A stretch of DNA of 64,000 bases from Planctomycetota bacterium (lineage in GTDB: Bacteria; Planctomycetota; Planctomycetia; Planctomycetales; Planctomycetaceae): positions 1 to 64,000 of the forward strand of contig QQVO01000003.1 in assembly GCA_003388505.1 (NCBI GenBank). The letters run 5' to 3'. The first letter of the stretch is position 1, and the number at the start of each line of letters is the position of its first letter. The position numbers were made by a program, and so were the translations under genes. The notes under the pieces were generated by a model. It did no database searches. It was not told the origin of the DNA and was given only the letters and a program-made list of their open reading frames with translations. Of the stretch, positions 1-64,000 are shown piece by piece.

Positions 1-9
1 TTGCGAGCC

Positions 10-72
10 ACTTCGAGCCTCCCTGCTCGTATGAGATGGTGGTACACCTCATAGGAATCACAGGCTCGAAGT
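10..72. repeat. Long stem-loop at the left edge
   Basis: An exact 11-bp inverted repeat (ACTTCGAGCCT at 10-20, AGGCTCGAAGT at 62-72) encloses a second, 6-bp one (TATGAG at 30-35, CTCATA at 48-53). There is no T-run, so it is not a classic intrinsic terminator. It lies beyond the 3' end of the ferredoxin gene; whatever lies to the left is outside the window. Confidence 0.5.
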
Positions 73-170
73 CTTTCAACCCCAAAGCGTTAGATACAAC
101 TCGTGTGCGATATCGTGAACGGCGTTGAGTGGCACCCGATGCACAGGTGAGATGGCCGTCGCACGCGATG

Positions 171-189
171 CACTGGCGAGACGCCAGTG
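171..189. repeat. CACTGGCG palindrome, dispersed intergenic family
   Basis: A perfect 8-bp inverted repeat CACTGGCG-aga-CGCCAGTG. The same palindrome, followed by the same GGCAC extension, recurs twice between 50.40 and 50.64 kb, which marks it as a dispersed intergenic repeat. It sits about 50 bp past the ferredoxin stop and could act as a terminator hairpin. Confidence 0.6.
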
Positions 190-237
190 GCACGCATTGG
201 AGAGCTGCGGGTCGCGGCGCAAGGGGAGGCGCGCGGT

Positions 238-1326
238 TCAGCCGTCGAGGTCGTCGAGGCCGTCGAGCAGGTCGTCGAGATCGTCGCGGGGCTTGTCGGA
301 CTTCTCGGACTGCCGCTTGGGAATGCCGACCGCCATTCCGACCGCTTCGCGGCCGTCGTTGACGAGTTCGTTGTCGCGTTCGGCGACGGCCAGTTCGATT
401 CCGGTCTTTCCGTCGCCGCCGAATAGTTTCGACAGATCGATCTTGAGCCCGGCGACCTCTCCGTCGGCGCCGGCGATGGCGGGCGATTTGTGCTGCGGGA
501 AGATGATGGCGTTTTCCGGACAGACGCGACTGCAGGCGGGGCAGCCCTTTTTGCAGTTGTCCTGAGACTCAACGAGGATGCGGTCCACGTTGTCGACGCC
601 ATACACGCCGAACAGGCAGAAGTCGATGCACTCCATGCAGTTTGTGCAGCGGGAGTAATCGATGACGGGATACCAGCGTCGCTTGACCGGTTCGTCAATG
701 ACGGGAAGCTCGCCGTTCTCAGTTTCGTGGGGGGCCGCTCCATTGCCGTTGCCGTTTCCGTTGATCGGGATCGCCGGGAGCGCGGATTCCCCGGCGGGTC
801 CGCCTGATAGATACCGTTCGAGCTGGGCGGGTTCCGGATTGCCGCCAATCCAACTCATCAGGTCGACAGTCTGCTGAGAATTCTCGGCGGCGATCCGCCG
901 GATCTCTTCGAGAAATGCGTCGGCCTTCTTGCTGACGCGGAGGTCGATGCAGTAGAGATTTCGCGGCGGGACGTCGGCCGCGCCGACGGCGTCGGGGTGT
1001 TCTTCGGGGGCGACCTCTTCCTCTTCGTCGTCATCGTCAGCGACAAGCAGCGTGACGCCTTCCCGCCCTTTGACTCCCTGCCGGTCGAGAATCCAGCGGA
1101 TGCCGCGGGGATAGAGCCAGCCGAGCACGACCAGCGGCCCGTTGACGGAACGCAGGAACAGCAGGCCGGTGTGGTCGGCCTGCATGTCGTACAGGTTGGG
1201 AACGATGGAAACGTCGACGCCCGGTTCCATCAGGCAGCGCGCGGCGAGTTCTTCCTCGAGTTGGCGCATGGCGGGGTTCTTTCCCTGTGACTGGGAAATC
1301 ACCACGGTGATCTTTTTCGCGGCCAT
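238..1326 (-). CDS. 2[4Fe-4S] ferredoxin-domain protein with long N-terminal region
   Basis: A 362-residue iron-sulfur protein, probably a cytoplasmic electron carrier. Two four-cysteine clusters are clear: C227, C230, C233, C237 ([11 protein letters not shown]) and C258, C262, C265, C269 ([13 protein letters not shown]), the usual pattern of two [4Fe-4S] centres. The first 215 residues are not ferredoxin; they include an acidic run near residue 98-106 and a Gly/Asn-rich linker near 190-197 just before the cysteines. The C-terminus is Asp/Leu-rich. It follows the GcvH-like gene on the same strand with a 65-bp gap, so the two are probably co-transcribed and may share a redox pathway. The substrate and partner cannot be read from the sequence. 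Confidence 0.85.
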
Positions 1327-1391
1327 CGTCTCACTCCCGGGTCGTCGCGGCGTTCGTCAGCGGCGGAATGCGCCGAGCAACAGGGCTTCGT

Positions 1392-1841
1392 TCAGTTGAG
1401 TTGTCCTTTGACGACTCTCTGCGTCTCTTCCCAGACCGATTCGAGCTTTTCGACGTACTGCTCGGCCGTCAGGAACTCCTCGGATGTGGAGAAACGGTAT
1501 AGCCATCCGTCGCTGTATCCGCCGGTGTTGACGGCCGACGGGTCGTCATAAAGGTGCTCGTTAAATTCATGGATTGTGCCGTCAGCGGGTGCGTACAAGC
1601 TCGAGACGGCTTTCGAGCTTTCGATCTGCCCGATCTCCTGCTTTTTTCTGACGGCGGTGTTTGGCTCGATGTCCCAGTTGAGGAAGTAGACATCCTGAAG
1701 CAGCCGCACCGAGTAGGCCGTGAAGCCGACGCGGTACGCTCCGTCGTGCGGCTGCAGCCACAGGTGGTTGTCGGAGTACCGCCGGTCGCGCGGGATTCGC
1801 GCCTCGTAGTTGCCCATCATGAACACGAGGTCGGCGGACAT
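1392..1841 (-). CDS. GcvH-like lipoyl carrier protein
   Basis: A 149-residue protein of the glycine cleavage H family. The lipoyl-attachment motif is intact: ESSKAVSSLYAP with the modifiable lysine at residue 77, followed by the usual GxIxEfN stretch and the GGYSDGWLY segment. No glycine cleavage P, T or L gene lies nearby; the partner gene encodes a ferredoxin. This resembles lipoyl carriers outside glycine cleavage (for example LbpA of the sulfur-oxidising sHdr system), but that role is inference. ATG codons at residues 8 and 9 give a start closer to the usual H-protein length; no ribosome binding site decides between them. Confidence 0.8.
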   Translation of the reverse strand: MSADLVFMMGNYEARIPRDRRYSDNHLWLQPHDGAYRVGFTAYSVRLLQDVYFLNWDIEPNTAVRKKQEIGQIESSKAVSSLYAPADGTIHEFNEHLYDDPSAVNTGGYSDGWLYRFSTSEEFLTAEQYVEKLESVWEETQRVVKGQLN

Positions 1842-2516
1842 GTTTCGGAACGTTCGGTTGCTTTGTGCCTTGCGGGCTGCCGAGAACCAAAGCTCGGGCC
1901 AGCGCGCACACCGGGATTCGATGGTAGAAGGTTGCCGAATGCCGATGCAAGGTTCGCGGAGAACTTCAGACGGCGGAGCGGCGCACGACGCACTTTGCCG
2001 GGGGGACTCTTGCCTCGGAGGCGCGGAGGCGCAAAGGACCGCAGAGGCCTTGGAAAGGTGTCAGTGACATACAACTCGGCTGGGGCCCGGTGCCGAGGAA
2101 CCGGGCCCAGCAATTCTCGAACAGGACACGGATTTCCGCGGATGTGGCGGATCAGCACGGATTTCGAGGGGAATTCCTCAAGAGGCGGCAGCGCCGAGAC
2201 CGCATCCATTCAGGCGCGCATGGCGTCGACACATAAGACAGCAATCAGTGAAAATCGGTCCAATCCGTGGTCATCCGCGTTCCATTCGATTCTCTCGGAG
2301 AGTCACTCAATCGGGGATCGAGAGATGTGAGTAAACGACAGGTTGTAAGACTTCCGACGGGTGTTACTCGTGTTCGCCCGAAGTCTCACGACTTCGGCTA
2401 CACGACCGGGGCTTCCCTCGCTGCGCTCAGTCCAGCCCCGGCCACCCGGTTGAGTTGTGTGCAAGCGGCAGCCTTGGCCGGCCGTGCTTCAGATTCCGGA
2501 CCACGGCCTTCCGCAT
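1842..2516. other. Gene-free stretch with repeats
   Basis: Between the GcvH-like and Nudix genes (both leftward) I see no credible gene. The stretch carries a fragment of a GGCGCGGAGGCGCAAAGG boilerplate repeat near 2018, one copy of the 271-bp repeat (2071-2341), and a GC-rich imperfect hairpin near 2473-2507. Promoters for the GcvH-like gene must lie in its left part; none stands out. Confidence 0.6.
2071..2341 (+). repeat. 271-bp dispersed repeat, copy 1
   Basis: This segment matches 6001-6273 read on the opposite strand almost end to end, with scattered substitutions and small indels. Landmarks shared by both are a hairpin GGGCCCGG-10 nt-CCGGGCCC (2083-2108), several ATCCGCG/CGCGGAT words, and TCTCTCGGAGAGTCACTCAA. 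It has no open frame conserved between copies. Together the copies form an inverted repeat around about 3.7 kb and three genes. Confidence 0.8.
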
Positions 2517-2942
2517 TCAAACGTCGCCCCAATACTCGGCGACGGCGGCGAGCAGGGGGTCGATCGTCTGTTCCTGAATGGCGTGGGGCGGACGCCAGGG
2601 AAACCACGCATACGACTCGTGCTCGGTCGTGACGATCGGGCGGTCTTCCGTCAGTCGACCGAGAAAGATGCGTAGCGTTTTAGGTCGCCACTCGCCGCCG
2701 GTGCGTTTCGTTTTGACCTGGTAGGTTTGCGTGAAATGAAATTCGGGGTCGAGGTCGATGGCCGTGGACGGGATCCCGGTCTCCTCTTCGAGTTCCCGGA
2801 GAGCGCACTCGATGTCGGTTTCGCCGGGGTCAACGTGGCCTTTGGGGAGATCCCAGCGGGCGGGATGCTTCATCAGCAGGAATTCGCGATCGGCGGCGGC
2901 GCCGCGAAAGACAAGGACGCCGCAGGAACGGAGTTCTGGCAT
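2517..2942 (-). CDS. Nudix hydrolase, diadenosine-polyphosphate type
   Basis: A 141-residue single-domain Nudix hydrolase. The Nudix box is complete (starts GHVDPGETD, with RELEEETGI), giving the metal-binding REUxEExGU motif. The N-terminal SCGVLVFRG and the WDLPKGH segment just before the box are typical of bis(5'-nucleosyl)-tetraphosphatase/Ap6A-hydrolase-like members, which clean up dinucleoside polyphosphates. The substrate is inferred only from that resemblance. It stands alone between two repeat-bearing gaps. Confidence 0.88.
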   Translation of the reverse strand: MPELRSCGVLVFRGAAADREFLLMKHPARWDLPKGHVDPGETDIECALRELEEETGIPSTAIDLDPEFHFTQTYQVKTKRTGGEWRPKTLRIFLGRLTEDRPIVTTEHESYAWFPWRPPHAIQEQTIDPLLAAVAEYWGDV

Positions 2943-3258
2943 GAGGGCTCTTCGCGGGATCGAATGGACCGCGGATGACGCGGATCAGGCGGGTTCTCGC
3001 GGATGGTAGTTGATTGGTGCGCCGAGGCCAGACTCGAGGGGTATTGTGCGATCGGCCGTTGCCGCTGAGTGTGGGGGTTCTCCGGAATTCGGCGATCCGC
3101 GGAAATCAGCCCAGTCCGCGATCCCCGCAGCCCATTCGTCGAGTCACAGACAGACGCGATGCCCCGAAATCGGAGCCACCCGACCGGCATTCTGATTGCG
3201 AAACGGGCCCTGGACCGATAAGATTATGTTGATGGAAATCCGCGAGGAGGGTGTATCG
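2943..3258. other. Intergenic region with CGCGGAT words
   Basis: Divergent gap between the Nudix gene and the first DUF1501 gene. Its left part holds several CGCGGAT/ATCCGCG words similar to the core of the 271-bp repeat. A strong ribosome binding site AGGAGG lies at 3245-3250, eight bases before the ATG at 3259. No gene is visible. Confidence 0.55.
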
Positions 3259-4758
3259 ATGCTGCGCGTTTTGGGATCGTCAAAGCAACTGTGCGACGGC
3301 ATTACGCGTCGCGATCTGCTGCAGGTCGGCGGGGCCGCATTTGGCGGACTCAGCCTGGGGCAGATGCTTGAGCAGCAGGCAGCGGCGTCTTCCTCGGCTC
3401 AGTTCGGGAGCAGTTTCGGTCGGGCGAAGAACTGCATCGTCCTGTTCCTGTACGGTTCGCCGAGCCAGCTCGAGACGTTCGACATGAAGCCGGAAGCTCC
3501 GTTGGAGATTCGCGGCAGCATGCAGCCGATCGCCTCGTCCCTGCCGGGTCTGGACGTTTGCGAGCATCTTCCGCAGATGTCGAAGATCATGGACCGCACA
3601 ACGGTGGTCCGCTCCGTGACGCACCCCTATCCGCTGCACGGTGTGGCGCACGCGATGACGGGCGTGCCGATCATCGACGTGTCGATGGAATTGAATCCGC
3701 GCGATCCCCGGCATCAGCCGTACTTCGGTTCATGCGTGGAGTATGTGGACCGTCAGCAGCGGGGGGGCAAGCCGGCTGAGTTTGTGCAGAACGTGGCGCT
3801 GCCGTTTCCATTCAGCAGCAAGCGGTCGGATCAGCCATTCCGCGCGGGGCCGTATGCGGCCTATCTGGGCGGTGCGTATCACCCGTTGTGGACCGAGTTC
3901 GTGGGCGAGGGGACGGTCGACGTCCACAAGGAACGTCCCGGGTTCTCGTATACCGGTCCTGAGCCGTACCTGGGGTGCAGCCGCGACAGTCACTTCCGCC
4001 TGGCGGCCGTCGAGTCGCAGCCTGAGTTGACGATCGACCGGATGAATCTGCGGCGGGACCTGGTGTCGCAGTTCGAATCGGCGCGTCGGCATCTTGATGA
4101 GACCGATCTCGGCCAGTCGCTCTCGCAGTTCCAGGAGATGGCTTACGGTTTGATCTCCTCTCCGAAGGTCGGGGAGGCGCTCGACATTCGCACCGAAGAC
4201 GACGCCACTCGCGACATGTACGGGATGACGCTGTTCGGTCAGTCTTGCCTCGCCGCGCGGCGGTTGGTGGAGAACGGAACGAAACTGGTCTCGGTCTTCT
4301 GGGACGAGTACGGCCTGGCCGGCGACGCATGGGATACGCACTTTGAGCACTTCCCGCGGATGATCGACCAGCTTTGCCCGGGGTTGGACAAGGCGATGTA
4401 CGGGCTGATTCTCGACCTTGAACAGCGGGGCATGCTGGACGATACGCTCGTTGTTCTGATCAGTGAGCACGGGCGAACGCCCCGGATCAACGGCGCCAAG
4501 AACGGCGGCCGCGATCACTGGTCGCAGGCTTACTCGGTGCTGTTCGCGGGCGGGGGGACGACGCGCGGCAACGTGATCGGCGCAACCGATTCGATTGCCG
4601 GCGAACCGGTCGACCGGCCGGTTTCTCCCAAGTCGCTACTGGCGACGATGTACCATCTGCTGGGGATCGATCCGCATACGATGCTGCCCGATGCGGACGG
4701 CCGCCCCACGCCGCTGGTGCCCGAGGCGGCCTCGGTGATTCCCGAGTTGCTGGCGTAG
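3259..4758 (+). CDS. DUF1501 family exported protein
   Basis: A 499-residue protein of the DUF1501 family, which is strongly expanded in planctomycetes and related to sulfatase/alkaline-phosphatase-fold enzymes; its biochemical role is unknown. The N-terminus has a Tat-like TRRDLLQVGGAAFGG signal. Family landmarks are LFLYGSPSQLETFDMKP, SVFWDEYG, DTHFEHFPRM, LVVLISEHGRTPRIN and GRDHWSQAYSVLFAGGG. I chose the ATG at 3259 because AGGAGG lies eight bases upstream and the signal peptide follows; an in-frame ATG at 3196 would add 21 poorly fitting residues. No DUF1549 partner is adjacent. Confidence 0.9.
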   Translation: MLRVLGSSKQLCDGITRRDLLQVGGAAFGGLSLGQMLEQQAAASSSAQFGSSFGRAKNCIVLFLYGSPSQLETFDMKPEAPLEIRGSMQPIASSLPGLDVCEHLPQMSKIMDRTTVVRSVTHPYPLHGVAHAMTGVPIIDVSMELNPRDPRHQPYFGSCVEYVDRQQRGGKPAEFVQNVALPFPFSSKRSDQPFRAGPYAAYLGGAYHPLWTEFVGEGTVDVHKERPGFSYTGPEPYLGCSRDSHFRLAAVESQPELTIDRMNLRRDLVSQFESARRHLDETDLGQSLSQFQEMAYGLISSPKVGEALDIRTEDDATRDMYGMTLFGQSCLAARRLVENGTKLVSVFWDEYGLAGDAWDTHFEHFPRMIDQLCPGLDKAMYGLILDLEQRGMLDDTLVVLISEHGRTPRINGAKNGGRDHWSQAYSVLFAGGGTTRGNVIGATDSIAGEPVDRPVSPKSLLATMYHLLGIDPHTMLPDADGRPTPLVPEAASVIPELLA

Positions 4759-4896
4759 TTTGCGCCGGTTCTACTGAGACTGCGTCTGGTAAACGAGGGG
4801 GACTGCGAGATTGCGACATTGTGCGCAGTGTTTGCGGACTCCGTCGGCTCTGCTCAATCTATCGATTCTCGCGATCGATACTGAACTCAGGTCCGT

Positions 4897-4990
4897 GTGA
4901 CTCCGGTCACGTCTTGCGCTTTGTGACATGCAGTCACATTCGCGCTTTGTGGCATGCGGTCACAATTTGCGATCAGTGACATGCCGTCAC
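4897..4990. promoter_or_regulatory. Array of four CRP-like palindromes
   Basis: Four GTGAC-n4/5-GTCAC palindromes start at 4897, 4923, 4949 (GTGGC variant) and 4976, a period of 26-27 bp. Between units 2, 3 and 4 a TTCGCGCTTTG-like spacer is partly conserved, so the array also looks like a degenerate minisatellite. The half-sites resemble CRP/FNR targets (TGTGA-N6-TCACA), with N6 in the first unit and N7 in the others. The array ends 39 bp before the ATG of the coiled-coil gene at 5030. Confidence 0.6.
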
Positions 4991-5029
4991 ACTTGCGCTC
5001 TGAGACGATCTGAGTGAGAAGGAACCGCC

Positions 5030-5875
5030 ATGGATGGCACGCACGACACGGTGATTGAGCGCGAGATGACGGCGCGGCTGATTCACGAAGCACTCGGCCG
5101 GCAACTCAAGGTCACTGCGTTTCTCGCCGTGGTGCTGGGCGCTTTCGGGTTTCTGCTGGGGCACTATGTCGCCGATCTGCAGTCGCGGGAGACGACTGAT
5201 TTGCTCCGCGATGAAATCTCGGACCTGCAGCTGCAGGTCTCGCGACTGGCAGATCGCTCCGCACGCCACGAGGATCAGCAGGCTCGGCTGGCGATGGCGG
5301 TGACGGACATTGAAGCTCTGCGGCGCGAGGAGGCGGAGCGGAGTGAGGCCGCGCTCCACACGCTTGCCGCCGTGATAGAGAACCGCCGCCGCAACTGGTT
5401 GCGTCAACTCGAACAGTACAGCGGGGGAAGACGGTACGTTCCGCCGGAAATGGTGGTCGACGCCGTGAACCGGTACGTGGACGAACAGATGACGGTCGTG
5501 GGGCGCGTGCTGGACGTGACCGGCGAGACGGCCGCTCCGCTCCCGCCGGGCGATCCAGATTCTGTGACACTGGACTTACCGCCGGGCGGCCGTGTGAAGC
5601 CGGGCGCCGGGGCCGATGCCGAGCGAACTGCAGACGCGACCCTTCCGCCGGAACCGCGAGCGGACGGTTTTTTCCCTGCACGTCCCGCAGTGCCCGGACC
5701 GGAACTGCCTGCGCCGGGCGATGCCGCCCAGGATGAGGCGGAGACCTCGAAGGTCTACTTCACCCCGCCGCGCCGCAAAGGATTTCGGTTCTATTCCCCG
5801 AAGCAACCGGCGAAGATCGACACGGTCGACGCGAGTGAACCTGCGGCGATTCCGCTGCCGCCGCTGTCGCGGTGA
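5030..5875 (+). CDS. Membrane-anchored coiled-coil protein, unknown function
   Basis: I do not recognise this 281-residue protein. One transmembrane helix lies at about 27-47 (starting VTAFLAVVLGAFGF), followed by a predicted coiled coil to about residue 115 rich in Glu, Arg, Leu and Gln, then a Pro/Ala-rich low-complexity tail from about 165 to the end. The topology suggests a single-pass protein with a long soluble part. The ATG at 5030 has AAGGA seven to eleven bases upstream. The array of CRP-like palindromes directly upstream suggests regulated expression. Confidence 0.75.
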   Translation: MDGTHDTVIEREMTARLIHEALGRQLKVTAFLAVVLGAFGFLLGHYVADLQSRETTDLLRDEISDLQLQVSRLADRSARHEDQQARLAMAVTDIEALRREEAERSEAALHTLAAVIENRRRNWLRQLEQYSGGRRYVPPEMVVDAVNRYVDEQMTVVGRVLDVTGETAAPLPPGDPDSVTLDLPPGGRVKPGAGADAERTADATLPPEPRADGFFPARPAVPGPELPAPGDAAQDEAETSKVYFTPPRRKGFRFYSPKQPAKIDTVDASEPAAIPLPPLSR

Positions 5876-6000
5876 AGGCAGACGCCGCGATCGCCAAGCC
5901 ATCTCCTGCGGTTTCGCGCAATCGCTTCATCGAGCGTCGAAGCAGTCTTGGTCGGTCGAAGAAACTCCACAACACTCCCTTGGACAACGGCCTTGGAGGG

Positions 6001-6273
6001 CTGTCGTTGACACACAGCTCTCGATCGCCGCTTGAGTGACTCTCCGAGAGATTCGAATGGAACGCGGATGACCACGGATGGGACGGATTTTCGCCGATCG
6101 CTTTCAGTGGAATGCAGAGTATTCACGCCTGGATTGATGCGGTCTCGGCGATGCCGCCTTTTTAAGGGATTCCCCGCAAAATCCGTGATCATCCGCCAAA
6201 TCCGCGAGAATCTGTGTCCTATTCGAGAATCCCTCGGGCCCGGTTTCTCGGGGCCGGGCCCCAGCCGAGTTGT
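6001..6273 (-). repeat. 271-bp dispersed repeat, copy 2 (inverted)
   Basis: Reverse-strand counterpart of 2071-2341. The conserved hairpin is at 6236-6261 (GGGCCCGG-10 nt-CCGGGCCC) with a different loop sequence, so the stem is kept while the loop varies. The rest of the 5876-6376 gap contains a GGCCTTGGAGGGC palindrome relative near 5989 and the paired hairpins at 6284-6336; no gene is seen. Confidence 0.8.
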
Positions 6274-6283
6274 GGGGAAATGG

Positions 6284-6336
6284 CAGCCTTGGAAGGCTGT
6301 TCTACACGATTCGCAGCACAGCCTTCCAAGGCTGTG
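6284..6336. terminator. Paired CCTTGGAAGG hairpins
   Basis: Two palindromes in tandem: CAGCCTTGGAAGGCTG (6284-6299) and CACAGCCTTCCAAGGCTGTG (6317-6336). They lie 40-95 bp beyond the stop of the leftward TIGR00300 gene, a position suited to transcription termination or mRNA 3'-end protection, though no T-run follows. A matching pair lies at 31350-31405 past another gene. Confidence 0.5.
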
Positions 6337-6376
6337 ACGCCGATCCGTTTTCCGCTTCTCTGGTGAAGATCTCGGC

Positions 6377-7636
6377 CTACTTCTTGAGCCCGGCGAGGTC
6401 CTGCACGAGCGCGCGGAGGAATGGTTCCACGTCGGTTACGACGCCGATCGTCTGGTAGGTGCCTCGGTCGGCGAGCTTGGTGACGGTCGCCGGGTTGATG
6501 TCGACGCAGACGACCTTGACGCGGGCCGGGAGGAGATTCCCGGTAGCGATCGAATGCAGCGTCGTCGCGATCATCAGGCAGAAGGTGACCCCTTCGCAGA
6601 GTTCGCGCATCTTTCGCTGCGCTTCCACGATGTCGGTGACGACGTCAGGGAGGGGGCCGTCGTCGCGAATGCTGCCCGCGAGCAGGTAGGGAATCTCTTT
6701 CCGGACGCATTCGTACATGATGCCAGACTTCAAATGGCCGGATTCGACCGCCTGCGGGATGCCGCCGAGTCTCCGAATGCGGTTGATTGACCGCAAATGG
6801 TGCTCGTGGCCCTCCTCGGCCGCTTTGCCATGCGTCATCGAGATGCCGAGGCTGGTGTCGAAAAACGACTGTTCGATGTCGTGGGCGGCGAGGGCGTTGC
6901 CGGCGAAGAGGACGTTGACGTAGCCGTTCTCGATGAGCCAACTGAAGTGATTCCGGCTGCCGGTGTGAACGACGGCCGGTCCCGCAACGATGAGGATCTT
7001 GCCCGATTCGTCGCGCGTGCGGTGCATCGACTGCGCGATGTCGCGAACCGTCACGCCTTTCGGCTTCTCGCTGGAGACGGTCGAGTTCATGAAGCTGAAG
7101 GCATCGTGGCCGGAGCGGTCGCGTTCGACGGGATGGACGCGGGTGCCCTGCCGGCCGATGACGACCAGTTCTCCCTGGGCGACGTCGCACATCGGGATGC
7201 AGCGGGCGAACTTCTTCGAGTCATCCACCACCAGACCGCAGTCCATTTCGGCCCGGTCGACCGGGATCCAGCCGCCGTCGACGCGGACCTCGGTCACCTC
7301 GTTGGTCGTGCAGTAGAACCCCTCGGGGAAGGCCCCGTCCATGTCGGCCGGTTCGAGCCGCGCATCCTGGATGTCGAGCGGCATCGCACCGTGCTGCCCG
7401 ATGGCCACGAGGATTTCCTCAAGCGCCTCGTTCGACGCGGCGCGGACGGTGAGCGTCACGCGGCTGGCGTCGCGCCGCCGGTGGCCGATCTGGACGTCCT
7501 GAAATTCGAACTCGCCGCCGAGAGAGACGATCTCATCGAGCACTTTGGGAAGGATCAGGCTGTCGATGATGTGGCCCGAGAGTTCCACCTGTTCACTGGC
7601 CGGGAAGTTCGCGTTCTGTTCGGTTGAAGAACTCAT
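6377..7636 (-). CDS. TIGR00300/LOR-SDH family enzyme, ornithine cyclodeaminase-like
   Basis: A 419-residue protein matching the LOR/SDH conserved-region family (TIGR00300). The N-terminal ~100 residues are the small LOR-type domain (ELSGHIIDSLILPKVLDEI); the rest is the nucleotide-binding catalytic part with TTNEVTEVR, ILIVAGPAVVHTG, FAGNALAAHDIEQ and a Rossmann-like VKVVCVDINPATVTKL. Members in archaea act as ornithine cyclodeaminases, and cyanobacterial AgrE/ArgZ proteins carry an extra arginine dihydrolase domain that is absent here. Conversion of ornithine to proline is therefore a reasonable but unproven role. I took the ATG at 7636; an upstream in-frame start would add 52 residues rich in Pro and Ala. 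Confidence 0.8.
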   Translation of the reverse strand: MSSSTEQNANFPASEQVELSGHIIDSLILPKVLDEIVSLGGEFEFQDVQIGHRRRDASRVTLTVRAASNEALEEILVAIGQHGAMPLDIQDARLEPADMDGAFPEGFYCTTNEVTEVRVDGGWIPVDRAEMDCGLVVDDSKKFARCIPMCDVAQGELVVIGRQGTRVHPVERDRSGHDAFSFMNSTVSSEKPKGVTVRDIAQSMHRTRDESGKILIVAGPAVVHTGSRNHFSWLIENGYVNVLFAGNALAAHDIEQSFFDTSLGISMTHGKAAEEGHEHHLRSINRIRRLGGIPQAVESGHLKSGIMYECVRKEIPYLLAGSIRDDGPLPDVVTDIVEAQRKMRELCEGVTFCLMIATTLHSIATGNLLPARVKVVCVDINPATVTKLADRGTYQTIGVVTDVEPFLRALVQDLAGLKK

Positions 7637-7869
7637 CAACGGTATCCTTATGAAGCGTCGCCGGGGTTCAGCCACAGGAATTGTATGAGGGGTTGCGCGG
7701 TGTGGCGATGGGACTTGTGCAGGGGGAGCGGCGGGCGTGAGTCCGGCGATGCGTCCTTCCGCCGTCGCGCACGCCGCGATTTCCTGTCTCACCGTGTGGA
7801 ACTATCGGCTTACGCCGACGGCTCGCCGGGCTGCTGTTGCGTGCTTCCGGGGAGTGCTAAGATCGGCGC

Positions 7870-8907
7870 ATGCCCGCCGCGATTGAAGTCAGCAACCTAT
7901 CGAAGCGCTACCGCGTCTACCGGAAACGGGAAGGCGTGTGGGCGTCGGTGACGGGCCTGTTCCGCCGCGACTACAAGACGGTTGAAGCGGTGAAGAGCGT
8001 GAGTTTTTCGATCGACGCCGGAGAAATGGTCGCGTTTCTCGGACCGAACGGGGCGGGAAAGACGACGACGCTCAAACTCCTCTCCGGGCTGGTGTTTCCC
8101 ACGTCGGGAGACGCAGTGGTGCTGGGGCATATCCCCTGGAAGCGTGAACACAGTTATCGCCGCCGGTTTTCGCTGGTGATGGGTCAGAAGAACCAGTTGT
8201 GGTGGGATCTGCCGGCGCAGGAATCGTTCGGGCTGCACAAGGAGATCTACCGGATCGATCCGGACGCCTTTGAACGGAGACGGGACGAACTGACCGACCT
8301 GCTGGAGGTGGGAGACCTCGTGGCGCAGCCGGTGCGGGAACTCTCGCTCGGCGAGCGGATGCGGATGGAACTTATCGCCGCGCTGCTGCACAGTCCCGAT
8401 GTGCTTTTTCTGGACGAACCGACAATCGGACTGGACGTCGTCTCCCAGCGAAAGGTGCAGGAGTTCCTGAAGCACTACCAGGCGGAAAAGAAGATTACGG
8501 TCATTCTGACGAGCCACTACATGAAGGACGTCGAGGCGCTCTGCCGCCGGGCGATCATCATCAACGAAGGCGAGATCAAGCACGACGGTCCGCTGGCCGA
8601 CATAACCGACCGCTTCAGCCGCAACAAGGTGATTCACCTGCAGTTCGCCGGCGCCGACGTTCCGGCGGATCTGGGGAAGTACGGCAACGTGTTCGACGTC
8701 CACCCGCCGCGGGCCAAGCTGGAGGTTCCGCGTCAGAAGATTGCGGAAGTGCTCACCTCGCTGCTGGCAAAGTACACGCTGGAGGACGTGGGGGTCCAGG
8801 AGCGGCCGCTGGAGGAAGTGATTGCAGAGGTGTTTACGAATTCGAAGTCGAACTGCGAAGAAGTTTCGGTCTCGGTGGGGGAGACCGTCGGCCCCGGCGG
8901 GATTTGA
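7870..8907 (+). CDS. ABC transporter ATP-binding protein (ABC-2 type export)
   Basis: A 345-residue ABC ATPase. Walker [10 protein letters not shown] is at 58-66, the signature LSLGE at 158-162 and Walker B VLFLDEP at about 178-184. The [18 protein letters not shown] segment is typical of ATPases that pair with DUF990-type ABC-2 permeases. The last ~110 residues form the extra C-terminal domain of exporters in this class. No permease gene is adjacent; the flanking genes are an enzyme (divergent) and the acyltransferase-aminotransferase. The only ABC-2 permease in the window is at 43.9 kb and is of the matching class. Confidence 0.92.
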
Positions 8908-9097
8908 AACGCGGGATGACCTCGATGATATCCCGTTGGTTGCATCTGACGACACCGCATGAGGTCGTGTGAGGCGGGAGGAGCCTCTGTCAGCGTTGCG
9001 GAGAATTGTCACGATCGGCAGGTTGTTGCCCGTTGTATTTCGCGGCACGATACGCCCTGAGGCTCTGTGATGCATTGAATGTTCGCGAGGACGTCGC

Positions 9098-10918
9098 ATG
9101 CCGACCGTGGGATCACTTCCGGTACGGAGACAGCATGCTGGGTTGTGTGTTCGCCCGGCGACTCCGCAGGATCGGCGTCAGATCTACCGCCAGCGGCATC
9201 GCGTGTATGCCGAGGAGTTGGGACAGCATCACGTCAATGGTCGCGGCGAATTGAGCGATGCGCTGGACGAATTCAATGACTACGTTGTTGTCGCGCGGGA
9301 GGAGACAGTCGTCGGTTTCTTGAGCATCACGCCTCCCGGGCAGAGCGCGTATTCGCTTGACAAGTATTTGCAACGGGAAGATTGGCCGTTTCCGGTCGAC
9401 GCGGGACTCTACGAGTTGCGGCTGCTGACGGTTGTGGCAGCAGAACGGAACGGCCCCGGGGCGTTGCTGCTGATGCACGCTGCACGCCGGTACCTTCAGG
9501 AACACGGCGCTACGCGCGTCATGGCGATCGGCCGGTCCGAGATTCTCGACCTGTATCTCCGAATCGGTCTCCGGCGACTGGGGCGAGAATTCGCGTCCGG
9601 CGCCGTCAAGTACGAGTTGATGACCGCAACGCTCGATGAAGTGGCGCGTTGTACCGCTGAATTTGAACCACTGATTCGTCGCATGGAATCGCGTACGAAC
9701 TGGCAGATGGACATTCCGTACTCAGTCTCAGACTCCCCGGCGACTCAGTTGCCTGTCTCGGAACGATCCAGAACCTGCTATCACGGCGGGGCGTTCTTCA
9801 GCGCAATCGGCGACGGGTTTGAAGCCTTGGATCGGAGGACGGAGGTCATCAACTCCGACGTGCTCGACGCATGGTTTCCGCCTGCGCCTGCCGTGCTTGA
9901 CGAACTGGGAATACACCTCGAGTGGATTCTACGGACGTCTCCGCCGACGCACTGTCAAGGGTTGATTCGCGAAATCTCCTCGGCGCGGTGTGTGCCCGAG
10001 CAGTGCCTGTTGCCCGGTGCCGGGTCGTCGGATCTGATCTATCGGTCCATACCCCATCTGGTGAAACAGGGTTCGAGAGTTCTATTGCTGGACCCCACCT
10101 ATGGCGAGTATCAGCACTTCTTCGACCACGTCATGCCGTGCGAAGTCGAACGACTGATCCTGCACCCGGAGGATGGCTTCGTCGTCGGCGTCGACGAAAT
10201 CGAGAAGGCGCTCCGGAACGCTTACGATCTGGTCGTGCTGGTGAATCCCAATAATCCGACCGGAATGCACATTCCCCGAGAACGTCTGGAGGGCCTCCTC
10301 GAAGGGGCACCTGCTTCAACAAGGTTCTGGATTGACGAGGCCTACGTCGATTTCGTGTCTCCCACCGAGTCACTCGAACAGTTCGCCGTGACGACCGACA
10401 ACGTTGTGGTGTGCAAATCGATGTCGAAGGCGTACGCTCTGAGCGGCGCACGAGTCGGTTATTTGTGCGGTCCCCACAGACTCATCGATGAATTCCGTGC
10501 GAAGACCCCGCCCTGGGTGGTCAGCCTGCCGGCGCAAGTCGCCGGCGTCCTCGCGCTGCGCGATCCGGACTACTATCAGGCGCGTTATATGGACACGCGC
10601 CGCCTGAAGACCGCTCTCGCCGGCAACCTGCAGAAACTGGGGTTCGATGTCTGGCCAGGTGCGGCCAATTTCCTGCTATGCCGGATTCCACCGCACATGG
10701 GCGACGCGGCTTCGCTCATCGACCGTTGTCGGAGGAAAGGGCTGTTCCTGCGCGACGTCTCGTCCATGACCGCCCGTCGTTGGGACCGCATGCTTCGCGT
10801 GGCCGTGAAGGATTGCGCGACAAACGAGCGGATGATCGAAATCCTCCGACACCAGATCGAAGACGTGCGTCAGCCCGGCCGACGATTCGCCGGCGCGTCG
10901 TCATCCGGCGGCGAATGA
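9098..10918 (+). CDS. Acyltransferase (LuxI/FeeM/GNAT-like) - PLP aminotransferase fusion
   Basis: A 606-residue two-domain protein. Residues ~16-180 form a GNAT-fold acyltransferase whose RQIYRQRHRVYAEELG start, LDEFNDYVVVA core and YELRLLTVVAAERNGPG segment resemble LuxI/FeeM-type N-acyl synthases more than ordinary acetyltransferases. Residues ~225-590 are a fold-type-I PLP enzyme of the histidinol-phosphate aminotransferase group: PNNPTG at 384-389, WIDEAYVDF with Asp413 and Tyr416, and the Schiff-base lysine Lys444 in SMSKAYALSG. The ATG at 9098 has GAGGA about nine bases upstream. Both active sites look intact, so the protein may make an N-acylated amine or amino acid; the product is unknown. 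Confidence 0.82.
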   Translation: MPTVGSLPVRRQHAGLCVRPATPQDRRQIYRQRHRVYAEELGQHHVNGRGELSDALDEFNDYVVVAREETVVGFLSITPPGQSAYSLDKYLQREDWPFPVDAGLYELRLLTVVAAERNGPGALLLMHAARRYLQEHGATRVMAIGRSEILDLYLRIGLRRLGREFASGAVKYELMTATLDEVARCTAEFEPLIRRMESRTNWQMDIPYSVSDSPATQLPVSERSRTCYHGGAFFSAIGDGFEALDRRTEVINSDVLDAWFPPAPAVLDELGIHLEWILRTSPPTHCQGLIREISSARCVPEQCLLPGAGSSDLIYRSIPHLVKQGSRVLLLDPTYGEYQHFFDHVMPCEVERLILHPEDGFVVGVDEIEKALRNAYDLVVLVNPNNPTGMHIPRERLEGLLEGAPASTRFWIDEAYVDFVSPTESLEQFAVTTDNVVVCKSMSKAYALSGARVGYLCGPHRLIDEFRAKTPPWVVSLPAQVAGVLALRDPDYYQARYMDTRRLKTALAGNLQKLGFDVWPGAANFLLCRIPPHMGDAASLIDRCRRKGLFLRDVSSMTARRWDRMLRVAVKDCATNERMIEILRHQIEDVRQPGRRFAGASSSGGE

Positions 10919-10993
10919 TGCGCGTCGGTGAGATTCCGTCCGCGACGAGCGAGTTGAAGTTGAGCGGTGCTCGACGCGGCCGGCCGTGTGGCC

Positions 10994-11095
10994 AGAGCGA
11001 GTTGCGAGTCAGAGTTCGCGATCTGTCTCGCGGAATTTCGGGCTCTACCGTCCGAATACCGCGCGGCGCGGACGAATGGCAGAGCAACCTGCTCT
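10994..11095 (-). repeat. 102-bp AGAGC element, copy D
   Basis: Reverse-strand copy of the 102-bp element, with AGAGC at 10994-10998 and GCTCT at 11091-11095 as terminal inverted repeats. The right end carries the palindrome AGAGCA-acc-TGCTCT (11081-11095). It overlaps the TAG stop of the leftward DUF1501 gene by two bases. The core CGCGAGACAGATCGC, read on the minus strand, is identical to copies A and B. Confidence 0.8.
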
Positions 11096-12497
11096 ACCCG
11101 AACAAGTCCATGACCGGTTCACCCGTCGTCAGGGAACGCGAGATTCCGGTGGCGTCTTGCGGATCGTTGATCGGGATGTCGAGGGCGCGGTAGACGGTCG
11201 CCGCGAGGTCTTCGGGACGGACCGGGTCGTCCGTGGGGTGCTCCCCGTACTTGTTGGACTTGCCGTGCACGTAGCCCCCTTTGATGCCGGCGCCGGCCAT
11301 GATCGCCGAGAAACACTGGGGCCAATGCTGGCGGCCCGGCGGATCTTGTTTGAGAACGTACGGAGTGCGGCCGAATTCACCCGTCGCAACGACGAGCGTG
11401 TTCTCCAGCATCCCGCTCTGCTTGAGATCGGAGAGCAGTGCCGAGAGCGCCTGGTCGAGACGCGGCAGGCAGAATCCCATGCCGAAGGAGCCGTCGCCGA
11501 AGGCGTTGCCCATGCCCATGTTTCCGCCGTGCATGTCCCAACTGCTGCTGGGCGGACCCTGCTTGTCGTGCTCCGCCTGACCCGTCCAGCCGTTGACGGT
11601 CACGAAGCGGACGCCCGATTCGACCATCCGCCGGGCGAGGAGCAGGTTCTGCCCCAGCGGATGCATTCCGTAGCGCTGCCGCACCTCGTCCGGTTCGCGA
11701 TGCAATTCGAACGCTTCGCGACCTTCGACGCGCGTCAGGGCGTCGTAGGTCTTCAGGCGCAAATCGGACCAGTCTTTCACCTGCTGGTCCCGGTCCAGTC
11801 TGGAGGATTCCAGCCGGCCCAGGAGCGACTTGCGTTCTTCGAATCGGGCCTCGTCGTAGGGGTCGTAGATCTGCGGCGGCGTGAAGTCGTCCATCGCCGG
11901 ATGGTTGTCCGCCGCTCCGATGAATACGGGGGCGTAGGCCGAACCGAGGTAGCCGCCGATTCCGATATTGGGCGCACAGAACACGGGATGCCCCACGCAT
12001 TTGATGAGCCAGGCGTTCGAGACGAAGTTGCGCGTGCTCGGTTTGTGCTTGGCGACGAATGAGCCGAGGTAAGGTTGTTCGTTCGGTTTCCCCTGCTCCA
12101 CGCGCTGGTCCGAGCGTCCGCTGAGCAGGTTGTGCATCGCGTCGAAGTGATTGCTGATCGCGCCGGGATGCGCCAGGGAGTTGATGAGCGTGAACTCGTC
12201 GGTCAACTGGGCCAGACGGGTGTGCATCTCGTTGAGCCGCATGCCGGGGACTCTGGTTGCGATCGGCTGGTACGGCCCCCGGTAATCGAGCGGGGCGTCC
12301 GGTTTCATGTCCCAGGTGTCGACATGACTTGGTCCGCCGCAGAGCAGGATGAAGATGCACGACTTGTCCGATGCGACGGCGTTGCCGGAGGCGTCGACGT
12401 CGTCGGCCCCCATGACCATCCCCGGCATCCCCAGACTCAACGTTCCCAGTCCGCTCGCGATGAGCGCCTGCCGCCGGTTCAGTTCGAAGTCGCTCAT
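11094..12497 (-). CDS. DUF1501 family exported protein
   Basis: A 467-residue DUF1501 protein, the second of three in the window. It starts with a signal-like region NRRQALIASGLGTLSLGMPG (a Tat-like RR pair), then the family landmarks CIFILLCGGPSHVDTWDMKP, HPGAISNHFDAMHNLL, LVVATGEFGRTPYVL and GRQHWPQCFSAIMAGAG. The ATG at 12497 places the signal at the N-terminus; an upstream start would add 51 residues with no clear function. Its stop codon is formed at the end of a 102-bp repeat element. Substrate unknown, exported location inferred from the signal. Confidence 0.9.
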   Translation of the reverse strand: MSDFELNRRQALIASGLGTLSLGMPGMVMGADDVDASGNAVASDKSCIFILLCGGPSHVDTWDMKPDAPLDYRGPYQPIATRVPGMRLNEMHTRLAQLTDEFTLINSLAHPGAISNHFDAMHNLLSGRSDQRVEQGKPNEQPYLGSFVAKHKPSTRNFVSNAWLIKCVGHPVFCAPNIGIGGYLGSAYAPVFIGAADNHPAMDDFTPPQIYDPYDEARFEERKSLLGRLESSRLDRDQQVKDWSDLRLKTYDALTRVEGREAFELHREPDEVRQRYGMHPLGQNLLLARRMVESGVRFVTVNGWTGQAEHDKQGPPSSSWDMHGGNMGMGNAFGDGSFGMGFCLPRLDQALSALLSDLKQSGMLENTLVVATGEFGRTPYVLKQDPPGRQHWPQCFSAIMAGAGIKGGYVHGKSNKYGEHPTDDPVRPEDLAATVYRALDIPINDPQDATGISRSLTTGEPVMDLFG

Positions 12498-12677
12498 ACG
12501 ACAGTGTCCCCCGTCCAGATTGATGACTTGGCCGTGCGAGATTACTTTAAAATGCGGAATTGCAACCGTGTATCGCAAAGTGCGGCACGGAGGGTGATCG
12601 CGGGCACACCGGTGGGCCAGAAGTGTAATGCGCGGCGTGAGTTTGCGCAAGGAGCACGATGACGATCATTGGGAGCT

Positions 12678-12696
12678 GTCGGCGTTTCCCGCCGAC
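12678..12696. terminator. GTCGGCG hairpin
   Basis: A perfect 7-bp stem GTCGGCG-tttcc-CGCCGAC lies 27 bp past the stop of the leftward 726-residue gene. No T-run follows, so terminator function is only a positional guess. Confidence 0.4.
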
Positions 12697-12722
12697 TGCC
12701 GGTCGACCAGTGGCCTGGGCGG

Positions 12723-14903
12723 TTATTCCGGAATCCGAATGTAGATCTGGTCAAATTCATCCTGCACCGAGGGAATCGGTTCCTTCGGCGTGAGATTCAT
12801 CACCAGATCTTCGTCCAACACCTGGACGCGGTAGGCCCATCCCTCGGGGAGCTTCTGAAACCGTTCACCGAGTGCGGCAAGCTCCTTCTCAGGCACTTTG
12901 TGACCTTGCAGGACGTAGACGTAACCGTCCGGGTCCACGAGTTGGTACACCGGCTTGCCGGCCTTCCAAACGAGGTCTTGAAACTTGGCCGGGCTGAAGA
13001 CCGTGTATTTTGCGATCTTGAGCGTCCCCGGCGGCAGGTGAGCGCCGAACACCATGTCGACGCCTGCGACCGGCACAGGTTGCGACGCCATGACGCCGAC
13101 TTCATCCATCGACCACCACTGGGGCCCATTCTTGTAGACAGATTCCGCCCCGAATTCCTTCGCGAGGGCTTCCACGTCGAGATTCTCCCACCAATCCAGG
13201 TCGGCCTTCGCCAAGGGCGAGGTGCTGTAGATGTCCGAGCCCTTCTCGCCGTAATTGAAAACGAGTTCACAATACTGGTGGCCCCTTGATTCGGGCAGTG
13301 TCTGCATCGTGAGAGTCATCGTCTTGCCCTGGCCGGTGGTCATGGCGATTTCTGGCATGTCTGATTCCTCGGTTGTTCCGGTCTGCGCGCGTGCTCCATT
13401 CGTTTCAAATTCCGCCTTCGTAGTGTAGTACGCCGAGGGAAAGTACGGCCCCATCACTGCAGAGCCGGTCCTGGGCTTGATGATCAAATCAGGGCGCTGT
13501 TTCCAGTCGGAGTTGTTCGCCATGATTCGCATGATCAGCATGCCAAAATCGGATCGGTTCCTGGGATCATCGAGGCCTTCGCCGCGCGGGCTCCATTTGA
13601 GCCAAGCGACGCCGTGTTCTGGCGTGGCGTTCTGCGGTCGATCTTCCGATGCGCTGACCACGATTGTGTAGTTGCGATCCGCATCCAATGGAACCTGGAA
13701 GTCGGAAATGCCGTCAACGACCTGGCCGCTGGGAACGGCCTGGCAACTCACCAACGACCAGTATTGGGTCTGTGTTTCCGGCATGATCGCCAACCCTCTG
13801 CCGTCCTCGCCTGCGAACGTGTCGGGAAAAGTGGGCATCTTGCCGCGCAGCACGTAGACCGGGCCGAATTTCCGCGAGAGATAGGTGACGAGATACGGCC
13901 CTTCGCCGCCCCCTTCCATGGCGCCTTCGTATCGAATCTTGGCCCGCTCAGCGGGGGGCTTGAAAGCCCCCGCGAGCGTATACGCATTGGTCCAATACTT
14001 TTCCCATTGCGGAGGATTGCGGGCCGGCGCGGTTTCCGGCGGTAGTGTGGGATCATTGTTCGGGCTGCTGACCAGTTCGAGCCATTGCTCGGTCGTCATC
14101 GGTTGCTTCGTTGCGCCTGAAAACGGTTTCCCGAATCGCTGCACGGCCTGCTCGGAGTCGAGTTTCGTCCCGTCGGCGAGCGTCGCCTCATAAGTTGGGA
14201 AACCGGTCTCGGCGAATGATTGGTCGCCTGGTCCCCACCCGGCGCCATCCTTGTCCTGATCGGCCAGATAAATCCGGATCACCCCTTCCAGATCCACTTC
14301 GTCGCGACCCACGTAAAGTGTGTTCCGTGCTCTCTGCCCGACGTCTTTGGGCGGATCCTCGGCAAGGATGTGGATGGTGTAATCCCGCTGATCCGCCAAG
14401 CGATCAGCGCCGACGCGAAACGGGTTGACAGAGCCGGGATCGGGCTCGAAGTCGGGGCCGCGGAGCGTTTCGTTGATTGACACAAAGGTCTCGCGCTCGA
14501 ACTTGTAGAGCGCGAACTGGAAAAAGCGGGCATACGGGAAGCGGCCTCGCAGCGTCATGCGGCTGCCGGCCGGCATGGCGAACCGGCCAATGAAATAGGT
14601 CGACTGCAAGTCGGGCCACAGATTGGGGTTCTGAATCGGCTTGGGGTTCTCCAGAAAGTTCCAGTAGACCCACCCCCGCGGACCCTGGAACAAGCCGTCG
14701 TGTCCGTAGCGGTCGTCCGTGCGAATCACGTTCCCCAAAGATTTCTCGGCATGCGGGCTGACGCTTTCGGCCGCGACCCGGTTCTCCGGCGAACCCGTAT
14801 CTTCGGCCCGGACCGATGTCGTGCGGGACGTCGCGCGTGCAGTGAGCGCGATCGAAACGGCGCCGATCACAACGAGCCCATGTGTAGAATGCTGCGATTT
14901 CAT
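12723..14903 (-). CDS. Large secreted protein, DUF1214-neighbour, unknown function
   Basis: I cannot assign a function to this 726-residue protein. The N-terminus (starting MKSQHSTHGLVVIGAVSIAL) looks like a signal peptide with an alanine cleavage region. The first ~480 residues contain segments such as GRFPYARFFQFALYKFERE and YWSLVSCQAVPSGQVVDG that recall the DUF1254/DUF1214-type proteins. The last ~220 residues, after a Thr/Glu-rich stretch near 510, read as a separate soluble module ending in DEFDQIYIRIPE. It lies 57 bp downstream of a DUF1254/DUF1214 gene on the same strand, so the two are probably one operon. Confidence 0.8.
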   Translation of the reverse strand: MKSQHSTHGLVVIGAVSIALTARATSRTTSVRAEDTGSPENRVAAESVSPHAEKSLGNVIRTDDRYGHDGLFQGPRGWVYWNFLENPKPIQNPNLWPDLQSTYFIGRFAMPAGSRMTLRGRFPYARFFQFALYKFERETFVSINETLRGPDFEPDPGSVNPFRVGADRLADQRDYTIHILAEDPPKDVGQRARNTLYVGRDEVDLEGVIRIYLADQDKDGAGWGPGDQSFAETGFPTYEATLADGTKLDSEQAVQRFGKPFSGATKQPMTTEQWLELVSSPNNDPTLPPETAPARNPPQWEKYWTNAYTLAGAFKPPAERAKIRYEGAMEGGGEGPYLVTYLSRKFGPVYVLRGKMPTFPDTFAGEDGRGLAIMPETQTQYWSLVSCQAVPSGQVVDGISDFQVPLDADRNYTIVVSASEDRPQNATPEHGVAWLKWSPRGEGLDDPRNRSDFGMLIMRIMANNSDWKQRPDLIIKPRTGSAVMGPYFPSAYYTTKAEFETNGARAQTGTTEESDMPEIAMTTGQGKTMTLTMQTLPESRGHQYCELVFNYGEKGSDIYSTSPLAKADLDWWENLDVEALAKEFGAESVYKNGPQWWSMDEVGVMASQPVPVAGVDMVFGAHLPPGTLKIAKYTVFSPAKFQDLVWKAGKPVYQLVDPDGYVYVLQGHKVPEKELAALGERFQKLPEGWAYRVQVLDEDLVMNLTPKEPIPSVQDEFDQIYIRIPE

Positions 14904-14960
14904 GTCACCGGAATTCCTGAAAAAGAGGTCGGCACTTCTGATGCCGAGGCCGTCCCCGAT

Positions 14961-15971
14961 TCACTCCGCCGGCTGCGGCGCCGGCGGAGTCCAGTTGCCC
15001 TCGAGGATCTGCCAGCCGGGCAGGTAACAGCGGACGATGTAGTTCCAGCCGTTTGTAATGGGCAGGTAGTTGGTCGCGTGCGGGTCGCCGCCGAAGTGGA
15101 TCGTCACCGATCCGTCGTCGTCGCGCTGGGCCGTGACGCTGTTGAACGAGTAGGCGTTGCGGTCGTTGGATGTGAAGAACCCGTCCTTGTTGTAGACGGT
15201 GACGGACCAGAACGCCTCCACGGGAACGTCCTTCGGCATCGTCAGCGTGTACGCGGTTTTGCCGTCGTTTTCCTCCGGAGTGAGGTTGAAGTACATCGCC
15301 CCGCGCTGCGGATTGCCGCCCCAGCCGGCCGCGCTGCCGATCAGGTGCTGGATCGGGTCGACTTCGCCGGCGCGACCGAAGGCGTCGGGAAAACTCTTGA
15401 CGTGCACGGCCAGCGCGTTGAGTTGCTTGCGCGTCGCCACCAGCGATTCCTGATCCCAATCGGGGAGTTCGAGGTTGCCGGGTGAGGCCTGTTTCACCTG
15501 GATCGCGTCCTGCAATGCGTGCGCCTGCTGCATGTCGTCCGGACTGTTGGGATCGCAGAAGGTACGGAACAACACCATCGCGTATCGCGTTCGCACCGTG
15601 TCGATGCTCAGAGTCACCTCGCCTCCGCCGTGCTTGAGGACAGGGCTATAGTGGTTCTGGCTGATGACGAGCAGCGACTGGAACCGGTCGGGCGAGTCGG
15701 GCTTGATGATCGTGACCGGCTCGATCAAGTCGAACACGCCCACCGAGTACAGCGTGTCCCGGTTGCCGCGAATCGTCGCCTGGCGCTCAACGGAGTATAC
15801 CTCGCGCAGATGCAGCATCTTGCCGACGCCCCCAGCCTGAGCGGCGTATGCCGTGAACTGTGAGTCGCTTTCAGCACGAGTGTAGTTGAGAACGTCGACC
15901 GCTTCGCCGCCCACTGTAACGGTCGAGCAGAGGCAGAGGAGCAGGGCAGTTGCCATTCGTGTCGCGGCCAT
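14961..15971 (-). CDS. Secreted DUF1254/DUF1214 protein
   Basis: A 336-residue protein. A signal peptide ([16 protein letters not shown]) precedes an N-terminal DUF1254-like part with [19 protein letters not shown] and a C-terminal DUF1214-like part with [30 protein letters not shown] and [20 protein letters not shown]. Proteins with this pair of domains are widespread in bacteria, mostly secreted, and of unknown activity. I prefer the ATG at 15971, which puts the signal peptide first; an upstream in-frame start would add a Pro-rich extension. Confidence 0.85.
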
Positions 15972-16412
15972 AGGAGAGGGGGGCAGAGGTGTGGGTCGAG
16001 TTGGTGAAGACAGGCAGAGATGAAGTGTACCCGAATGGTGCACTCACGCCAAATCGAGGGAAGAATCCAAGATTGCTGATTGCTCGGTTGCAAATCTTTA
16101 CACAGACACCAGCGCCACCCGCCGGTGGGGCCTTAAAGTCCGAATCGCGACCGGCGGTCCGTCCGTCCGTCCGTTCTGGGTTCGCGATTGAACAACCGGG
16201 TTTCCGGAGAGAGGCGTCTCGAGCGTCGAAAGCTCCTCAGCGGTTGTGTCGCCCCACTCCAACTCTGTATGACACGTCATCGTTGCGACGATGGCGGCTG
16301 TCAAAACCGCGCAGCCGATTCGGCGACCAGGAAAGCGATTCATGAGCGACTTCCCTCCCCTCCGCGCTCCGGCCAGACGGGCAGCACTTTCGATCGAGGA
16401 CAGGAGACATCT

Positions 16413-18089
16413 TTGGAACTCTGGACGATTCTGGGAGACGTCGTTCTCTTGCTCAGCGCATCCCTACTGCTGGGCGGAGTGTTCTCGCGTTTCGGACAGA
16501 GTCCGATGGTGGGATATCTGTTGGCCGGAATGGCGCTGGGCGGGCCGGGCAGTCTGCACGTGGTCGGTTCCGAGCGTGAGATCGAAGCGATCGCGGAACT
16601 CGGCGTGGCGCTGCTGTTGTTCAGCCTCGGACTCGAGTTCTCGATCGAGCGGCTGAAAAAACTCGGCGCCAAGCCGCTGTGGGGCGGCATCGCCCAGGTC
16701 GCGATGACGATGCTGCTTGCGTTCGCCGGGGCGACGCTGTGTGGTCTGGGACCGAAGGAATCGACGGCCTTCGGCGCGATGGTCGCCCTCAGCAGTACGG
16801 CTGTCGTGCTGCGGATTCTCTCGGAGCGGGGCGAGATTGATATGCCGCACGGTCGCAACAGCCTGGGCGTCTTGCTCACGCAGGACATGGCGGTCGTCCC
16901 GCTGGCGTTGCTGATGACGATTCTGGGCGGCGAAGGCACGGCGAGCGACATGTTGTGGAATGTCGGAAAGTTGCTGCTGATGGCAAGCGCCTTGATCGTG
17001 GGGTTGCTGGTGCTCACAAGAATCGCCGTGCTTGCCCTGGGGGCCCTCACGCTGCACCGCAACCGGGAGCTGACGGTGATCTTCGCGGTCGTGACGGGGC
17101 TCGGGGCCGCCTGGGCCTCGCATGCCGTGGGAATCTCACCCGCTTTAGGGGCGTTCGTCGCGGGAATGCTGCTGGGCAGCTCCGCCTTCGCCACTCAGAT
17201 TCGCGCGGACGTCTCGCCGCTGCAGGTCGTCTTGCTGACGCTCTTTTTCGGAGCGGCCGGTATGGTGGCAGACCCGGTCTGGATCGTGAAGAACGCCCAC
17301 ATCGTCGTCCTGGCTGTTGCGGCGCTCACGGTCGGCAAAGCGTTCGTCGTCTGGCTGGTCTTTCGCGCGCTGGGGCAGCGCAACCAAGTGGCCGCCGCGA
17401 CGGCGTTGTGTCTCGCCCAGGTCGGGGAGTTCGCGTTCGTGCTGGGCAGCATCGGCCGCTCGAACGGCGTCGTCACGGAGAGCGTCTATGCGCTGGTCGT
17501 TTCGACTGCGATTGTCTCGTTCTTTCTGAGCGCGTTTCTTGTTCCCGCGGCGCCGCGTCTGTGCGGCTGGCTCTCGCGCCGGCTTCCCTCGCGGCCGGAG
17601 ACGCCCGACGATGCAGAAACTGACCGACCGGCGGCCCCCGACGTCGCCATCATCGGTTTCGGACCGGCCGGGCAGATTGCAGCCCGGCACTTGATCGACA
17701 GGAAGTCGCGGGTCGTGGTGATTGACCTGAACGAGGAGGGCGTGCGGAAGGCCCGACAGCACGGGTTCCGGGGGGAAATCGGGGACGCCACCCAGAGTGA
17801 AGTGCTCGAGCATGCGCGGGTGGGCGAATGCAAAGCGGTGGTGATCACGGTGCCGCATTACAAATCGGCGGTGACGATTCTGAAACTCATTCGCGGCAGA
17901 GCGCCGAATGTGCGGGTGTTCGTGAGATCCCGCTACGAACTGCATACCGACGACTTCATCGCCTCAGGCGCGCATGTCGTCGCCGGCGACGAACAGCAGG
18001 TCGGCGAGAGCCTCGCCGATCACCTCGCAGAATGGCTGAGCGTTCACCAAGCCGAAGACGCTGCTGCGTCGAATGCGCCGAGGACGTGA
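16413..18089 (+). CDS. Kef-type K+/H+ antiporter with RCK domain
   Basis: A 558-residue cation:proton antiporter of the CPA2/Kef family. The first ~390 residues are membrane-spanning, with family landmarks SPMVGYLLAGMALGGPG, ELGVALLLFSLGLEFS, LSSTAVVLRIL, LTQDMAVVPLALLM and ISPALGAFVAGMLLG. From ~409 an RCK/TrkA-N domain begins with the nucleotide-binding VAIIGFGPAGQIAA and acidic VVVIDLN. It lacks a separate TrkA-C tail. I chose the TTG at 16413 because AGGAGA sits just upstream and the next residues begin the first helix; an earlier frame opening at 16188 would add 75 Arg/Ser-rich residues. Likely role: potassium efflux and pH balance. Confidence 0.92.
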   Translation: MELWTILGDVVLLLSASLLLGGVFSRFGQSPMVGYLLAGMALGGPGSLHVVGSEREIEAIAELGVALLLFSLGLEFSIERLKKLGAKPLWGGIAQVAMTMLLAFAGATLCGLGPKESTAFGAMVALSSTAVVLRILSERGEIDMPHGRNSLGVLLTQDMAVVPLALLMTILGGEGTASDMLWNVGKLLLMASALIVGLLVLTRIAVLALGALTLHRNRELTVIFAVVTGLGAAWASHAVGISPALGAFVAGMLLGSSAFATQIRADVSPLQVVLLTLFFGAAGMVADPVWIVKNAHIVVLAVAALTVGKAFVVWLVFRALGQRNQVAAATALCLAQVGEFAFVLGSIGRSNGVVTESVYALVVSTAIVSFFLSAFLVPAAPRLCGWLSRRLPSRPETPDDAETDRPAAPDVAIIGFGPAGQIAARHLIDRKSRVVVIDLNEEGVRKARQHGFRGEIGDATQSEVLEHARVGECKAVVITVPHYKSAVTILKLIRGRAPNVRVFVRSRYELHTDDFIASGAHVVAGDEQQVGESLADHLAEWLSVHQAEDAAASNAPRT

Positions 18090-18149
18090 GGCGGGTCGCG
18101 CCGCTCCGGCGAGTCAGGCCGAAGCTCTTTCCCGACCGAAGAGAAACGG

Positions 18150-18794
18150 TCACGGCTGGAGTTCTTCGGTTGCCGCCGGTGACGGCTTCGCCTCACTGAT
18201 GACCGAACCGCGGCGGGCGAACGAGATCCCTTGCTCCGAATCCGAGCCGATCATCACCGCTTCGATGATCGGCTCGGTCACCGCTTCATTGGCGTGCCAC
18301 TCGACGAGAAAGTTGGCGCCGCTGCCGCCCGCCGCGTCGTCCCGCTCCACGACCACCTCGGTCGTCGCCAGCGCGGGGAGTCGGACCGGATTATGCAAGT
18401 ACGACTTGACTTCTTTGCCTTTCGTATCGAAGTACCGCACCGACCTCACGACGATGTCGCTGGACGTGCTCGTGTTGCGTACGCTGAGCGTAATCGTGAG
18501 CAGGTAGGGTTTTCCGTCGCCGTGATAAATGTGCGAATAGGCCGGCACGTAGACCACCTGGCCTTCCACCGGATTGGCGCTCAAGTGATAGATGTCGGTT
18601 CTTACCTCGTGGTCGGTTTGAAGCTCCTCGAGCGGGCTGTGCCGCAGGGTCTCCTCGAACGCGTCGATCCGGTGATCCAGATAGAACGTGTAGATCAGCA
18701 GCGGCAGTGCGAACAGAAGCACGATTCCAGCGATCAGGAACTTCACCTGTCGCACGAAGGCATCTGCTTCTTCGTCGGTCATCTTCGCGCCCAT
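18150..18794 (-). CDS. DUF3124 family membrane-anchored protein
   Basis: A 214-residue protein with one N-terminal transmembrane helix (about 18-40, [20 protein letters not shown]) and a soluble DUF3124 domain: [47 protein letters not shown] and [12 protein letters not shown] are the family landmarks. Function of the family is unknown. The ATG at 18794 is preceded by GGGAG at a good distance. It converges on the antiporter gene, with 60 bp between the two stops. Confidence 0.85.
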
Positions 18795-19328
18795 CGAAAT
18801 CTCCCTCGTGTCAACCGGGCTTCATCGGGAACGTGCAATTCCTCCCTTTGAATTTTAGACAGCGAGTCGGGCGAAGGAAGGGGTCGCGGCTCACTTCGAC
18901 TCTCGACGACCGGTCTGCAGTTGGAATTGGGTTTCTTCGTGACAATCGGCATCCGCTGCCGCTCCTCTCCGTCGGCGCGGTTGGCGACGGAGATCGGGCC
19001 ATCACGACGCTCTCCCGGCCGTGTTCCAACAACGGAAAGTTTCGCGCCGTGCGCAGATTTAGCGTGCAACAGACTCCACGTCGTGGACATCCGACTCGGC
19101 GGAGCGAGTCGGCCACATTGGTTGCGGGCGGAGATCGCGCGGGAATCATCGAGTCGTACGCATGTGGAAGACTTTACCGATTGCGCGGACCGCAACGATC
19201 TCTGAGGGCCCGATTCTGCGGGGCCGCCGTCGGCGCGATTCCGGAAAGAGGTCGCTGCTTGTAGTGGCCGAATTAACGATTAGACCGTGTCACGGACGCG
19301 CGTTTAGTGGCTGGAAGGGAGTCGAAAC
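18795..19328. other. Divergent gene-free region with hairpin
   Basis: Between the DUF3124 gene and the TolC-family gene I see no coding region. A hairpin CCGACTCG-gcggag-CGAGTCGG lies at 19091-19112, flanked by GTGG and CCAC that could extend it. The stretch should hold promoters for both divergent genes, but no convincing -35/-10 pair was identified. Confidence 0.5.
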
Positions 19329-20780
19329 TTGGTCGCGCGCATCCTGTTGCTGTTGATCGCGTCGGCCTGCCTCTCTGCGGAGGGGTACGCCCAGCCGCGG
19401 CCGTTCCCGGTTTCGCAGGAGGACCACGATCCGGAGGAAGGGCGCCTCGACAGCGAAGTCGCGCCGCCCGGGCGGGTCGGCCGGGCGTTCGTCGAACCGC
19501 CCCCTGTTCCCGATCTCACCACGCCGGAATGGGCCGCCTCCCCACTCGCCGCGAGCACGGTCGAGCAGCCCTACACACTCGACGTGCTGTTGCATCTCGC
19601 CGGCCGAAACAATCCCACGTTGCGTGAGGCCCGGCTGCACATCAACGGGCAACTCGCACGGGCCCAGCAGGCGGGACTCTACCCGAATCCGACGCTCGCC
19701 TACGTCGGCGAACAGATCGGACTGAACGACACGGCGGGGGAGTGGCAGGGGGCGGAACTCCAGCAGCGCTTCGTCACGGCTCACAAACTCGAACTCAGCC
19801 GGAACAAGTATCTGCAACGGGCCAAGGTCGCCGAACACCTCGCAGTGGCCCAGCAGTTCCGCGTCTGCAACGACGTTCGCATCCACTTCGCGAGAGCGCT
19901 GGCGGCGCTGCAGATTGTCGAGTTGTGCCGGGAACTGCTGAAGTCGGCCGAAGACCACGTGCTGACGGTGCGGGAGATGTATAACCTCGGACAGACGAAC
20001 CGGGCCGACGCGCACCAGGCCAACGCCATGCTGCAGCGCCGCCGGCTGGAAGTTCTGGCCGCCGAGAACGAGGCCCGCCAGCGATTGCTGGAACTGACCG
20101 CGATGGTCGGACTCGATGCGTTCAATATTTCGCTGGAAGGATCGCTGGAGAGTGAGCGGTCGGTCATCGAGTTTGAGTCGGCCTACGCCCAGTTGCTGGC
20201 CTCGAGTCCGGAACTCCTCGCGGCCTATGCCAAGCTGCGGGAGGACTCGATGACACTGGCCCGGGAGAATGTCGAATGGGTGCCCGACATCGTAGTCTCC
20301 GCCGGACCGGGCTATAACGTCGTGGACCGGCAAACCACGGTTGCGGCCCGCGTGTCGGTGGAGATTCCCCTGTTCGATCGAAATCAGGGCACGATCAACC
20401 AGGCCGAGGCTGACTACGGCCGTCAGCGCTGCGAGATTCGGCGGACGGAACTCGACCTGCGGCGGCGGCTGGCGGAGGAGTACGGGCGATACCTCACCGC
20501 GTATCAGCACGCCGCCGAGTATGAAGCCGTCGTGATTCCGTCAAAGCGGGAAGCCTACCTCGTGACTCTCGAAAGCTATGCCCGCAACCGGGCCGAGTGG
20601 CCGGACGTTCTCGCGGCCCAAGTGGAGTACACCGACGCCCGCATGCAGTACATTGAACATCAGCGCGACCGGCGGATCTCCGAAGTCCTGATCGACGGCT
20701 TTTTGTTGCACGGCGGCCTCGAGGCGCCGCCCGGACCGCTGCCCCAAGGCCATATCGACAGTGTTCCGAAGCCGCGATAA
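19329..20780 (+). CDS. TolC-family outer-membrane efflux protein (CzcC-like)
   Basis: A 483-residue outer-membrane factor resembling CzcC/CusC-type channels for metal efflux. A signal peptide (VARILLLLIASACLSAEGYA) is followed by the TolC repeats with long amphipathic helices; ARAQQAGLYPNPTLAYVGEQI is a clear CzcC-type signature. The start is a TTG at 19329 with GGGAG seven to eleven bases upstream. It lies 89 bp before the multicopper oxidase, suggesting one metal-resistance operon. The inner-membrane RND pump and the membrane-fusion protein normally found with CzcC are not adjacent. Confidence 0.88.
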   Translation: MVARILLLLIASACLSAEGYAQPRPFPVSQEDHDPEEGRLDSEVAPPGRVGRAFVEPPPVPDLTTPEWAASPLAASTVEQPYTLDVLLHLAGRNNPTLREARLHINGQLARAQQAGLYPNPTLAYVGEQIGLNDTAGEWQGAELQQRFVTAHKLELSRNKYLQRAKVAEHLAVAQQFRVCNDVRIHFARALAALQIVELCRELLKSAEDHVLTVREMYNLGQTNRADAHQANAMLQRRRLEVLAAENEARQRLLELTAMVGLDAFNISLEGSLESERSVIEFESAYAQLLASSPELLAAYAKLREDSMTLARENVEWVPDIVVSAGPGYNVVDRQTTVAARVSVEIPLFDRNQGTINQAEADYGRQRCEIRRTELDLRRRLAEEYGRYLTAYQHAAEYEAVVIPSKREAYLVTLESYARNRAEWPDVLAAQVEYTDARMQYIEHQRDRRISEVLIDGFLLHGGLEAPPGPLPQGHIDSVPKPR

Positions 20781-20869
20781 TTCGAGGCCGGCTTCACGCG
20801 TCGTCGCAGTGCGCGCTGCTCCTCACGATCGATCAAGCCGGGACGAAACGGGCAGACTGGAACTCAACC

Positions 20870-22381
20870 ATGACACAATCGCATCCCGACAACGGACGCC
20901 GCGACTTCATCAAGCGGGGCGCCTTCGCCGCCGTCGCCCTCTCCACCGGCGCTGCTGCTCATGCGTCTCAGGAAACGTCAGGAGCAAACGACAGCGCACA
21001 ACCGTTGATTACCCTGCCCCCCTCCGTCGAGCACCGGCACCCCCACGTCAAAGCCGAGTATGAGGGCTTTTCCCGCTACGTCCCTTCACGCGGAAACAAT
21101 CCGGATTCCGACTATTACATCGGGAAACTGGTGCCGGGATTCCGCAAGCCGGAGGAGGGCCCGGCCCCGTTCGTCGCCCCGGATGTTCCGACTCTGCCGC
21201 ACACCGTCAAAGAGGGCGTCAAGGAGTTTCATCTCGTGCCGCAGGCCGTGGAGCGGGAATTCCTGCCCGGCTACTTCATGAACGTCTGGGGCTTCAACGG
21301 TTCCATTCCCGGTCCGACGATCGAGGTTACGCAGGGCGACCGGGTGCGGATCATCGTGACCAACGAACTCCCGGAAGAGACCTCCCTGCACTGGCACGGC
21401 TTCGAGCTGCCGGTGCAGTATGACGGATCGCACACGCTGACGCAGAATCCGATCATGCCGGGCAAGACGTTCGTCTACGAGTTCGACGTTCACGAAGAAG
21501 GGACGTTCTTCTACCACACGCACGTCGCGATGCAGGAGACGCACGGGATGGTGGGCTGGTTCATCGTCCATCCGCGCCAGCCGTTCGATCCGCCGGTCGA
21601 CCGGGACTTCGGGTTGATCTTCCAACACTTCGCGATCCTGCCCAACCAGACCGTCAACGACTCCTGGTCGATGGACTGGAACTGGCACACGATCAACGGC
21701 CGCAGCGGTCCCTTCACCACGCCGCTGGTCGTCAAACACGGCGAGCGCGTTCGCATCCGCATCATGGACTTTTCCCCGGTGCAGCATCACCCCGTCCATC
21801 TCCACGGCCACACGTTCTGGGTGACGGGACACGAAGGCGCGCGGATCCCGAAGTCGGCCTGGATTCCGCGCAATACGGAATTGATCGCCGTGGCGCAGGC
21901 CAGCAGTTTCGAGTTCATCGCGAATAACCCGGGCGACTGGATGTTCCACTGCCACATGACGCATCACATGATGAATCACATGGTCAAACATGTCGGCCCG
22001 AGAATCCGGCAGGGGGAGAACGTCGAGGAGTACATCAACAATCTCGACAACCGCCCGGCCGTGCAGATGCAGCATCAAGACCCCGGCTTCGCCGTCCCCG
22101 GCTATCCGCAGGGAATGAAGGGGATGTCGATGAGTGAAGAGTTCATGCGGCGAATCTGGTCGCGACGGGAATTCATGGGCATGCGGGCGACTGCCGCCAT
22201 GTCGCTGATGGGGCTGATGACCACCCTCCGCGTGCTCCCCGCAGACCTGTACCACCGCGTGATGGAAACCGACGAGACGATCGAGAAGGGCGCGATTTTC
22301 CAGGAGATCGTCAACCGCTTCGGCGACCCCGCCCATTACGAACCGGCCCCGATGCCGATGAAGCATGGGCATCATTCCTGA
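20870..22381 (+). CDS. Tat-exported multicopper oxidase
   Basis: A 503-residue multicopper oxidase, probably periplasmic. The Tat signal (RRDFIKRGAFAAVAL) is at 10-24. All copper sites are present: HWHG at 174-177, HTH at 216-218, HPVHLHGH at 307-314 and HCHMTHHMMNHM at 360-371, the last giving the type 1 site with a Met axial ligand. The C-terminal ~120 residues are rich in Met and His (GMKGMSMSEEF, MPMKHGHHS), as in copper-tolerance oxidases such as CopA/CueO. Oxidation of Cu(I) or of phenols is likely. It follows a CzcC-like gene. Confidence 0.93.
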   Translation: MTQSHPDNGRRDFIKRGAFAAVALSTGAAAHASQETSGANDSAQPLITLPPSVEHRHPHVKAEYEGFSRYVPSRGNNPDSDYYIGKLVPGFRKPEEGPAPFVAPDVPTLPHTVKEGVKEFHLVPQAVEREFLPGYFMNVWGFNGSIPGPTIEVTQGDRVRIIVTNELPEETSLHWHGFELPVQYDGSHTLTQNPIMPGKTFVYEFDVHEEGTFFYHTHVAMQETHGMVGWFIVHPRQPFDPPVDRDFGLIFQHFAILPNQTVNDSWSMDWNWHTINGRSGPFTTPLVVKHGERVRIRIMDFSPVQHHPVHLHGHTFWVTGHEGARIPKSAWIPRNTELIAVAQASSFEFIANNPGDWMFHCHMTHHMMNHMVKHVGPRIRQGENVEEYINNLDNRPAVQMQHQDPGFAVPGYPQGMKGMSMSEEFMRRIWSRREFMGMRATAAMSLMGLMTTLRVLPADLYHRVMETDETIEKGAIFQEIVNRFGDPAHYEPAPMPMKHGHHS

Positions 22382-22388
22382 GGTCGGC

Positions 22389-22413
22389 CTCCGCGGTGAA
22401 GCGGAGTATTTTC
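22389..22413 (+). terminator. Intrinsic terminator candidate after the oxidase
   Basis: Stem CTCCGC-ggtgaa-GCGGAG followed by TATTTTC, eight bases past the multicopper oxidase stop. The stem is short (6 bp) and the T-run interrupted, so the signal is moderate. Confidence 0.5.
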
Positions 22414-22636
22414 TCACCGGTTTGCACAAACGTCATTTCGCAGCATTCGTTCCGGGCGCGAAAAAGATCTGAGTGTCCGCGTCGACCGCCCGGAGCAGCC
22501 TGGCGATCGCTGAGACGGCTCAAAATGCTGAGGCGACGGCATTCTCTCTTTTCTTTTTGAGCCTGGCGGTCTCCAATTGCGATTTGGGGAATAGACAGCC
22601 TCGGAGTACCGACGCGGATTCTCTTCCGGAGCGGCC

Positions 22637-23677
22637 ATGACAGAGCAACAGGGACGATTACGATCCCGTTTGGTGGACGATACGGCCGCACCGATGTTCT
22701 GGCTGGCGCTGATCTTCCTGGCGAACACCGCTGCGCTGATCGTGCTCTGGGTCGACGTGCCCCGCGTGCAGGAGGTGTATCTGACGGCTGCGGAGGAAAC
22801 GGGCGACGCAACAGCGAGAGTACAGACGGCTGCGTTTGAGAGCCGGGCGTTCCGCCTCGGAACCTGGTCGCTGTGGCTGGCTGCGCTCCTGTGGCCCGTC
22901 TTCCTCATCGAGGCGCTTGTTTACTCTATTGCGGCCGGCGGCATGCGGCTGACGCGGATGCGGTCTCTGGCGTGCGTTTTGCCGCCGCTGAGGCTGATCG
23001 CCTCCAATCCTGAAATGGGGGACCGAATCTGGCTCCCCACGATGGGTTGGACGGAACGGACGGACGAACTCCGCGCCCGGCTGGAAAAGGCCTTCGCGCT
23101 GCCGATGTCCGTCATTGCGCTGATGATTCTGCCGGTCCTGCTGATCGAATTCGGACTGCAGGAGAAGATTGTCGAATCTCCCTGGTTGCGAACCGGCCTG
23201 CATGTCAGCACCGGGGTGATCTGGTTCGCCTTCGCCCTGGAGTTCATTGTGATGTGCTCGGTCGCCAAAAAGAAGCTGCAGTACTGCAAGCAGCACTGGC
23301 TCGATCTGGCGATCATCCTCCTGCCGTTGATCTCGTTCCTGCGCACGCTGCGCGTCCTGCGCGCCACCCGTTTCGCCCGCCTTGCGCGCGTCCAGCAGCT
23401 TACGAAGGTGGGCCGCATGTATCGTTTGCGGGGACTCGGGATCAAGCTGTTCCGCGCCCTGCTGCTGTTTGAAGTGGTCAACCGCGTGCTCCGCATCTCG
23501 CCGGAGCGCAAGCTCGAGCGGCTTCAGGACCGGCTCACCGAGAAGATGGAAGAAGTCGCCGCCCTTCGCCAGGAGATCGCCGAACTGGAAGAGACGATCG
23601 CCGCCCAGCGTCCACTGCCGCAGGCGGAGTCGCCGGTGTCAGACGCGGCCGAGGTTGAACAGGCGTGGCCTTCGTGA
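22637..23677 (+). CDS. Voltage-sensor-like membrane protein with C-terminal coiled coil
   Basis: A 346-residue protein. Two helices lie near 20-40 and 76-99, then a four-helix block that looks like a voltage sensor: about 152-174, 184-210 (acidic Glu202), 221-235 (Asp223) and an S4-like helix with arginines at 236, 239, 242, 245, 248 and 251, exactly every third residue. No pore loop or selectivity filter follows; instead residues 289-325 form a coiled coil (RKLERLQDRLTEKMEEVAAL). The arrangement of sensor plus coiled coil recalls Hv1 proton channels, but that is analogy. The gene stands alone 255 bp past the copper genes. Confidence 0.75.
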   Translation: MTEQQGRLRSRLVDDTAAPMFWLALIFLANTAALIVLWVDVPRVQEVYLTAAEETGDATARVQTAAFESRAFRLGTWSLWLAALLWPVFLIEALVYSIAAGGMRLTRMRSLACVLPPLRLIASNPEMGDRIWLPTMGWTERTDELRARLEKAFALPMSVIALMILPVLLIEFGLQEKIVESPWLRTGLHVSTGVIWFAFALEFIVMCSVAKKKLQYCKQHWLDLAIILLPLISFLRTLRVLRATRFARLARVQQLTKVGRMYRLRGLGIKLFRALLLFEVVNRVLRISPERKLERLQDRLTEKMEEVAALRQEIAELEETIAAQRPLPQAESPVSDAAEVEQAWPS

Positions 23678-23735
23678 AGAGTCTTCTTCATGACTTGACC
23701 ACGCTGTCGAGAGATCGCGGCCAAGACGTAGCCGC

Positions 23736-25943
23736 TCACTCCTCCTCCGCCAACCGCTCCACTTCCGCCAGCAGCGGGCGGTAGGCGTAGGCGTTGAGTA
23801 CGGCGATCAGGCCGAGGTCGCTCTGGTCGCGGGCGACGTCGGCGAGGGTGTTGATGCAGTTGTACATCTGCTCCAGCGCCGTCTCGAGTTGGGTCAGCGC
23901 CCCTTCGCTATCCCCGGCCTCCCTGGCGATGGCGGCCGCGCGGACCGCCTGCACGGCGGCCCAGTATTCCAGCACGTATTCGCCCCGCTTGGCGTAGTAG
24001 AACAGCACGTCCTTCGCCCGCGGATCGGCCGCGCCGTTGGCGCGGTACAGTTCGATCATGTACTGCGTGTAATGATCGATCGACTCCTGCCACCACTCCG
24101 GTTCCGGCTCGGCGACGTAGTGCTTCATCAACATCCCGGGGACCGGGAACGCGAAGCCGAGGCCGTTTTCGTCGATAACATCGGTCGCATCCTCCAGGTG
24201 GTTCCACGCAATCTGCAGGCGTTCCGCCGCGTCGGGATCGCTCGTGAGGTGCTCCCACAGCTTGAGTGTTTCGTCTTCGCAGGAGGCGTCCGGGTCCCAT
24301 GACGCCCGCGAGAGGCTGTAGACCACCGAATCGAGCTCGGCGGGGATCCAGTAACGCGTCGAGAATCCGTCCCAGCCCAGGTCTTTGAGGTCGGTGACGA
24401 GCGAGGCGATGCTCCGCAGACCGGACTGCGGCAACACGCCGACGTTGTCGTCCGCCAGCGTGAGAATCAACCGGCTGTCGACCTTGTCAGCGGGAACGGC
24501 CTCAAGAAGCTCGCGGTTTGCGGCGACGCGGCGGGCGGTGTAATCGATGAAGTTCAGCGTCGCCGCTCCCGGGGGGACCACCTCATCGAGGACCGGGAAC
24601 AGGACCGGATCGACCGCCGTAATGACCAGATCGACAAAGTCGCCGTCGGGCCGCTGCAGAAGCTGCTCATCCTCGAGCAGCGCGTGGAAGAACGCGAGGC
24701 CGACGACGTTGCCCTTCACCGCCTGTTCGCCGCGCGATCCCGTGGCGATCAGCATCCGCTGCGCGGCGGCGTCGAGCAACGTCTGCAGCGAAAGGTCGCT
24801 TCCCTTCAGGCGGGGCGAGAGAAGTTCCCAGGCTTCTTCGGCATGCTGGTCCCACTCGGGGAACTCCGGCATCGTGAGATACAGCGTGTCGAGGTTGGGA
24901 TAGGTTTCGAGATAGGCCCGAATCTTCGCGGTGGTGAGACCGCGGAGGGTCTCGTCGGTCGGCCCCTGATCGGCGCCGGGGATGATCGTGAGATCGTTGA
25001 TGCCGCGGGCCGTGTCGGAGCCTTTCAGCACCGACTGAAACTCGCGCGGAAACTCCAGCGGCGAGATGCTGATGCCGACCGACATGCCGAGTGAGTGGGC
25101 GAGTTCAATCAGACCATGCACATGGGCAATGCCGGCTTGCGTCATTTCGTCCGGGTTGCTCAGCCCGGCAAAGTCCGGGTTCTCGAACAGTTCCTTGCCG
25201 AGAAACGCTTTGCGGCCGGCCGAATCGCGATCGATCGGGAATGCTTCGCCGTACCACAACACGGCCGTCTGCTTGGCGACCCCCGCGTACTCGTACTGCA
25301 CGAACGGCTGCCAGGGGTAGACCTGCAGCATCAACCGGTTGTACTTCAGTTTGGCGAGTTGACGCAGGACTCGCTCGTGGTCCGCCAGTCCCCACGACTC
25401 GGGCCCGACGGGAAAATCGTTGATCGTCCGCCAGGTCCGCGAGCGGAGCACCGGTTCCTGGACGATGTCGTAGCCGGACAGGTCGAACGGCTGCTTCTCG
25501 GCCGGATCAATGTCGCCGAAGAGGAGGTAACGGATTCCCAGTTGATGCCCAAGTTCATACACCGACCACAGCGTGGCTGCCGGACTGCCCCCGCCGACGA
25601 TCAACGTCACGCCATCCTCTCCATCAACGCTGCGAATGAAGAGACCCTGATCGGACAGCGTGGGCCAGTCGTCGCCGATCTGCTGCTTGACGTGCGGATT
25701 GCTCTCCGGACTGCCGACCAGAATGAACGCATCAGCCACGTCGGGCAAGCTGTCGCTGACGGCGGCGTTGACGTCCTCAAACACCCGTCCGAACTGGCCG
25801 GCGAGTTCCTCCGCGGCGAAGCGTTCCAGGTCTGAAGCCTCTTCGCCAACGACGACGGCGACTGTTTCTGCGGCGAGGGTCTGATCCGAGGGAGCAAAGA
25901 GACAGGCAAAAAGAGCCGTGGCGAGTGAGAATCGGAACATCAT
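23736..25943 (-). CDS. Secreted glycoside-hydrolase-like protein (alpha-glucuronidase N-domain type)
   Basis: A 735-residue exported protein. After a signal peptide (MMFRFSLATALFACLFAPS), residues ~25-150 match the carbohydrate-binding-like N-terminal domain of alpha-glucuronidases and hexosaminidases (ERFAAEELAGQFGRVFED, GGGSPAATLWSVYELGHQLG, IRYLLFGD). A TIM-barrel-like region follows (ERVLRQLAKLKYNRLMLQVY, HVHGLIELAHSLGMSVGIS), then a helical C-terminus. A polysaccharide substrate is likely but unspecified. The start ATG at 25943 has AGAAGG about ten bases upstream. A propeller gene lies upstream on the same strand, separated by 240 bp of repeats. Confidence 0.75.
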   Translation of the reverse strand: MMFRFSLATALFACLFAPSDQTLAAETVAVVVGEEASDLERFAAEELAGQFGRVFEDVNAAVSDSLPDVADAFILVGSPESNPHVKQQIGDDWPTLSDQGLFIRSVDGEDGVTLIVGGGSPAATLWSVYELGHQLGIRYLLFGDIDPAEKQPFDLSGYDIVQEPVLRSRTWRTINDFPVGPESWGLADHERVLRQLAKLKYNRLMLQVYPWQPFVQYEYAGVAKQTAVLWYGEAFPIDRDSAGRKAFLGKELFENPDFAGLSNPDEMTQAGIAHVHGLIELAHSLGMSVGISISPLEFPREFQSVLKGSDTARGINDLTIIPGADQGPTDETLRGLTTAKIRAYLETYPNLDTLYLTMPEFPEWDQHAEEAWELLSPRLKGSDLSLQTLLDAAAQRMLIATGSRGEQAVKGNVVGLAFFHALLEDEQLLQRPDGDFVDLVITAVDPVLFPVLDEVVPPGAATLNFIDYTARRVAANRELLEAVPADKVDSRLILTLADDNVGVLPQSGLRSIASLVTDLKDLGWDGFSTRYWIPAELDSVVYSLSRASWDPDASCEDETLKLWEHLTSDPDAAERLQIAWNHLEDATDVIDENGLGFAFPVPGMLMKHYVAEPEPEWWQESIDHYTQYMIELYRANGAADPRAKDVLFYYAKRGEYVLEYWAAVQAVRAAAIAREAGDSEGALTQLETALEQMYNCINTLADVARDQSDLGLIAVLNAYAYRPLLAEVERLAEEE

Positions 25944-26034
25944 CAGAACGTCACCTTCTGTCAAATTGCCGGTCGATGTTGTTGAATGACACCCCTGTAG
26001 CCGGCCTCAATGAGTCCAGCCAATTCCTGCCACC

Positions 26035-26093
26035 CTGTAGCCGGCCTCACTGAGGCCGGTCCCGCACTCCGGGCTCATTGAGCCCGGCTACAG
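26035..26093. repeat. CTGTAGCCGG palindromic repeats
   Basis: CTGTAGCCGGCCTCA at 26035 and its inverse TGAGCCCGGCTACAG ending at 26093 make a long imperfect hairpin, each arm itself palindromic. A further diverged copy starts at 25995. The cluster lies between two leftward genes, past the stop of the propeller gene, where it may end transcription. Confidence 0.55.
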
Positions 26094-26140
26094 AGTTGGG
26101 AGGGCGTCCTGCTGATCCACGGAATTTCCCATGAAACACG

Positions 26141-26166
26141 ATTCCGGCTCGGCGGGAGCCTCGCCC
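26141..26166. repeat. ATCCGGCTCGGC repeat, copy 1
   Basis: A 26-bp sequence (ATTCCGGCTCGGC then GGGAGCCTCGCCC) containing a GGCTC/GAGCC palindrome. Close copies lie at 44821-44846 and, reversed, at 62141-62168. All three lie just past the 3' ends of genes. Confidence 0.6.
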
Positions 26167-26183
26167 ACCCGACGCGATTCAAT

Positions 26184-27653
26184 TCACTGATCCAGATCTT
26201 CAAAACAGTACAGACTGTGGTACGTCCGGACGTACAGACGGTTGTCCGCGATGGCAGGCGTGGCGACGACGCTGTCCACGACGTCGTTCTTGGAAAGAAC
26301 CTCAACGCTCGGCCCGGCCTCGAGGACAACGATGTATCCGTTCTCCCCCGCCACGTAGATCTTGTCGCCGGCCGCGACGGGCGAGGCGTAGTAGTTGCCG
26401 AGGTTGTTGATCCGCTTCCGGTCCCAGACTTCGCTGCCGTCTTCGAGATTGAACGCGGCGGAGATGCCGCCCTTCTTCACCAGGAAGAGGCGGCCGTCGT
26501 AAGCGAGGGGGGATGAAATGTTCGACGGAGCTTTGTGATCGAGGTTCCAGACCATGTGGGTTTCGGTCACGTCGCCCGATCCGCCGCCGCGAATGCACTG
26601 GATGATGTTGCCGCCGCCGACGCGGTTCGTCGGCGCCTGGAAGGCGTCGTCGATCTCTTCATCGACGAGGTAACCGTCGCCGTCGGCGTCCCCCTTGTCG
26701 AACTTTTCGTGGAAGGCCGGGTCGAGTTCGCTCTTGTCGAGCTTCCCGTCCTGATCGGTATCGACCCATTGGAGTAGGGCGAACTTGAGGACGCGCGCCG
26801 TGTCCCCGTAGCTCTGCACCGACATGTAGATGCGGTCGTCCTGCACGACCGGCGTGGTCATGATCGTCCGCAACAGGGAGTCGCAATGCCACAACTGTTC
26901 ACCGGAGTGCGGGTCGTAACCGATCATCTGCCCGCTGCCCGCGACGACGACGTCGGTGCGGCCGTTCGCGGTGCACAGCACCGGAACGGCGTATCCGCCG
27001 AGCATCTGCGGCCGCTCGGTCCGCCACCGCAATTCTCCCGACTCCTTGTCGATCGCGAGGATGTAGGGGGCGAGGTCGTCATCGAGGTTGAAGATGACCA
27101 TGTCCTCGTAAACGATCGGCGAGTTCGCCGCGCCCCAGCCCATCAGATAGAACGGCATCGGCAGGGGATACTTCCACAGCAGGCTGCCGGTTTCTGCATC
27201 GAGCGCAATCAGGCCGATGGTGCTGAAGTGCACGAAGACCCGTTCTCCGTCCGTGGCCGGTGTGGACGAGGCGTGCTCGTTGGGCGACGTGATGGCCGGC
27301 AGTTCGCCCGCCGGAAAGCTCGTGCTCCACAGTTCCTCTCCGCTGGCGGCGTCGAGGCCGTACACCGTGAAGGTCTCCTCATCGGAAAGTTCCGTGATGA
27401 ACGTGCGACCGTCGGCGATCACCGGACACGCCACGCCCGGCCCCAGTTCCTTCGACCACTTGACGTTGTGTTCGTAGGAGAATTCAACCGGCGGCGAGGT
27501 GCTTTCGCTCGCCACGCCCGAGGCATTCGGCCCGCGAAACTGCGGCCAGTCTTCGGCCCGAGCCAAACCCGTTAGAAGCAGCATCGCGCTGCAGAGTGCA
27601 AACTGGGATGAGTAAGAGCGCGTGTGATCGATGGCCGGCATGGTGTCTTTCAT
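26184..27653 (-). CDS. Secreted PQQ-type beta-propeller protein with two EF-hands
   Basis: A 489-residue exported protein (signal region SQFALCSAMLLLTGLARA) built of outer-membrane BamB/PQQ-like propeller blades: repeated LDAASGEELW, LDAETGSLLW, IDKESGELRW and YDPHSGEQLW motifs. Two calcium-binding EF-hand loops, DTDQDGKLDKSE and DADGDGYLVDEE, are inserted at about 298-309 and 322-333 between blades. Such proteins are numerous in planctomycetes and their ligands unknown. The start may be the ATG at 27653 or one four codons later; no ribosome binding site is decisive. Confidence 0.85.
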   Translation of the reverse strand: MKDTMPAIDHTRSYSSQFALCSAMLLLTGLARAEDWPQFRGPNASGVASESTSPPVEFSYEHNVKWSKELGPGVACPVIADGRTFITELSDEETFTVYGLDAASGEELWSTSFPAGELPAITSPNEHASSTPATDGERVFVHFSTIGLIALDAETGSLLWKYPLPMPFYLMGWGAANSPIVYEDMVIFNLDDDLAPYILAIDKESGELRWRTERPQMLGGYAVPVLCTANGRTDVVVAGSGQMIGYDPHSGEQLWHCDSLLRTIMTTPVVQDDRIYMSVQSYGDTARVLKFALLQWVDTDQDGKLDKSELDPAFHEKFDKGDADGDGYLVDEEIDDAFQAPTNRVGGGNIIQCIRGGGSGDVTETHMVWNLDHKAPSNISSPLAYDGRLFLVKKGGISAAFNLEDGSEVWDRKRINNLGNYYASPVAAGDKIYVAGENGYIVVLEAGPSVEVLSKNDVVDSVVATPAIADNRLYVRTYHSLYCFEDLDQ

Positions 27654-28015
27654 CGCTGGGGTCGGTGAACGAAACACAGCCTATTCCGTTTCGCGTTCAC
27701 AGAACAAGCGTGCGGCGTATTGGCTCACGCGAAGACGCGAAGTCGCAAAGTTTTGGTGGAGAGTTCGATGAGGCAATCGAAGTGCCTCGTTCAGAGTGGC
27801 GGGATTGACGGTGCGATTGAGACCGGATGACCCGAGAGCCTTGGGCGTCATCCATCAGTCGGTCGCGACGGATACGCCGTACAACCCAACTCTGGCGAAC
27901 AGACAATAGTCGTCGCCCGAACCTTAATTCTCCTCGCAGCCATCACCGTCCCTTTGCGCCACTCTTTGCGCCTTGGCGACTTTGCGTGAACCCCCTCTCT
28001 GCGTGCCCCCCCGGC
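27654..28015. other. Intergenic region with TTTGCG boilerplate inverted repeat
   Basis: No gene is visible. A 26-bp sequence ending GTCGCAAAG (27725-27750) and its inverted near-copy starting CTTTGCGCC (27964-27989) differ at four positions. Related strings occur near 2018 and 37968. They look like a dispersed intergenic repeat rather than a regulatory site. The rest is unremarkable. Confidence 0.5.
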
Positions 28016-29839
28016 TCACTCCTCCCCCGCGTGACACGATGCGCATGTCCGGGCCAGGGCTCGTTGATTCATGACGTGATGTTCCTCGTGATACGGCGCC
28101 AACTCGGCGTGGCACTGCAGGCAGTTGAGTTCGCGTTCCACGACGCGCGTATGTGACTGCTCGAAATGCCAGTAGCCGGGGCGTGTTTCCTCAATCAGCG
28201 CTGTCACGTCGTGGCACGAGATGCAGCGTTCCTGGGACGCCGTCGGCGGCGGCGATGCTTCTGCCGGGATCCCAAGAATCGACCGCGCCGCAACGCGGCC
28301 TGTAACGACACACGGGCCGAGAAACGTTCCCTCCAGCGCCGCCTTGCCGTTGATGCCGGCCAGGCCGGTGAGTTCGCCAACCGCATACAGGCCCGGGATC
28401 GGCTGCCGCGACTGATCGAGAACGCGGCAGTCGAGATCGATCGCGACGCCGCCCATGCTCTTTCGCGTCAGCGGCCAGGCCTGCATTGCATAGTAAGGAG
28501 CGGTCGCAATCTGCGGAGACGCGCCGTTGCTGTACTCCGACTGTCCCGGACCGAAGCGGTGAAAGTCTTCGTCGACGCCACCTTCCACCAACTCGTTGTA
28601 GCGGTCGATCGTCGCACGGAGGTTGTCCGCCGGGAGACCGGCTTTCTCGGCCAGTTCCTCGATCGTGTCGGCCGAATGGACGAGTTCCGGGTTGTCGAGA
28701 ACCAGTCGTTCGACCTTGGTGAAATCCTTCCAGTCGGAGCCGGAGATTACGAACTCGCCTCGGCTCGCCTCGTCGAACACAAACCACACGGTGGCCCGCT
28801 CCTGGCTGAGCATGATCGGCATCACTTCCTTCGCCCAGTTGTGCAGGTTGGCGAACCGCTGCCCCACCGGGTTGACAAGGATGCCGTGCATGTTGGCGGC
28901 GCTCAGTCCGCGGTTACTTTCCGGCTGCCGGGGATCGGGGATGCCGGTGAAGTAGTTCCACTGATAATCCATCCGGTTCAGCGTTCCGCCGACCTGCTGC
29001 GCCATCCGGTGGCCGAGGCCGACCGAGTTGCGTCCCGAGCCGATCAGAATCCGTTCGGGAAATGCGATCTCCGCCGGCCAGAACTCCCGCACCATGTCGA
29101 GATTGCTCTGGAACCCACCCGTCGCGAGAACGACATAGTCCGCCTCCATCCGGATCACCGATTGTTCGCGGAGCCTGCGTGCTTCAATGCCGGCCACGCG
29201 GCCGTCTTCCGTCAGCAAGCGCGTGGCCTGTGTGTTCCAGACGAATTCGATCGACTCTTCGTCCAGGCAAGCTTCGTAGATGGGAGTCACCAGGCCGATG
29301 CCGCGGCTGGTCGGCTGATGAAACCGGTCCACCGAATTGCCGGGCGCGGTCGAGATCTCCTCGAACCGCACGCCGAGGTCGGTCAGCCAGTCGTAGATGT
29401 CGCGGCGGGAGTTGTCGGTGTAATAGCGAACCCAGTCGGGGTCGGCGTCCTCTCCCCATTCCATAAAGTCTCCATAGGCAAGGTCGGACGAATCCTCGAG
29501 TCCCAGTTCCCGGTGCAAAGGCGAATCGACCACGCACACTCCCCCCTGCGACATCACCGCGTGACCGCCGAATACCGATGACATATCCACCACCGTAACG
29601 CGCGCCCCTCCCCGTCCGAGTTCCAGCGCGGTCGTCAGTCCGGAGATTCCCGCGCCTACGATGACCACGCGCGGCGGCGACGCGCGGCGTTGTTCTCCCT
29701 CAGCGACTCGCTCATCAGGCTCAGAGGAACGTTCACCGGCCGGTGTCGACCGGGAGTGAGGGAAACCACGCCAGATGATTGCCATTCCGATCGCAACCAG
29801 AACGGCCGGCAATATGACGCGCAATCGGTGTCGTCTCAT
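28016..29839 (-). CDS. Membrane-anchored flavocytochrome c with C-terminal triheme tail
   Basis: A 607-residue FAD enzyme of the fumarate-reductase/succinate-dehydrogenase flavoprotein family. An N-terminal anchor (VILPAVLVAIGMAIIW) is followed by the FAD-binding VVIVGAGISGLTTALELG and, near the C-terminus of the flavin domain, GLYAVGELTGLAGINGKAAL. The tail has three CXXCH haem motifs at 539 (CISCH), 573 (CLQCH) and 599 (CASCH), with extra His residues that could be axial ligands. In Shewanella-type flavocytochromes the haems come first and number four, so this order is unusual. It probably reduces a fumarate-like acceptor in the periplasm. It is divergent from an exported hydroxy-acid dehydrogenase. 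Confidence 0.88.
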   Translation of the reverse strand: MRRHRLRVILPAVLVAIGMAIIWRGFPHSRSTPAGERSSEPDERVAEGEQRRASPPRVVIVGAGISGLTTALELGRGGARVTVVDMSSVFGGHAVMSQGGVCVVDSPLHRELGLEDSSDLAYGDFMEWGEDADPDWVRYYTDNSRRDIYDWLTDLGVRFEEISTAPGNSVDRFHQPTSRGIGLVTPIYEACLDEESIEFVWNTQATRLLTEDGRVAGIEARRLREQSVIRMEADYVVLATGGFQSNLDMVREFWPAEIAFPERILIGSGRNSVGLGHRMAQQVGGTLNRMDYQWNYFTGIPDPRQPESNRGLSAANMHGILVNPVGQRFANLHNWAKEVMPIMLSQERATVWFVFDEASRGEFVISGSDWKDFTKVERLVLDNPELVHSADTIEELAEKAGLPADNLRATIDRYNELVEGGVDEDFHRFGPGQSEYSNGASPQIATAPYYAMQAWPLTRKSMGGVAIDLDCRVLDQSRQPIPGLYAVGELTGLAGINGKAALEGTFLGPCVVTGRVAARSILGIPAEASPPPTASQERCISCHDVTALIEETRPGYWHFEQSHTRVVERELNCLQCHAELAPYHEEHHVMNQRALARTCASCHAGEE

Positions 29840-29914
29840 CAAAGCGGCCTTTCGTTTCTCGCGGCACATACGCAGATACTTAAGACGGACGCAATCACCT
29901 CACCGACCGGCGCG

Positions 29915-30014
29915 TGAGCTTTGGGAATCCATGCCGAAGAACTGTCTCGCGGAATCTCCGCTTCAATTGTGCGAAGACCGCCCGATGCGGACACATGGTA
30001 GAGCAATTTGCCCT
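29915..30014 (-). repeat. 102-bp AGAGC element, copy C
   Basis: Reverse-strand copy, the most diverged of four, about 100 bp long. It keeps the end palindrome (AGGGCAAATTGCTCT read on the minus strand), CCATGTGTCCGCATCG and CCGCGAGACAG, but the centre differs. It lies between the divergent flavocytochrome and FMN dehydrogenase genes, so it overlaps their promoter region. Confidence 0.7.
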
Positions 30015-30061
30015 ATCATGCCCGCAGCCAATTGACACATGAGTGCAGCCTGGAGAGAGAC

Positions 30062-31273
30062 ATGGACCGCAGAGCCTTTTCCCAGTTACTGACCCTGGGC
30101 GCAGCCGGCTTGACAGTCGGACATGCGAACGGAGAGGCCGCCATCGCGGCGGAGGACGCCGAAGAAGGCATCGCGCCAGCCGCCGGCGTCACCGGGGATC
30201 TGCCGTCCTCGGCCGTCGCCGTGGACGACTTCATCGAACTCGCCCGGCGGAATCTCCCAAAGGCGACATTCGAGTACATCACGAGCGGCTCGGAAGACGA
30301 GGTGACGCTGCGCGACAATGTCGATGCGTTTCGCCGGATTCGTGTGCTCCCGCCGCTGCTGCACGGCATCGAAGACGCCGACCTTTCGACCACCGTGCTG
30401 GGACAGAAAATCTCCATGCCGATCATGCTGGCGCCGGTCGCCGTGTTGCGGATGGCTCATCCGCAGGGAGCGCTCGCCGCCGCGCGGGCGGCCGCCGAGG
30501 CCGGGACGATTCATGTCGCGGGCAGCAGTGCCGGTCACAGCCTGGAAGAGATTGCCGAGGCGGCCGACGGGCCGAAGTGGCTGCAGATCTACGTTCCGGC
30601 CGACCGCGACATCGCCAGCCGCCTTGTGCGGCGAGCGGAACAAGCCGGTTACCGGGCGATTGTGGTGACGGTCGATCTGGGCGAACGAAAGGACGCCGAC
30701 CTTAGAAACCGGTTCGCCCCGCCGAAAGAAATGCTGCTCAAGCATCTCCGCGACATCGGGTTCACGCAGCTTACCGAACAGAACACTTACGACGAGATCC
30801 TCGCGTTCAATGCGTCGGCGTGGCGGATCTCGCTCGACGCGGAGTTCTTCGAATGGCTGCGGAAGACCACATCGCTGCCGATCCTGATCAAGGGCGTCCT
30901 CTCCCCACAGGCCGCGAAGCAGGCGATCGAGTTGGGACTCAACGGGCTCGTCGTTTCCAATCACGGCGGCCGGCGGTTGGACGGGATGCCGGCGACGATC
31001 GACGTGCTCGAAAACGTTGTGGAAGCGGTCGACGGCCGACTGGAAGTGCTGATGGACGGCGGGATCCGGCGCGGCGGCGATGTGCTCAAAGCGGTCGCCC
31101 GCGGCGCGAAAGCCGTCCTCATCGGCCGCCCGCAGGCCTGGGCCCTCGCCGCCGGCGGCCAGGCAGGCGTCGCTCAGGCCCTCCAGATCCTCCGCGACGA
31201 ACTGACCAACGCCATGGTCAGTTGCGGCTGCTCGAAGGTCGAAGAGATCGACGCATCGCTGCTGATGAGTTGA
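30062..31273 (+). CDS. Exported FMN-dependent alpha-hydroxy-acid dehydrogenase
   Basis: A 403-residue member of the glycolate oxidase/lactate dehydrogenase family, which oxidises 2-hydroxy acids using FMN. Active-site residues fit the family: FEYITSGSEDEVTLRDN at 70-86, Tyr177 in LQIYVPADRD, Lys277 in LIKGVL, and His301 and Arg304 in SNHGGRRLDG; the phosphate-binding MDGGIRRGGD lies at 331-340. The N-terminus MDRRAFSQLLTLGAAGL looks like a Tat signal, unusual for this mostly cytoplasmic family, so the folded flavoprotein is probably exported. The ATG at 30062 follows GGAGAGA. Electrons could pass to the divergent flavocytochrome; this is inference. Confidence 0.88.
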   Translation: MDRRAFSQLLTLGAAGLTVGHANGEAAIAAEDAEEGIAPAAGVTGDLPSSAVAVDDFIELARRNLPKATFEYITSGSEDEVTLRDNVDAFRRIRVLPPLLHGIEDADLSTTVLGQKISMPIMLAPVAVLRMAHPQGALAAARAAAEAGTIHVAGSSAGHSLEEIAEAADGPKWLQIYVPADRDIASRLVRRAEQAGYRAIVVTVDLGERKDADLRNRFAPPKEMLLKHLRDIGFTQLTEQNTYDEILAFNASAWRISLDAEFFEWLRKTTSLPILIKGVLSPQAAKQAIELGLNGLVVSNHGGRRLDGMPATIDVLENVVEAVDGRLEVLMDGGIRRGGDVLKAVARGAKAVLIGRPQAWALAAGGQAGVAQALQILRDELTNAMVSCGCSKVEEIDASLLMS

Positions 31274-31349
31274 CACTGGTCGATAACATGTCCGACTCGC
31301 TCGGCCGGGTTGGCCGGTGACGCCGCGAAGCGAATGAGCAAGAGAAAAG

Positions 31350-31405
31350 CCACGGCCTTGGAAGGCCGTGGTACGGAGGGCGTAGACCGGCCTTCCAAGG
31401 CCGGT
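31350..31405. terminator. Paired CCTTGGAAGG hairpins
   Basis: A 22-bp perfect palindrome (31350-31371, centred on GGCCTTGGAAGGCC) and a 20-bp one, ACCGGCCTTCCAAGGCCGGT (31386-31405), lie about 75 bp past the FMN dehydrogenase stop. The same pair arrangement occurs at 6284-6336. The remainder of the 31274-31658 gap shows no gene. Confidence 0.5.
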
Positions 31406-31658
31406 GAGTCGCAAAAACTCGCAAGCGAACCTGAATAGCGGCCGGGCCGCCGATCTGGCGCCCTTATTTTCAAGCCACACGTTATCTATGGCTTGCTCCC
31501 GCCTATCCGTAGCCGCAGCATTCAACTTGCTGAGAACCCGGTTCGCGGCTACGATCAATGCATCAGGGTTCATTGATTTGTATGGCGGTCTTCTTCGACG
31601 CGCACCGCCGCGAGAGTGGTACGCGCGGCCGGCAGCAAGGGGCGATTGGAGGCAAGAT

Positions 31659-34091
31659 TTGCGAGTCGGTTTTCTCACAATCCTCGCCGTCGCGCAGTTG
31701 GCTGTGGTCAGCGCAGCGGCCGACGCTCCGGCTTTGCGGGTGCATCCCGAGCGGGTCACTCTCAGGCGGCCGGAATCGTCCAGCCAGGTGCTCGTGTTCG
31801 GAAAATCGCCCGAGTCAGGGAACTTCGATGCCACCCGGCTCGTCACGTTTCGCATCGACGATCCGTCGATCGCGGAAGTCCTGCCCGGCGGGCGCGTGCT
31901 GCCTCGCGCTGACGGAGAAACGATCGCTCACGCGGAACTCGACGGGCAGAGTGTCCCGTTTCCGGTGCTTGTCACGGGGCAGGCGAATCCGCCTCCCGTT
32001 TCGTTCCGGGGCGACGTCTTGCCCGTGCTCACGAAGGCGGGTTGCAACTCCGGCGGATGCCACGGCAAGGCAGAAGGGCAGAACGGCTTCAAGCTGAGCG
32101 TCTTCGCGTTCGATGCGAAGTTCGATTTCGCCGCCATCGTGCAGGAGGCGCGCGGACGCCGCATCCGGACGACTGCCGCAACCCAGAGTCTGTTCCTCCG
32201 CAAAGCCACAGGGGAGACCCCGCACGGAGGGGGACGCCGCATCGAGCCCGGCGGCGACTGGTACCGGCTCATCAAACGGTGGATCGAAGAGGGCGCAGCG
32301 CTCGACGAGGCGACGCCGGAGTCGGCCGTCCGGCTGCGAGTCGAACCGGCCGAGATTCCTGTCGATTCGCAAACAACTCAGCAGTTGCGAGTGACTCTCG
32401 TTGCGGCGGACGGCAGCGAGACCTGTGTGACCACCGGGGCCGACTACCAGTCGAACGCTGAAGCCATCGCCGCCGTGGACGAAACAGGTCTCGTCACGTC
32501 GACCGAAATTCCCGGAGAAGCGGCGATTCTCGTCCGCTACATGGGGCATGTCGGCGTCTCCCGATTGACGCACGCCCGGCCCGAGTCAGACTTCACCCGG
32601 CCGCCGCAGAATAACTTCATCGATCGACTGGTGTGGGACAAGCTCGAAAAGCTTGGGATCGCGGCCAGTCCGCCCGCTTCCGAGGCCGTCTTCCTCCGGA
32701 GAGTCTATCTCGATACGACCGGCACACTGCCGACCCCTGAAGAGGTCCAGCAGTATCTCGAAGACCGTGCGCCGGACAAACGGTCGGGGCTGGTTGCCGG
32801 GCTGCTCGATCGCTCCGAGTACGCCGACTACTGGGCGCAGAAGTGGGCCGATCTGCTGCGGGTCGATCGCAACGTGATCACCTCGCAAGGCGCGGTCGCC
32901 ATGACCCGCTGGCTGCGGGAGCAGATCGAGACGAACCGGCCCTACGATGAGTTCGCCCGAGACATCGTGATGGCGGACGGCCGGTCGATGGATGAGAACC
33001 CGGCTGCGTTTTACGTCGCGCATCAGGACGCCGAGGCGGCGTCGCGAGCAGTGAGTCAACTGTTTCTCGGAGTTCGGATCGAATGCGCCGAGTGCCATCA
33101 CCATCCCTTCGAGAAATGGGGACAGGCCGACTACTACGCACTGGCCGGATTCTTTACCGGAGTCGAGCGACGCGACAGCCCGCTCGGGGGCAAGAAGATT
33201 GTGGGAGGCCCCGGTCAGGATCTCCTGCACCCCCGGACGGGAGAGACCGTTGCCGCGGCCGCGCTCGATGCGCCGCCCGTGGAGTTTGAACCGCTTGCCG
33301 ACCGCCGCACGGCGTTTGCCGACTGGATGACAGCGTCCGACAACCCATTCTTCGCCCGGACGATCGCCAACCGCATCTGGGCGCACTATCTCGGCCGCGG
33401 TCTGTTCGAACCGGTCGACGATCTGCGGGCGACAAACCCCGCCTCCAATGAACCCCTGCTCGACGCGCTCGCGGCATATCTCATCGAGGTGGACTACGAC
33501 GTCAAACAGTTGACGCAGACAATTCTGGAATCCCGGGTCTATCAGTTGAGTTCGGCGACCACCGAATCAAACCGGCTGGATGACCAGAACTACTCGCGCG
33601 CCGCCTGGAAACCGCTCCCGGCCGAAGTATTGCTCGACGCCATCACGGCAGCGACCGGAGTCTCGCACGACTTCGACGGGATGCCCGCCGGGTTGCGAGC
33701 GATCGAACTGTGGGACAGCCGTCTGCCGGCGAACTTCTTCCAGGTGTTCGGGCGGCCCGTCCGGCAGTCGGTGTGCGCGTGCGAACGGGGCGTCGAACCG
33801 AGCATGGCGCAGGCGCTGCACCTGATGAACTCCGAAGAGACCAGCGCGAAGATCCGCGACCGCAGAGGCCGCGCCGCCGAACTGGCTGCGTCGTCGCTTT
33901 CGAATGAGCAGATCGTCGATCAACTTTATCTCGCCGCGCTTTCCCGCTTTCCCAGCGACGACGAGCGACGGCTGATGACGTCCGTCTTCACACAACTCGA
34001 ATCGAGTGGCACGGCGGACCCCCGGCGGACGGCGACTGAGGACGTCCTGTGGACGCTGCTCAACACCAAAGAGTTTGCCTTCAATCATTGA
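31659..34091 (+). CDS. DUF1549/DUF1553 protein with Ig-like and haem-like motifs
   Basis: An 810-residue exported planctomycete-type protein. A signal peptide (VGFLTILAVAQLAVVSAAA) is followed by a Big2-like domain, a GCNSGGCHGKA motif (C129, C134, H135, a CX4CH spacing), a second Ig-like stretch, then DUF1549 (RRVYLDTTGTLPTPEEV, ECAECHHHPFEKW with a standard CXXCH) and DUF1553 (NPFFARTIANRIWAHYLGRG, CACERGVEPSMAQALHLMN). The start is a TTG at 31659 with GGAGG about eight bases upstream. It is followed eight bases later by a DUF1501 gene, the usual operon partner. The biochemical role of the pair is unknown. Confidence 0.9.
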   Translation: MRVGFLTILAVAQLAVVSAAADAPALRVHPERVTLRRPESSSQVLVFGKSPESGNFDATRLVTFRIDDPSIAEVLPGGRVLPRADGETIAHAELDGQSVPFPVLVTGQANPPPVSFRGDVLPVLTKAGCNSGGCHGKAEGQNGFKLSVFAFDAKFDFAAIVQEARGRRIRTTAATQSLFLRKATGETPHGGGRRIEPGGDWYRLIKRWIEEGAALDEATPESAVRLRVEPAEIPVDSQTTQQLRVTLVAADGSETCVTTGADYQSNAEAIAAVDETGLVTSTEIPGEAAILVRYMGHVGVSRLTHARPESDFTRPPQNNFIDRLVWDKLEKLGIAASPPASEAVFLRRVYLDTTGTLPTPEEVQQYLEDRAPDKRSGLVAGLLDRSEYADYWAQKWADLLRVDRNVITSQGAVAMTRWLREQIETNRPYDEFARDIVMADGRSMDENPAAFYVAHQDAEAASRAVSQLFLGVRIECAECHHHPFEKWGQADYYALAGFFTGVERRDSPLGGKKIVGGPGQDLLHPRTGETVAAAALDAPPVEFEPLADRRTAFADWMTASDNPFFARTIANRIWAHYLGRGLFEPVDDLRATNPASNEPLLDALAAYLIEVDYDVKQLTQTILESRVYQLSSATTESNRLDDQNYSRAAWKPLPAEVLLDAITAATGVSHDFDGMPAGLRAIELWDSRLPANFFQVFGRPVRQSVCACERGVEPSMAQALHLMNSEETSAKIRDRRGRAAELAASSLSNEQIVDQLYLAALSRFPSDDERRLMTSVFTQLESSGTADPRRTATEDVLWTLLNTKEFAFNH

Positions 34092-34099
34092 GGCCGAGA

Positions 34100-35440
34100 A
34101 TGTCAAACCGGCGAATTTCCGACACTGAATTCCGCATGAACAGACGCACCGCCGTCCGCATCGGCGGGGCCGGCCTGCTGGGCGGACTGACGCTGCCGAG
34201 ACTTCTCGAACTGCAGTCGACCGCCGCAGCGCCGCAACCGGCCAAGGCAAAATCATGCATCTTCTTCATGCTGGAAGGCGGTCCGAGCCACATTGACATG
34301 TGGGATCTCAAGCCGGGGGCCCCTGCCGAAATCCGCGGACCGTACCAGCCCATTTCGACCGCCGTCGCCGGAACACAAATCGGCGAGTTGTTGCCGATGA
34401 CGGCCGGCATCGTCGACAAGTTCACAATCCTGCGCTCACACAGCCACGCCGACAACGCTCACCAGACCGGCCGCCACTGGGTGCTGACCGGCTATCCCCC
34501 CAGTTTCGCCGACGGCCAGGCGCAGGGCATGCCCTTCAACGCCCTGTACCCGTCCATCGGCTCGATCGTCGCCCGGGAACTTGGTCAGCGCGGCGCAGTG
34601 CCACCCTACGTCGAAATGCCCAATCCCCTCGGACCGGGCGGGCCGGGCTTTTACGGGGCAAAATATGCACCGTTCACCATCGATAACGACCCGGTCCAGG
34701 CCGACTTCAAAGTTCGCGACCTGACGACGACGTCCGAGGTCGATGGAGACCGCTACGAGCGGAGGAAACAACTCCTGCAGGACGCCGAGGCGCTCGGCGC
34801 GAGTGACGACGCGACCGGCCCGGCGAAGCAGATGACCGACTTCTATGAGCAGGCCATGACGCTCGTCAGTTCTCCGGAAGCGAGCCGCGCGTTTGATCTC
34901 TCCGTGGAGAGCGACGAGATGCGGGAGCGCTACGGATACACGTCGATCGGCCAGTGCGCACTGCTGGGACGCAGACTGGTTGAAGCCGACTGCCGCTTCG
35001 TGGGGATTACGCACGGCAGTTGGGACACACACGTCGACAACTTCACCAGCCACGAGAAAACCCTGGTCCCTCCCACTGACCGGGCGCTGACGACCCTCCT
35101 GACGGACCTCGACGATCGCGGCTTGCTGGACGAGACGCTCGTCGTCGTGATGGGCGAGATGGGCCGCACGCCGCGGATCAACAAGGACGCCGGCCGCGAC
35201 CACTGGTCGATGTGCCAGTCGGTCATCCTGGCCGGCGGCGGAATCAAACGCGGCGCCGTCATCGGCGCCAGTGACGAGACCGCCAGCTATCCGACGACCC
35301 AGCCCTACGGCATCCACGATCTGCTGCAGACTCTCTTCTATCTCATGGGAGTCGACGCGAACAAGATTCACCACACCCCGCTGGGACGCCCCGTCCCGAT
35401 CGTCAGCGGCGGCCATCGCATCGACGAAGTCCTGGCCTGA
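34100..35440 (+). CDS. DUF1501 family exported protein, partner of DUF1549/1553
   Basis: A 446-residue DUF1501 protein. The N-terminus has a Tat-like NRRTAVRIGGAGLLGGL; landmarks are CIFFMLEGGPSHIDMWDLKP, LRSHSHADNAHQTGRHW, VVVMGEMGRTPRIN and GRDHWSMCQSVILAGGG. The start at 34100 lies eight bases after the upstream stop, showing tight coupling; an ATG at 34136 just before NRRTAV is an alternative. In planctomycetes this gene pair commonly precedes a large secreted protein, as it does here. Confidence 0.92.
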   Translation: MSNRRISDTEFRMNRRTAVRIGGAGLLGGLTLPRLLELQSTAAAPQPAKAKSCIFFMLEGGPSHIDMWDLKPGAPAEIRGPYQPISTAVAGTQIGELLPMTAGIVDKFTILRSHSHADNAHQTGRHWVLTGYPPSFADGQAQGMPFNALYPSIGSIVARELGQRGAVPPYVEMPNPLGPGGPGFYGAKYAPFTIDNDPVQADFKVRDLTTTSEVDGDRYERRKQLLQDAEALGASDDATGPAKQMTDFYEQAMTLVSSPEASRAFDLSVESDEMRERYGYTSIGQCALLGRRLVEADCRFVGITHGSWDTHVDNFTSHEKTLVPPTDRALTTLLTDLDDRGLLDETLVVVMGEMGRTPRINKDAGRDHWSMCQSVILAGGGIKRGAVIGASDETASYPTTQPYGIHDLLQTLFYLMGVDANKIHHTPLGRPVPIVSGGHRIDEVLA

Positions 35441-35488
35441 ACGCGTCCCGTCTTCGTCCGCACAGTATATCGAATCGATCAGGACGTT

Positions 35489-37885
35489 ATGCGCAGTCGC
35501 ATCAGACTTGGTGTTGTGGGGTTCTCGATCGCACTCCCCCTCCTGACCGTAAGTTCCGCATCCGCGCAGCAACCCCCTTCGCTCGGATACGCCTGGCCTC
35601 CCGTCATTCGCGCGGGCGAGACCCGCGAAGTCAAACTCGGCGGGTACGACTTCACCCCCGACATGCAGGTCTTTCTGCATGAACCGGCGTTGAGCATCAC
35701 CGAGCAGGGCGTCCCGGGCGATTTTCTGATCACGCCTCCTCCCTACTGGTTCGGATTGCGGGCCGACGACCCGGCCCAACCGATCCCGCGCGAAATTCCC
35801 GTCACTCTCACGGCGTCCCCGGAAACTCCCGCAGGCCTGGTCCCCTGGCAGGTCGCCAACGCCAACGGCGGGACGACGACCGCCATGCTGTTTGTCAGCC
35901 GCGGTGAAGAACTGATCGAACAGCGGTCCCGCGACTTTCCCCAGGAACTGCCGGCGCTCCCGGTCGGCGTGTCCGGCCGGTTGTCTCGGATTGCCGAAGT
36001 CGACCGCTACACCATCCGGCCCGAAGCGGGCGGCCTGGTCACCGTCGACCTGATGGCCCGCCGTCTTGGTGCCGCATTCTACGGCGCGCTCAAAGTGACC
36101 GACGAAGCCGGCCGCGTGCTGGCCGACGAAGCCGCCGCCGACGGCGACGACCCGGCCGTGACCTTCGTCGCCGAAGCAGGCCGAACCTACACCATCCACG
36201 TCAACGACATCGAGTACCGGGGATGCGCCGCCTTCGTCTACCGCCTCGCAGTCCGCCGCGGCCCCCGCATTGTGACCGCCTTTCCCGCCGCAATCCCGCC
36301 CGGCCAGCAATCAGATGTCGAACTCGTCGGTTACGGCATTGCAACCGGCGCCCCGCAGCTCGAAACCTGGCGCACAACACTCAGTCCCGCAGCAACAGAC
36401 CCCGGCACACTCTGGACCCACACCGTCGAAACCCCCGGCGGACCGGCCCCTTGCAGCATCAACGTTATCGCACAACCGGATACCCTGCGCACCAGCGCGG
36501 AGCCGGCAACGCTCCAGCTTCCGCAGTCCCTCTCAGCTCGCATGCAGGACGGCGAAACCGCACACCAGTACCAATGGCAGGCCACGAAAGACGCCTTCTA
36601 CGAAGTCAAAGTCGAGTCCCGCGCAGTCGGCGGTTCCCTCGATGTGTCAGTCCGCGTAATGGCCCCCGATGAGACCGTCGCCGTCGAGATCGACGACGCC
36701 CCCGGAACGTCCGACGCCCTCGCACGCTTCCAGGCGAGCCAGGAAGGAACCTACACCGCTATCGTCCGCGACCTCAGCGGCCGCCCGCTCGGGCCCGACG
36801 CCGTTTATCGCATCGAAGTCGCGGCCACTCCCCCCGACTACAAACTGATCGTCCCCCAGCAGGCCAACCTTCCGCTGGGAGGAACTTTCCAGATTCCCGT
36901 CACGGTCCAGCGCTTCGGAGGCTTCGCCGGAGAAATCCGCCTTGCGGTCGACGGACTCCCCCCCGGCGTGACGGTCGACGGCGATCCCCTCGTCCCGGCC
37001 GGCGCAGCCGCCTTCAACCTCCCCCTCGTCTGCGCCGCCGACGCACACGTCACCGCAGCGATGATCAACATCCTCGGCGAGGCCGAGCAGGACGGCGCAA
37101 CACTCACGCGAGACGCGACCGCCCCCCTGACCGGCAACCTCTCCCCGCAGCGCATCGAATCGACAGAGACGAAGTCGATCCTCCTCGCCGTCACCATGCC
37201 GCCGCCGTTCGACCTGCAGCTTGTCGATCGCAACAGTCAACGCAACGTCGATCGCGGAACCACCTACCCCGCCTTGTTCAACATCGTCCGCGACGAAGGC
37301 TACACCGGTGAAATCGAACTGCAGATGGCCGCCAAGCAGGCCCGGCACCGGCAGGGAATCCGCGGGCCGATCATCAAGGTTCCCGCCGATCAACAGTCAG
37401 CCCTCTATCCCTGCTTCATGCCGGAGTGGCTCTCGACCGACATCACCCGCCGGATGGTCGTCATAGGCGTCGCCCCTGTCACGGACCCCACCGGAGAGAC
37501 CCGCTACGTCACCCGGCTGGCCGACGCACGCATCACGATGATCCTCGAAGGCGCCCTCCTCAAACTCACGGCCGGCGACGAGTTGAGAATCGTCCCGGCC
37601 GGCTCGTCGTTCGAGATCCCGTTCGTCGTGAGCCGCTCTCCGAAACTGCCCGAATCCGCCACGGTCGAACTCATCATTCCCGACGAACTCAGCGCAACCG
37701 TCGAGGCCGACCCCGTCGTTATCGGACCCGAAACCGAATCCGGCGTCCTGCAGGTCCGCTCCGTACCCAACGAACTCCTCCTCGGCCCCTGGAACCTCAC
37801 CCTCCGCGCCACCGCCCTCCAAGACGGCCAATGGCCCGTCGTCTCCGAGACACCCATCGAAATCTCCATCACCGACTCCGAATAA
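35489..37885 (+). CDS. Large secreted Ig/PPC-like repeat protein
   Basis: A 798-residue exported protein with a good signal peptide (ending SSASAQQ). The body is a series of beta-sandwich-like modules: GETREVKLGGYDF and GQQSDVELVGYG read as IPT/Ig-type starts, and EVDRYTIRPEAGGLVTVDLMARRLGA is a bacterial pre-peptidase C-terminal (PPC)-like stretch. No protease triad is seen. It follows the DUF1549-DUF1501 pair by 48 bp and is probably the third gene of that operon. Third codon positions are strongly C-rich compared with genes outside 34-40 kb. Confidence 0.82.
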   Translation: MRSRIRLGVVGFSIALPLLTVSSASAQQPPSLGYAWPPVIRAGETREVKLGGYDFTPDMQVFLHEPALSITEQGVPGDFLITPPPYWFGLRADDPAQPIPREIPVTLTASPETPAGLVPWQVANANGGTTTAMLFVSRGEELIEQRSRDFPQELPALPVGVSGRLSRIAEVDRYTIRPEAGGLVTVDLMARRLGAAFYGALKVTDEAGRVLADEAAADGDDPAVTFVAEAGRTYTIHVNDIEYRGCAAFVYRLAVRRGPRIVTAFPAAIPPGQQSDVELVGYGIATGAPQLETWRTTLSPAATDPGTLWTHTVETPGGPAPCSINVIAQPDTLRTSAEPATLQLPQSLSARMQDGETAHQYQWQATKDAFYEVKVESRAVGGSLDVSVRVMAPDETVAVEIDDAPGTSDALARFQASQEGTYTAIVRDLSGRPLGPDAVYRIEVAATPPDYKLIVPQQANLPLGGTFQIPVTVQRFGGFAGEIRLAVDGLPPGVTVDGDPLVPAGAAAFNLPLVCAADAHVTAAMINILGEAEQDGATLTRDATAPLTGNLSPQRIESTETKSILLAVTMPPPFDLQLVDRNSQRNVDRGTTYPALFNIVRDEGYTGEIELQMAAKQARHRQGIRGPIIKVPADQQSALYPCFMPEWLSTDITRRMVVIGVAPVTDPTGETRYVTRLADARITMILEGALLKLTAGDELRIVPAGSSFEIPFVVSRSPKLPESATVELIIPDELSATVEADPVVIGPETESGVLQVRSVPNELLLGPWNLTLRATALQDGQWPVVSETPIEISITDSE

Positions 37886-38062
37886 CCAGCCGCCCCTCGC
37901 TGTCCGCCCCCATCGATTCCTCATTCCGAAACGCCCCACCGAAATCACGTCCACGATCGCCCCCCTTTCTTCGTGCCTCTTCGCGTTCTTCGTGGCCACT
38001 CAACTCCGCTCCCTCACTCCTCAACAATTCTTCCCTCGGCCGTCGCGCGGTAGAATACGCGT

Positions 38063-39595
38063 GTGACTCCTTCCGGCCATACAGAGTCCCACCCTGTGGA
38101 AACTCCCGCTCACGCCGCAGCGCCTCCGTCGAAGCTGCGGCCCTGGCTGTTCCGTCTCGGCGCGGTCGCACTTGCGCTGTTGCCTTTTGTCGTCGCAGAG
38201 CTTGTCTGCATCGCCGCCGGCTGGGGCCGGCCGGTCGATCGTGACGACCCCTTCGTCGGCTTCCGCTCCGTCAGCCCCCTCTTTGTCCTCTCCGGCGACG
38301 GCGAGCGATTCGAAATCGCCCCCGCCCGCAAGAAGTTCTTCGCAGACGATTCCTTCCCTGCGCACAAGGCAGACAAGGAATACCGCGTCTTCTGCCTCGG
38401 CGGATCAACCGTCCAGGGCCGCCCCTATTCGGTCCCCACGTCCTTCACCACCTGGCTCGAACTCGGCCTCACGGCGGCGGACGATTCCCGCCAATGGGAA
38501 GTCGTCAACTGCGGAGGCATCTCCTACGCCAGTTATCGCCTCGTCCCCATCCTCGAAGAATGCCTCCAGCATCAGCCCGACCTCATCCTCCTCTGCACTG
38601 GACATAACGAATTCCTCGAAGACCGCTCCTACGCCCACATCAAACACACGCCCGAACTCCTCGCCCGGCCGCTCGAATTTCTCGCCAACCGCCGGGTCGT
38701 CGTCCTCGCGTCGTCGCTCCTTGAGCCCGATGCTCCGGCCGACGACCGCACGCTCCTCGCGGGCGACGCCGACGCCATGCTCGACTACCACAACGGCCTC
38801 GCCGCCTATCATCGCGACGACGCCTGGCGCGACGGCGTCATCCGGCACTTCGAATTCAATGTCCGCCGCATGCTCGCCCTCTGCCGCGAAGCCGGCGTCC
38901 CGGTCATCCTTTTGAACGAACCCTCCAATCTCGCCGATCAGCCTCCCTTCAAGTCGGAACCCTCAACCCTGCCCGGCTCCGCCGAACGAGAGCGGTTCGA
39001 CGAACTCCTCGCCCGCGCGGCAGACAACTACCGCACCGATCTCCCCGCCGCCATTCAATCGCTCGAGGCCGCTCTCGAAATCGACCCCCGCTACGCCGCC
39101 GCCTGGTACCAGCTCGGCAAATGCCGCGAAGCGCTCCAGCAGCACGAGACCGCCCGCGCCGCCTTCATACGCGCGCGAGACGAAGACGTCTGCCCCCTCA
39201 GAATCCTCTCCTCGATGGAACAGATCCTCCACGACATTGTGGCTGAAGAGCGACTCCAACTGATCGACATGCACGCCCTTCTCGAACAGCAAACCCCCGG
39301 CCGCGCACTCGGCGACCGCTGGCTCGTCGATCACGTCCACCCCTCCATCGAAGGCCATCAACTCGTCGCTAACGAACTCATCACCGCCCTGGCCCGCCAG
39401 GACATTGTGCATCCGGATGAAGGCTGGCAGACCCGCGCCGAGCAGGCCTACGCGGGTCATTTGCAGTCGATTTCCCCCGCCTACTTCGTGCGGGCCGAAA
39501 CCACCGTGGGCAACGTCCGCGCCTGGTCCCGAGGTCAGTCCGACGGCCCCCCCGCCGCCAACCGCTTCCCCCACCGCATCCAGGATCGACAGTAA
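38063..39595 (+). CDS. Membrane-anchored SGNH/GDSL hydrolase-like protein with TPR
   Basis: A 510-residue protein starting at a GTG. One transmembrane helix lies at about 30-52. The SGNH blocks are recognisable: CLGGSTVQG with the nucleophile Ser115, GGISYASYR, LCTGHNEF in place of GxND, and a C-terminal DHVHPSIEGH with the Asp-xx-His dyad. Between them, around residues 335-380, sits a TPR-like helix pair (AIQSLEAALEIDPRYAAAWY). Such proteins may act as esterases or acyltransferases on surface polymers; the substrate is unknown. Strongly C-rich third positions. Confidence 0.82.
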   Translation: MTPSGHTESHPVETPAHAAAPPSKLRPWLFRLGAVALALLPFVVAELVCIAAGWGRPVDRDDPFVGFRSVSPLFVLSGDGERFEIAPARKKFFADDSFPAHKADKEYRVFCLGGSTVQGRPYSVPTSFTTWLELGLTAADDSRQWEVVNCGGISYASYRLVPILEECLQHQPDLILLCTGHNEFLEDRSYAHIKHTPELLARPLEFLANRRVVVLASSLLEPDAPADDRTLLAGDADAMLDYHNGLAAYHRDDAWRDGVIRHFEFNVRRMLALCREAGVPVILLNEPSNLADQPPFKSEPSTLPGSAERERFDELLARAADNYRTDLPAAIQSLEAALEIDPRYAAAWYQLGKCREALQQHETARAAFIRARDEDVCPLRILSSMEQILHDIVAEERLQLIDMHALLEQQTPGRALGDRWLVDHVHPSIEGHQLVANELITALARQDIVHPDEGWQTRAEQAYAGHLQSISPAYFVRAETTVGNVRAWSRGQSDGPPAANRFPHRIQDRQ

Positions 39596-39791
39596 CTGGC
39601 AACAGGACTGCCCCGGCGCCACGAGTGGCTTGCCCGCCCGAGCGCGGTAGGCCCCCGAGCCGCGAGCCATCCGCCATTCCTTGGACGTTCGACTCTTGAC
39701 TCTCGCCCCTTCCGCTTGTGACTCCTCCGCTCGATGTTGTTACAGTCAGTCGACGTAGCTCGCCCAACTGTCTGCAACATTGGAAACTCAC

Positions 39792-40664
39792 ATGCAGTTT
39801 TCACCCCGGCTGCTCTGCGCGGCAGGTTCTCTGGCCGTTTTCGTCGCGGCCTCGCGCCCCGCGGAGGCAGTCGATGTTTACATCGTCGCCGGGCAATCGA
39901 ACGGGTGGCGGATCTCGCACTTGAGCCAGGGGGATGAGAAGGCCCCCGAGTCGCCGCACGACGTGCATTACTTCGGGATGAAGTGCGTCACGGAACCGGA
40001 CCGGCCCGACGTCTCACCGGTCCTCACCAGACTCGATCCCAACACCATGGGCTACGGCCTGGCCGAGAGCCTGCTCGAACTCTCTGACGACGACATCATC
40101 TTCGTCCAGTTCTGCCGCTGCGGGTCGGGACTGTGGAACAAAAAGGTCAACGGCTGGTACCCCGGCGACGATCCACAGAACGGCCAGACCCACGACACGG
40201 CACTCTACGGCCTGTTTCTCAAATACGTCGCGGCCTGCCGGGCGACGGCCGAGGAACGGGGGCTGGAGTGGGACCTGCGGGGCCTCTTCTGGCATCAGGG
40301 GGAATCGGACTCGCGCAGGCCGGTCGCGGAGTACGAGCCCGACTTCCGCAATCTGATCTGGCGGTTTCGACACGATCTGAGAGACGGCTTGCCGATCGTC
40401 GTCGGCCACATCCGCGAACTCGACGACGGCGACCGCGCCGTGAACGCGATGTTCGACCGCCTGGCGGACGAGGATCCGCTGTTCTCTGCCGTGCCGACCC
40501 GCGATCTGCAGTTCGAACCCGACCGCGACGGCAAGCCGAACGTACACATCGCCCGCGCAGGCTGCCACGAACTCGGCCGCCGCATGGCAACGGCCCTGCA
40601 GAAGATCGAAGAAGAACAAACCGCGCCGCGCAACGAGGACGCTACTGAAGGCTCACGCCGATGA
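39792..40664 (+). CDS. Secreted SASA/sialate O-acetylesterase-like hydrolase
   Basis: A 290-residue exported protein (signal ending ASRPAEA). The SGNH-type nucleophile motif VYIVAGQSNGW follows directly, and GLFWHQGESDS is the typical third block of the carbohydrate-esterase family around sialate O-acetylesterase; the C-terminal VHIARAGCHELGRRM supplies the catalytic His region. Deacetylation of a sugar is likely. The next gene overlaps its stop by four bases (ATGA), indicating translational coupling. Confidence 0.85.
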   Translation: MQFSPRLLCAAGSLAVFVAASRPAEAVDVYIVAGQSNGWRISHLSQGDEKAPESPHDVHYFGMKCVTEPDRPDVSPVLTRLDPNTMGYGLAESLLELSDDDIIFVQFCRCGSGLWNKKVNGWYPGDDPQNGQTHDTALYGLFLKYVAACRATAEERGLEWDLRGLFWHQGESDSRRPVAEYEPDFRNLIWRFRHDLRDGLPIVVGHIRELDDGDRAVNAMFDRLADEDPLFSAVPTRDLQFEPDRDGKPNVHIARAGCHELGRRMATALQKIEEEQTAPRNEDATEGSRR

Positions 40665-41983
40665 AACTGGTTCTTGCAGCCGTATCCGTTCTGATGCTGG
40701 CCACGACGCTGTTGGCAGAGCCGAGTTATCCGCCGAGTCTGCCGGGCAATCAGGACCGCGTTGTGGTGGAGTCCGGGGCGTTGCTCGAGGCGACTGCTCC
40801 GATCAAGGAGGACGTGGCGATCGCCGAGACGCCGCCGCGGGTGACGTTCCTGTACTACCCGGGCCAGACCTATCCGGGGAATCCGTGGTCGGTGTGGGGC
40901 GACGGGTTGGCGGTGGGGGACGTTTACTATTCCGCTATCGGCGACCATCGCGCACCGCAGGGGAATGCGTTTGTTTACCGTTACGATTCCGCCACCGGCG
41001 AACTGAAGCAGATCGTCGACGTGCGGGAGACGATCAACGTTCCGGACGGTTACTACACACCGGGGAAGATCCACAGCCGGATCGACCTCGGTTCGGACGG
41101 CTGGCTCTACTTTTCAACGCATCGCGGTTCGACGCGGGCGACGACGAAGGAGAATCACTTCACGGGGGGCTGGATTCTGCGGCATCATGCCGAGTCCGGC
41201 CGGACGGAGGTCGTCGCACATGCGCCGCTCGAAAACCAGACGCTGCCGACCAGCGTGCTCGATCCGGACCGGCTGATCTTCTACGCCGGAACAGCGGACG
41301 GCGACCACACCAACAAGCAGGTCCAGTTTCTGGCGTATGACGTGCAGAGTCGTGAAGTCCTCTACCACGATGACGCCGGTCCCTATCGGGCCGCGATCTT
41401 TGCTCGTTCGACAGGTCGCGTTTACTTTCATCAGGCGGGCGAACGGGGCAAAGCGCTGCCGCTGGTGCGGTTCGATCCCTCAATGCCCGGACCGCCAACA
41501 CCGATCGATGCCGAGGTCGGCCTGCGGGCCTGTACGATCGAAACACCCGACGGCATGGTCTATACGATCGACGGCGACAACCTGTGGGAGTTCAATACGC
41601 AGACCGAAACGGCCCGTCATCTCGGCGGCGCGACCGTGGGCGGCCAAAACTACATCGCCACGATCGACGTCGACCCGCACACCTGGCGCTACCTGTATTA
41701 CGTCGCCGGCGCCCACGGAGGAAGTTATCGCGACGGCACGCCGCTGGTGCAATACGACCTGGAGACGAAGCGACGCAAGGTGATCTGCTTCCTCCATCCG
41801 GCTCTCACTGAAGAAACCGGATACACCTGCATGGGCACTTACGGCTTGGCGGTCGCTCCCGGCGGTTCGAAAGTCTACATCACCTGGAACGGCAACCAGG
41901 GGGGCGAAGAACGTGGCCGGCTCCGCTTCAACACCTGCGGCCTCACCATCGTCGAGATTCCTGAGAGCGAACGGCCGGAGTAG
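40661..41983 (+). CDS. Secreted beta-propeller protein, unknown function
   Basis: A 440-residue exported protein (signal MKLVLAAVSVLMLATTLLA). Repeating beta-propeller blades are visible (YDSATGELKQIVD, YDVQSREVLYHD, FNTQTETARHLGG, YDLETKRRKVICF). No catalytic residues are recognised. It overlaps the upstream sialate-esterase-like gene by four bases, so the two are made together and may act on the same glycan. Its third positions are G-rich, unlike the genes just upstream. Confidence 0.78.
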   Translation: MKLVLAAVSVLMLATTLLAEPSYPPSLPGNQDRVVVESGALLEATAPIKEDVAIAETPPRVTFLYYPGQTYPGNPWSVWGDGLAVGDVYYSAIGDHRAPQGNAFVYRYDSATGELKQIVDVRETINVPDGYYTPGKIHSRIDLGSDGWLYFSTHRGSTRATTKENHFTGGWILRHHAESGRTEVVAHAPLENQTLPTSVLDPDRLIFYAGTADGDHTNKQVQFLAYDVQSREVLYHDDAGPYRAAIFARSTGRVYFHQAGERGKALPLVRFDPSMPGPPTPIDAEVGLRACTIETPDGMVYTIDGDNLWEFNTQTETARHLGGATVGGQNYIATIDVDPHTWRYLYYVAGAHGGSYRDGTPLVQYDLETKRRKVICFLHPALTEETGYTCMGTYGLAVAPGGSKVYITWNGNQGGEERGRLRFNTCGLTIVEIPESERPE

Positions 41984-42277
41984 GCAAAGAGAGCAGCGTG
42001 GGGGGGGCGTGCGACCGGCTGCGGCCTCGGGCGGCTGGCTTCTCGGCATCGTTACAATGTCCGGTGCTGTTTGACTTGCGAACACACGCGGAGGAGATGC
42101 ATGTGGTGCCACATGGCAACTGCGGTCGTCGACCTGGCGCCGTTCGATGCGGGGCGAACAAGAGTTTGCGGGCGTCAGTGACCGCCCTTTCAGTAAGCCG
42201 GGCACGACGCTGATTGATGTCTCTCCGTGAAAAGCCGGATTGAAAACCGCTGGTCCAACCCCTTCAGGAACTTGCAC

Positions 42278-43639
42278 ATGGCGATGATCGCACGCACCGT
42301 TTCGATTGCTCTCATCACACTTGCTGTCCTCGCAGCCGCTGGCGTCGCTTTCGCCGCACCTCCGGTTGGTTGGCGCAACGACGGCACGGGCAAATTTCCT
42401 GCGGCGGATCCTCCCGTCAACTGGGACAACGACAGCAATATCGTGTGGCGGGTTGAAACACCCGGCCGCAGCCTGGCTTCACCGGTCGTGGTCGGTGATC
42501 GCGTCTTCATCACTGCGGAGCCCGCTGAGCTTGTGTGCTACGCTGCCGGCGACGGCGAGAAACTCTGGCAACGTTCTCACCTGTATGTCGACGTCTTCGG
42601 AGAGGCTGAGGGGGCGCTCATCGACGAGAACCTCGCAGAGGCGCGCAAACTGGAAGAGACGGTCAGCGCACTCAACCAGGAGCGCGACTCGGCTCAGAAA
42701 GCCAATGACACGGAAAAACTGGAGGAACTTAAGAAACGGATTGAGACCCTCCGCGAACAGATCGCGAAGCTCACTGTTTTCCCACCGATGCCGGGCGGGA
42801 ACACGGCGAACACGGCCAGCACGCCGACGAGCGACGGCGAGAATGTTTACGCCGTGTTCGGCACCGGGATCGTTTCCTCGCACTCACTCGACGGAACACT
42901 CAACTGGATGAAATTCGTCGAAGCGCCGGGCAACCGGCACAGCGCATCGCCCGTTCTGGTCGACGGCAAACTGATCGTGCACCTGAGCAATCTGGTCGCG
43001 CTCGACGCGGCGTCTGGGGAAACCGTGTGGACGGCGGAAGCGGGTGCACGGAATGGAAGTCCGGTTGTCGCCAACGTTGAAGGCAGGCAGATGATCGTTA
43101 CGCCAGGCGGCGCTGTCGTCCGGGTTGCGGACGGCCGGATCGTCGCACGGGACCAGTTTCAGTTGAGCTATTCGTCGCCGACCGTCGACGGCGGTGTCGT
43201 CTACGCCGGGCAGGACAGCGGGATCAAGGCGGTCAGCGTCGCAGGCAGCGCGTCCGATGACGCCGTCACCCAGGTTGCCTGGGAGAGCGACGGCTCGCAG
43301 GCGAGCCGCCTGGCCTCGCCGGTCTATCACGACGGTCTGCTCTACACCGTGACCGAACAGGGCATCCTGGAAGTCACCGACGCGCGGGCGGGCGAACTGG
43401 TCTACCGCAAGCGGCTCGAATTCCGCGGGGGCCGCGTCGACCCGAGCGTGACTCTCGCCGGCGACTATCTGTACGTCAGCAACACGCAAGGGGCGACGGT
43501 CGTTCTGAGGCCCGGAAGAGAGTACGAAGAAGTCGCCCGCTGCCAGTTGGACGACGGCTTCAGCAGCAGCCTGTTCTTCGCGGGCCGGCGGCTCTATGTG
43601 CGGTCCGGCAAGTTTCTGTACTGTATTGAGGAGCAATGA
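42278..43639 (+). CDS. Secreted PQQ-like propeller with inserted coiled coil
   Basis: A 453-residue exported protein with a signal peptide (ending AGVAFA). PQQ/BamB-type blades are clear (NIVWRVETPGRSLASPVV, LVALDAASGETVW, SHSLDGTLNW). Between the first and second blades, about residues 108-155, lies a highly charged coiled coil (EARKLEETVSALNQERDS and onward) that interrupts the propeller. The ATG at 42278 follows AGGAAC and begins the signal peptide. Function unknown; the coiled coil may mediate dimerisation. Confidence 0.82.
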   Translation: MAMIARTVSIALITLAVLAAAGVAFAAPPVGWRNDGTGKFPAADPPVNWDNDSNIVWRVETPGRSLASPVVVGDRVFITAEPAELVCYAAGDGEKLWQRSHLYVDVFGEAEGALIDENLAEARKLEETVSALNQERDSAQKANDTEKLEELKKRIETLREQIAKLTVFPPMPGGNTANTASTPTSDGENVYAVFGTGIVSSHSLDGTLNWMKFVEAPGNRHSASPVLVDGKLIVHLSNLVALDAASGETVWTAEAGARNGSPVVANVEGRQMIVTPGGAVVRVADGRIVARDQFQLSYSSPTVDGGVVYAGQDSGIKAVSVAGSASDDAVTQVAWESDGSQASRLASPVYHDGLLYTVTEQGILEVTDARAGELVYRKRLEFRGGRVDPSVTLAGDYLYVSNTQGATVVLRPGREYEEVARCQLDDGFSSSLFFAGRRLYVRSGKFLYCIEEQ

Positions 43640-43765
43640 AGCTTCCTCCGTGCGGGGACTGGACGGATTTCCTCGCATCGGCGGCAGTTGCTAAACTCCG
43701 GCCCGGACGGTACCGCGCAGCCAGGGAGGTGTGTGCTGCGTGAGTCGGCGGCAATTGGCACAATT

Positions 43766-43839
43766 GCACCCGTAGCTCAGCTGGATAGAGCAGCGGACTT
43801 CTAATCCGCAGGTCGTAGGTTCGAATCCTACCGGGTGTG
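43766..43839 (+). tRNA. tRNA-Arg (anticodon TCT)
   Basis: A 74-nt cloverleaf. The acceptor arm pairs GCACCCG with CGGGTGT, leaving a G1-U72 wobble and discriminator G. The D arm is GCTCAGCTGGATAGAGC; the anticodon stem GCGGA/TCCGC encloses CTTCTAA with anticodon TCT, reading AGA; the T arm contains GGTTCGAATCC. The 3' CCA is not encoded. It reads AGA codons, probably rare in this GC-rich genome. Confidence 0.95.
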
Positions 43840-43900
43840 CTTTTGGGGGGCGGTCGCGGGGCGGGTTTGGCCGGGCGGCCGTGATGGACGCGAGGGGACG

Positions 43901-44773
43901 ATGGCTGCAGGGGTGGAGGCGATCAAGCCGACCGAATGGATTTCCCGGCATCGCGTGCGGTGGGTGATTCTGCGGACCTGCATCGAAGAGCGGCTGGTCT
44001 ACCGGGCCGACTTTGCGATGGGGACGCTGTTCCGGTTCCTGCCGATCGTGACGCAGATCTTTTTGTGGGGGGCGATCTTCGGCGTCAGCGCGGAAACCGG
44101 CAGCAGCGGCGAAGAGAGGCGGATCGCCGGGTACAGCTACCATGACATGGTGGCGTATTACCTGCTGGCGATGCTGGCGCGGGCGTTTTCCAGCATGCCG
44201 GGGCTGGCCAGCGGGGTGGCCCGGGACGTCCGCGACGGGACGGTGAAGAAGTACCTCACGCAGCCGATCGACATGCTGGGGTATCTGTTCTGGCATCGGG
44301 TGGCGCACAAGCTGGTGTACTACGCCGTGGCGGCCGGGCCGTTCGCGCTGGTGTTCTGGCTGTGCCGCGACTTCTTTCCCGGCTGGCCGGACGGGTGGAG
44401 GATCGCGGCCTTTGTCGCGTCGCTGCTGATGGGATTTCTGATGGGATTTCTGCTGGAAGCGCTGATCGGGATGATCTCGTTCTGGTTTCTGGAGGTGAGT
44501 TCGCTGCTGTTCATTTACATGATGATCAACTACTTCCTGTCGGGGCACATGCTGCCGCTGGACCTGCTGCCGGACTGGGTGACGATGGTCGTCGATTACC
44601 TGCCGTTCAAGTACCTGGCGTACCATCCGCCGGCGATCCTGCTGGGACGCTATTCGGAAGACCAGTTGCTGCGAGAGATGCTGATCGAAGCGGGATGGAT
44701 CGTGGGGCTGCTGTTGCTGAACCGTATTGCGTTTGCGCGGGGTGTGAGGCGATACGGTGCGTTCGGGGGCTGA
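43901..44773 (+). CDS. ABC-2 type permease (DUF990-like)
   Basis: A 290-residue inner-membrane protein with about six helices. The segment ARDVRDGTVKKYLTQPIDMLGYLFWHRVAHKLVY is the cytoplasmic signature of ABC-2 permeases of the DUF990/ABC2_membrane_6 class, which export unknown substrates together with an ATPase and often a second permease. The ATG at 43901 has GAGGGGA just upstream; earlier in-frame starts would lie inside the tRNA gene. No ATPase is adjacent; the matching-class ATPase is at 7.9 kb. Confidence 0.88.
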   Translation: MAAGVEAIKPTEWISRHRVRWVILRTCIEERLVYRADFAMGTLFRFLPIVTQIFLWGAIFGVSAETGSSGEERRIAGYSYHDMVAYYLLAMLARAFSSMPGLASGVARDVRDGTVKKYLTQPIDMLGYLFWHRVAHKLVYYAVAAGPFALVFWLCRDFFPGWPDGWRIAAFVASLLMGFLMGFLLEALIGMISFWFLEVSSLLFIYMMINYFLSGHMLPLDLLPDWVTMVVDYLPFKYLAYHPPAILLGRYSEDQLLREMLIEAGWIVGLLLLNRIAFARGVRRYGAFGG

Positions 44774-44820
44774 CGGGGGGAACCACGGAATGCACGGAAG
44801 TCACGGAAAGGAGGGAGCGA

Positions 44821-44846
44821 ATCCGGCTCGGCTGGCGCCTCGCCCT
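44821..44846. repeat. ATCCGGCTCGGC repeat, copy 2
   Basis: Second copy of the 26-bp repeat, in the short gap between the converging permease and nucleoside hydrolase genes. It differs from copy 1 at three to four positions and may serve as a bidirectional terminator. Confidence 0.55.
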
Positions 44847-44860
44847 TCCGAGAAGAAGAT

Positions 44861-45811
44861 TCACGCGGCGGCGCGGATGACGCGGGTCATGTAGTCGATG
44901 ACGCCCTGCACGTCGACGTTGGTCGCGACTTCGACGTTGGATTCCCAGCGGTGAACGTCGCGGCGATCGACGACGGTGGCGCCGCGCGTGATCTGGCCGC
45001 TTGTTTCGACTTCGACGGCCATGGTCTCGCGTTCAAAGAGTTTCGGCTCGGTGATCAGGGCGAGCGCGATCACTTCGGGGAGACGCACGCCTTCCAGACC
45101 CAGGTGCTGTCGGCTGGCGCGGAGAGCAAACGGGAGCGTCTGGTCGAGGAGTCGGCCGAGGTTCGATTCCGCGCCGAGGTCCCAACGCTGATACTGGTCG
45201 AAGGAGAGCATCAGCCGGTGACCGACGTCGAGCGGGACGAGCAGGGTGCTCATCTGCTGCGCGAAGACCGCAGCCGCCGCCTCCGGATTGGAGTAGATGT
45301 TGAACTCCGCGGCGGCGGTCACGTCTCCCCCGGCGGCGACAGAACCGCCCAGGCAGACATACCCCTGAAGCTGCTGCAGGAACTCGGGGTGATGGTCGAT
45401 GGCGAGCTGAATGTTGGTAAGCGGCCCGAGGCTGAGCAGCGTGATCTGTCCCGGGTCGGTGCGGACGAGTTCGGCCATGAGCTTGGCCGAGTCGTGGCGT
45501 TGATGCAGTTCGGAGACCGGCATGTTGCATTCGCCGAGGCCGGTTTCGCCGTGCATGAGGGCGGGTTGCGGATTCAACCGGTCGTGGGGGACGGCGGTGG
45601 CGGCGCCGTCGCTCGTTCCGAAGCGGGGCCAGAGCGGGGGATCGAGCAGGGAGATGATGGTCTGGAGATTGCGGGCGGCCATTTCTCCGGGCACGTGGCC
45701 GGCGGTCGCCGTCAGCGCGACCACTTCGATGTCCGGGTCGCAGATCGCAAGGGCGATGGCGACGGCGTCTCCAATGCCGGGGTCCGCGTCGATGATCAGC
45801 TTACGAGGCAA
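44861..45811 (-). CDS. Nucleoside hydrolase family protein
   Basis: A 316-residue protein of the inosine-uridine nucleoside N-ribohydrolase family, which cleaves the glycosidic bond of ribonucleosides. The N-terminal calcium-binding loop reads IIDADPGIGDA, where the family normally has DTDPGxDD; the Asp that contacts the ribose is replaced by Gly14, while Asp10 and Asp15 remain. TLLSLGPLTNIQLAI and GGDVTAAAEFNIYSNPEAA match the family. The activity may be altered or the substrate may differ. It starts at the ATG at 45811, divergent from the carboxypeptidase-regulatory-like gene. Confidence 0.88.
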   Translation of the reverse strand: MPRKLIIDADPGIGDAVAIALAICDPDIEVVALTATAGHVPGEMAARNLQTIISLLDPPLWPRFGTSDGAATAVPHDRLNPQPALMHGETGLGECNMPVSELHQRHDSAKLMAELVRTDPGQITLLSLGPLTNIQLAIDHHPEFLQQLQGYVCLGGSVAAGGDVTAAAEFNIYSNPEAAAAVFAQQMSTLLVPLDVGHRLMLSFDQYQRWDLGAESNLGRLLDQTLPFALRASRQHLGLEGVRLPEVIALALITEPKLFERETMAVEVETSGQITRGATVVDRRDVHRWESNVEVATNVDVQGVIDYMTRVIRAAA

Positions 45812-46118
45812 TGTGGTTGCTCAGTGCGAGGGTCGGATTGCTCACAATCGAAACGACTGGCTTGGTTAGTGATGTTACGTCTGGTTGATCGAGGGGTCAA
45901 TTCCCCGGCACGACGTCGGCGCCGCCGGCCAACGGGAACAGGGAATTCGGTCGGTTCAACTTTCTTATTCGATTTCGCAGCAGAGCGTGGGCTTGATTAA
46001 GAGTGAATACCCGCCGGCGTTCCCAAGGCTGGATTATGCGAAATGTTCGGTGATAAGATCGTTCAACATCGCGAAGCGGCGTTTGATCTTGCAAGTCCAA
46101 GTGAGTGCGGAGAAATCG
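45812..46118. other. Divergent intergenic region, lower GC
   Basis: The gap between the nucleoside hydrolase and the next gene is visibly richer in A and T than the average of the window. It presumably holds two divergent promoters. An in-frame extension of the rightward gene covers it, but the codon content and the start choice argue against coding. No clear operator was identified. Confidence 0.5.
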
Positions 46119-47591
46119 ATGAGATCCAGTCCAAGAGCGAACGTGTTCGTGTTGTTGGCCGCAGTGCCGCTGATCGCTGTGTCGATCCTTGCAGCGATCT
46201 CAACAGTCGATGGTGCACAGCGCGACCCAGTTGAGCCTGAGCAGCGACGAGAACTGACGCTGGTGAACGAGAAAGGAAAACCAGTATCGAATGCAAGGGT
46301 AACAATTTCGGGCAGCCGCTTTGAATTGCAAGAACTGGTCACCGACAAAGTCGGGCGCGTGAGTTTCAACTATCGGGATCGCAGTTCCGTTGGAATTCAA
46401 GTGCTTGCGCCGGGATACGCTTCGATCAAGTATTTTCCGACGATCGACGGTGAGCCGCTTCCCGAGGATTTACGCATCGTGATGTCCGCCGCAATCACCG
46501 TCGGCGGCCTTGTGACGGACCGGATGCGACGTCCGGTCGCCGAGGCGGAGGTGCGGATTACTGTCTCACAACGATTCCCCGGCACAAAAAGTCCCAATCA
46601 TCCGTACTCGGAAATCGAGCACCATATCGTTCACACTGACTCCCAGGGACGATGGGCGTGCGACGTTTTCCCCCGTGAGTGGCGGCAGTTGATCGTGTGG
46701 ATCAGCCATCCGGATTATCTGTGCTGGGAGTTCACAAAACCGCTGAACGTGCCTGTCGATGAGTTGATCGATCAAACCTGGACGGTGGCGCTTCCCGACG
46801 GAGTGAAGCTGACTGGAACATTGCTGGATGAGGAGGCGAATCCCATTGAAGGAGGGAACGTCACGTACGCTCCAATTAAGACCTCTGAGTTTAGCTGGGC
46901 ACTCACCGAAACTGATGAGGAGGGGCGGTTTACTCTCGGCGCCATGCCCGAGGGACGCGTGACCTTCGTGGTCGCGGCCAAAGGGTTTACGCCTCGCCAG
47001 ATTTCGAGCGTGATTGGCCCGGGCGTCCCGCCGCTCGTCGTGCGGATGAGTCGCGGAGAGACGCTGGTCGTCACATTTGTCGATGAGACGGGCGGGCCCG
47101 CAAAGGACGCAGACGTTCACATCTGGGACTGGGTGGGCGACAAGGCCGTCGAAGGCTCGATTACACCGAAACAACTTGATGAGGAGGGACGCTGGATGTG
47201 GGACGGCATGCCAGATCGGCCGTTCAAGATACGCGTCTATTCAAAGAACTATGTGACCGAAGAGTTTCCTATCTCGCCGTCGCGATCGGATTACAAATTC
47301 ACATTGCAATCGCTGCCGAAAGTGCTGTACCGCGGACGAGTCGTGGACGCTCAGTCAGGAGAAGCAGTCCAACGTTTTACGGTTGTTCCCTATTCGCTTG
47401 AGCTGCCACTGTATCTTTTTGAGGACATCTTTGCCGACGATGGTGAATTCGAATATGCCGCTCCAATGCCGCACGGACCTTCGACACTCTGCGTCGAGGC
47501 AACAGGGTACGTTCCGAAGCTTATCGGACCCTTTGCTGAAGAAGATTCCCCCGTGCAAACCGTGGTTGAGTTGACGCCGGAAACTGAGTGA
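46119..47591 (+). CDS. Exported carboxypeptidase-regulatory-like repeat protein
   Basis: A 490-residue protein with a signal/anchor (VFVLLAAVPLIAVSILAAI) followed by tandem beta-sandwich modules of the carboxypeptidase regulatory-like type: LVNEKGKPVSNARVTISG, GGLVTDRMRRPVAEAEVRIT, TGTLLDEEANPIEGGNVTY, TFVDETGGPAKDADVHIW and YRGRVVDAQSGEAVQRFTV, five repeats. No enzymatic domain is seen, so an adhesive or structural surface role is plausible. The ATG at 46119 has GGAG upstream and begins the signal. Base composition is lower in GC than the neighbours, which may mean transfer or relaxed selection. Confidence 0.82.
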   Translation: MRSSPRANVFVLLAAVPLIAVSILAAISTVDGAQRDPVEPEQRRELTLVNEKGKPVSNARVTISGSRFELQELVTDKVGRVSFNYRDRSSVGIQVLAPGYASIKYFPTIDGEPLPEDLRIVMSAAITVGGLVTDRMRRPVAEAEVRITVSQRFPGTKSPNHPYSEIEHHIVHTDSQGRWACDVFPREWRQLIVWISHPDYLCWEFTKPLNVPVDELIDQTWTVALPDGVKLTGTLLDEEANPIEGGNVTYAPIKTSEFSWALTETDEEGRFTLGAMPEGRVTFVVAAKGFTPRQISSVIGPGVPPLVVRMSRGETLVVTFVDETGGPAKDADVHIWDWVGDKAVEGSITPKQLDEEGRWMWDGMPDRPFKIRVYSKNYVTEEFPISPSRSDYKFTLQSLPKVLYRGRVVDAQSGEAVQRFTVVPYSLELPLYLFEDIFADDGEFEYAAPMPHGPSTLCVEATGYVPKLIGPFAEEDSPVQTVVELTPETE

Positions 47592-47681
47592 ACATGTCAT
47601 TCCGCAGAACCTTGCACTAATGTGATTTGTTCGGCCGCGAGCCTGTGCAACGAACGTGCGGCAGGCGCAGCACGGAGCGCT

Positions 47682-50348
47682 CTATTGCAGTTCGGCCCAG
47701 GCGCGGCCGGGGCGGTTGGTGCGGAACTGGACGATGCGACGATGTTCAACTTCAGTGACGTAGACCGTGCAGCCGTCGGGGCCGCCGAAGCAGAGATTGG
47801 TCGGCTGCGAGCCGAGGATGTTGATCTCGCGGATGATCTCGCCCTCCGGCGACATGACGGCGACCGTGCCTTTGCCGTGGCGGGTGATGTAGAGATTGCC
47901 GTCGACGTCGCACCGCATGCCGTCGAAGCCGTGATCGGGGAATTTGCGGAGGAGCCGCTTGTCGGCGAGTGACCCGTCTGCCTGGATCGTGAAGGCCCAG
48001 ACGTTGCGCTGGACGCTTTCGTTGACGTAGAGGGCGCCGCCGTCGGGGCTGACTTCGATGCCGTTGGTGGTGCCCATGTCGGCCGCCTCGCGGGTGACGG
48101 TTCCGTCGGTGTCGATCCGCCAGAGTTGTCCCGTGCTCTCCGACCAGGCGGGATCGCTGGCGTAGAGCGTGCCGTTGGGGGCGATGGCGAGATCGTTGGG
48201 CTGATTCATGTCGGCGTTGTGGGCGAAGGTGGTGATTTCGCCCGACTCGGCATCGACGCGGAGGACGTTGTGATTGACGTAGTCGGCGATGAACATGTTG
48301 CCGGCCCGGTCGAAGCGGATGCCGTTGCCGACGCTGTCATCGGGCAGCGCAACGTGGATGCTGCCGACACCTTCGGGGGTGACGCGGCCGATGGTGCCCT
48401 GGCGGTAGATGTTGACGGCGTAGAGGTTGCCGTCCGCGTCGCAGGCGGGGCCCTCGACGCCGGTCGTGAATTCGCCCGCCCGCGTGAAGGGCGTGGCGAC
48501 GAACAATTCGCCAGCCTCGGCCTGCTGGTCGGCGAGCAGGTCGAGTTCGGAGAGATGCAGCCTCACGCCGACGATGTAGGGTTCTTCGCCGGGCGTCCAG
48601 TGGCCGTAGGTGGTGGTGAAGATGGACCCGTCGGGGAGGAGTTCGACGCCGGGATAGGCGCAGTCTGCCCCTTTGTGGTTGTCCATCAGGCGGATGCGAT
48701 ACTGGCCCTCACGGCCTTCGACAATGTCCGTGTACGTTCCGACCCAGGCGACCCAGTCGCCCTTGGTGGGGCTTTCGTGAGTGGTGTCCCGAAACGAGAT
48801 GAACAGCCGGCCGTCGGGAGCGTAGCGGCCGGTGTGACGGTCGCCGGTGAGGGAGCCGGGGAGTTCACGCGGGTTTGACCAGGTCGCTCCTTCGTCATCG
48901 GAGAAGATGACGAACGAGTTTCTGGTTCGCGAGTTCTCGCGGAGGAGGACGGCGATCTGTTTGCCGTCGGGCGAGCGGATCGCGCCGGGTTCACAGAGAT
49001 GGACGTCGGGTCGATGTGCGATGACCTCGGGCTCTCCCCAGGTCAGGCCGCCGTCGGTGGAGACCGACTTGTAGACGTAGAACAGGTTGGTCTGCTTGCC
49101 GTTCTCACGAATGAAGCGCCCGTCGTCGTGGAAGAGCGCCATGTAGTGTCCGGGGCCGGTCTGCAGTTCGACCACCGAGCCCATACAGACGATGCCGCCC
49201 CAGTCTCCGATCGGCTGCAGTTCGGACCAGGTCTGGCCGTCGTCTTCGGTCACGGCCATGCGGCAGGGGTAGAGGCCGGAGAACATGATGATGCGCTTCG
49301 TCCCGTCCGGGCCGACAACGCGATGGAGCGTGGGAACCTCCTGGGACGTTTCCCAACTCTCCGGAGTGGGCAGACGGTTGCTCCAGGTCTGGCCCCCGTC
49401 GGTGCTGCGCTTGTAGACGATTCCGCCGCGGCCGTGCCCTTTGGGGTAGACGCAGAGCATGGTGCGGCCGTCTTCGAGCAGGACGGTCGTCGGGTGGCCG
49501 AGATACTGGCCGGGTTCACGGTCGATGAGCGTTTGCCGGTGAACCTGGCCCGCGAGATCGATGAGCGGGATCGAGTAGCCGCGGGAGACGGGCGGGGCGG
49601 AGATGACCAGATCGGCCACATCGCGGGCTGGTTCCTCATCGCCGGCGATGACCGGGGCGAGCAGTTCGGCCAGCAGCCGGTGCCCCTCGTCATTGGGATG
49701 CAGCAGGTCGAGCAACAAGTCGTTGAGGGAGTGACCATCGAGTGCGTTGTATTCCGCATAGAACTCCCAGACATCAACCAGCGGGACGTCGAGGTCTTTG
49801 GCTGTTTCATGAACAGCAACGACATATTCTTCGGTGCGATCGAACCGCCATTGCGGCAGACTTGTCATCGCGCGATTCGGCGTCATGAGGATGACGCGGA
49901 CTCCGTTTTCTTTCAGCGTCTTGGCCATGTACGTGATGTTCTCCCGGTAGTCCGCGACCGGAATCCGCGAGGGACTCTCTTCGCCGCCCTCGTCGACCCA
50001 GGAGTCGTTCCAGCCGTACTGGATGACGACGACGTCGGGGTTATGGTCGAGGACTGCTTCCTGAAAGCGATCGAGGGCGTGCTTCTCGGGACCACGCGGG
50101 TGGTCGGTCTTGCGACCGCTGTGACTGCTGCCGACGCCGGAGTTGATGACGTTTGCGTCGATACCGTGTTCGGCGAGCAGCGCCGGAAGTCTGTCGGCAT
50201 AGACCTTGTCGACCGTGCTGCGCGGCGCGGTGGTGGAGTCGCCGAAGCAGACGACGGTGATGTCCTCGGCGTGGGAAGACCGGTCCGTTGCCACGGCGAG
50301 GAGGAGCAGAACGAGGCTGAAAGCGGCACGGCGTCGAGATTGTTCCAT
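47682..50348 (-). CDS. Secreted three-domain SGNH hydrolase - sialidase - SMP-30-like protein
   Basis: An 888-residue exported protein with three enzyme-like parts. Residues ~28-235 are an SGNH hydrolase: FGDSTT with Ser38, GWND at 112-115 and the dyad DLLH (Asp214, His217). Residues ~255-590 are a sialidase/BNR propeller with four Asp-boxes (STDGGQTW, EDDGQTW, STDGGLTW, DDEGATW). Residues ~595-885 form an SMP-30/gluconolactonase-like six-blade propeller (EGPACDADGNLYAVN, GIRFDRAGNMFIADY). The signal peptide ends near SSHAE. It lies downstream of a solute symporter gene on the same strand, so release and uptake of a sugar may be linked. Confidence 0.88.
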   Translation of the reverse strand: MEQSRRRAAFSLVLLLLAVATDRSSHAEDITVVCFGDSTTAPRSTVDKVYADRLPALLAEHGIDANVINSGVGSSHSGRKTDHPRGPEKHALDRFQEAVLDHNPDVVVIQYGWNDSWVDEGGEESPSRIPVADYRENITYMAKTLKENGVRVILMTPNRAMTSLPQWRFDRTEEYVVAVHETAKDLDVPLVDVWEFYAEYNALDGHSLNDLLLDLLHPNDEGHRLLAELLAPVIAGDEEPARDVADLVISAPPVSRGYSIPLIDLAGQVHRQTLIDREPGQYLGHPTTVLLEDGRTMLCVYPKGHGRGGIVYKRSTDGGQTWSNRLPTPESWETSQEVPTLHRVVGPDGTKRIIMFSGLYPCRMAVTEDDGQTWSELQPIGDWGGIVCMGSVVELQTGPGHYMALFHDDGRFIRENGKQTNLFYVYKSVSTDGGLTWGEPEVIAHRPDVHLCEPGAIRSPDGKQIAVLLRENSRTRNSFVIFSDDEGATWSNPRELPGSLTGDRHTGRYAPDGRLFISFRDTTHESPTKGDWVAWVGTYTDIVEGREGQYRIRLMDNHKGADCAYPGVELLPDGSIFTTTYGHWTPGEEPYIVGVRLHLSELDLLADQQAEAGELFVATPFTRAGEFTTGVEGPACDADGNLYAVNIYRQGTIGRVTPEGVGSIHVALPDDSVGNGIRFDRAGNMFIADYVNHNVLRVDAESGEITTFAHNADMNQPNDLAIAPNGTLYASDPAWSESTGQLWRIDTDGTVTREAADMGTTNGIEVSPDGGALYVNESVQRNVWAFTIQADGSLADKRLLRKFPDHGFDGMRCDVDGNLYITRHGKGTVAVMSPEGEIIREINILGSQPTNLCFGGPDGCTVYVTEVEHRRIVQFRTNRPGRAWAELQ

Positions 50349-50406
50349 GAGTGCGGACCTGGGGTTGAGGATTCAGTCGTGGCGGATCGGTTGCACTGTT
50401 CGCACT

Positions 50407-50637
50407 GAGGCTGCGGTTGGCAATTCGCACTGGCGGGACGCCTGTGGCACCCGGCACCCGGCGGAAATCTTGCAGGCCGGACCAAGCGGAGCGCCGTTCC
50501 GGCACAACCAGTATAGACAGGCGTTGGCAATCCTCCCATTGCCGGAGCGGCGTCGCTACGCTCCTGGATCCGGCCTGCCTGGCTTATGAGGCTGCGGCTG
50601 GCGATTCGCACTGGCGGGACGCCAGTGGCACCCGGCG
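50407..50637. repeat. Direct repeat pair with CACTGGCG palindrome
   Basis: Two ~50-bp direct copies (from about 50407 and 50589), each GAGGCTGCGG, then ATTCGCACTGGCGGGACGCC and GTGGCACCCGGC. They flank about 130 bp containing a GGAGCGGCGTCGCTACGCTCC palindrome-like stretch. The second copy keeps a perfect CACTGGCG-gga-CGCCAGTG hairpin, the first has one mismatch. They fill the 313-bp gap between symporter and sialidase genes, in which no gene is visible. Confidence 0.65.
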
Positions 50638-50661
50638 GGATCACATGAATTGCAAACCCTC

Positions 50662-52245
50662 TCAACCGCGCCAGGTCAGGCGGGGATCGCGAAGCTCCTT
50701 GGGATAACCGAAGAGTGAGAAAAGCCAACCGGCAAGAACTGTCACGGCGAGAGAGCAGGGCATGACCCAGGTGAAGCTGAGGGCGGGCCAGGGGCTGCCG
50801 ATGAGCTTGCCGATCTGCTCGGAGTAGCCGATTCCGAGGCTGGTGATCATGCCGCAGAGGGCGCCCAGGACGGCGGCGCGGGCGTCGGCCTTGCGGACGA
50901 ACATGCCGATGAAGAAGAGGCCGCCGATCGGTCCGGTGATGGCGTTAAAGGTACGGGGCATGGCGTCGATGATGCCCCACTCGTTGGGGAGAAAATTGAG
51001 GCCGAAGGCGGCGACCGTGATGAACAGGCCGAAAACGACCGTCATGGCGCGGCCGCGGCCGACGTGGCTCGTCGCCGGCCGAGTTTCGTCTGAGGCGGGC
51101 CGGCCTCGCAGGAGATCGATTTCGGTCGAGATGACGGTCGCCATCGAGTTGACGCCCGAGTCAATGGACGACATGGCGGCTGCCAACAGGGCGGCCAGGA
51201 TTGCACCGCCCAGTCCCGGCGGGAGCTGCAGGACGGAGAAGGTGGGGAAGATCAGGTCGTAGCGAGGATTGCCGTTGTCGGCTGCGGGAACGGCGCCGGC
51301 CAGTTCGGTCATCTGCCCCCGGCCGAAATAGAAGTAAACAAGCGCCAGTCCGACAACCATCAGCATGAGGTTGAGCCCCACACCGACCAGAGCCGCCGTG
51401 ATGAAACTGCGACGCGCGGCGCGGACGTCGCTGGTGCTGAAGTATCTCTGGACGGTCATCTGATTGGCGATGTGCGTGCAGACGTGCCAGGTGAACATGT
51501 TCACTCCGACCGTGATGACCGTGGCGCGGACGGTGGGGTCGAAGCTGAAGATCGGCATCGGATCGTCCTGGTCGGTCTTCAGCAGGTAATCCTGGGTGAC
51601 GCTGAGCCATTCGGTGAGACCGGTCCCTGTGGTGACGGCGACATAGCCGATGGTGAACAGGCCGCCGCCGATGAGCAGAATCACCTGAACGACGTCGGTC
51701 CAGATGACGGCCCGCAGTCCGCCGAGGGCGGTGTACAGGGTGGCGGCGATGCCGACGGTCATGATCACCAGCCAGAGCGGCATGCCGCTCACGGCGGCCA
51801 GAGCGCGAGAGGAGGCGAGAACCACGAAGCCCATCCACTGCACGACCAGCAGTAGAAACAGGACGGCCCCGAGGAGTCGCGTGCGGGGACCGAACCGGTC
51901 GCCGAGGTACTCGTAAGCGGAGGTGTAGCGGAACCGCATCAGAAACGGCACGCACACGAGGAAGACAAACAGCATCTCCAGCGGGATGGCGATCAGCTTG
52001 CCGAACTGATGGGTGATGCCGGACTTCCAGACCTCGCCCGGCTCGGAGAGGTAAGTGAGGCTGGACAGGAGCGAGGCGATGACGCTGAGGCCGACGGCGA
52101 ACCACGGCATGCTTCGCCCGCCGAGGAAGTAATCTTCGTCGGTCTGCTGCTTGCGCGAGAGCCAGGCGCCGAGCGCGATCATCCCGGTGATATACGCGAT
52201 GATGACCGCGTGGTCCTGCCAGGCGAGGGCGGGTGGAGAGTTCAT
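50662..52245 (-). CDS. Sodium:solute symporter (SSS family)
   Basis: A 527-residue membrane protein of the SSS family with about 13 helices. Landmarks are DYFLGGRSMPWFAVGLSVIA at the start, LYTALGGLRAVIWTDVVQ and GGAILAALLAAAMSSIDSGVNSM, the region that binds sodium in relatives. Substrates in the family include sugars, sialic acid, proline and myo-inositol. Upstream of the sialidase-type gene on the same strand, it may import the released sugar. The gap to the upstream CpaF gene is only 34 bp. Confidence 0.9.
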   Translation of the reverse strand: MNSPPALAWQDHAVIIAYITGMIALGAWLSRKQQTDEDYFLGGRSMPWFAVGLSVIASLLSSLTYLSEPGEVWKSGITHQFGKLIAIPLEMLFVFLVCVPFLMRFRYTSAYEYLGDRFGPRTRLLGAVLFLLLVVQWMGFVVLASSRALAAVSGMPLWLVIMTVGIAATLYTALGGLRAVIWTDVVQVILLIGGGLFTIGYVAVTTGTGLTEWLSVTQDYLLKTDQDDPMPIFSFDPTVRATVITVGVNMFTWHVCTHIANQMTVQRYFSTSDVRAARRSFITAALVGVGLNLMLMVVGLALVYFYFGRGQMTELAGAVPAADNGNPRYDLIFPTFSVLQLPPGLGGAILAALLAAAMSSIDSGVNSMATVISTEIDLLRGRPASDETRPATSHVGRGRAMTVVFGLFITVAAFGLNFLPNEWGIIDAMPRTFNAITGPIGGLFFIGMFVRKADARAAVLGALCGMITSLGIGYSEQIGKLIGSPWPALSFTWVMPCSLAVTVLAGWLFSLFGYPKELRDPRLTWRG

Positions 52246-52279
52246 GGAGATCGAATGGATTCGCGCGACAACGGACTGT

Positions 52280-53476
52280 TCAGACGCGGGAAGTCGACCA
52301 CAGATCAGACGTGAGGCGGATGGAGTCGTCCATGCCCTGTTCGTACGGTTCGGACGCGAACGACGGTTGCTCGCCGGTCGGTTCGAGTTCGGCGATCAGG
52401 CGGTCGTCCGGCGTGCGGCCCTTGAGGCGGGAGATGAACAGGTCGCGGAACTGGTAACGGTTCTCGGCGTCAAGACCGTGTTGTTCGGTGATGCGGGTCA
52501 CCTTGCGGGAACCGTCCTCGGTGAATCGAGTGAGCTGGACGACCACGTTGATCGCCGAAGCGGCCTGCGCGCGGGCCACGTAAACCGGGAGTTCGACGTC
52601 TGACATGAGGGAGAGCGTTTCCAGTCGAACGAGCGCGTCGCGGGGAGAGGTGGCGTGCACGGTGGTCATGCTGCCGGAGTGGCCGCTGATCATCGACTGG
52701 ACCATGTCGAGCGCTTCGCCCCCGCGGACCTCGCCGACGATAATGCGATCGGGCCGCATTCTGAGCGACGCCTTGAAAAGCTGCCGGATGTTGACGCCGC
52801 CGTGCCCGTAGGCGTCGGCCTGTTGCGACTCGAGATAGAGCGTGTGAGGCTGCGCCAGTCGCAGTTCGGAACTGTCTTCAATGACGACGATCCGCTCCTC
52901 CCGGGGAATTGCGGTGGAGAGCCCGTTGAGGAAGGTCGTCTTTCCGGTGCCGGTGCCGCCGGCGACGACGATGTTTTTGCGGAGCCGGACGCAGATGCGG
53001 AGGAACTCCATCGTCGCTGCGGAGAGGCTGTCCAGGCGGACGAAATCGTCCAGGCTGTAGATGTCGCGCTTGAATTTGCGGATCGTGAGGTAGGTGCCGA
53101 GCCGCGCGCTGGGGGGGATGACGGCGTGGACGCGGGAGCCGTCTGGGAGGCGGGCGTCGAGAATCGGCCGGTCTTCATCGATTTCGCGGTCGACATACTG
53201 CGCGACGTTGTGAATGGCCGAGCGGAGTGCGTCCTCGGAGGCGAACCGGCTTTCGGTTTGATAGAGACGTCCGGCGCGTTCGACGTAGACCTCGTTGTAG
53301 CCGTTGACCATGATCTCGGTGACCGAGTCGTCGCGGAGGTGGGGCCCGATCGGTCCCAGGAAATAGCTGAGGGTCGATTCGAATATCTGCTCGCGCGCGA
53401 GACGGCCGGCCTCGTCGGGCGCAGCGCCGTTCTTGTCCACGGTCTGTGCAGGCTGCGATGATTCGCTGGTGGGCAT
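52280..53476 (-). CDS. CpaF/TadA-type secretion ATPase (lone copy)
   Basis: A 398-residue type II/IV secretion ATPase. The N-terminal domain has DSVTEIMVNGYNEVYVER and DARLPDGSRVHAVIPP; Walker A GGTGTGKTT is at 173-181, the Asp box VVIEDSSELRL, and the Walker B/His region [20 protein letters not shown] and [16 protein letters not shown] follow. This is the CpaF/TadA branch that drives Flp-type pilus assembly. No tadB/tadC gene accompanies it; a complete cpaF-tadB-tadC group lies 5 kb away. It may power a second machine or be a duplicate. Confidence 0.92.
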   Translation of the reverse strand: MPTSESSQPAQTVDKNGAAPDEAGRLAREQIFESTLSYFLGPIGPHLRDDSVTEIMVNGYNEVYVERAGRLYQTESRFASEDALRSAIHNVAQYVDREIDEDRPILDARLPDGSRVHAVIPPSARLGTYLTIRKFKRDIYSLDDFVRLDSLSAATMEFLRICVRLRKNIVVAGGTGTGKTTFLNGLSTAIPREERIVVIEDSSELRLAQPHTLYLESQQADAYGHGGVNIRQLFKASLRMRPDRIIVGEVRGGEALDMVQSMISGHSGSMTTVHATSPRDALVRLETLSLMSDVELPVYVARAQAASAINVVVQLTRFTEDGSRKVTRITEQHGLDAENRYQFRDLFISRLKGRTPDDRLIAELEPTGEQPSFASEPYEQGMDDSIRLTSDLWSTSRV

Positions 53477-53568
53477 GGCGCGCGTGGCGGTCGTGTTCGT
53501 TCTCGCGGGGCGATACCGGTGCGGCAGTCCGCCATGTTACACTGCCGGCCGCTTGATGACACGCGAGC

Positions 53569-53612
53569 ATCCGCCAGAGAGACGGGCCGCGGATGACACG
53601 AATCTGGCGGAT
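53569..53612. repeat. ATCCGCCAGA inverted repeat
   Basis: A perfect 10-bp inverted repeat (ATCCGCCAGA 53569-53578, TCTGGCGGAT 53603-53612) in the 291-bp divergent gap before xylulokinase. Its words resemble the core of the 271-bp repeat, so it may be a repeat fragment rather than an operator. Confidence 0.5.
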
Positions 53613-53767
53613 CATCGCTGAGAGGTCGACATGATGATCCACAGAAGGAAACCAAGGAAACAGAGAGGCGATGAGGCTGGACTGGATTGTTTCTCGTTTG
53701 CCCAGCGCACCAGAGCGCTCAGTTCGATTCCGCTGCCCCACACCCAACGACTGACCACTCCCTCCAC

Positions 53768-55306
53768 ATGAGCGTTTATCTCGGCATCGACATCGGCACG
53801 AGCGGCACCAAGACACTGGCGGTCCGGGAGGACGGGCAGATCCTTGCCTCAGCGACCGCCACGTACGGGCTCGATTCGCCTCACCCTGGCTGGTCGGAGC
53901 AGTCGCCCGAGGACTGGTGGAAGGCCACGGTCAAGACGGTGCGGAGCGTCTTGAAAGAAGGGAAACTCAAGCCGGAGGAGGTGAAGGGGATCGGGCTGTC
54001 GGGGCAGATGCACGGGAGCGTTTTTCTGGACAAGTCGGGGGAGGTGCTTCGGCCGGCGCTGTTGTGGAACGATCAGCGGACACAGGAGGAATGCGACGAG
54101 ATCGAGAAACTGGCCGGAGGACGCCGGAAACTGATCGGGATGGTGGCGAATCCTGCACTGACGGGGTTCACGGCGCCGAAGATTCTCTGGCTGCGGAACC
54201 GCGAGAAACGGAATTTCGATCGCACAGTGAAGGTGCTGCTGCCCAAGGACTACATCCGATACCGATTAACCGGTGAGTTTGCGACCGAAGTGAGCGATGC
54301 GTCGGGAACGCTGCTGCTCGATGTGAAGCAACGCTGCTGGTCGCAGGCGCTGCTTTCGCGGTTGGATCTGGATCGCGCGCTGCTGCCGGAGGTCTACGAG
54401 TCGGAGGATGTGAGCGGGCGATTGACGAAGTCGGTCGCCGGGCAGTTGGGGCTTTCCGAAGGTGTGCCGGTGGTGGGGGGGGGCGGGGATCAGGCGGCGA
54501 GTGCGGTCGGCAACGGGATCGTGAAACGGGGCGTGATCTCGGCGACGATGGGAACGAGCGGCGTGGTGTTCGCTCACAGCGACGAGGTGCAGATCGATCC
54601 CGGCGGGCGGGTGCACACATTCTGCCACGCCGTCAGAGGAAAATGGCACGTGATGGGGGTGGTGCTCTCCGCCGGGGGCAGCCTGCAGTGGTACCGCGAC
54701 GAATTCGCTCAGCAGGAGGCGGCCCGGGCGAAGCGGCTGAAGGTGGACCCGTATGAACTTCTGACCGAGCAGGCGGCGACTGCGCCGCTGGGGAGTGAGG
54801 GATTGTTCTTCTTGCCGTATCTGACGGGCGAGCGAACGCCGCACGCGGACCCCTACGCACGGGGGGCATGGATCGGACTTTCACGCCGGCACGGGAAGTC
54901 GCACCTGGTGCGATCGGTCATCGAAGGGGCGACGTACGCCATGCGGGACAGTCTGGAGATCATCCGCGAGATGGGCATTCCGGTACGAGAGATCCGCGTG
55001 AGCGGCGGGGGGGCGCGCAGTGAATTCTGGCGGCAGGTGCAGGCGGATGTGTACGGAAACAAGGTTGTGACGATCAACGCGGAAGAAGGACCGGCCTACG
55101 GCGTGGCTCTGCTGGCCGCGGCCGGCACGGGCGCCTACAAAGATGTTGTGGAGGCGTGCAGCGCGACGATTCGCATTGTGAGCGAAACGAAACCGGCAGC
55201 GAAGGGGCGGAAGCAGTATGATGCCGGATACGCCATCTACACGCAGCTCTACGGGTCGCTGAAAGATCAGTTCGCCACAATTGCGCGACATATCGGCCAA
55301 ACATGA
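53768..55306 (+). CDS. xylB: Xylulokinase
   Basis: A 512-residue FGGY-family sugar kinase. The ATP-binding start [44 protein letters not shown], the [14 protein letters not shown] loop with the catalytic Asp, and [18 protein letters not shown] match xylulokinases, which phosphorylate D-xylulose for the pentose phosphate pathway. The ATG at 53768 begins the first strand; upstream in-frame codons add an unlikely 27 residues. No xylose isomerase or transporter is adjacent; ubiX follows after 67 bp. Confidence 0.93.
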
Positions 55307-55373
55307 TTCGCGTGATTGCGGTGTGTACAGGCACATATCCCTGACCTCAGGCTTCTGACCGCCGACCTCTGAC

Positions 55374-56045
55374 ATGTCCGACCTTGTCCTCGCCATGACC
55401 GGCGCCAGCGGCGCGATCTACAGTGTGCGGCTGCTGCACGTCCTGTTGTCGCTCGGTCGAACCGTACACCTGTCGATCAGCCCGGCGGCCGTGCAGGTGT
55501 TGCGCGAGGAACTCGACCTGAAAGTCGATCTGGAGAATTTCGATGCGGCGCAGATCCTTCCGGCGGAAGAGTCGGTGTCGGGCGACAGCAAGTTGAACCT
55601 GTTGCGGGGCCAGGGGGGAAGTTCGATCTTCAGCGAGAGCGACGCGCGGTACGGGCGTCTCGTCTACCATCACTACCAGGATTACAACGCCGGCATCGCC
55701 AGCGGGTCGTTTCCGACGGGCGGAATGGTGATCTGCCCGTGTTCGATGGGGACGCTCGGTTCGCTGGCGAGCGGCCTGTCGTCCAATCTGATCCACCGCG
55801 CCGCGGGAGTGCACCTGAAGGAACGGCGGAAGCTGATCGTTGTGCCGCGCGAGACGCCGCTGAGCGGCATTCAGCTTGCGAGCATGAAGACGCTTTCAGA
55901 CGCCGGCGCGGTGATTCTCCCGGCGATGCCCGGTTTTTATCACAACCCTCTGACGATCCACGATCTGGTGGATTTCGTGGTCACCCGGATTTGCGACCAG
56001 TTGCAGGCGCCGGTCGAATTGATGCAGCGCTGGGGAACGGAGTGA
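55374..56045 (+). CDS. ubiX: Flavin prenyltransferase UbiX
   Basis: A 223-residue UbiX. It makes the prenylated FMN cofactor used by UbiD-type decarboxylases. LAMTGASGAIYSVRLLHVL, CPCSMGTLGSLASGLSSNLI, RRKLIVVPRETPLSGIQL and MPGFYHNPLTIHDLVDFVV are all family signatures. No ubiD gene is in the window. mobA starts eight bases after the stop, so the two cofactor genes are probably co-transcribed. Confidence 0.95.
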   Translation: MSDLVLAMTGASGAIYSVRLLHVLLSLGRTVHLSISPAAVQVLREELDLKVDLENFDAAQILPAEESVSGDSKLNLLRGQGGSSIFSESDARYGRLVYHHYQDYNAGIASGSFPTGGMVICPCSMGTLGSLASGLSSNLIHRAAGVHLKERRKLIVVPRETPLSGIQLASMKTLSDAGAVILPAMPGFYHNPLTIHDLVDFVVTRICDQLQAPVELMQRWGTE

Positions 56046-56052
56046 GAACGAC

Positions 56053-56661
56053 GTGACGGTCGGCGGCATTATTCTCTGCGGCGGCAAGAGCAGCCGGATG
56101 GGACGAGCCAAGGCACTGCTGCCCGTCGGCGAGGAATTGATGTTGCAGCGGGTGGTGCGGATTGTGGGATCGGTGTTGAGTCCCGTGGTAGTCGTCGCCG
56201 CGCCGGAACAGGAGCTGCCGGACTTGCCGGGCCGCGTGATCGTTGTGCGCGATGAGCGAGAGCACCTGGGGCCGCTGGCCGGGCTCCGGATCGGACTCGA
56301 AGCGCTTCAGGACAAGGCGGACGCGGGCTACTGTTCGTCGTGTGACGTGCCGCTGCTGAAGGTGGAGTTCATCGAGGCGGTCATCTCACGCCTGGGCGAC
56401 TATGACGTCGTGACGCCGCAGGAAGGTCGGTTCTATCATCCATTGGCGGCGGTGTATCGCACATCGCTGGTGCCGATTGCCGCGCAACTGGTTGCGGAAG
56501 ATCGTCTGCGGCTGATGTTCCTGCTCGACGCCGTGAGAACGCTGGCGGTCGACGTCGACGACCTGCGCGCCGTCGATCCGGCGCTCGAATCGCTCCGCAA
56601 TGTCAACACGCCGGAGGAGTATTCGGCCGTGTTGGAGATGCTCGAAACGGACGGGAGTTAG
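56053..56661 (+). CDS. mobA: Molybdenum cofactor guanylyltransferase MobA-like
   Basis: A 202-residue nucleotidyltransferase. The GTP-binding GGIILCGGKSSRMGRAKALLP opens the protein and YCSSCDVPLLKVEFIEAVI holds the metal-binding Asp; both are MobA signatures. It attaches GMP to molybdopterin, though a MocA-like cytidylyltransferase activity cannot be excluded. It starts at a GTG. Its TAG stop lies inside the first bases of a 102-bp repeat element. Confidence 0.88.
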   Translation: MTVGGIILCGGKSSRMGRAKALLPVGEELMLQRVVRIVGSVLSPVVVVAAPEQELPDLPGRVIVVRDEREHLGPLAGLRIGLEALQDKADAGYCSSCDVPLLKVEFIEAVISRLGDYDVVTPQEGRFYHPLAAVYRTSLVPIAAQLVAEDRLRLMFLLDAVRTLAVDVDDLRAVDPALESLRNVNTPEEYSAVLEMLETDGS

Positions 56662-56761
56662 AGCAAATTGCTCGACCATGTGTCCGCATCGAGCGGTGTT
56701 TGGACTGTCGAGGACGAGAATCCGCGAGACAGATCGCCAACACTGATTTGCAAAGCGCTCT
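56660..56761 (+). repeat. 102-bp AGAGC element, copy A
   Basis: Forward copy with terminal inverted repeats AGAGC (56660-56664) and GCTCT (56757-56761). Its left end forms the palindrome GAGCAAATTGCTC. It is about 95% identical to copy B by eye. The mobA stop codon TAG (56659-56661) overlaps its first two bases. It lies 58 bp before the BFD-like gene. Confidence 0.85.
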
Positions 56762-56818
56762 GAGCAGTCGGTTTCAAGTGCGGTGTCCGGCGAGACGGCC
56801 GTGGCTTAAAATGCGTGC

Positions 56819-57154
56819 GTGCAACCCGACGACACAATCTGTTACTGCTTCCACGTTTCGAAGCGGAAGATCGTCAATTACATCCGCGTTCACCGTCCGC
56901 GCCGCGCGAGCCAGGTCAGCGCCTGCGGGGGGGCCGGGACCGGTTGCGGTTGGTGCATTCCCTATTTGAAGCAGTATTTCGCTGAAGCGCAAGGCGAGCG
57001 ATCCGAGAGCGCCGATGCCCTGACGCCCGAGGAATACGCCGCGCAGAGGGCCGCGTACATCCGGGCGGGAAAGGGAGTCCCCGCGCAGGGCGCGATTCCG
57101 CTGCCCGATGAGGCCTCCGGCGACGAGGGCGCTTCCGCACCGGCGGGGCAGTAG
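56819..57154 (+). CDS. BFD-like [2Fe-2S] protein
   Basis: A 111-residue small iron-sulfur protein starting at a GTG. The cysteine pattern C8-x-C10 ... C43-x2-C46 (CYC and CGWC) is that of the BFD-like [2Fe-2S] domain found in bacterioferritin-associated ferredoxin and in nitrite-reductase and NifU-type proteins; Cys36 is extra. The C-terminal half (from about 60) is a polar, Ala/Pro-rich tail not part of the domain. Role likely electron transfer or iron release, but partner unknown; no bacterioferritin gene is adjacent. Confidence 0.82.
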   Translation: MQPDDTICYCFHVSKRKIVNYIRVHRPRRASQVSACGGAGTGCGWCIPYLKQYFAEAQGERSESADALTPEEYAAQRAAYIRAGKGVPAQGAIPLPDEASGDEGASAPAGQ

Positions 57155-57589
57155 CGATCCATTCCCGGAAATTACGCGCTCCGCCGACGGACGTGGGGAT
57201 TGCAATTTCCCGGCCGGACGATCATAATCCGACGCCGCGTCCGCTGACCGTGAAGGTCGGCGAGACGCTCCTGCCTGAGACAGCGGCCGTTCAGTTCACA
57301 CGAACGCCCGGCCGCTCCCACCTGAACGCTGCGTTCGCCCGGCTGCCGATTGACTGCCCGGGCGATGGTTACCCCCAAGATCCACACCTCGCGACCAGTG
57401 TCCCCCTTTCGACCGGTTTTCCGGCGGAACGTGTGAACTGCACCCGTTCTTGCGGTGTGGCCGGCAAGTTCGCGCAGGCGATGATCGGAAGTCTCAATAG
57501 GAGTGACGGTTGGTCGACGCGGTGTGTTGCGGGAAGCGCACGGAGAGAACTCACAAATCGATTCGAGACGTTAACGAACCGGTGACTTC
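57155..57589. other. Gene-free stretch
   Basis: An open frame crosses this region from 57193 but has no recognisable domain, a composition unlike its neighbours (many Arg, Thr, Pro, Cys) and no ribosome binding site, so I do not call it a gene. I see no repeat or structured RNA here. Confidence 0.5.
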
Positions 57590-58045
57590 ATGAAGCGGAC
57601 GGAATTTCTTCTGACAATGGGATTGATGGTTGCGGCCGGGCTGGGAGGCGCGTCGGGGGCGGCGCCGAACCGCGAATCGGACGACCGCCTGGAGCGGCGA
57701 CTCGTCGGGGTCTGGACGACGGACTCGTTCGGCGAACAGGTGTTGACCAACAAACCGGACGGGACGGCGACGCTCGAAGTCAGCCTGAATCGCCTCGCTG
57801 CGCTCCGGTACGGCCGCAAGCTGCAGCTTGAGCTGACGTGGTCCGTGGAGGACGGCGTGCTGAGGCACAACTTCGTCAGCGGTTCGCCGCCGAAGAACGC
57901 AGCCCGCTTGATCAACGATCTGGGCGAATCGACCGAGTATGAGATCGTCGCGGTCGATGGAGAGCAGATGAAGCTCGGCGAGGTCGATGATCCGGACGTG
58001 CAGCACGTCTGGATCGCGGCGCCCCGGATCGCCGGCCGACGCTGA
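57590..58045 (+). CDS. Small secreted protein, unknown function
   Basis: A 151-residue protein with a signal peptide (starting MKRTEFLLTMGLMVAAGLGG). The mature part (LVGVWTTDSFGEQVLTNKPDGTATL, LTWSVEDGVLRHNFVSG) reads as a small beta-barrel of the lipocalin-like kind, with the common 'VGxW' start. I cannot name a ligand. It stands alone, with long gaps on both sides. Confidence 0.7.
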   Translation: MKRTEFLLTMGLMVAAGLGGASGAAPNRESDDRLERRLVGVWTTDSFGEQVLTNKPDGTATLEVSLNRLAALRYGRKLQLELTWSVEDGVLRHNFVSGSPPKNAARLINDLGESTEYEIVAVDGEQMKLGEVDDPDVQHVWIAAPRIAGRR

Positions 58046-58582
58046 GAACCGGATCGCTTCCAATCCGCCCTTTGCCTCGCCGGGCAGCAGGCAGCCTGCC
58101 CATGAAACGTTCTGCGGAGAAATCCCTCCGCGGGAGTGGGCTGTTCGTTTGCCAATATCCGATTGCAGGCGGTCCCCGGGTGCGCAGTGCGGGATTCTTC
58201 CGCTGCGTAATCCGGACTCGATCGATGTGACGACGGGCGTTCCGGAATGCGCGGTTGCGCGGGCCGCGCCGACTCGATGTCGTCGTTCGGGACGCAGCAC
58301 CACCGTCACGACCGGCATCAGCGGTCGACGGCCGCCGCGCTCTATGCTTCTGCGATGTCTCGTTTTCTCAGCGCCGGGTAATTCCATTCGGCAACATCGC
58401 GAATTCTGAGCTAGCTTTTCCGGGAGAATCCGGGCGGGTCCCGTCGCGAAACAACGCGGCGACAGTTGCCGGTTCTTTCCTGTCGCGAACCGTGTTCACG
58501 GTGCGTCGCAATCACGACAAGTTCCGCCGCAGTCCCGGCGGCGTTGCATCGTAGTCAAACAAATTACGGAGAATCGTTCGCC
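58046..58582. other. Long leader region before cpaF
   Basis: A 537-bp gene-free stretch upstream of the Tad group. It presumably contains the operon promoter. GGAGA at 58568-58572 is the ribosome binding site of cpaF. I see no clear hairpin or repeat. An in-frame extension of cpaF upstream of 58583 is not supported. Confidence 0.5.
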
Positions 58583-59893
<1,311 letters not shown>

Positions 59894-59985
59894 CGCCCGG
59901 TTCCAGTTCGTCCGATGTCCCACGACTTCGGCGACATACGACATCCCGTCAGTCTTTGCGGTCGACACCCGATCACAGTTTGATC

Positions 59986-60087
59986 AGAGCAAAGTGCTCT
60001 ACCACGTGTCCGCGTCGAGCGGTGTTTGGACTGTCGAGGACGAGAATCCGCGAGACAGATCGCCAACACTGATTTGCAAATCGCTTT
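59986..60087 (+). repeat. 102-bp AGAGC element, copy B
   Basis: Forward copy between cpaF and tadB, nearly identical to copy A. Left end palindrome AGAGCA-aag-TGCTCT (59986-60000); the right terminal repeat is GCTTT, one mismatch from GCTCT. The two substitutions in the left palindrome relative to copy A change the loop and restore full pairing of the stem. Confidence 0.85.
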
Positions 60088-60106
60088 AACGACAGGTGCG
60101 GCAGAA

Positions 60107-61078
60107 ATGAACCCGACTCTCGTATCGATTGCGGCGTTTGTGGGAGTGGCCGGTCTGGTCGGAGCGCTGGCGATGCTGTTCCACAAGGATGAAGAGGGGG
60201 TCGTCGAAGATCGGCTCGACGTCCTGGCCGGAAAGAAGAAGGCGCCCGGTGCGGAAGACAAAGCCGTCACCCGCGAGGCGCTGGTCCAGGAGAGTCTGCA
60301 AGGGCTTTCGGCGATTGCGGACAAGATCTTCCAGCGTTTCGACAACCTTCGGCTGCTGTTCGTCCAGGCCGATTCTCCGATGTCGCCGGAGAAGTTCTGC
60401 ATGCTGTCGATCGTGAGTGCGGCCGTGGGAGTCGGCATTGCGTTCGTCATCCGGTCTCCGATTCCGCTGTATCCGGTCGCCGCGCTGTCCACGGGGTGCA
60501 TCCCGCTGGCGTGGCTGCTGTTTCGCCGCAAGCGGCGATTCAAAAAGTTCGCGCAGCAGTTCCCGGACGCCATGGAACTGGTCGCGCGTGCGTTGCGGTC
60601 GGGCCACAGCCTTTCATCCGGATTGCACGTCGTCGTTCAGGAGATGCCGGAACCGATCTCCAAGGAGTTCGGCATGTGCTACGAGGAGCAGAATCTGGGC
60701 GTCCCGATCGAAGAGGCTCTGAAGAGCATGTACAAGCGGGTTCCGAACATGGACTTCAAGTTCTTCGTCACAGCGGTGGCGATCCAGCGGCAGGCGGGCG
60801 GCGACCTGGCGGAGATTCTGGACAAGATCGGACACATCGTCCGGGAGCGGTTCCGCATCATGGGACAGGTTCAAGCGCTCACCGGAGAAGGCCGGATCAG
60901 CGGAATCGTGCTGATGGCGCTGCCGATCGCCCTGTTCTTCGCGGTGTGGCAACTCAACGCGGAGTACGTGATGCTGCTGTTCACCGACGAGATCGGCCGG
61001 CAGATGGTGGCCGTGGCGGCCGTGCTGCAGGTGCTGGGCGCCGTCTGCATCAAGAAGATCATTGCGATCAAGGTGTAA
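60107..61078 (+). CDS. tadB: Tad pilus inner-membrane protein TadB
   Basis: A 323-residue membrane protein of the T2SF/TadB family. An N-terminal helix (LVSIAAFVGVAGLVGALAML) is followed by two more near 105-140, the cytoplasmic FPDAMELVARALRSGHSLSSGL motif that marks the family, FVTAVAIQRQAGGDLAEILDKI, and C-terminal helices. TadB and TadC form the platform above the CpaF ATPase. The ATG at 60107 lies 20 bp past a 102-bp repeat; earlier starts would be in the repeat. Confidence 0.92.
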   Translation: MNPTLVSIAAFVGVAGLVGALAMLFHKDEEGVVEDRLDVLAGKKKAPGAEDKAVTREALVQESLQGLSAIADKIFQRFDNLRLLFVQADSPMSPEKFCMLSIVSAAVGVGIAFVIRSPIPLYPVAALSTGCIPLAWLLFRRKRRFKKFAQQFPDAMELVARALRSGHSLSSGLHVVVQEMPEPISKEFGMCYEEQNLGVPIEEALKSMYKRVPNMDFKFFVTAVAIQRQAGGDLAEILDKIGHIVRERFRIMGQVQALTGEGRISGIVLMALPIALFFAVWQLNAEYVMLLFTDEIGRQMVAVAAVLQVLGAVCIKKIIAIKV

Positions 61079-61179
61079 AGGGCACGGGACGCCCTGCGAG
61101 CGAGGGGCGAATTTGAGACACAACAGGCCGGTGATCGGCCGCAGCAGAAACCGGCGCCGTTCCGGTGGAGGAGATTGCG

Positions 61180-62109
61180 ATGGACATGACGATGATCGTT
61201 CCGTTGGCCGTGTTTTTCGGCATCTCGTTCGCCGCCTGGGCGCTGCTGGGGATGTTCGGAAACAAGGACAATCGCGCCTCTGAACGCCTGGACGAATTGA
61301 AAGACCCCACGCGACGCGCCCAGAAAGAAGCGGGCGAAAAAACGGTTGGAAGCGTGCTCAAGAAGGCGGCCCCGGCGCTGTCTAAGGCGCTGCAGCCGAA
61401 GACGGAACTCGAGGAAAGCACCCTCAAGGTACGACTGGCCAACGCCGGCTTCAGTTCGCCCAACGCGCCGACGCTGTTCCTGGCCATCAAGATGCTCGGC
61501 CTGATCTGCGGCATCCTGTTTGGTGGCGGATTCGGGCTGATCAAGTTCGGGTTCGATTACAATGGTTCCGCCTCGCTCGTCATCGGCGCCGGGTTGGGGT
61601 ACTACCTGCCGGAACTGATTGTTCGCATCCTCCGCAAGCAGCGGATGGACCGGATTTTCCTCTCGCTTCCCGACGCGCTCGACCTGCTTGTCGTCTGCGT
61701 TGAAGCGGGTCTCGGATTGGACGCGGCGATGAGACGCGTCTCCGAAGAGTTGGCCGACTCAGCGCCCGACGTCTGCCAGGAACTGAACCTGGCCAACATG
61801 CAACTGCAGATGGGACGCTCCCGCCGCGAAGTGCTGCACGACCTGGGCGTGCGGACCGGCGTGGACGACATGAAATCGCTGGTGGCGATTCTGATCCAGG
61901 CCGACAAGTTCGGTTCCTCGATCGCACAGGCGCTGCGAGTGCAGTCCGACAGCATGCGGATCAAGCGCAGCCAGCTCGCTGAGGAGAAGGCGGCCCAGAC
62001 GGCGGTGAAGATGATCTTCCCCCTGGTGCTGTTCATCTTCCCCGGCATCTTCGTGGTGCTCGTGGGACCGGCCGCCATCATGATGATCCGGCAGTTGCTC
62101 ACGGTGTAA
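61180..62109 (+). CDS. tadC: Tad pilus inner-membrane protein TadC
   Basis: A 309-residue T2SF-family membrane protein, the partner of TadB. It has an N-terminal helix (IVPLAVFFGISFAAWALLG), a central pair, LPDALDLLVVCVEAGLGLDAAM as the family motif, LIQADKFGSSIAQALRV, and C-terminal helices ending in IMMIRQLLTV. The ATG at 61180 follows GGAGGAGA. No prepilin, CpaB, secretin or CpaE gene is present in the window; they must be elsewhere. Confidence 0.92.
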   Translation: MDMTMIVPLAVFFGISFAAWALLGMFGNKDNRASERLDELKDPTRRAQKEAGEKTVGSVLKKAAPALSKALQPKTELEESTLKVRLANAGFSSPNAPTLFLAIKMLGLICGILFGGGFGLIKFGFDYNGSASLVIGAGLGYYLPELIVRILRKQRMDRIFLSLPDALDLLVVCVEAGLGLDAAMRRVSEELADSAPDVCQELNLANMQLQMGRSRREVLHDLGVRTGVDDMKSLVAILIQADKFGSSIAQALRVQSDSMRIKRSQLAEEKAAQTAVKMIFPLVLFIFPGIFVVLVGPAAIMMIRQLLTV

Positions 62110-62140
62110 TCGGCCGTTCCAGGGAACTGAGCGTTTCGAG

Positions 62141-62168
62141 AGGGCGAGGCTCCGGCCGAGCCGAATCC
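62141..62168. repeat. ATCCGGCTCGGC repeat, copy 3 (inverted)
   Basis: Reverse copy of the 26-bp repeat, in the 83-bp gap between the converging tadC and XRE-cupin genes. Its GGCT-ccggccg-AGCC core forms a short hairpin, consistent with a bidirectional terminator role. Confidence 0.55.
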
Positions 62169-62192
62169 GCTCCGACACGGACATGAGCGTGC

Positions 62193-62780
62193 TCAGCGGT
62201 AAATGACGACGAGGAAGACGACGGCCTGACCGCGTCCGGCGTTTTCAATGGCGTGCGGGACGTCGGCGGCGTAGGTGGCTGAGTCGCCGCGCCCCAGTAG
62301 CGCCTCTTCGTCGCCGGACCGCACAGCCACGCGGCCTTTTTCCACCGTCAGGAATTCGCGCGTCCCCTGAAAGTGCGCGGCGCTGCTGAGCAGGCCGGTC
62401 GGGGCCAGTTGCACCTCGTAGAGTTCCACGTCTTTTTCGAGGTTGAGCGGCGAGAGCGTGCGAATGCGGCAATGCTCGTCGGACCGGTAGTGATGGGCCG
62501 GATTGTCGGCGCGGATGACCTCGATGCTGGATGCGCGGGAGGTGGTCTCCCCGACCAGTTCACCGAGCGAAACGCCGAACGCTTCGGCGATCTTGAGCGT
62601 GACGGCGAGCGTGGGATTGGCGCGTCCGCGTTCGATCTGGCTGAGCATCGAGCGGCTGACGCCGGAGGCGGTGGAGAGCCGTTCGAGGGACCACCGGTTC
62701 TGAGACCGCAGGTCGCGGACGCGCCGGCAGAGTTGATCGGCGGCTGATTGAGACGGATCATCGGCGCCGGAAGACGACAT
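62193..62780 (-). CDS. XRE-cupin transcriptional regulator
   Basis: A 195-residue regulator. Residues ~15-75 are an XRE helix-turn-helix ([39 protein letters not shown]) and ~90-190 a cupin sensor barrel ([19 protein letters not shown]). Such proteins often control genes of amino-acid or polyamine metabolism; the divergent tdh gene is the obvious target. The ATG at 62780 gives the usual length; a TTG farther upstream would add 20 residues. Confidence 0.9.
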
Positions 62781-62854
62781 GGCGGCGGGTGTCGGTTGGG
62801 ACAGGGACAAGCGGGTCGACGGCTCATCGTCCGCCGCCAAGCCTCTCGTCCAGG

Positions 62855-62900
62855 ATAGTAGACGAATCCTCTTGCATAGTAGAATTCAAGCCTCTACTAT
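62855..62900. promoter_or_regulatory. Three-half-site operator candidate between regulator and tdh
   Basis: ATAGTAGA occurs at 62855-62862 and again at 62876-62883, exactly 21 bp (two helical turns) apart; its inverse TCTACTAT follows at 62893-62900, making a perfect 8-bp palindrome with a 9-bp spacer. The cluster lies between the divergent XRE-cupin and tdh genes and is AT-rich against a GC-rich background, so it is a good candidate for the regulator's binding site and overlaps likely promoter elements. Confidence 0.7.
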
Positions 62901-62965
62901 ACCGAACGCACCGTGCAGTACAATGGATATTTGCGATTCCGCCCGCCTCGAAACGAGAACTTGCC

Positions 62966-63997
62966 ATGCGAGCATTGGTCAAACAACGCCCCGAACGCGG
63001 TTTGTGGCTTGCCGACGTGCCGGAACCCGAGCTGGGCGTGAATGACGTCCTGATCCGTGTGCACAAGACGGGCATCTGCGGCACCGATCTGCACATCTAC
63101 AACTGGGACGACTGGGCCCGGAAGACGATTCCCGTGCCGATGACGGTCGGCCACGAATTCGTGGGGGAGATCGTCGAAGTGGGCTCGAACGTCAAGGACT
63201 TCTTTCCCGGAGAGGTCGTCAGCGGGGAGGGCCACGTGGTATGCGGACATTGCCGCAACTGTCTGGCCGGGAGGAGACATCTGTGTGCGCACACCGAGGG
63301 GATCGGCGTAAACCGTCCCGGGGCCTTCGCGGAATACATCGCGATTCCGCAGACCAACGTCTGGAGCCATGCGGAAGGCATCGATCCCGACGTGGCGGCG
63401 ATTTTCGATCCGTTCGGGAACGCGGTCCACACGGCACTATCGTTCGACGTTCTCGGCGAAGACGTGTTGATTACCGGGGCAGGACCGATCGGCTGCATGG
63501 CGGCGGCAATCTCGCAGTACGCCGGAGCGCGTTACGTCGTGGTGACCGACGTGAACCCCTGGCGGCTGGACCTGGCGAAGCGGATGGGGGCGACGAGGGT
63601 CGTCGACGTGCGGAGCGAGAAGATCACCGACATTCAGAAGGAACTCGACATGAAGGAGGGCTTTGACGTCGGTCTGGAGATGTCGGGCAACGGATCGGCG
63701 TTTCGGGAGATGCTGGTGAACATGTGCCACGGGGGCAAGATCGCCATGCTCGGCATCCCGGACAAGGAACTGGCGATCGACTGGAACACCGTCATCTTCA
63801 ACATGCTCACGATCAAGGGCATCTACGGCCGCGAGATGTATGAGACCTGGTACAAGATGACTGTGATGCTGCAGGGCGGACTGGACATTTCGCCCGTGAT
63901 TACGCACCGCCTGCCCGCGAGTGAATTCGAGAGAGGCTTCGAGGCGATGACCTCGGGAGAGTCGGGCAAGGTGATTCTGGATTGGATGGACATGTGA
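62966..63997 (+). CDS. tdh: L-threonine 3-dehydrogenase
   Basis: A 343-residue zinc-dependent medium-chain dehydrogenase oxidising threonine to 2-amino-3-ketobutyrate with NAD. It aligns along its full length with E. coli Tdh: catalytic Cys38 in [15 protein letters not shown], His63 in VGHEFVGE, the structural zinc cysteines [15 protein letters not shown], the Rossmann [12 protein letters not shown] and [14 protein letters not shown]. The partner ligase kbl is not in the window. The ATG at 62966 gives the E. coli start. It ends two bases before the window does. Confidence 0.96.
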
Positions 63998-64000
63998 ATT

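Follow-up and report, generated by a model that had tools for sequence, protein, structure and literature searches.

LuxI-type and FeeM-type enzymes acylate amines, with acyl-ACP or acyl-CoA as the acyl donor, and LuxI-type enzymes have a strand motif of the form E-x-S-R. In phospholipid synthesis, PlsY and PlsC acylate the hydroxyl groups of glycerol 3-phosphate and lysophosphatidic acid, and CdsA activates phosphatidic acid with CTP. The PLP enzymes HisC and CobD both act on phosphomonoesters. HisC converts imidazole-acetol phosphate to histidinol phosphate; dihydroxyacetone phosphate (DHAP) differs from the substrate of HisC by having a hydroxyl group in place of the imidazole. CobD is a decarboxylase, not a transaminase. 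The N-acyl serinol synthase that Cohen published in 2017 reportedly has an aminotransferase domain.

The N-terminal domain of RtxA from Bradyrhizobium elkanii is an aminotransferase that converts DHAP to serinol phosphate (PMC3222319), the reaction that we propose below. RtxA is fused to a sulfhydrylase-like half instead of an acyltransferase, and we liken it to the protein studied here by its reaction, not by its sequence. The hm-NAS proteins (from Desulfitobacterium hafniense DP7, Bacillus sp. 2_A_57_CT2, and Gemella) are N-acyl synthases whose products may contain the same amine. The microbiome N-acyl synthase of Bacillus sp. 2_A_57_CT2 is described as making N-palmitoyl serinol (PMC9605164), and a review proposes that host enzymes might convert N-acyl serinols to phospholipid-like species (PMC12594153). 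None of the literature matches listed names a serinol phospholipid from bacteria. We liken the hm-NAS proteins to the protein studied here by description only; our protein has a CobD/HisC-like PLP half rather than a class-V aminotransferase.

An acyltransferase and a PLP enzyme in one protein

We analyzed a window of 64,000 nucleotides from a planctomycete genome (assembly GCA_003388505.1, contig QQVO01000003.1, positions 1 to 64,000). All of the features of the fusion gene are on the plus strand. The gene (9098..10918) is an ORF of 606 amino acids with an ATG start and no internal stop, and by record names it has full-length homologues in about 10 phyla. The acyl-N-acyltransferase half covers roughly residues 16–205 and the PLP half roughly residues 224–590.

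From its profiles and its predicted fold, the N-terminal half (residues 1–205, 9098..9712) is a GNAT acyltransferase with a LuxI/FeeM-like fold. It contains YAEELGQH (residues 37–44, 9206..9229), whose E40 and Q43 are invariant in 43 aligned fusions of this type and in 20 fusions of a second type (the class-V fusions, see below), and the strand motif E106-x-R108 (9413..9421), which is invariant in the alignments of both types. The PLP half (residues 224–590, 9767..10867) has a CobD/HisC-like fold according to Pfam, curated profiles, and structure prediction. It includes H229-G230-G231 (9782..9790) and, from the translation and the alignment, PNNPTG (residues 384–389, 10247..10264). Asp413 (10334..10336) and Lys444 (10427..10429) are present in all 43 aligned proteins; we take these to be the aspartate that binds the pyridine nitrogen of PLP and the lysine that forms the Schiff base. 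In the alignment and in a table of residues, Arg552 (10751..10753) and Arg567 (10796..10798) align with two arginines of CobD and HisC, which presumably hold the phosphate or the carboxylate of the substrate.

The original prediction, made from the sequence without database searches, was that a LuxI/FeeM-like acyltransferase and a PLP aminotransferase are joined in a single ORF, with LDEFNDY and YELRLL in the acyl half and PNNPTG, Asp413, and Lys444 in the PLP half. Both halves and all of these residues are there (LDEFNDY at 56–62 and YELRLL at 105–110).

The acyltransferase half

The excised N-terminal half (219 amino acids) matches Acetyltransf_5 at 33–126 with 22.5 bits, just above the cut-off of 22.4, and the score drops to 19.8 bits if the whole protein is scanned. 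When we scanned the N-terminal halves of 43 full-length members individually (E ≤ 0.01), Acetyltransf_1 matched all 43, FeeM (PF21926) matched 34 (best E = 2.4e-10), and Acetyltransf_5 matched 29. Although the FeeM profile matches most of the family, Pfam gives no FeeM match for the window's protein itself at E ≤ 1. In NCBIfam, 34 of the 43 match the PEP-CTERM/exosortase acyltransferase family (E ≤ 0.1), and a model for OlsB matches two family members weakly. The curated profiles for acyl-homoserine lactone (AHL) synthases do not match the window's protein at E ≤ 0.1; among the 43 members, three match PRK13834 TraI (best E = 0.0028) and two match NF052393 (best E = 0.00043).

We also predicted the structure of the N-terminal half (mean pLDDT 91.8, pTM 0.86) and compared it to the PDB with Foldseek. 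The top six hits are all AHL synthases (BjaI, LasI, and RpaI), and FeeM ranks 21st. The predicted fold is shared with the LuxI-type enzymes and with FeeM over most of its length: BjaI aligns with Z = 18.5 over 184 residues (rmsd 2.7), followed by RpaI (18.1), TofI (17.8), FeeM (17.4), MesI (17.1), and LasI (17.0), and the AHL synthases as a group range from 16.9 to 18.5. However, the plain GNAT SACOL1063 aligns with Z = 18.0 over 140 residues, and four more GNATs have Z of 16.5–16.9. In the model, then, a LuxI-type fold is present but is not specific, because an ordinary GNAT comes within 1 Z unit of BjaI; given this tie, the fold alone leaves the acyl donor unsettled. The aligned lengths do differ, with 137–140 residues for the GNATs and 157–184 residues for the AHL synthases and FeeM. 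Unlike LuxI, the family has an E-x-R strand motif and is fused to a PLP enzyme.

So the view that this half is closer to LuxI and FeeM than to the acetyltransferases is favored by the Foldseek ranking and by the FeeM profile in 34 of 43 members, but the GNATs tie on Z. An N-terminal half that resembles only ordinary acetyltransferases is not what the fold comparison gave, but the comparison is indecisive.

The PLP half

Pfam identifies residues 304–581 as Aminotran_1_2 (PF00155; 121.8 bits, cut-off 19.7), which, together with the catalytic lysine, the aspartate, and PNNPTG, places the PLP half in PLP class I/II. Its scores for the profiles of CobD (TIGR01140, 198.2 bits) and HisC (TIGR01141, 168.2 bits) are under the curated cut-offs of 290.55 and 276.55. 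In a model of the full-length protein (mean pLDDT 88.0, pTM 0.64), residues 225–591 are most similar to CobD with its substrate (1lc7; Z = 41.3 over 354 residues), and a plant HisC is next (Z = 41.1).

We then tabulated residues for 96 PLP halves, with the labels CobD-like and HisC-like being our own assignments. Besides the fold and the catalytic PLP residues, the family shares the two aligned arginines with CobD and HisC. The family also has the HGG motif, which is found in all but one of the CobD-like rows and not in the HisC-like rows. But where the CobD-like rows have S, I (or V or L), P, and Y-P-D, the family has D254, D257, W259, and S281-P282-P283. The curated cut-offs and these differences, such as YPD → S-P-P, rule out CobD or HisC proper. 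By these membership tests, the window's protein lies outside of CobD, HisC, and LuxI. Its PLP half looks like an enzyme of the phosphate-substrate kind that is joined to an N-acyl synthase.

This bears on what might be acylated. The original prediction allowed for either an amine or an amino acid. An amino acid is less likely, because the PLP half is closest to CobD and HisC, and an amino-alcohol phosphate is favored.

Distribution of the fusion

In a six-frame search for the domains, both halves were in one ORF at 65 of 110 loci (with duplicate records counted). With a stricter threshold, there were 62 fused loci, which encode 59 distinct proteins. When we scanned the genomes of bacterial and archaeal species, relatives were encoded at 67 loci; the last dozen of these are remote and have the PLP half only. 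By record names, the fusions are from Planctomycetota, Verrucomicrobiota, Kiritimatiellota, Bacteroidota, Actinomycetota, Chloroflexota, Gemmatimonadota, Acidobacteriota, Spirochaetota, and Thermodesulfobacteriota, as well as two MAGs labelled as Pseudomonadota; the labels of the MAGs are partly doubtful, as a row labelled "Sphingomonadales" sits among the Bacteroidota. Within Planctomycetota, 27 of 392 genomes have matches at E ≤ 1e-30, and in 11 of these (the window's genome included) the match is nearly full length. The window's own family has matches in 8 of 170 genomes: three at full length (again including the window's), one with a truncated fusion, three with orthologues of the PLP half, and one with a remote paralogue. 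This patchy distribution suggests transfer or loss.

In an alignment of 43 full-length proteins, the invariant residues are R33, Y37, E40, L41, Q43, E106, R108, V112, and R117 in the N-terminal half and N383-P384-N385, P387-T388-G389, D413, K444, R552, and R567 in the PLP half. Because the homologues keep the halves together and because these residues are invariant, we conclude that this is a conserved architecture. A chance fusion, or an accident of assembly or reading frame, is ruled out by the fused loci (62–65) and the invariant residues. The architecture in the original prediction is real and conserved, and its acyl half was well named.

In a quick tree of the PLP halves, the fusion family forms one clade (support 99) that is separate from CobD and HisC. 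(The tree has 82 of the 96 rows; the 14 omitted are three truncated rows, the remote paralogue L003, and 10 remote myxobacterial rows.) Rows without the acyl half are scattered inside the family's clade and account for six changes, at least three of which are forced by starred branches. Because these rows fall at several places in the clade, there were probably repeated losses of the acyl half. A PLP half without the acyl half was found once in an otherwise similar gene cluster (L051). We found no stand-alone acyl gene next to the PLP-only orthologues in the stretches that we examined, some of which are short.

On viral contigs there are 31 remote relatives of the PLP half, whose matches begin at residue 256 or later, and by match range none of these is a fusion; the class-V fusion has no match on viral contigs. 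Among phage records, 50 match, none over 80% of the query, and the five matches listed cover the PLP half only. We also found eight full-length homologues on plasmids, of which six are annotated as histidinol-phosphate transaminase and two have no annotation there. The transaminase annotation of these plasmid genes thus masks the presence of the acyl half.

Genes near the fusions

In the window, a gene for an ABC transporter ATPase (7870..8907, plus strand) is 190 bp upstream of the fusion; it is a neighbor without a demonstrated link. Downstream of the fusion, on the opposite strand, is a DUF1501 gene. The window's fusion has no lipid-gene neighbor. With the window counted, ABC ATPase genes are in the flanks of 6 of 72 loci and DUF1501-like genes in 3 of 72, at scattered distances and orientations (in L009, too, the DUF1501-like gene is directly next to the fusion and on the other strand). 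We judged that these genes have no consistent arrangement, and we rejected a functional tie to them.

In other lineages, the recurring neighbors are phospholipid enzymes. In three annotated Streptomyces plasmids, the next gene encodes a CdsA-like phosphatidate cytidylyltransferase, and its start overlaps the fusion's stop; a fourth plasmid record carries no annotation. Across the actinobacterial clade, a CdsA-like gene (CTP_transf_1) is downstream on the same strand at all 14 loci. Similarly, among 150 genomes of one family (which are partly the same genomes as in the clade), all 12 that are positive have the CdsA-like gene beside the fusion. L028 and L057, which are labelled as Actinomycetota but lie elsewhere in the tree, do not have this neighbor. 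In a Nonomuraea genome, the CTP_transf_1 gene beside the fusion is a second copy besides another; the four other genomes that we searched, including the window's, have one CTP_transf_1 each, on a different contig than the fusion.

Other lipid-related neighbors were identified with Pfam. In L017, a CDP-OH_P_transf gene is within 20 bp downstream of the fusion, and DAGK_cat is further on. In L025, a PlsC-type acyltransferase overlaps the fusion upstream, and an MMPL transporter is downstream. In L036, a protein of 1112 amino acids with MFS, acyltransferase, and AMP-ligase regions and an alpha/beta hydrolase are upstream, and a B12 radical-SAM protein is downstream; by tblastn, the acyltransferase and AMP-ligase protein is also in L021, and L040 has the ligase part only. 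An AMP-ligase is 140 bp downstream of the fusion in L052, and in L151, DAGK_prokar precedes a truncated fusion by 151 bp.

We searched the loci with ten lipid queries, drawn from these loci and from L111, over flanks of differing lengths. Matches above 40 bits were found at 22 of the 62 fused loci (on the same strand for 20 of the 22) and at 1 of 17 PLP-only loci. The other 40 fused loci, the window's included, have no match to any of the ten queries. PlsY has no match in 79 loci with window-type fusions or PLP-only relatives. As controls, we took 58 other loci (514 kb in total), which were HisC/CobD-like, myxobacterial, or viral, and found only three matches, all to PlsC, with 43–66 bits; this is a weak control for chance neighbors, because the control loci are from other taxa and have different flanks.

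The original prediction also suggested that the product could be an N-acyl signal or a lipid, and noted that no LuxR-type receptor is adjacent. None is found genome-wide either: the genome (98.8% complete) has no autoinducer-binding domain (PF03472) at E ≤ 0.001, and an E. coli control matched. Use as a signal is not borne out, given the lack of PF03472 and the recurrent phospholipid enzymes at other loci. A lipid role is better supported than a signal role, by the neighbors in several lineages although not by the window's own.

A second fusion, with a class-V aminotransferase

By searching with the N-terminal half alone, we found a plasmid gene from Cytobacillus spongiae, a member of the Bacillota, that fuses a half of the FeeM type (33.4 bits against a cut-off of 27) to a class-V aminotransferase. 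A PlsY gene is directly before this fusion, and an LTA synthase-like gene follows and overlaps it. In a single comparison, only the N-terminal halves of the Cytobacillus and window proteins align (26% identity, E = 2e-15). The PLP half from Cytobacillus is closest to 2-aminoethylphosphonate aminotransferases, with scores under their cut-offs. The class-V aminotransferase half is unrelated to the window's PLP half, and this is a second, independent fusion. It is plausible that the Cytobacillus protein is a relative of the hm-NAS from Bacillus.

A profile search with the N-terminal half (E ≤ 1e-12) in 382 planctomycete genomes gave 27 positive genomes: 11 with the window type and 16 with a weaker type only. 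We examined 19 weaker ORFs, which come from those 16 genomes and from three of the genomes with the window type, and each of them matches the Cytobacillus protein. For 18, the match spans most of the ORF, and the other is truncated by its contig. In all four that we checked, Pfam finds both FeeM and Aminotran_5. Three genomes have both types of fusion, and two more probably do, as indicated by a second match. In the phylum of genome G535, 2 of 346 genomes have the N-terminal half at E ≤ 1e-12. Across all 21 aligned rows, the acyl halves of the two types have E40, Q43, D54, E106-x-R108, and R117 in common.

At 8 of the 19 planctomycete class-V loci (L185, L186, and L190–L195), a PlsY gene is directly before the fusion, abutting or overlapping it. 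These are 8 of the 9 loci whose proteins share over 41% identity with the Cytobacillus protein; the 11 loci without an adjoining PlsY are L189 and ten more distant ones. We checked four of the PlsY genes with Pfam, one of which is covered by two overlapping loci, and G3P_acyltransf scores 111–131 bits against a cut-off of 24.1. All eight of the PlsY-linked genomes have another PlsY on a different contig, so the one beside the fusion is a second copy. G145, which has a class-V fusion with no adjoining PlsY, has one PlsY, as does the window's genome. The genome of L192 also contains the class-V locus L213, which has a gene of the PlsC type upstream, and L200 has an LTA synthase-like match at a distance of about 3.6 kb. 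The second PlsY beside class-V fusions makes the lipid reading more likely.

Proposed role and alternatives

Our tentative proposal, which is quite possible but short of probable, is that the fusion is a lipid enzyme with two functions: the PLP half forms serinol phosphate or a similar amine, the N-terminal half acylates it, and the product feeds phospholipid synthesis. Of the small amino-alcohol phosphates that the PLP half might make, serinol phosphate is the likeliest; it would come from DHAP by transamination, and it differs from histidinol phosphate by a hydroxyl where the latter has its imidazole. The LuxI/FeeM-like half would attach a long-chain acyl group, donated by acyl-ACP or acyl-CoA, to the amine. 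The product, N-acyl-serinol phosphate, would be an amide analogue of lysophosphatidic acid. It could then undergo O-acylation (by an enzyme of the PlsC or PlsY type), activation with CTP (CdsA type), and addition of a head group (by a CDP-alcohol phosphotransferase), yielding a phospholipid with one amide-linked chain. The spare PlsY in some lineages, and the spare CdsA in others, would be kept for N-acyl-serinol phosphate.

The fusion itself, the predicted folds, the conserved catalytic residues, the lipid neighbors in several phyla, and the second copies of PlsY or CdsA were all computed. From these we infer both substrates, the product, and the product's fate. The two types of fusion may have different products, since some genomes carry both. 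A broader idea, which is possible but rather doubtful, is that several phyla have a class of phospholipids with a serinol instead of a glycerol backbone and one amide-linked chain, made from DHAP by a fused transaminase/N-acyltransferase along with a dedicated second PlsY or CdsA (or, in other lineages, further phospholipid enzymes), and that two unrelated transaminase folds were recruited to one kind of acyl half for this.

Some observations go against a lipid role. The window's fusion is among the 40 of 62 fused loci with no lipid match, and the link to PlsY is confined to the class-V type and missing from 11 of its 19 planctomycete loci. Also, the closest relative, CobD, catalyzes a decarboxylation and not a transamination; PLP halves of this family also occur on their own; some genomes carry both types of fusion; and ordinary GNATs equal the AHL synthases on Z.

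We considered that the fusion might make a free N-acyl amide instead, such as N-acyl serinol, that is released as a signal or a surfactant rather than serving as a phospholipid precursor. In E. coli, hm-NAS genes are described as giving free N-palmitoyl serinol (PMC9605164, PMC11271093), and the 40 fused loci without a lipid gene match would fit. But the lack of an autoinducer-binding domain in the genome, the CdsA-like partner in the actinobacterial clade, the other lipid genes elsewhere, and the second PlsY beside many class-V fusions all argue against a free amide, which seems rather unlikely. With CobD as its closest relative, the PLP half of the window's protein could also be a decarboxylase that, like CobD, acts on O-phospho-serine or O-phospho-threonine, which would lead to N-acyl-ethanolamine phosphate or N-acyl-aminopropanol phosphate. 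CobD is the best match by profile as well as by fold, and the HGG motif is common to CobD-like rows only. However, the whole family has other residues at 254, 257, 259, 281, and 283, where CobD-like rows have S, I, P, Y, and D, and the score of 198.2 bits is below the cut-off of 290.55. Furthermore, the products would lack the free hydroxyl that the PlsC or PlsY neighbors need, and the class-V counterpart is closest to a family of transaminases. Decarboxylation is unlikely.

If the PLP half made an amino acid for the N-terminal half to acylate, then the product would be an N-acyl amino acid, perhaps a lipid like those of FeeM or OlsB. The matches to FeeM (34 of 43 N-terminal halves) and Acetyltransf_5 (29 of 43), and the weak matches of two members to the OlsB model, are consistent with this. 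It is improbable, as the PLP half is closest to enzymes with phosphate substrates, and it would leave the CdsA, CDP-alcohol, and PlsY neighbors unexplained. Finally, an ordinary acetyltransferase fused to an aminotransferase could form a small N-acetylated metabolite: Acetyltransf_1 is found in 43 of 43 members, and SACOL1063 equals the AHL synthases on Z. The greater coverage by AHL synthases and FeeM (157–184 residues, versus 140 for SACOL1063) and the lipid neighbors make this improbable as well.

Implications

The conserved architecture appears to belong with the N-acyl amide synthases, as a new form; the chemistry that we propose for it is a prediction from sequence. If serinol phosphate is acylated and passed on to phospholipid synthesis, then mass spectrometry should reveal phospholipids that are 0.984 Da lighter than the usual ones, because NH replaces O, and in which one of the chains is stable to mild alkali. 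A single gene would then lead to amide-linked analogues of glycerolipids in several phyla. And the N-acyl serinols of the gut, which act on GPR119, would be tied to the bacteria's own synthesis of membrane lipids.

Gene surroundings of the fusion in the window

The ABC-type ATPase gene at 7870-8907 of the window has no adjoining permease gene there. The genome holds two ABC2_membrane_6 permeases, one of which (43835-44773) lies in the same window, about 35 kb downstream of the ATPase gene. The ATPase gene forms a divergent pair with a gene for an ArgZ-like / LOR-SDH protein (6377-7792, minus strand).

Related fusions and PLP-only forms

A FeeM-type half joined to a class-V aminotransferase constitutes a second fusion family, which is found on a plasmid of Cytobacillus spongiae (L111, fusion gene at 5998-7605) and in planctomycete genomes (L177-L195). 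Upstream of the class-V fusion is a gene for PlsY, a G3P_acyltransf-type acyltransferase, at the Cytobacillus locus and at 8 of the 19 planctomycete loci. Among relatives of the window's fusion, a truncated copy (L151, 4929-6272) in a genome from the window's own family keeps the N-terminal half, while its PLP half is broken after about residue 414; a diacylglycerol kinase gene lies upstream. The Streptomyces plasmid records (L099-L101) label their fusion gene a histidinol-phosphate transaminase and make no mention of the acyl half.

Relatives of B12-binding radical SAM proteins adjoin or lie near the fusion, or the PLP-only orthologue that lacks the acyl half, at L021, L031, L035, L036, L040, L051, and L056, in Kiritimatiellota and one Desulfobacula MAG. 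This set was defined as one sequence cluster, with Pfam support for L036 and L031 only. (A short ORF at L012 is also among these relatives.) For the L036 protein, the nearest NCBIfam models include BchE, HpnJ, and HpnR, with every score below the cut-off.

The PLP-only orthologues of L053 and L054 are in a quite different setting: peptidase-C39/ABC exporter genes are nearby (with Pfam support for L054), as is, at L053, a cyclic-nucleotide-binding protein.
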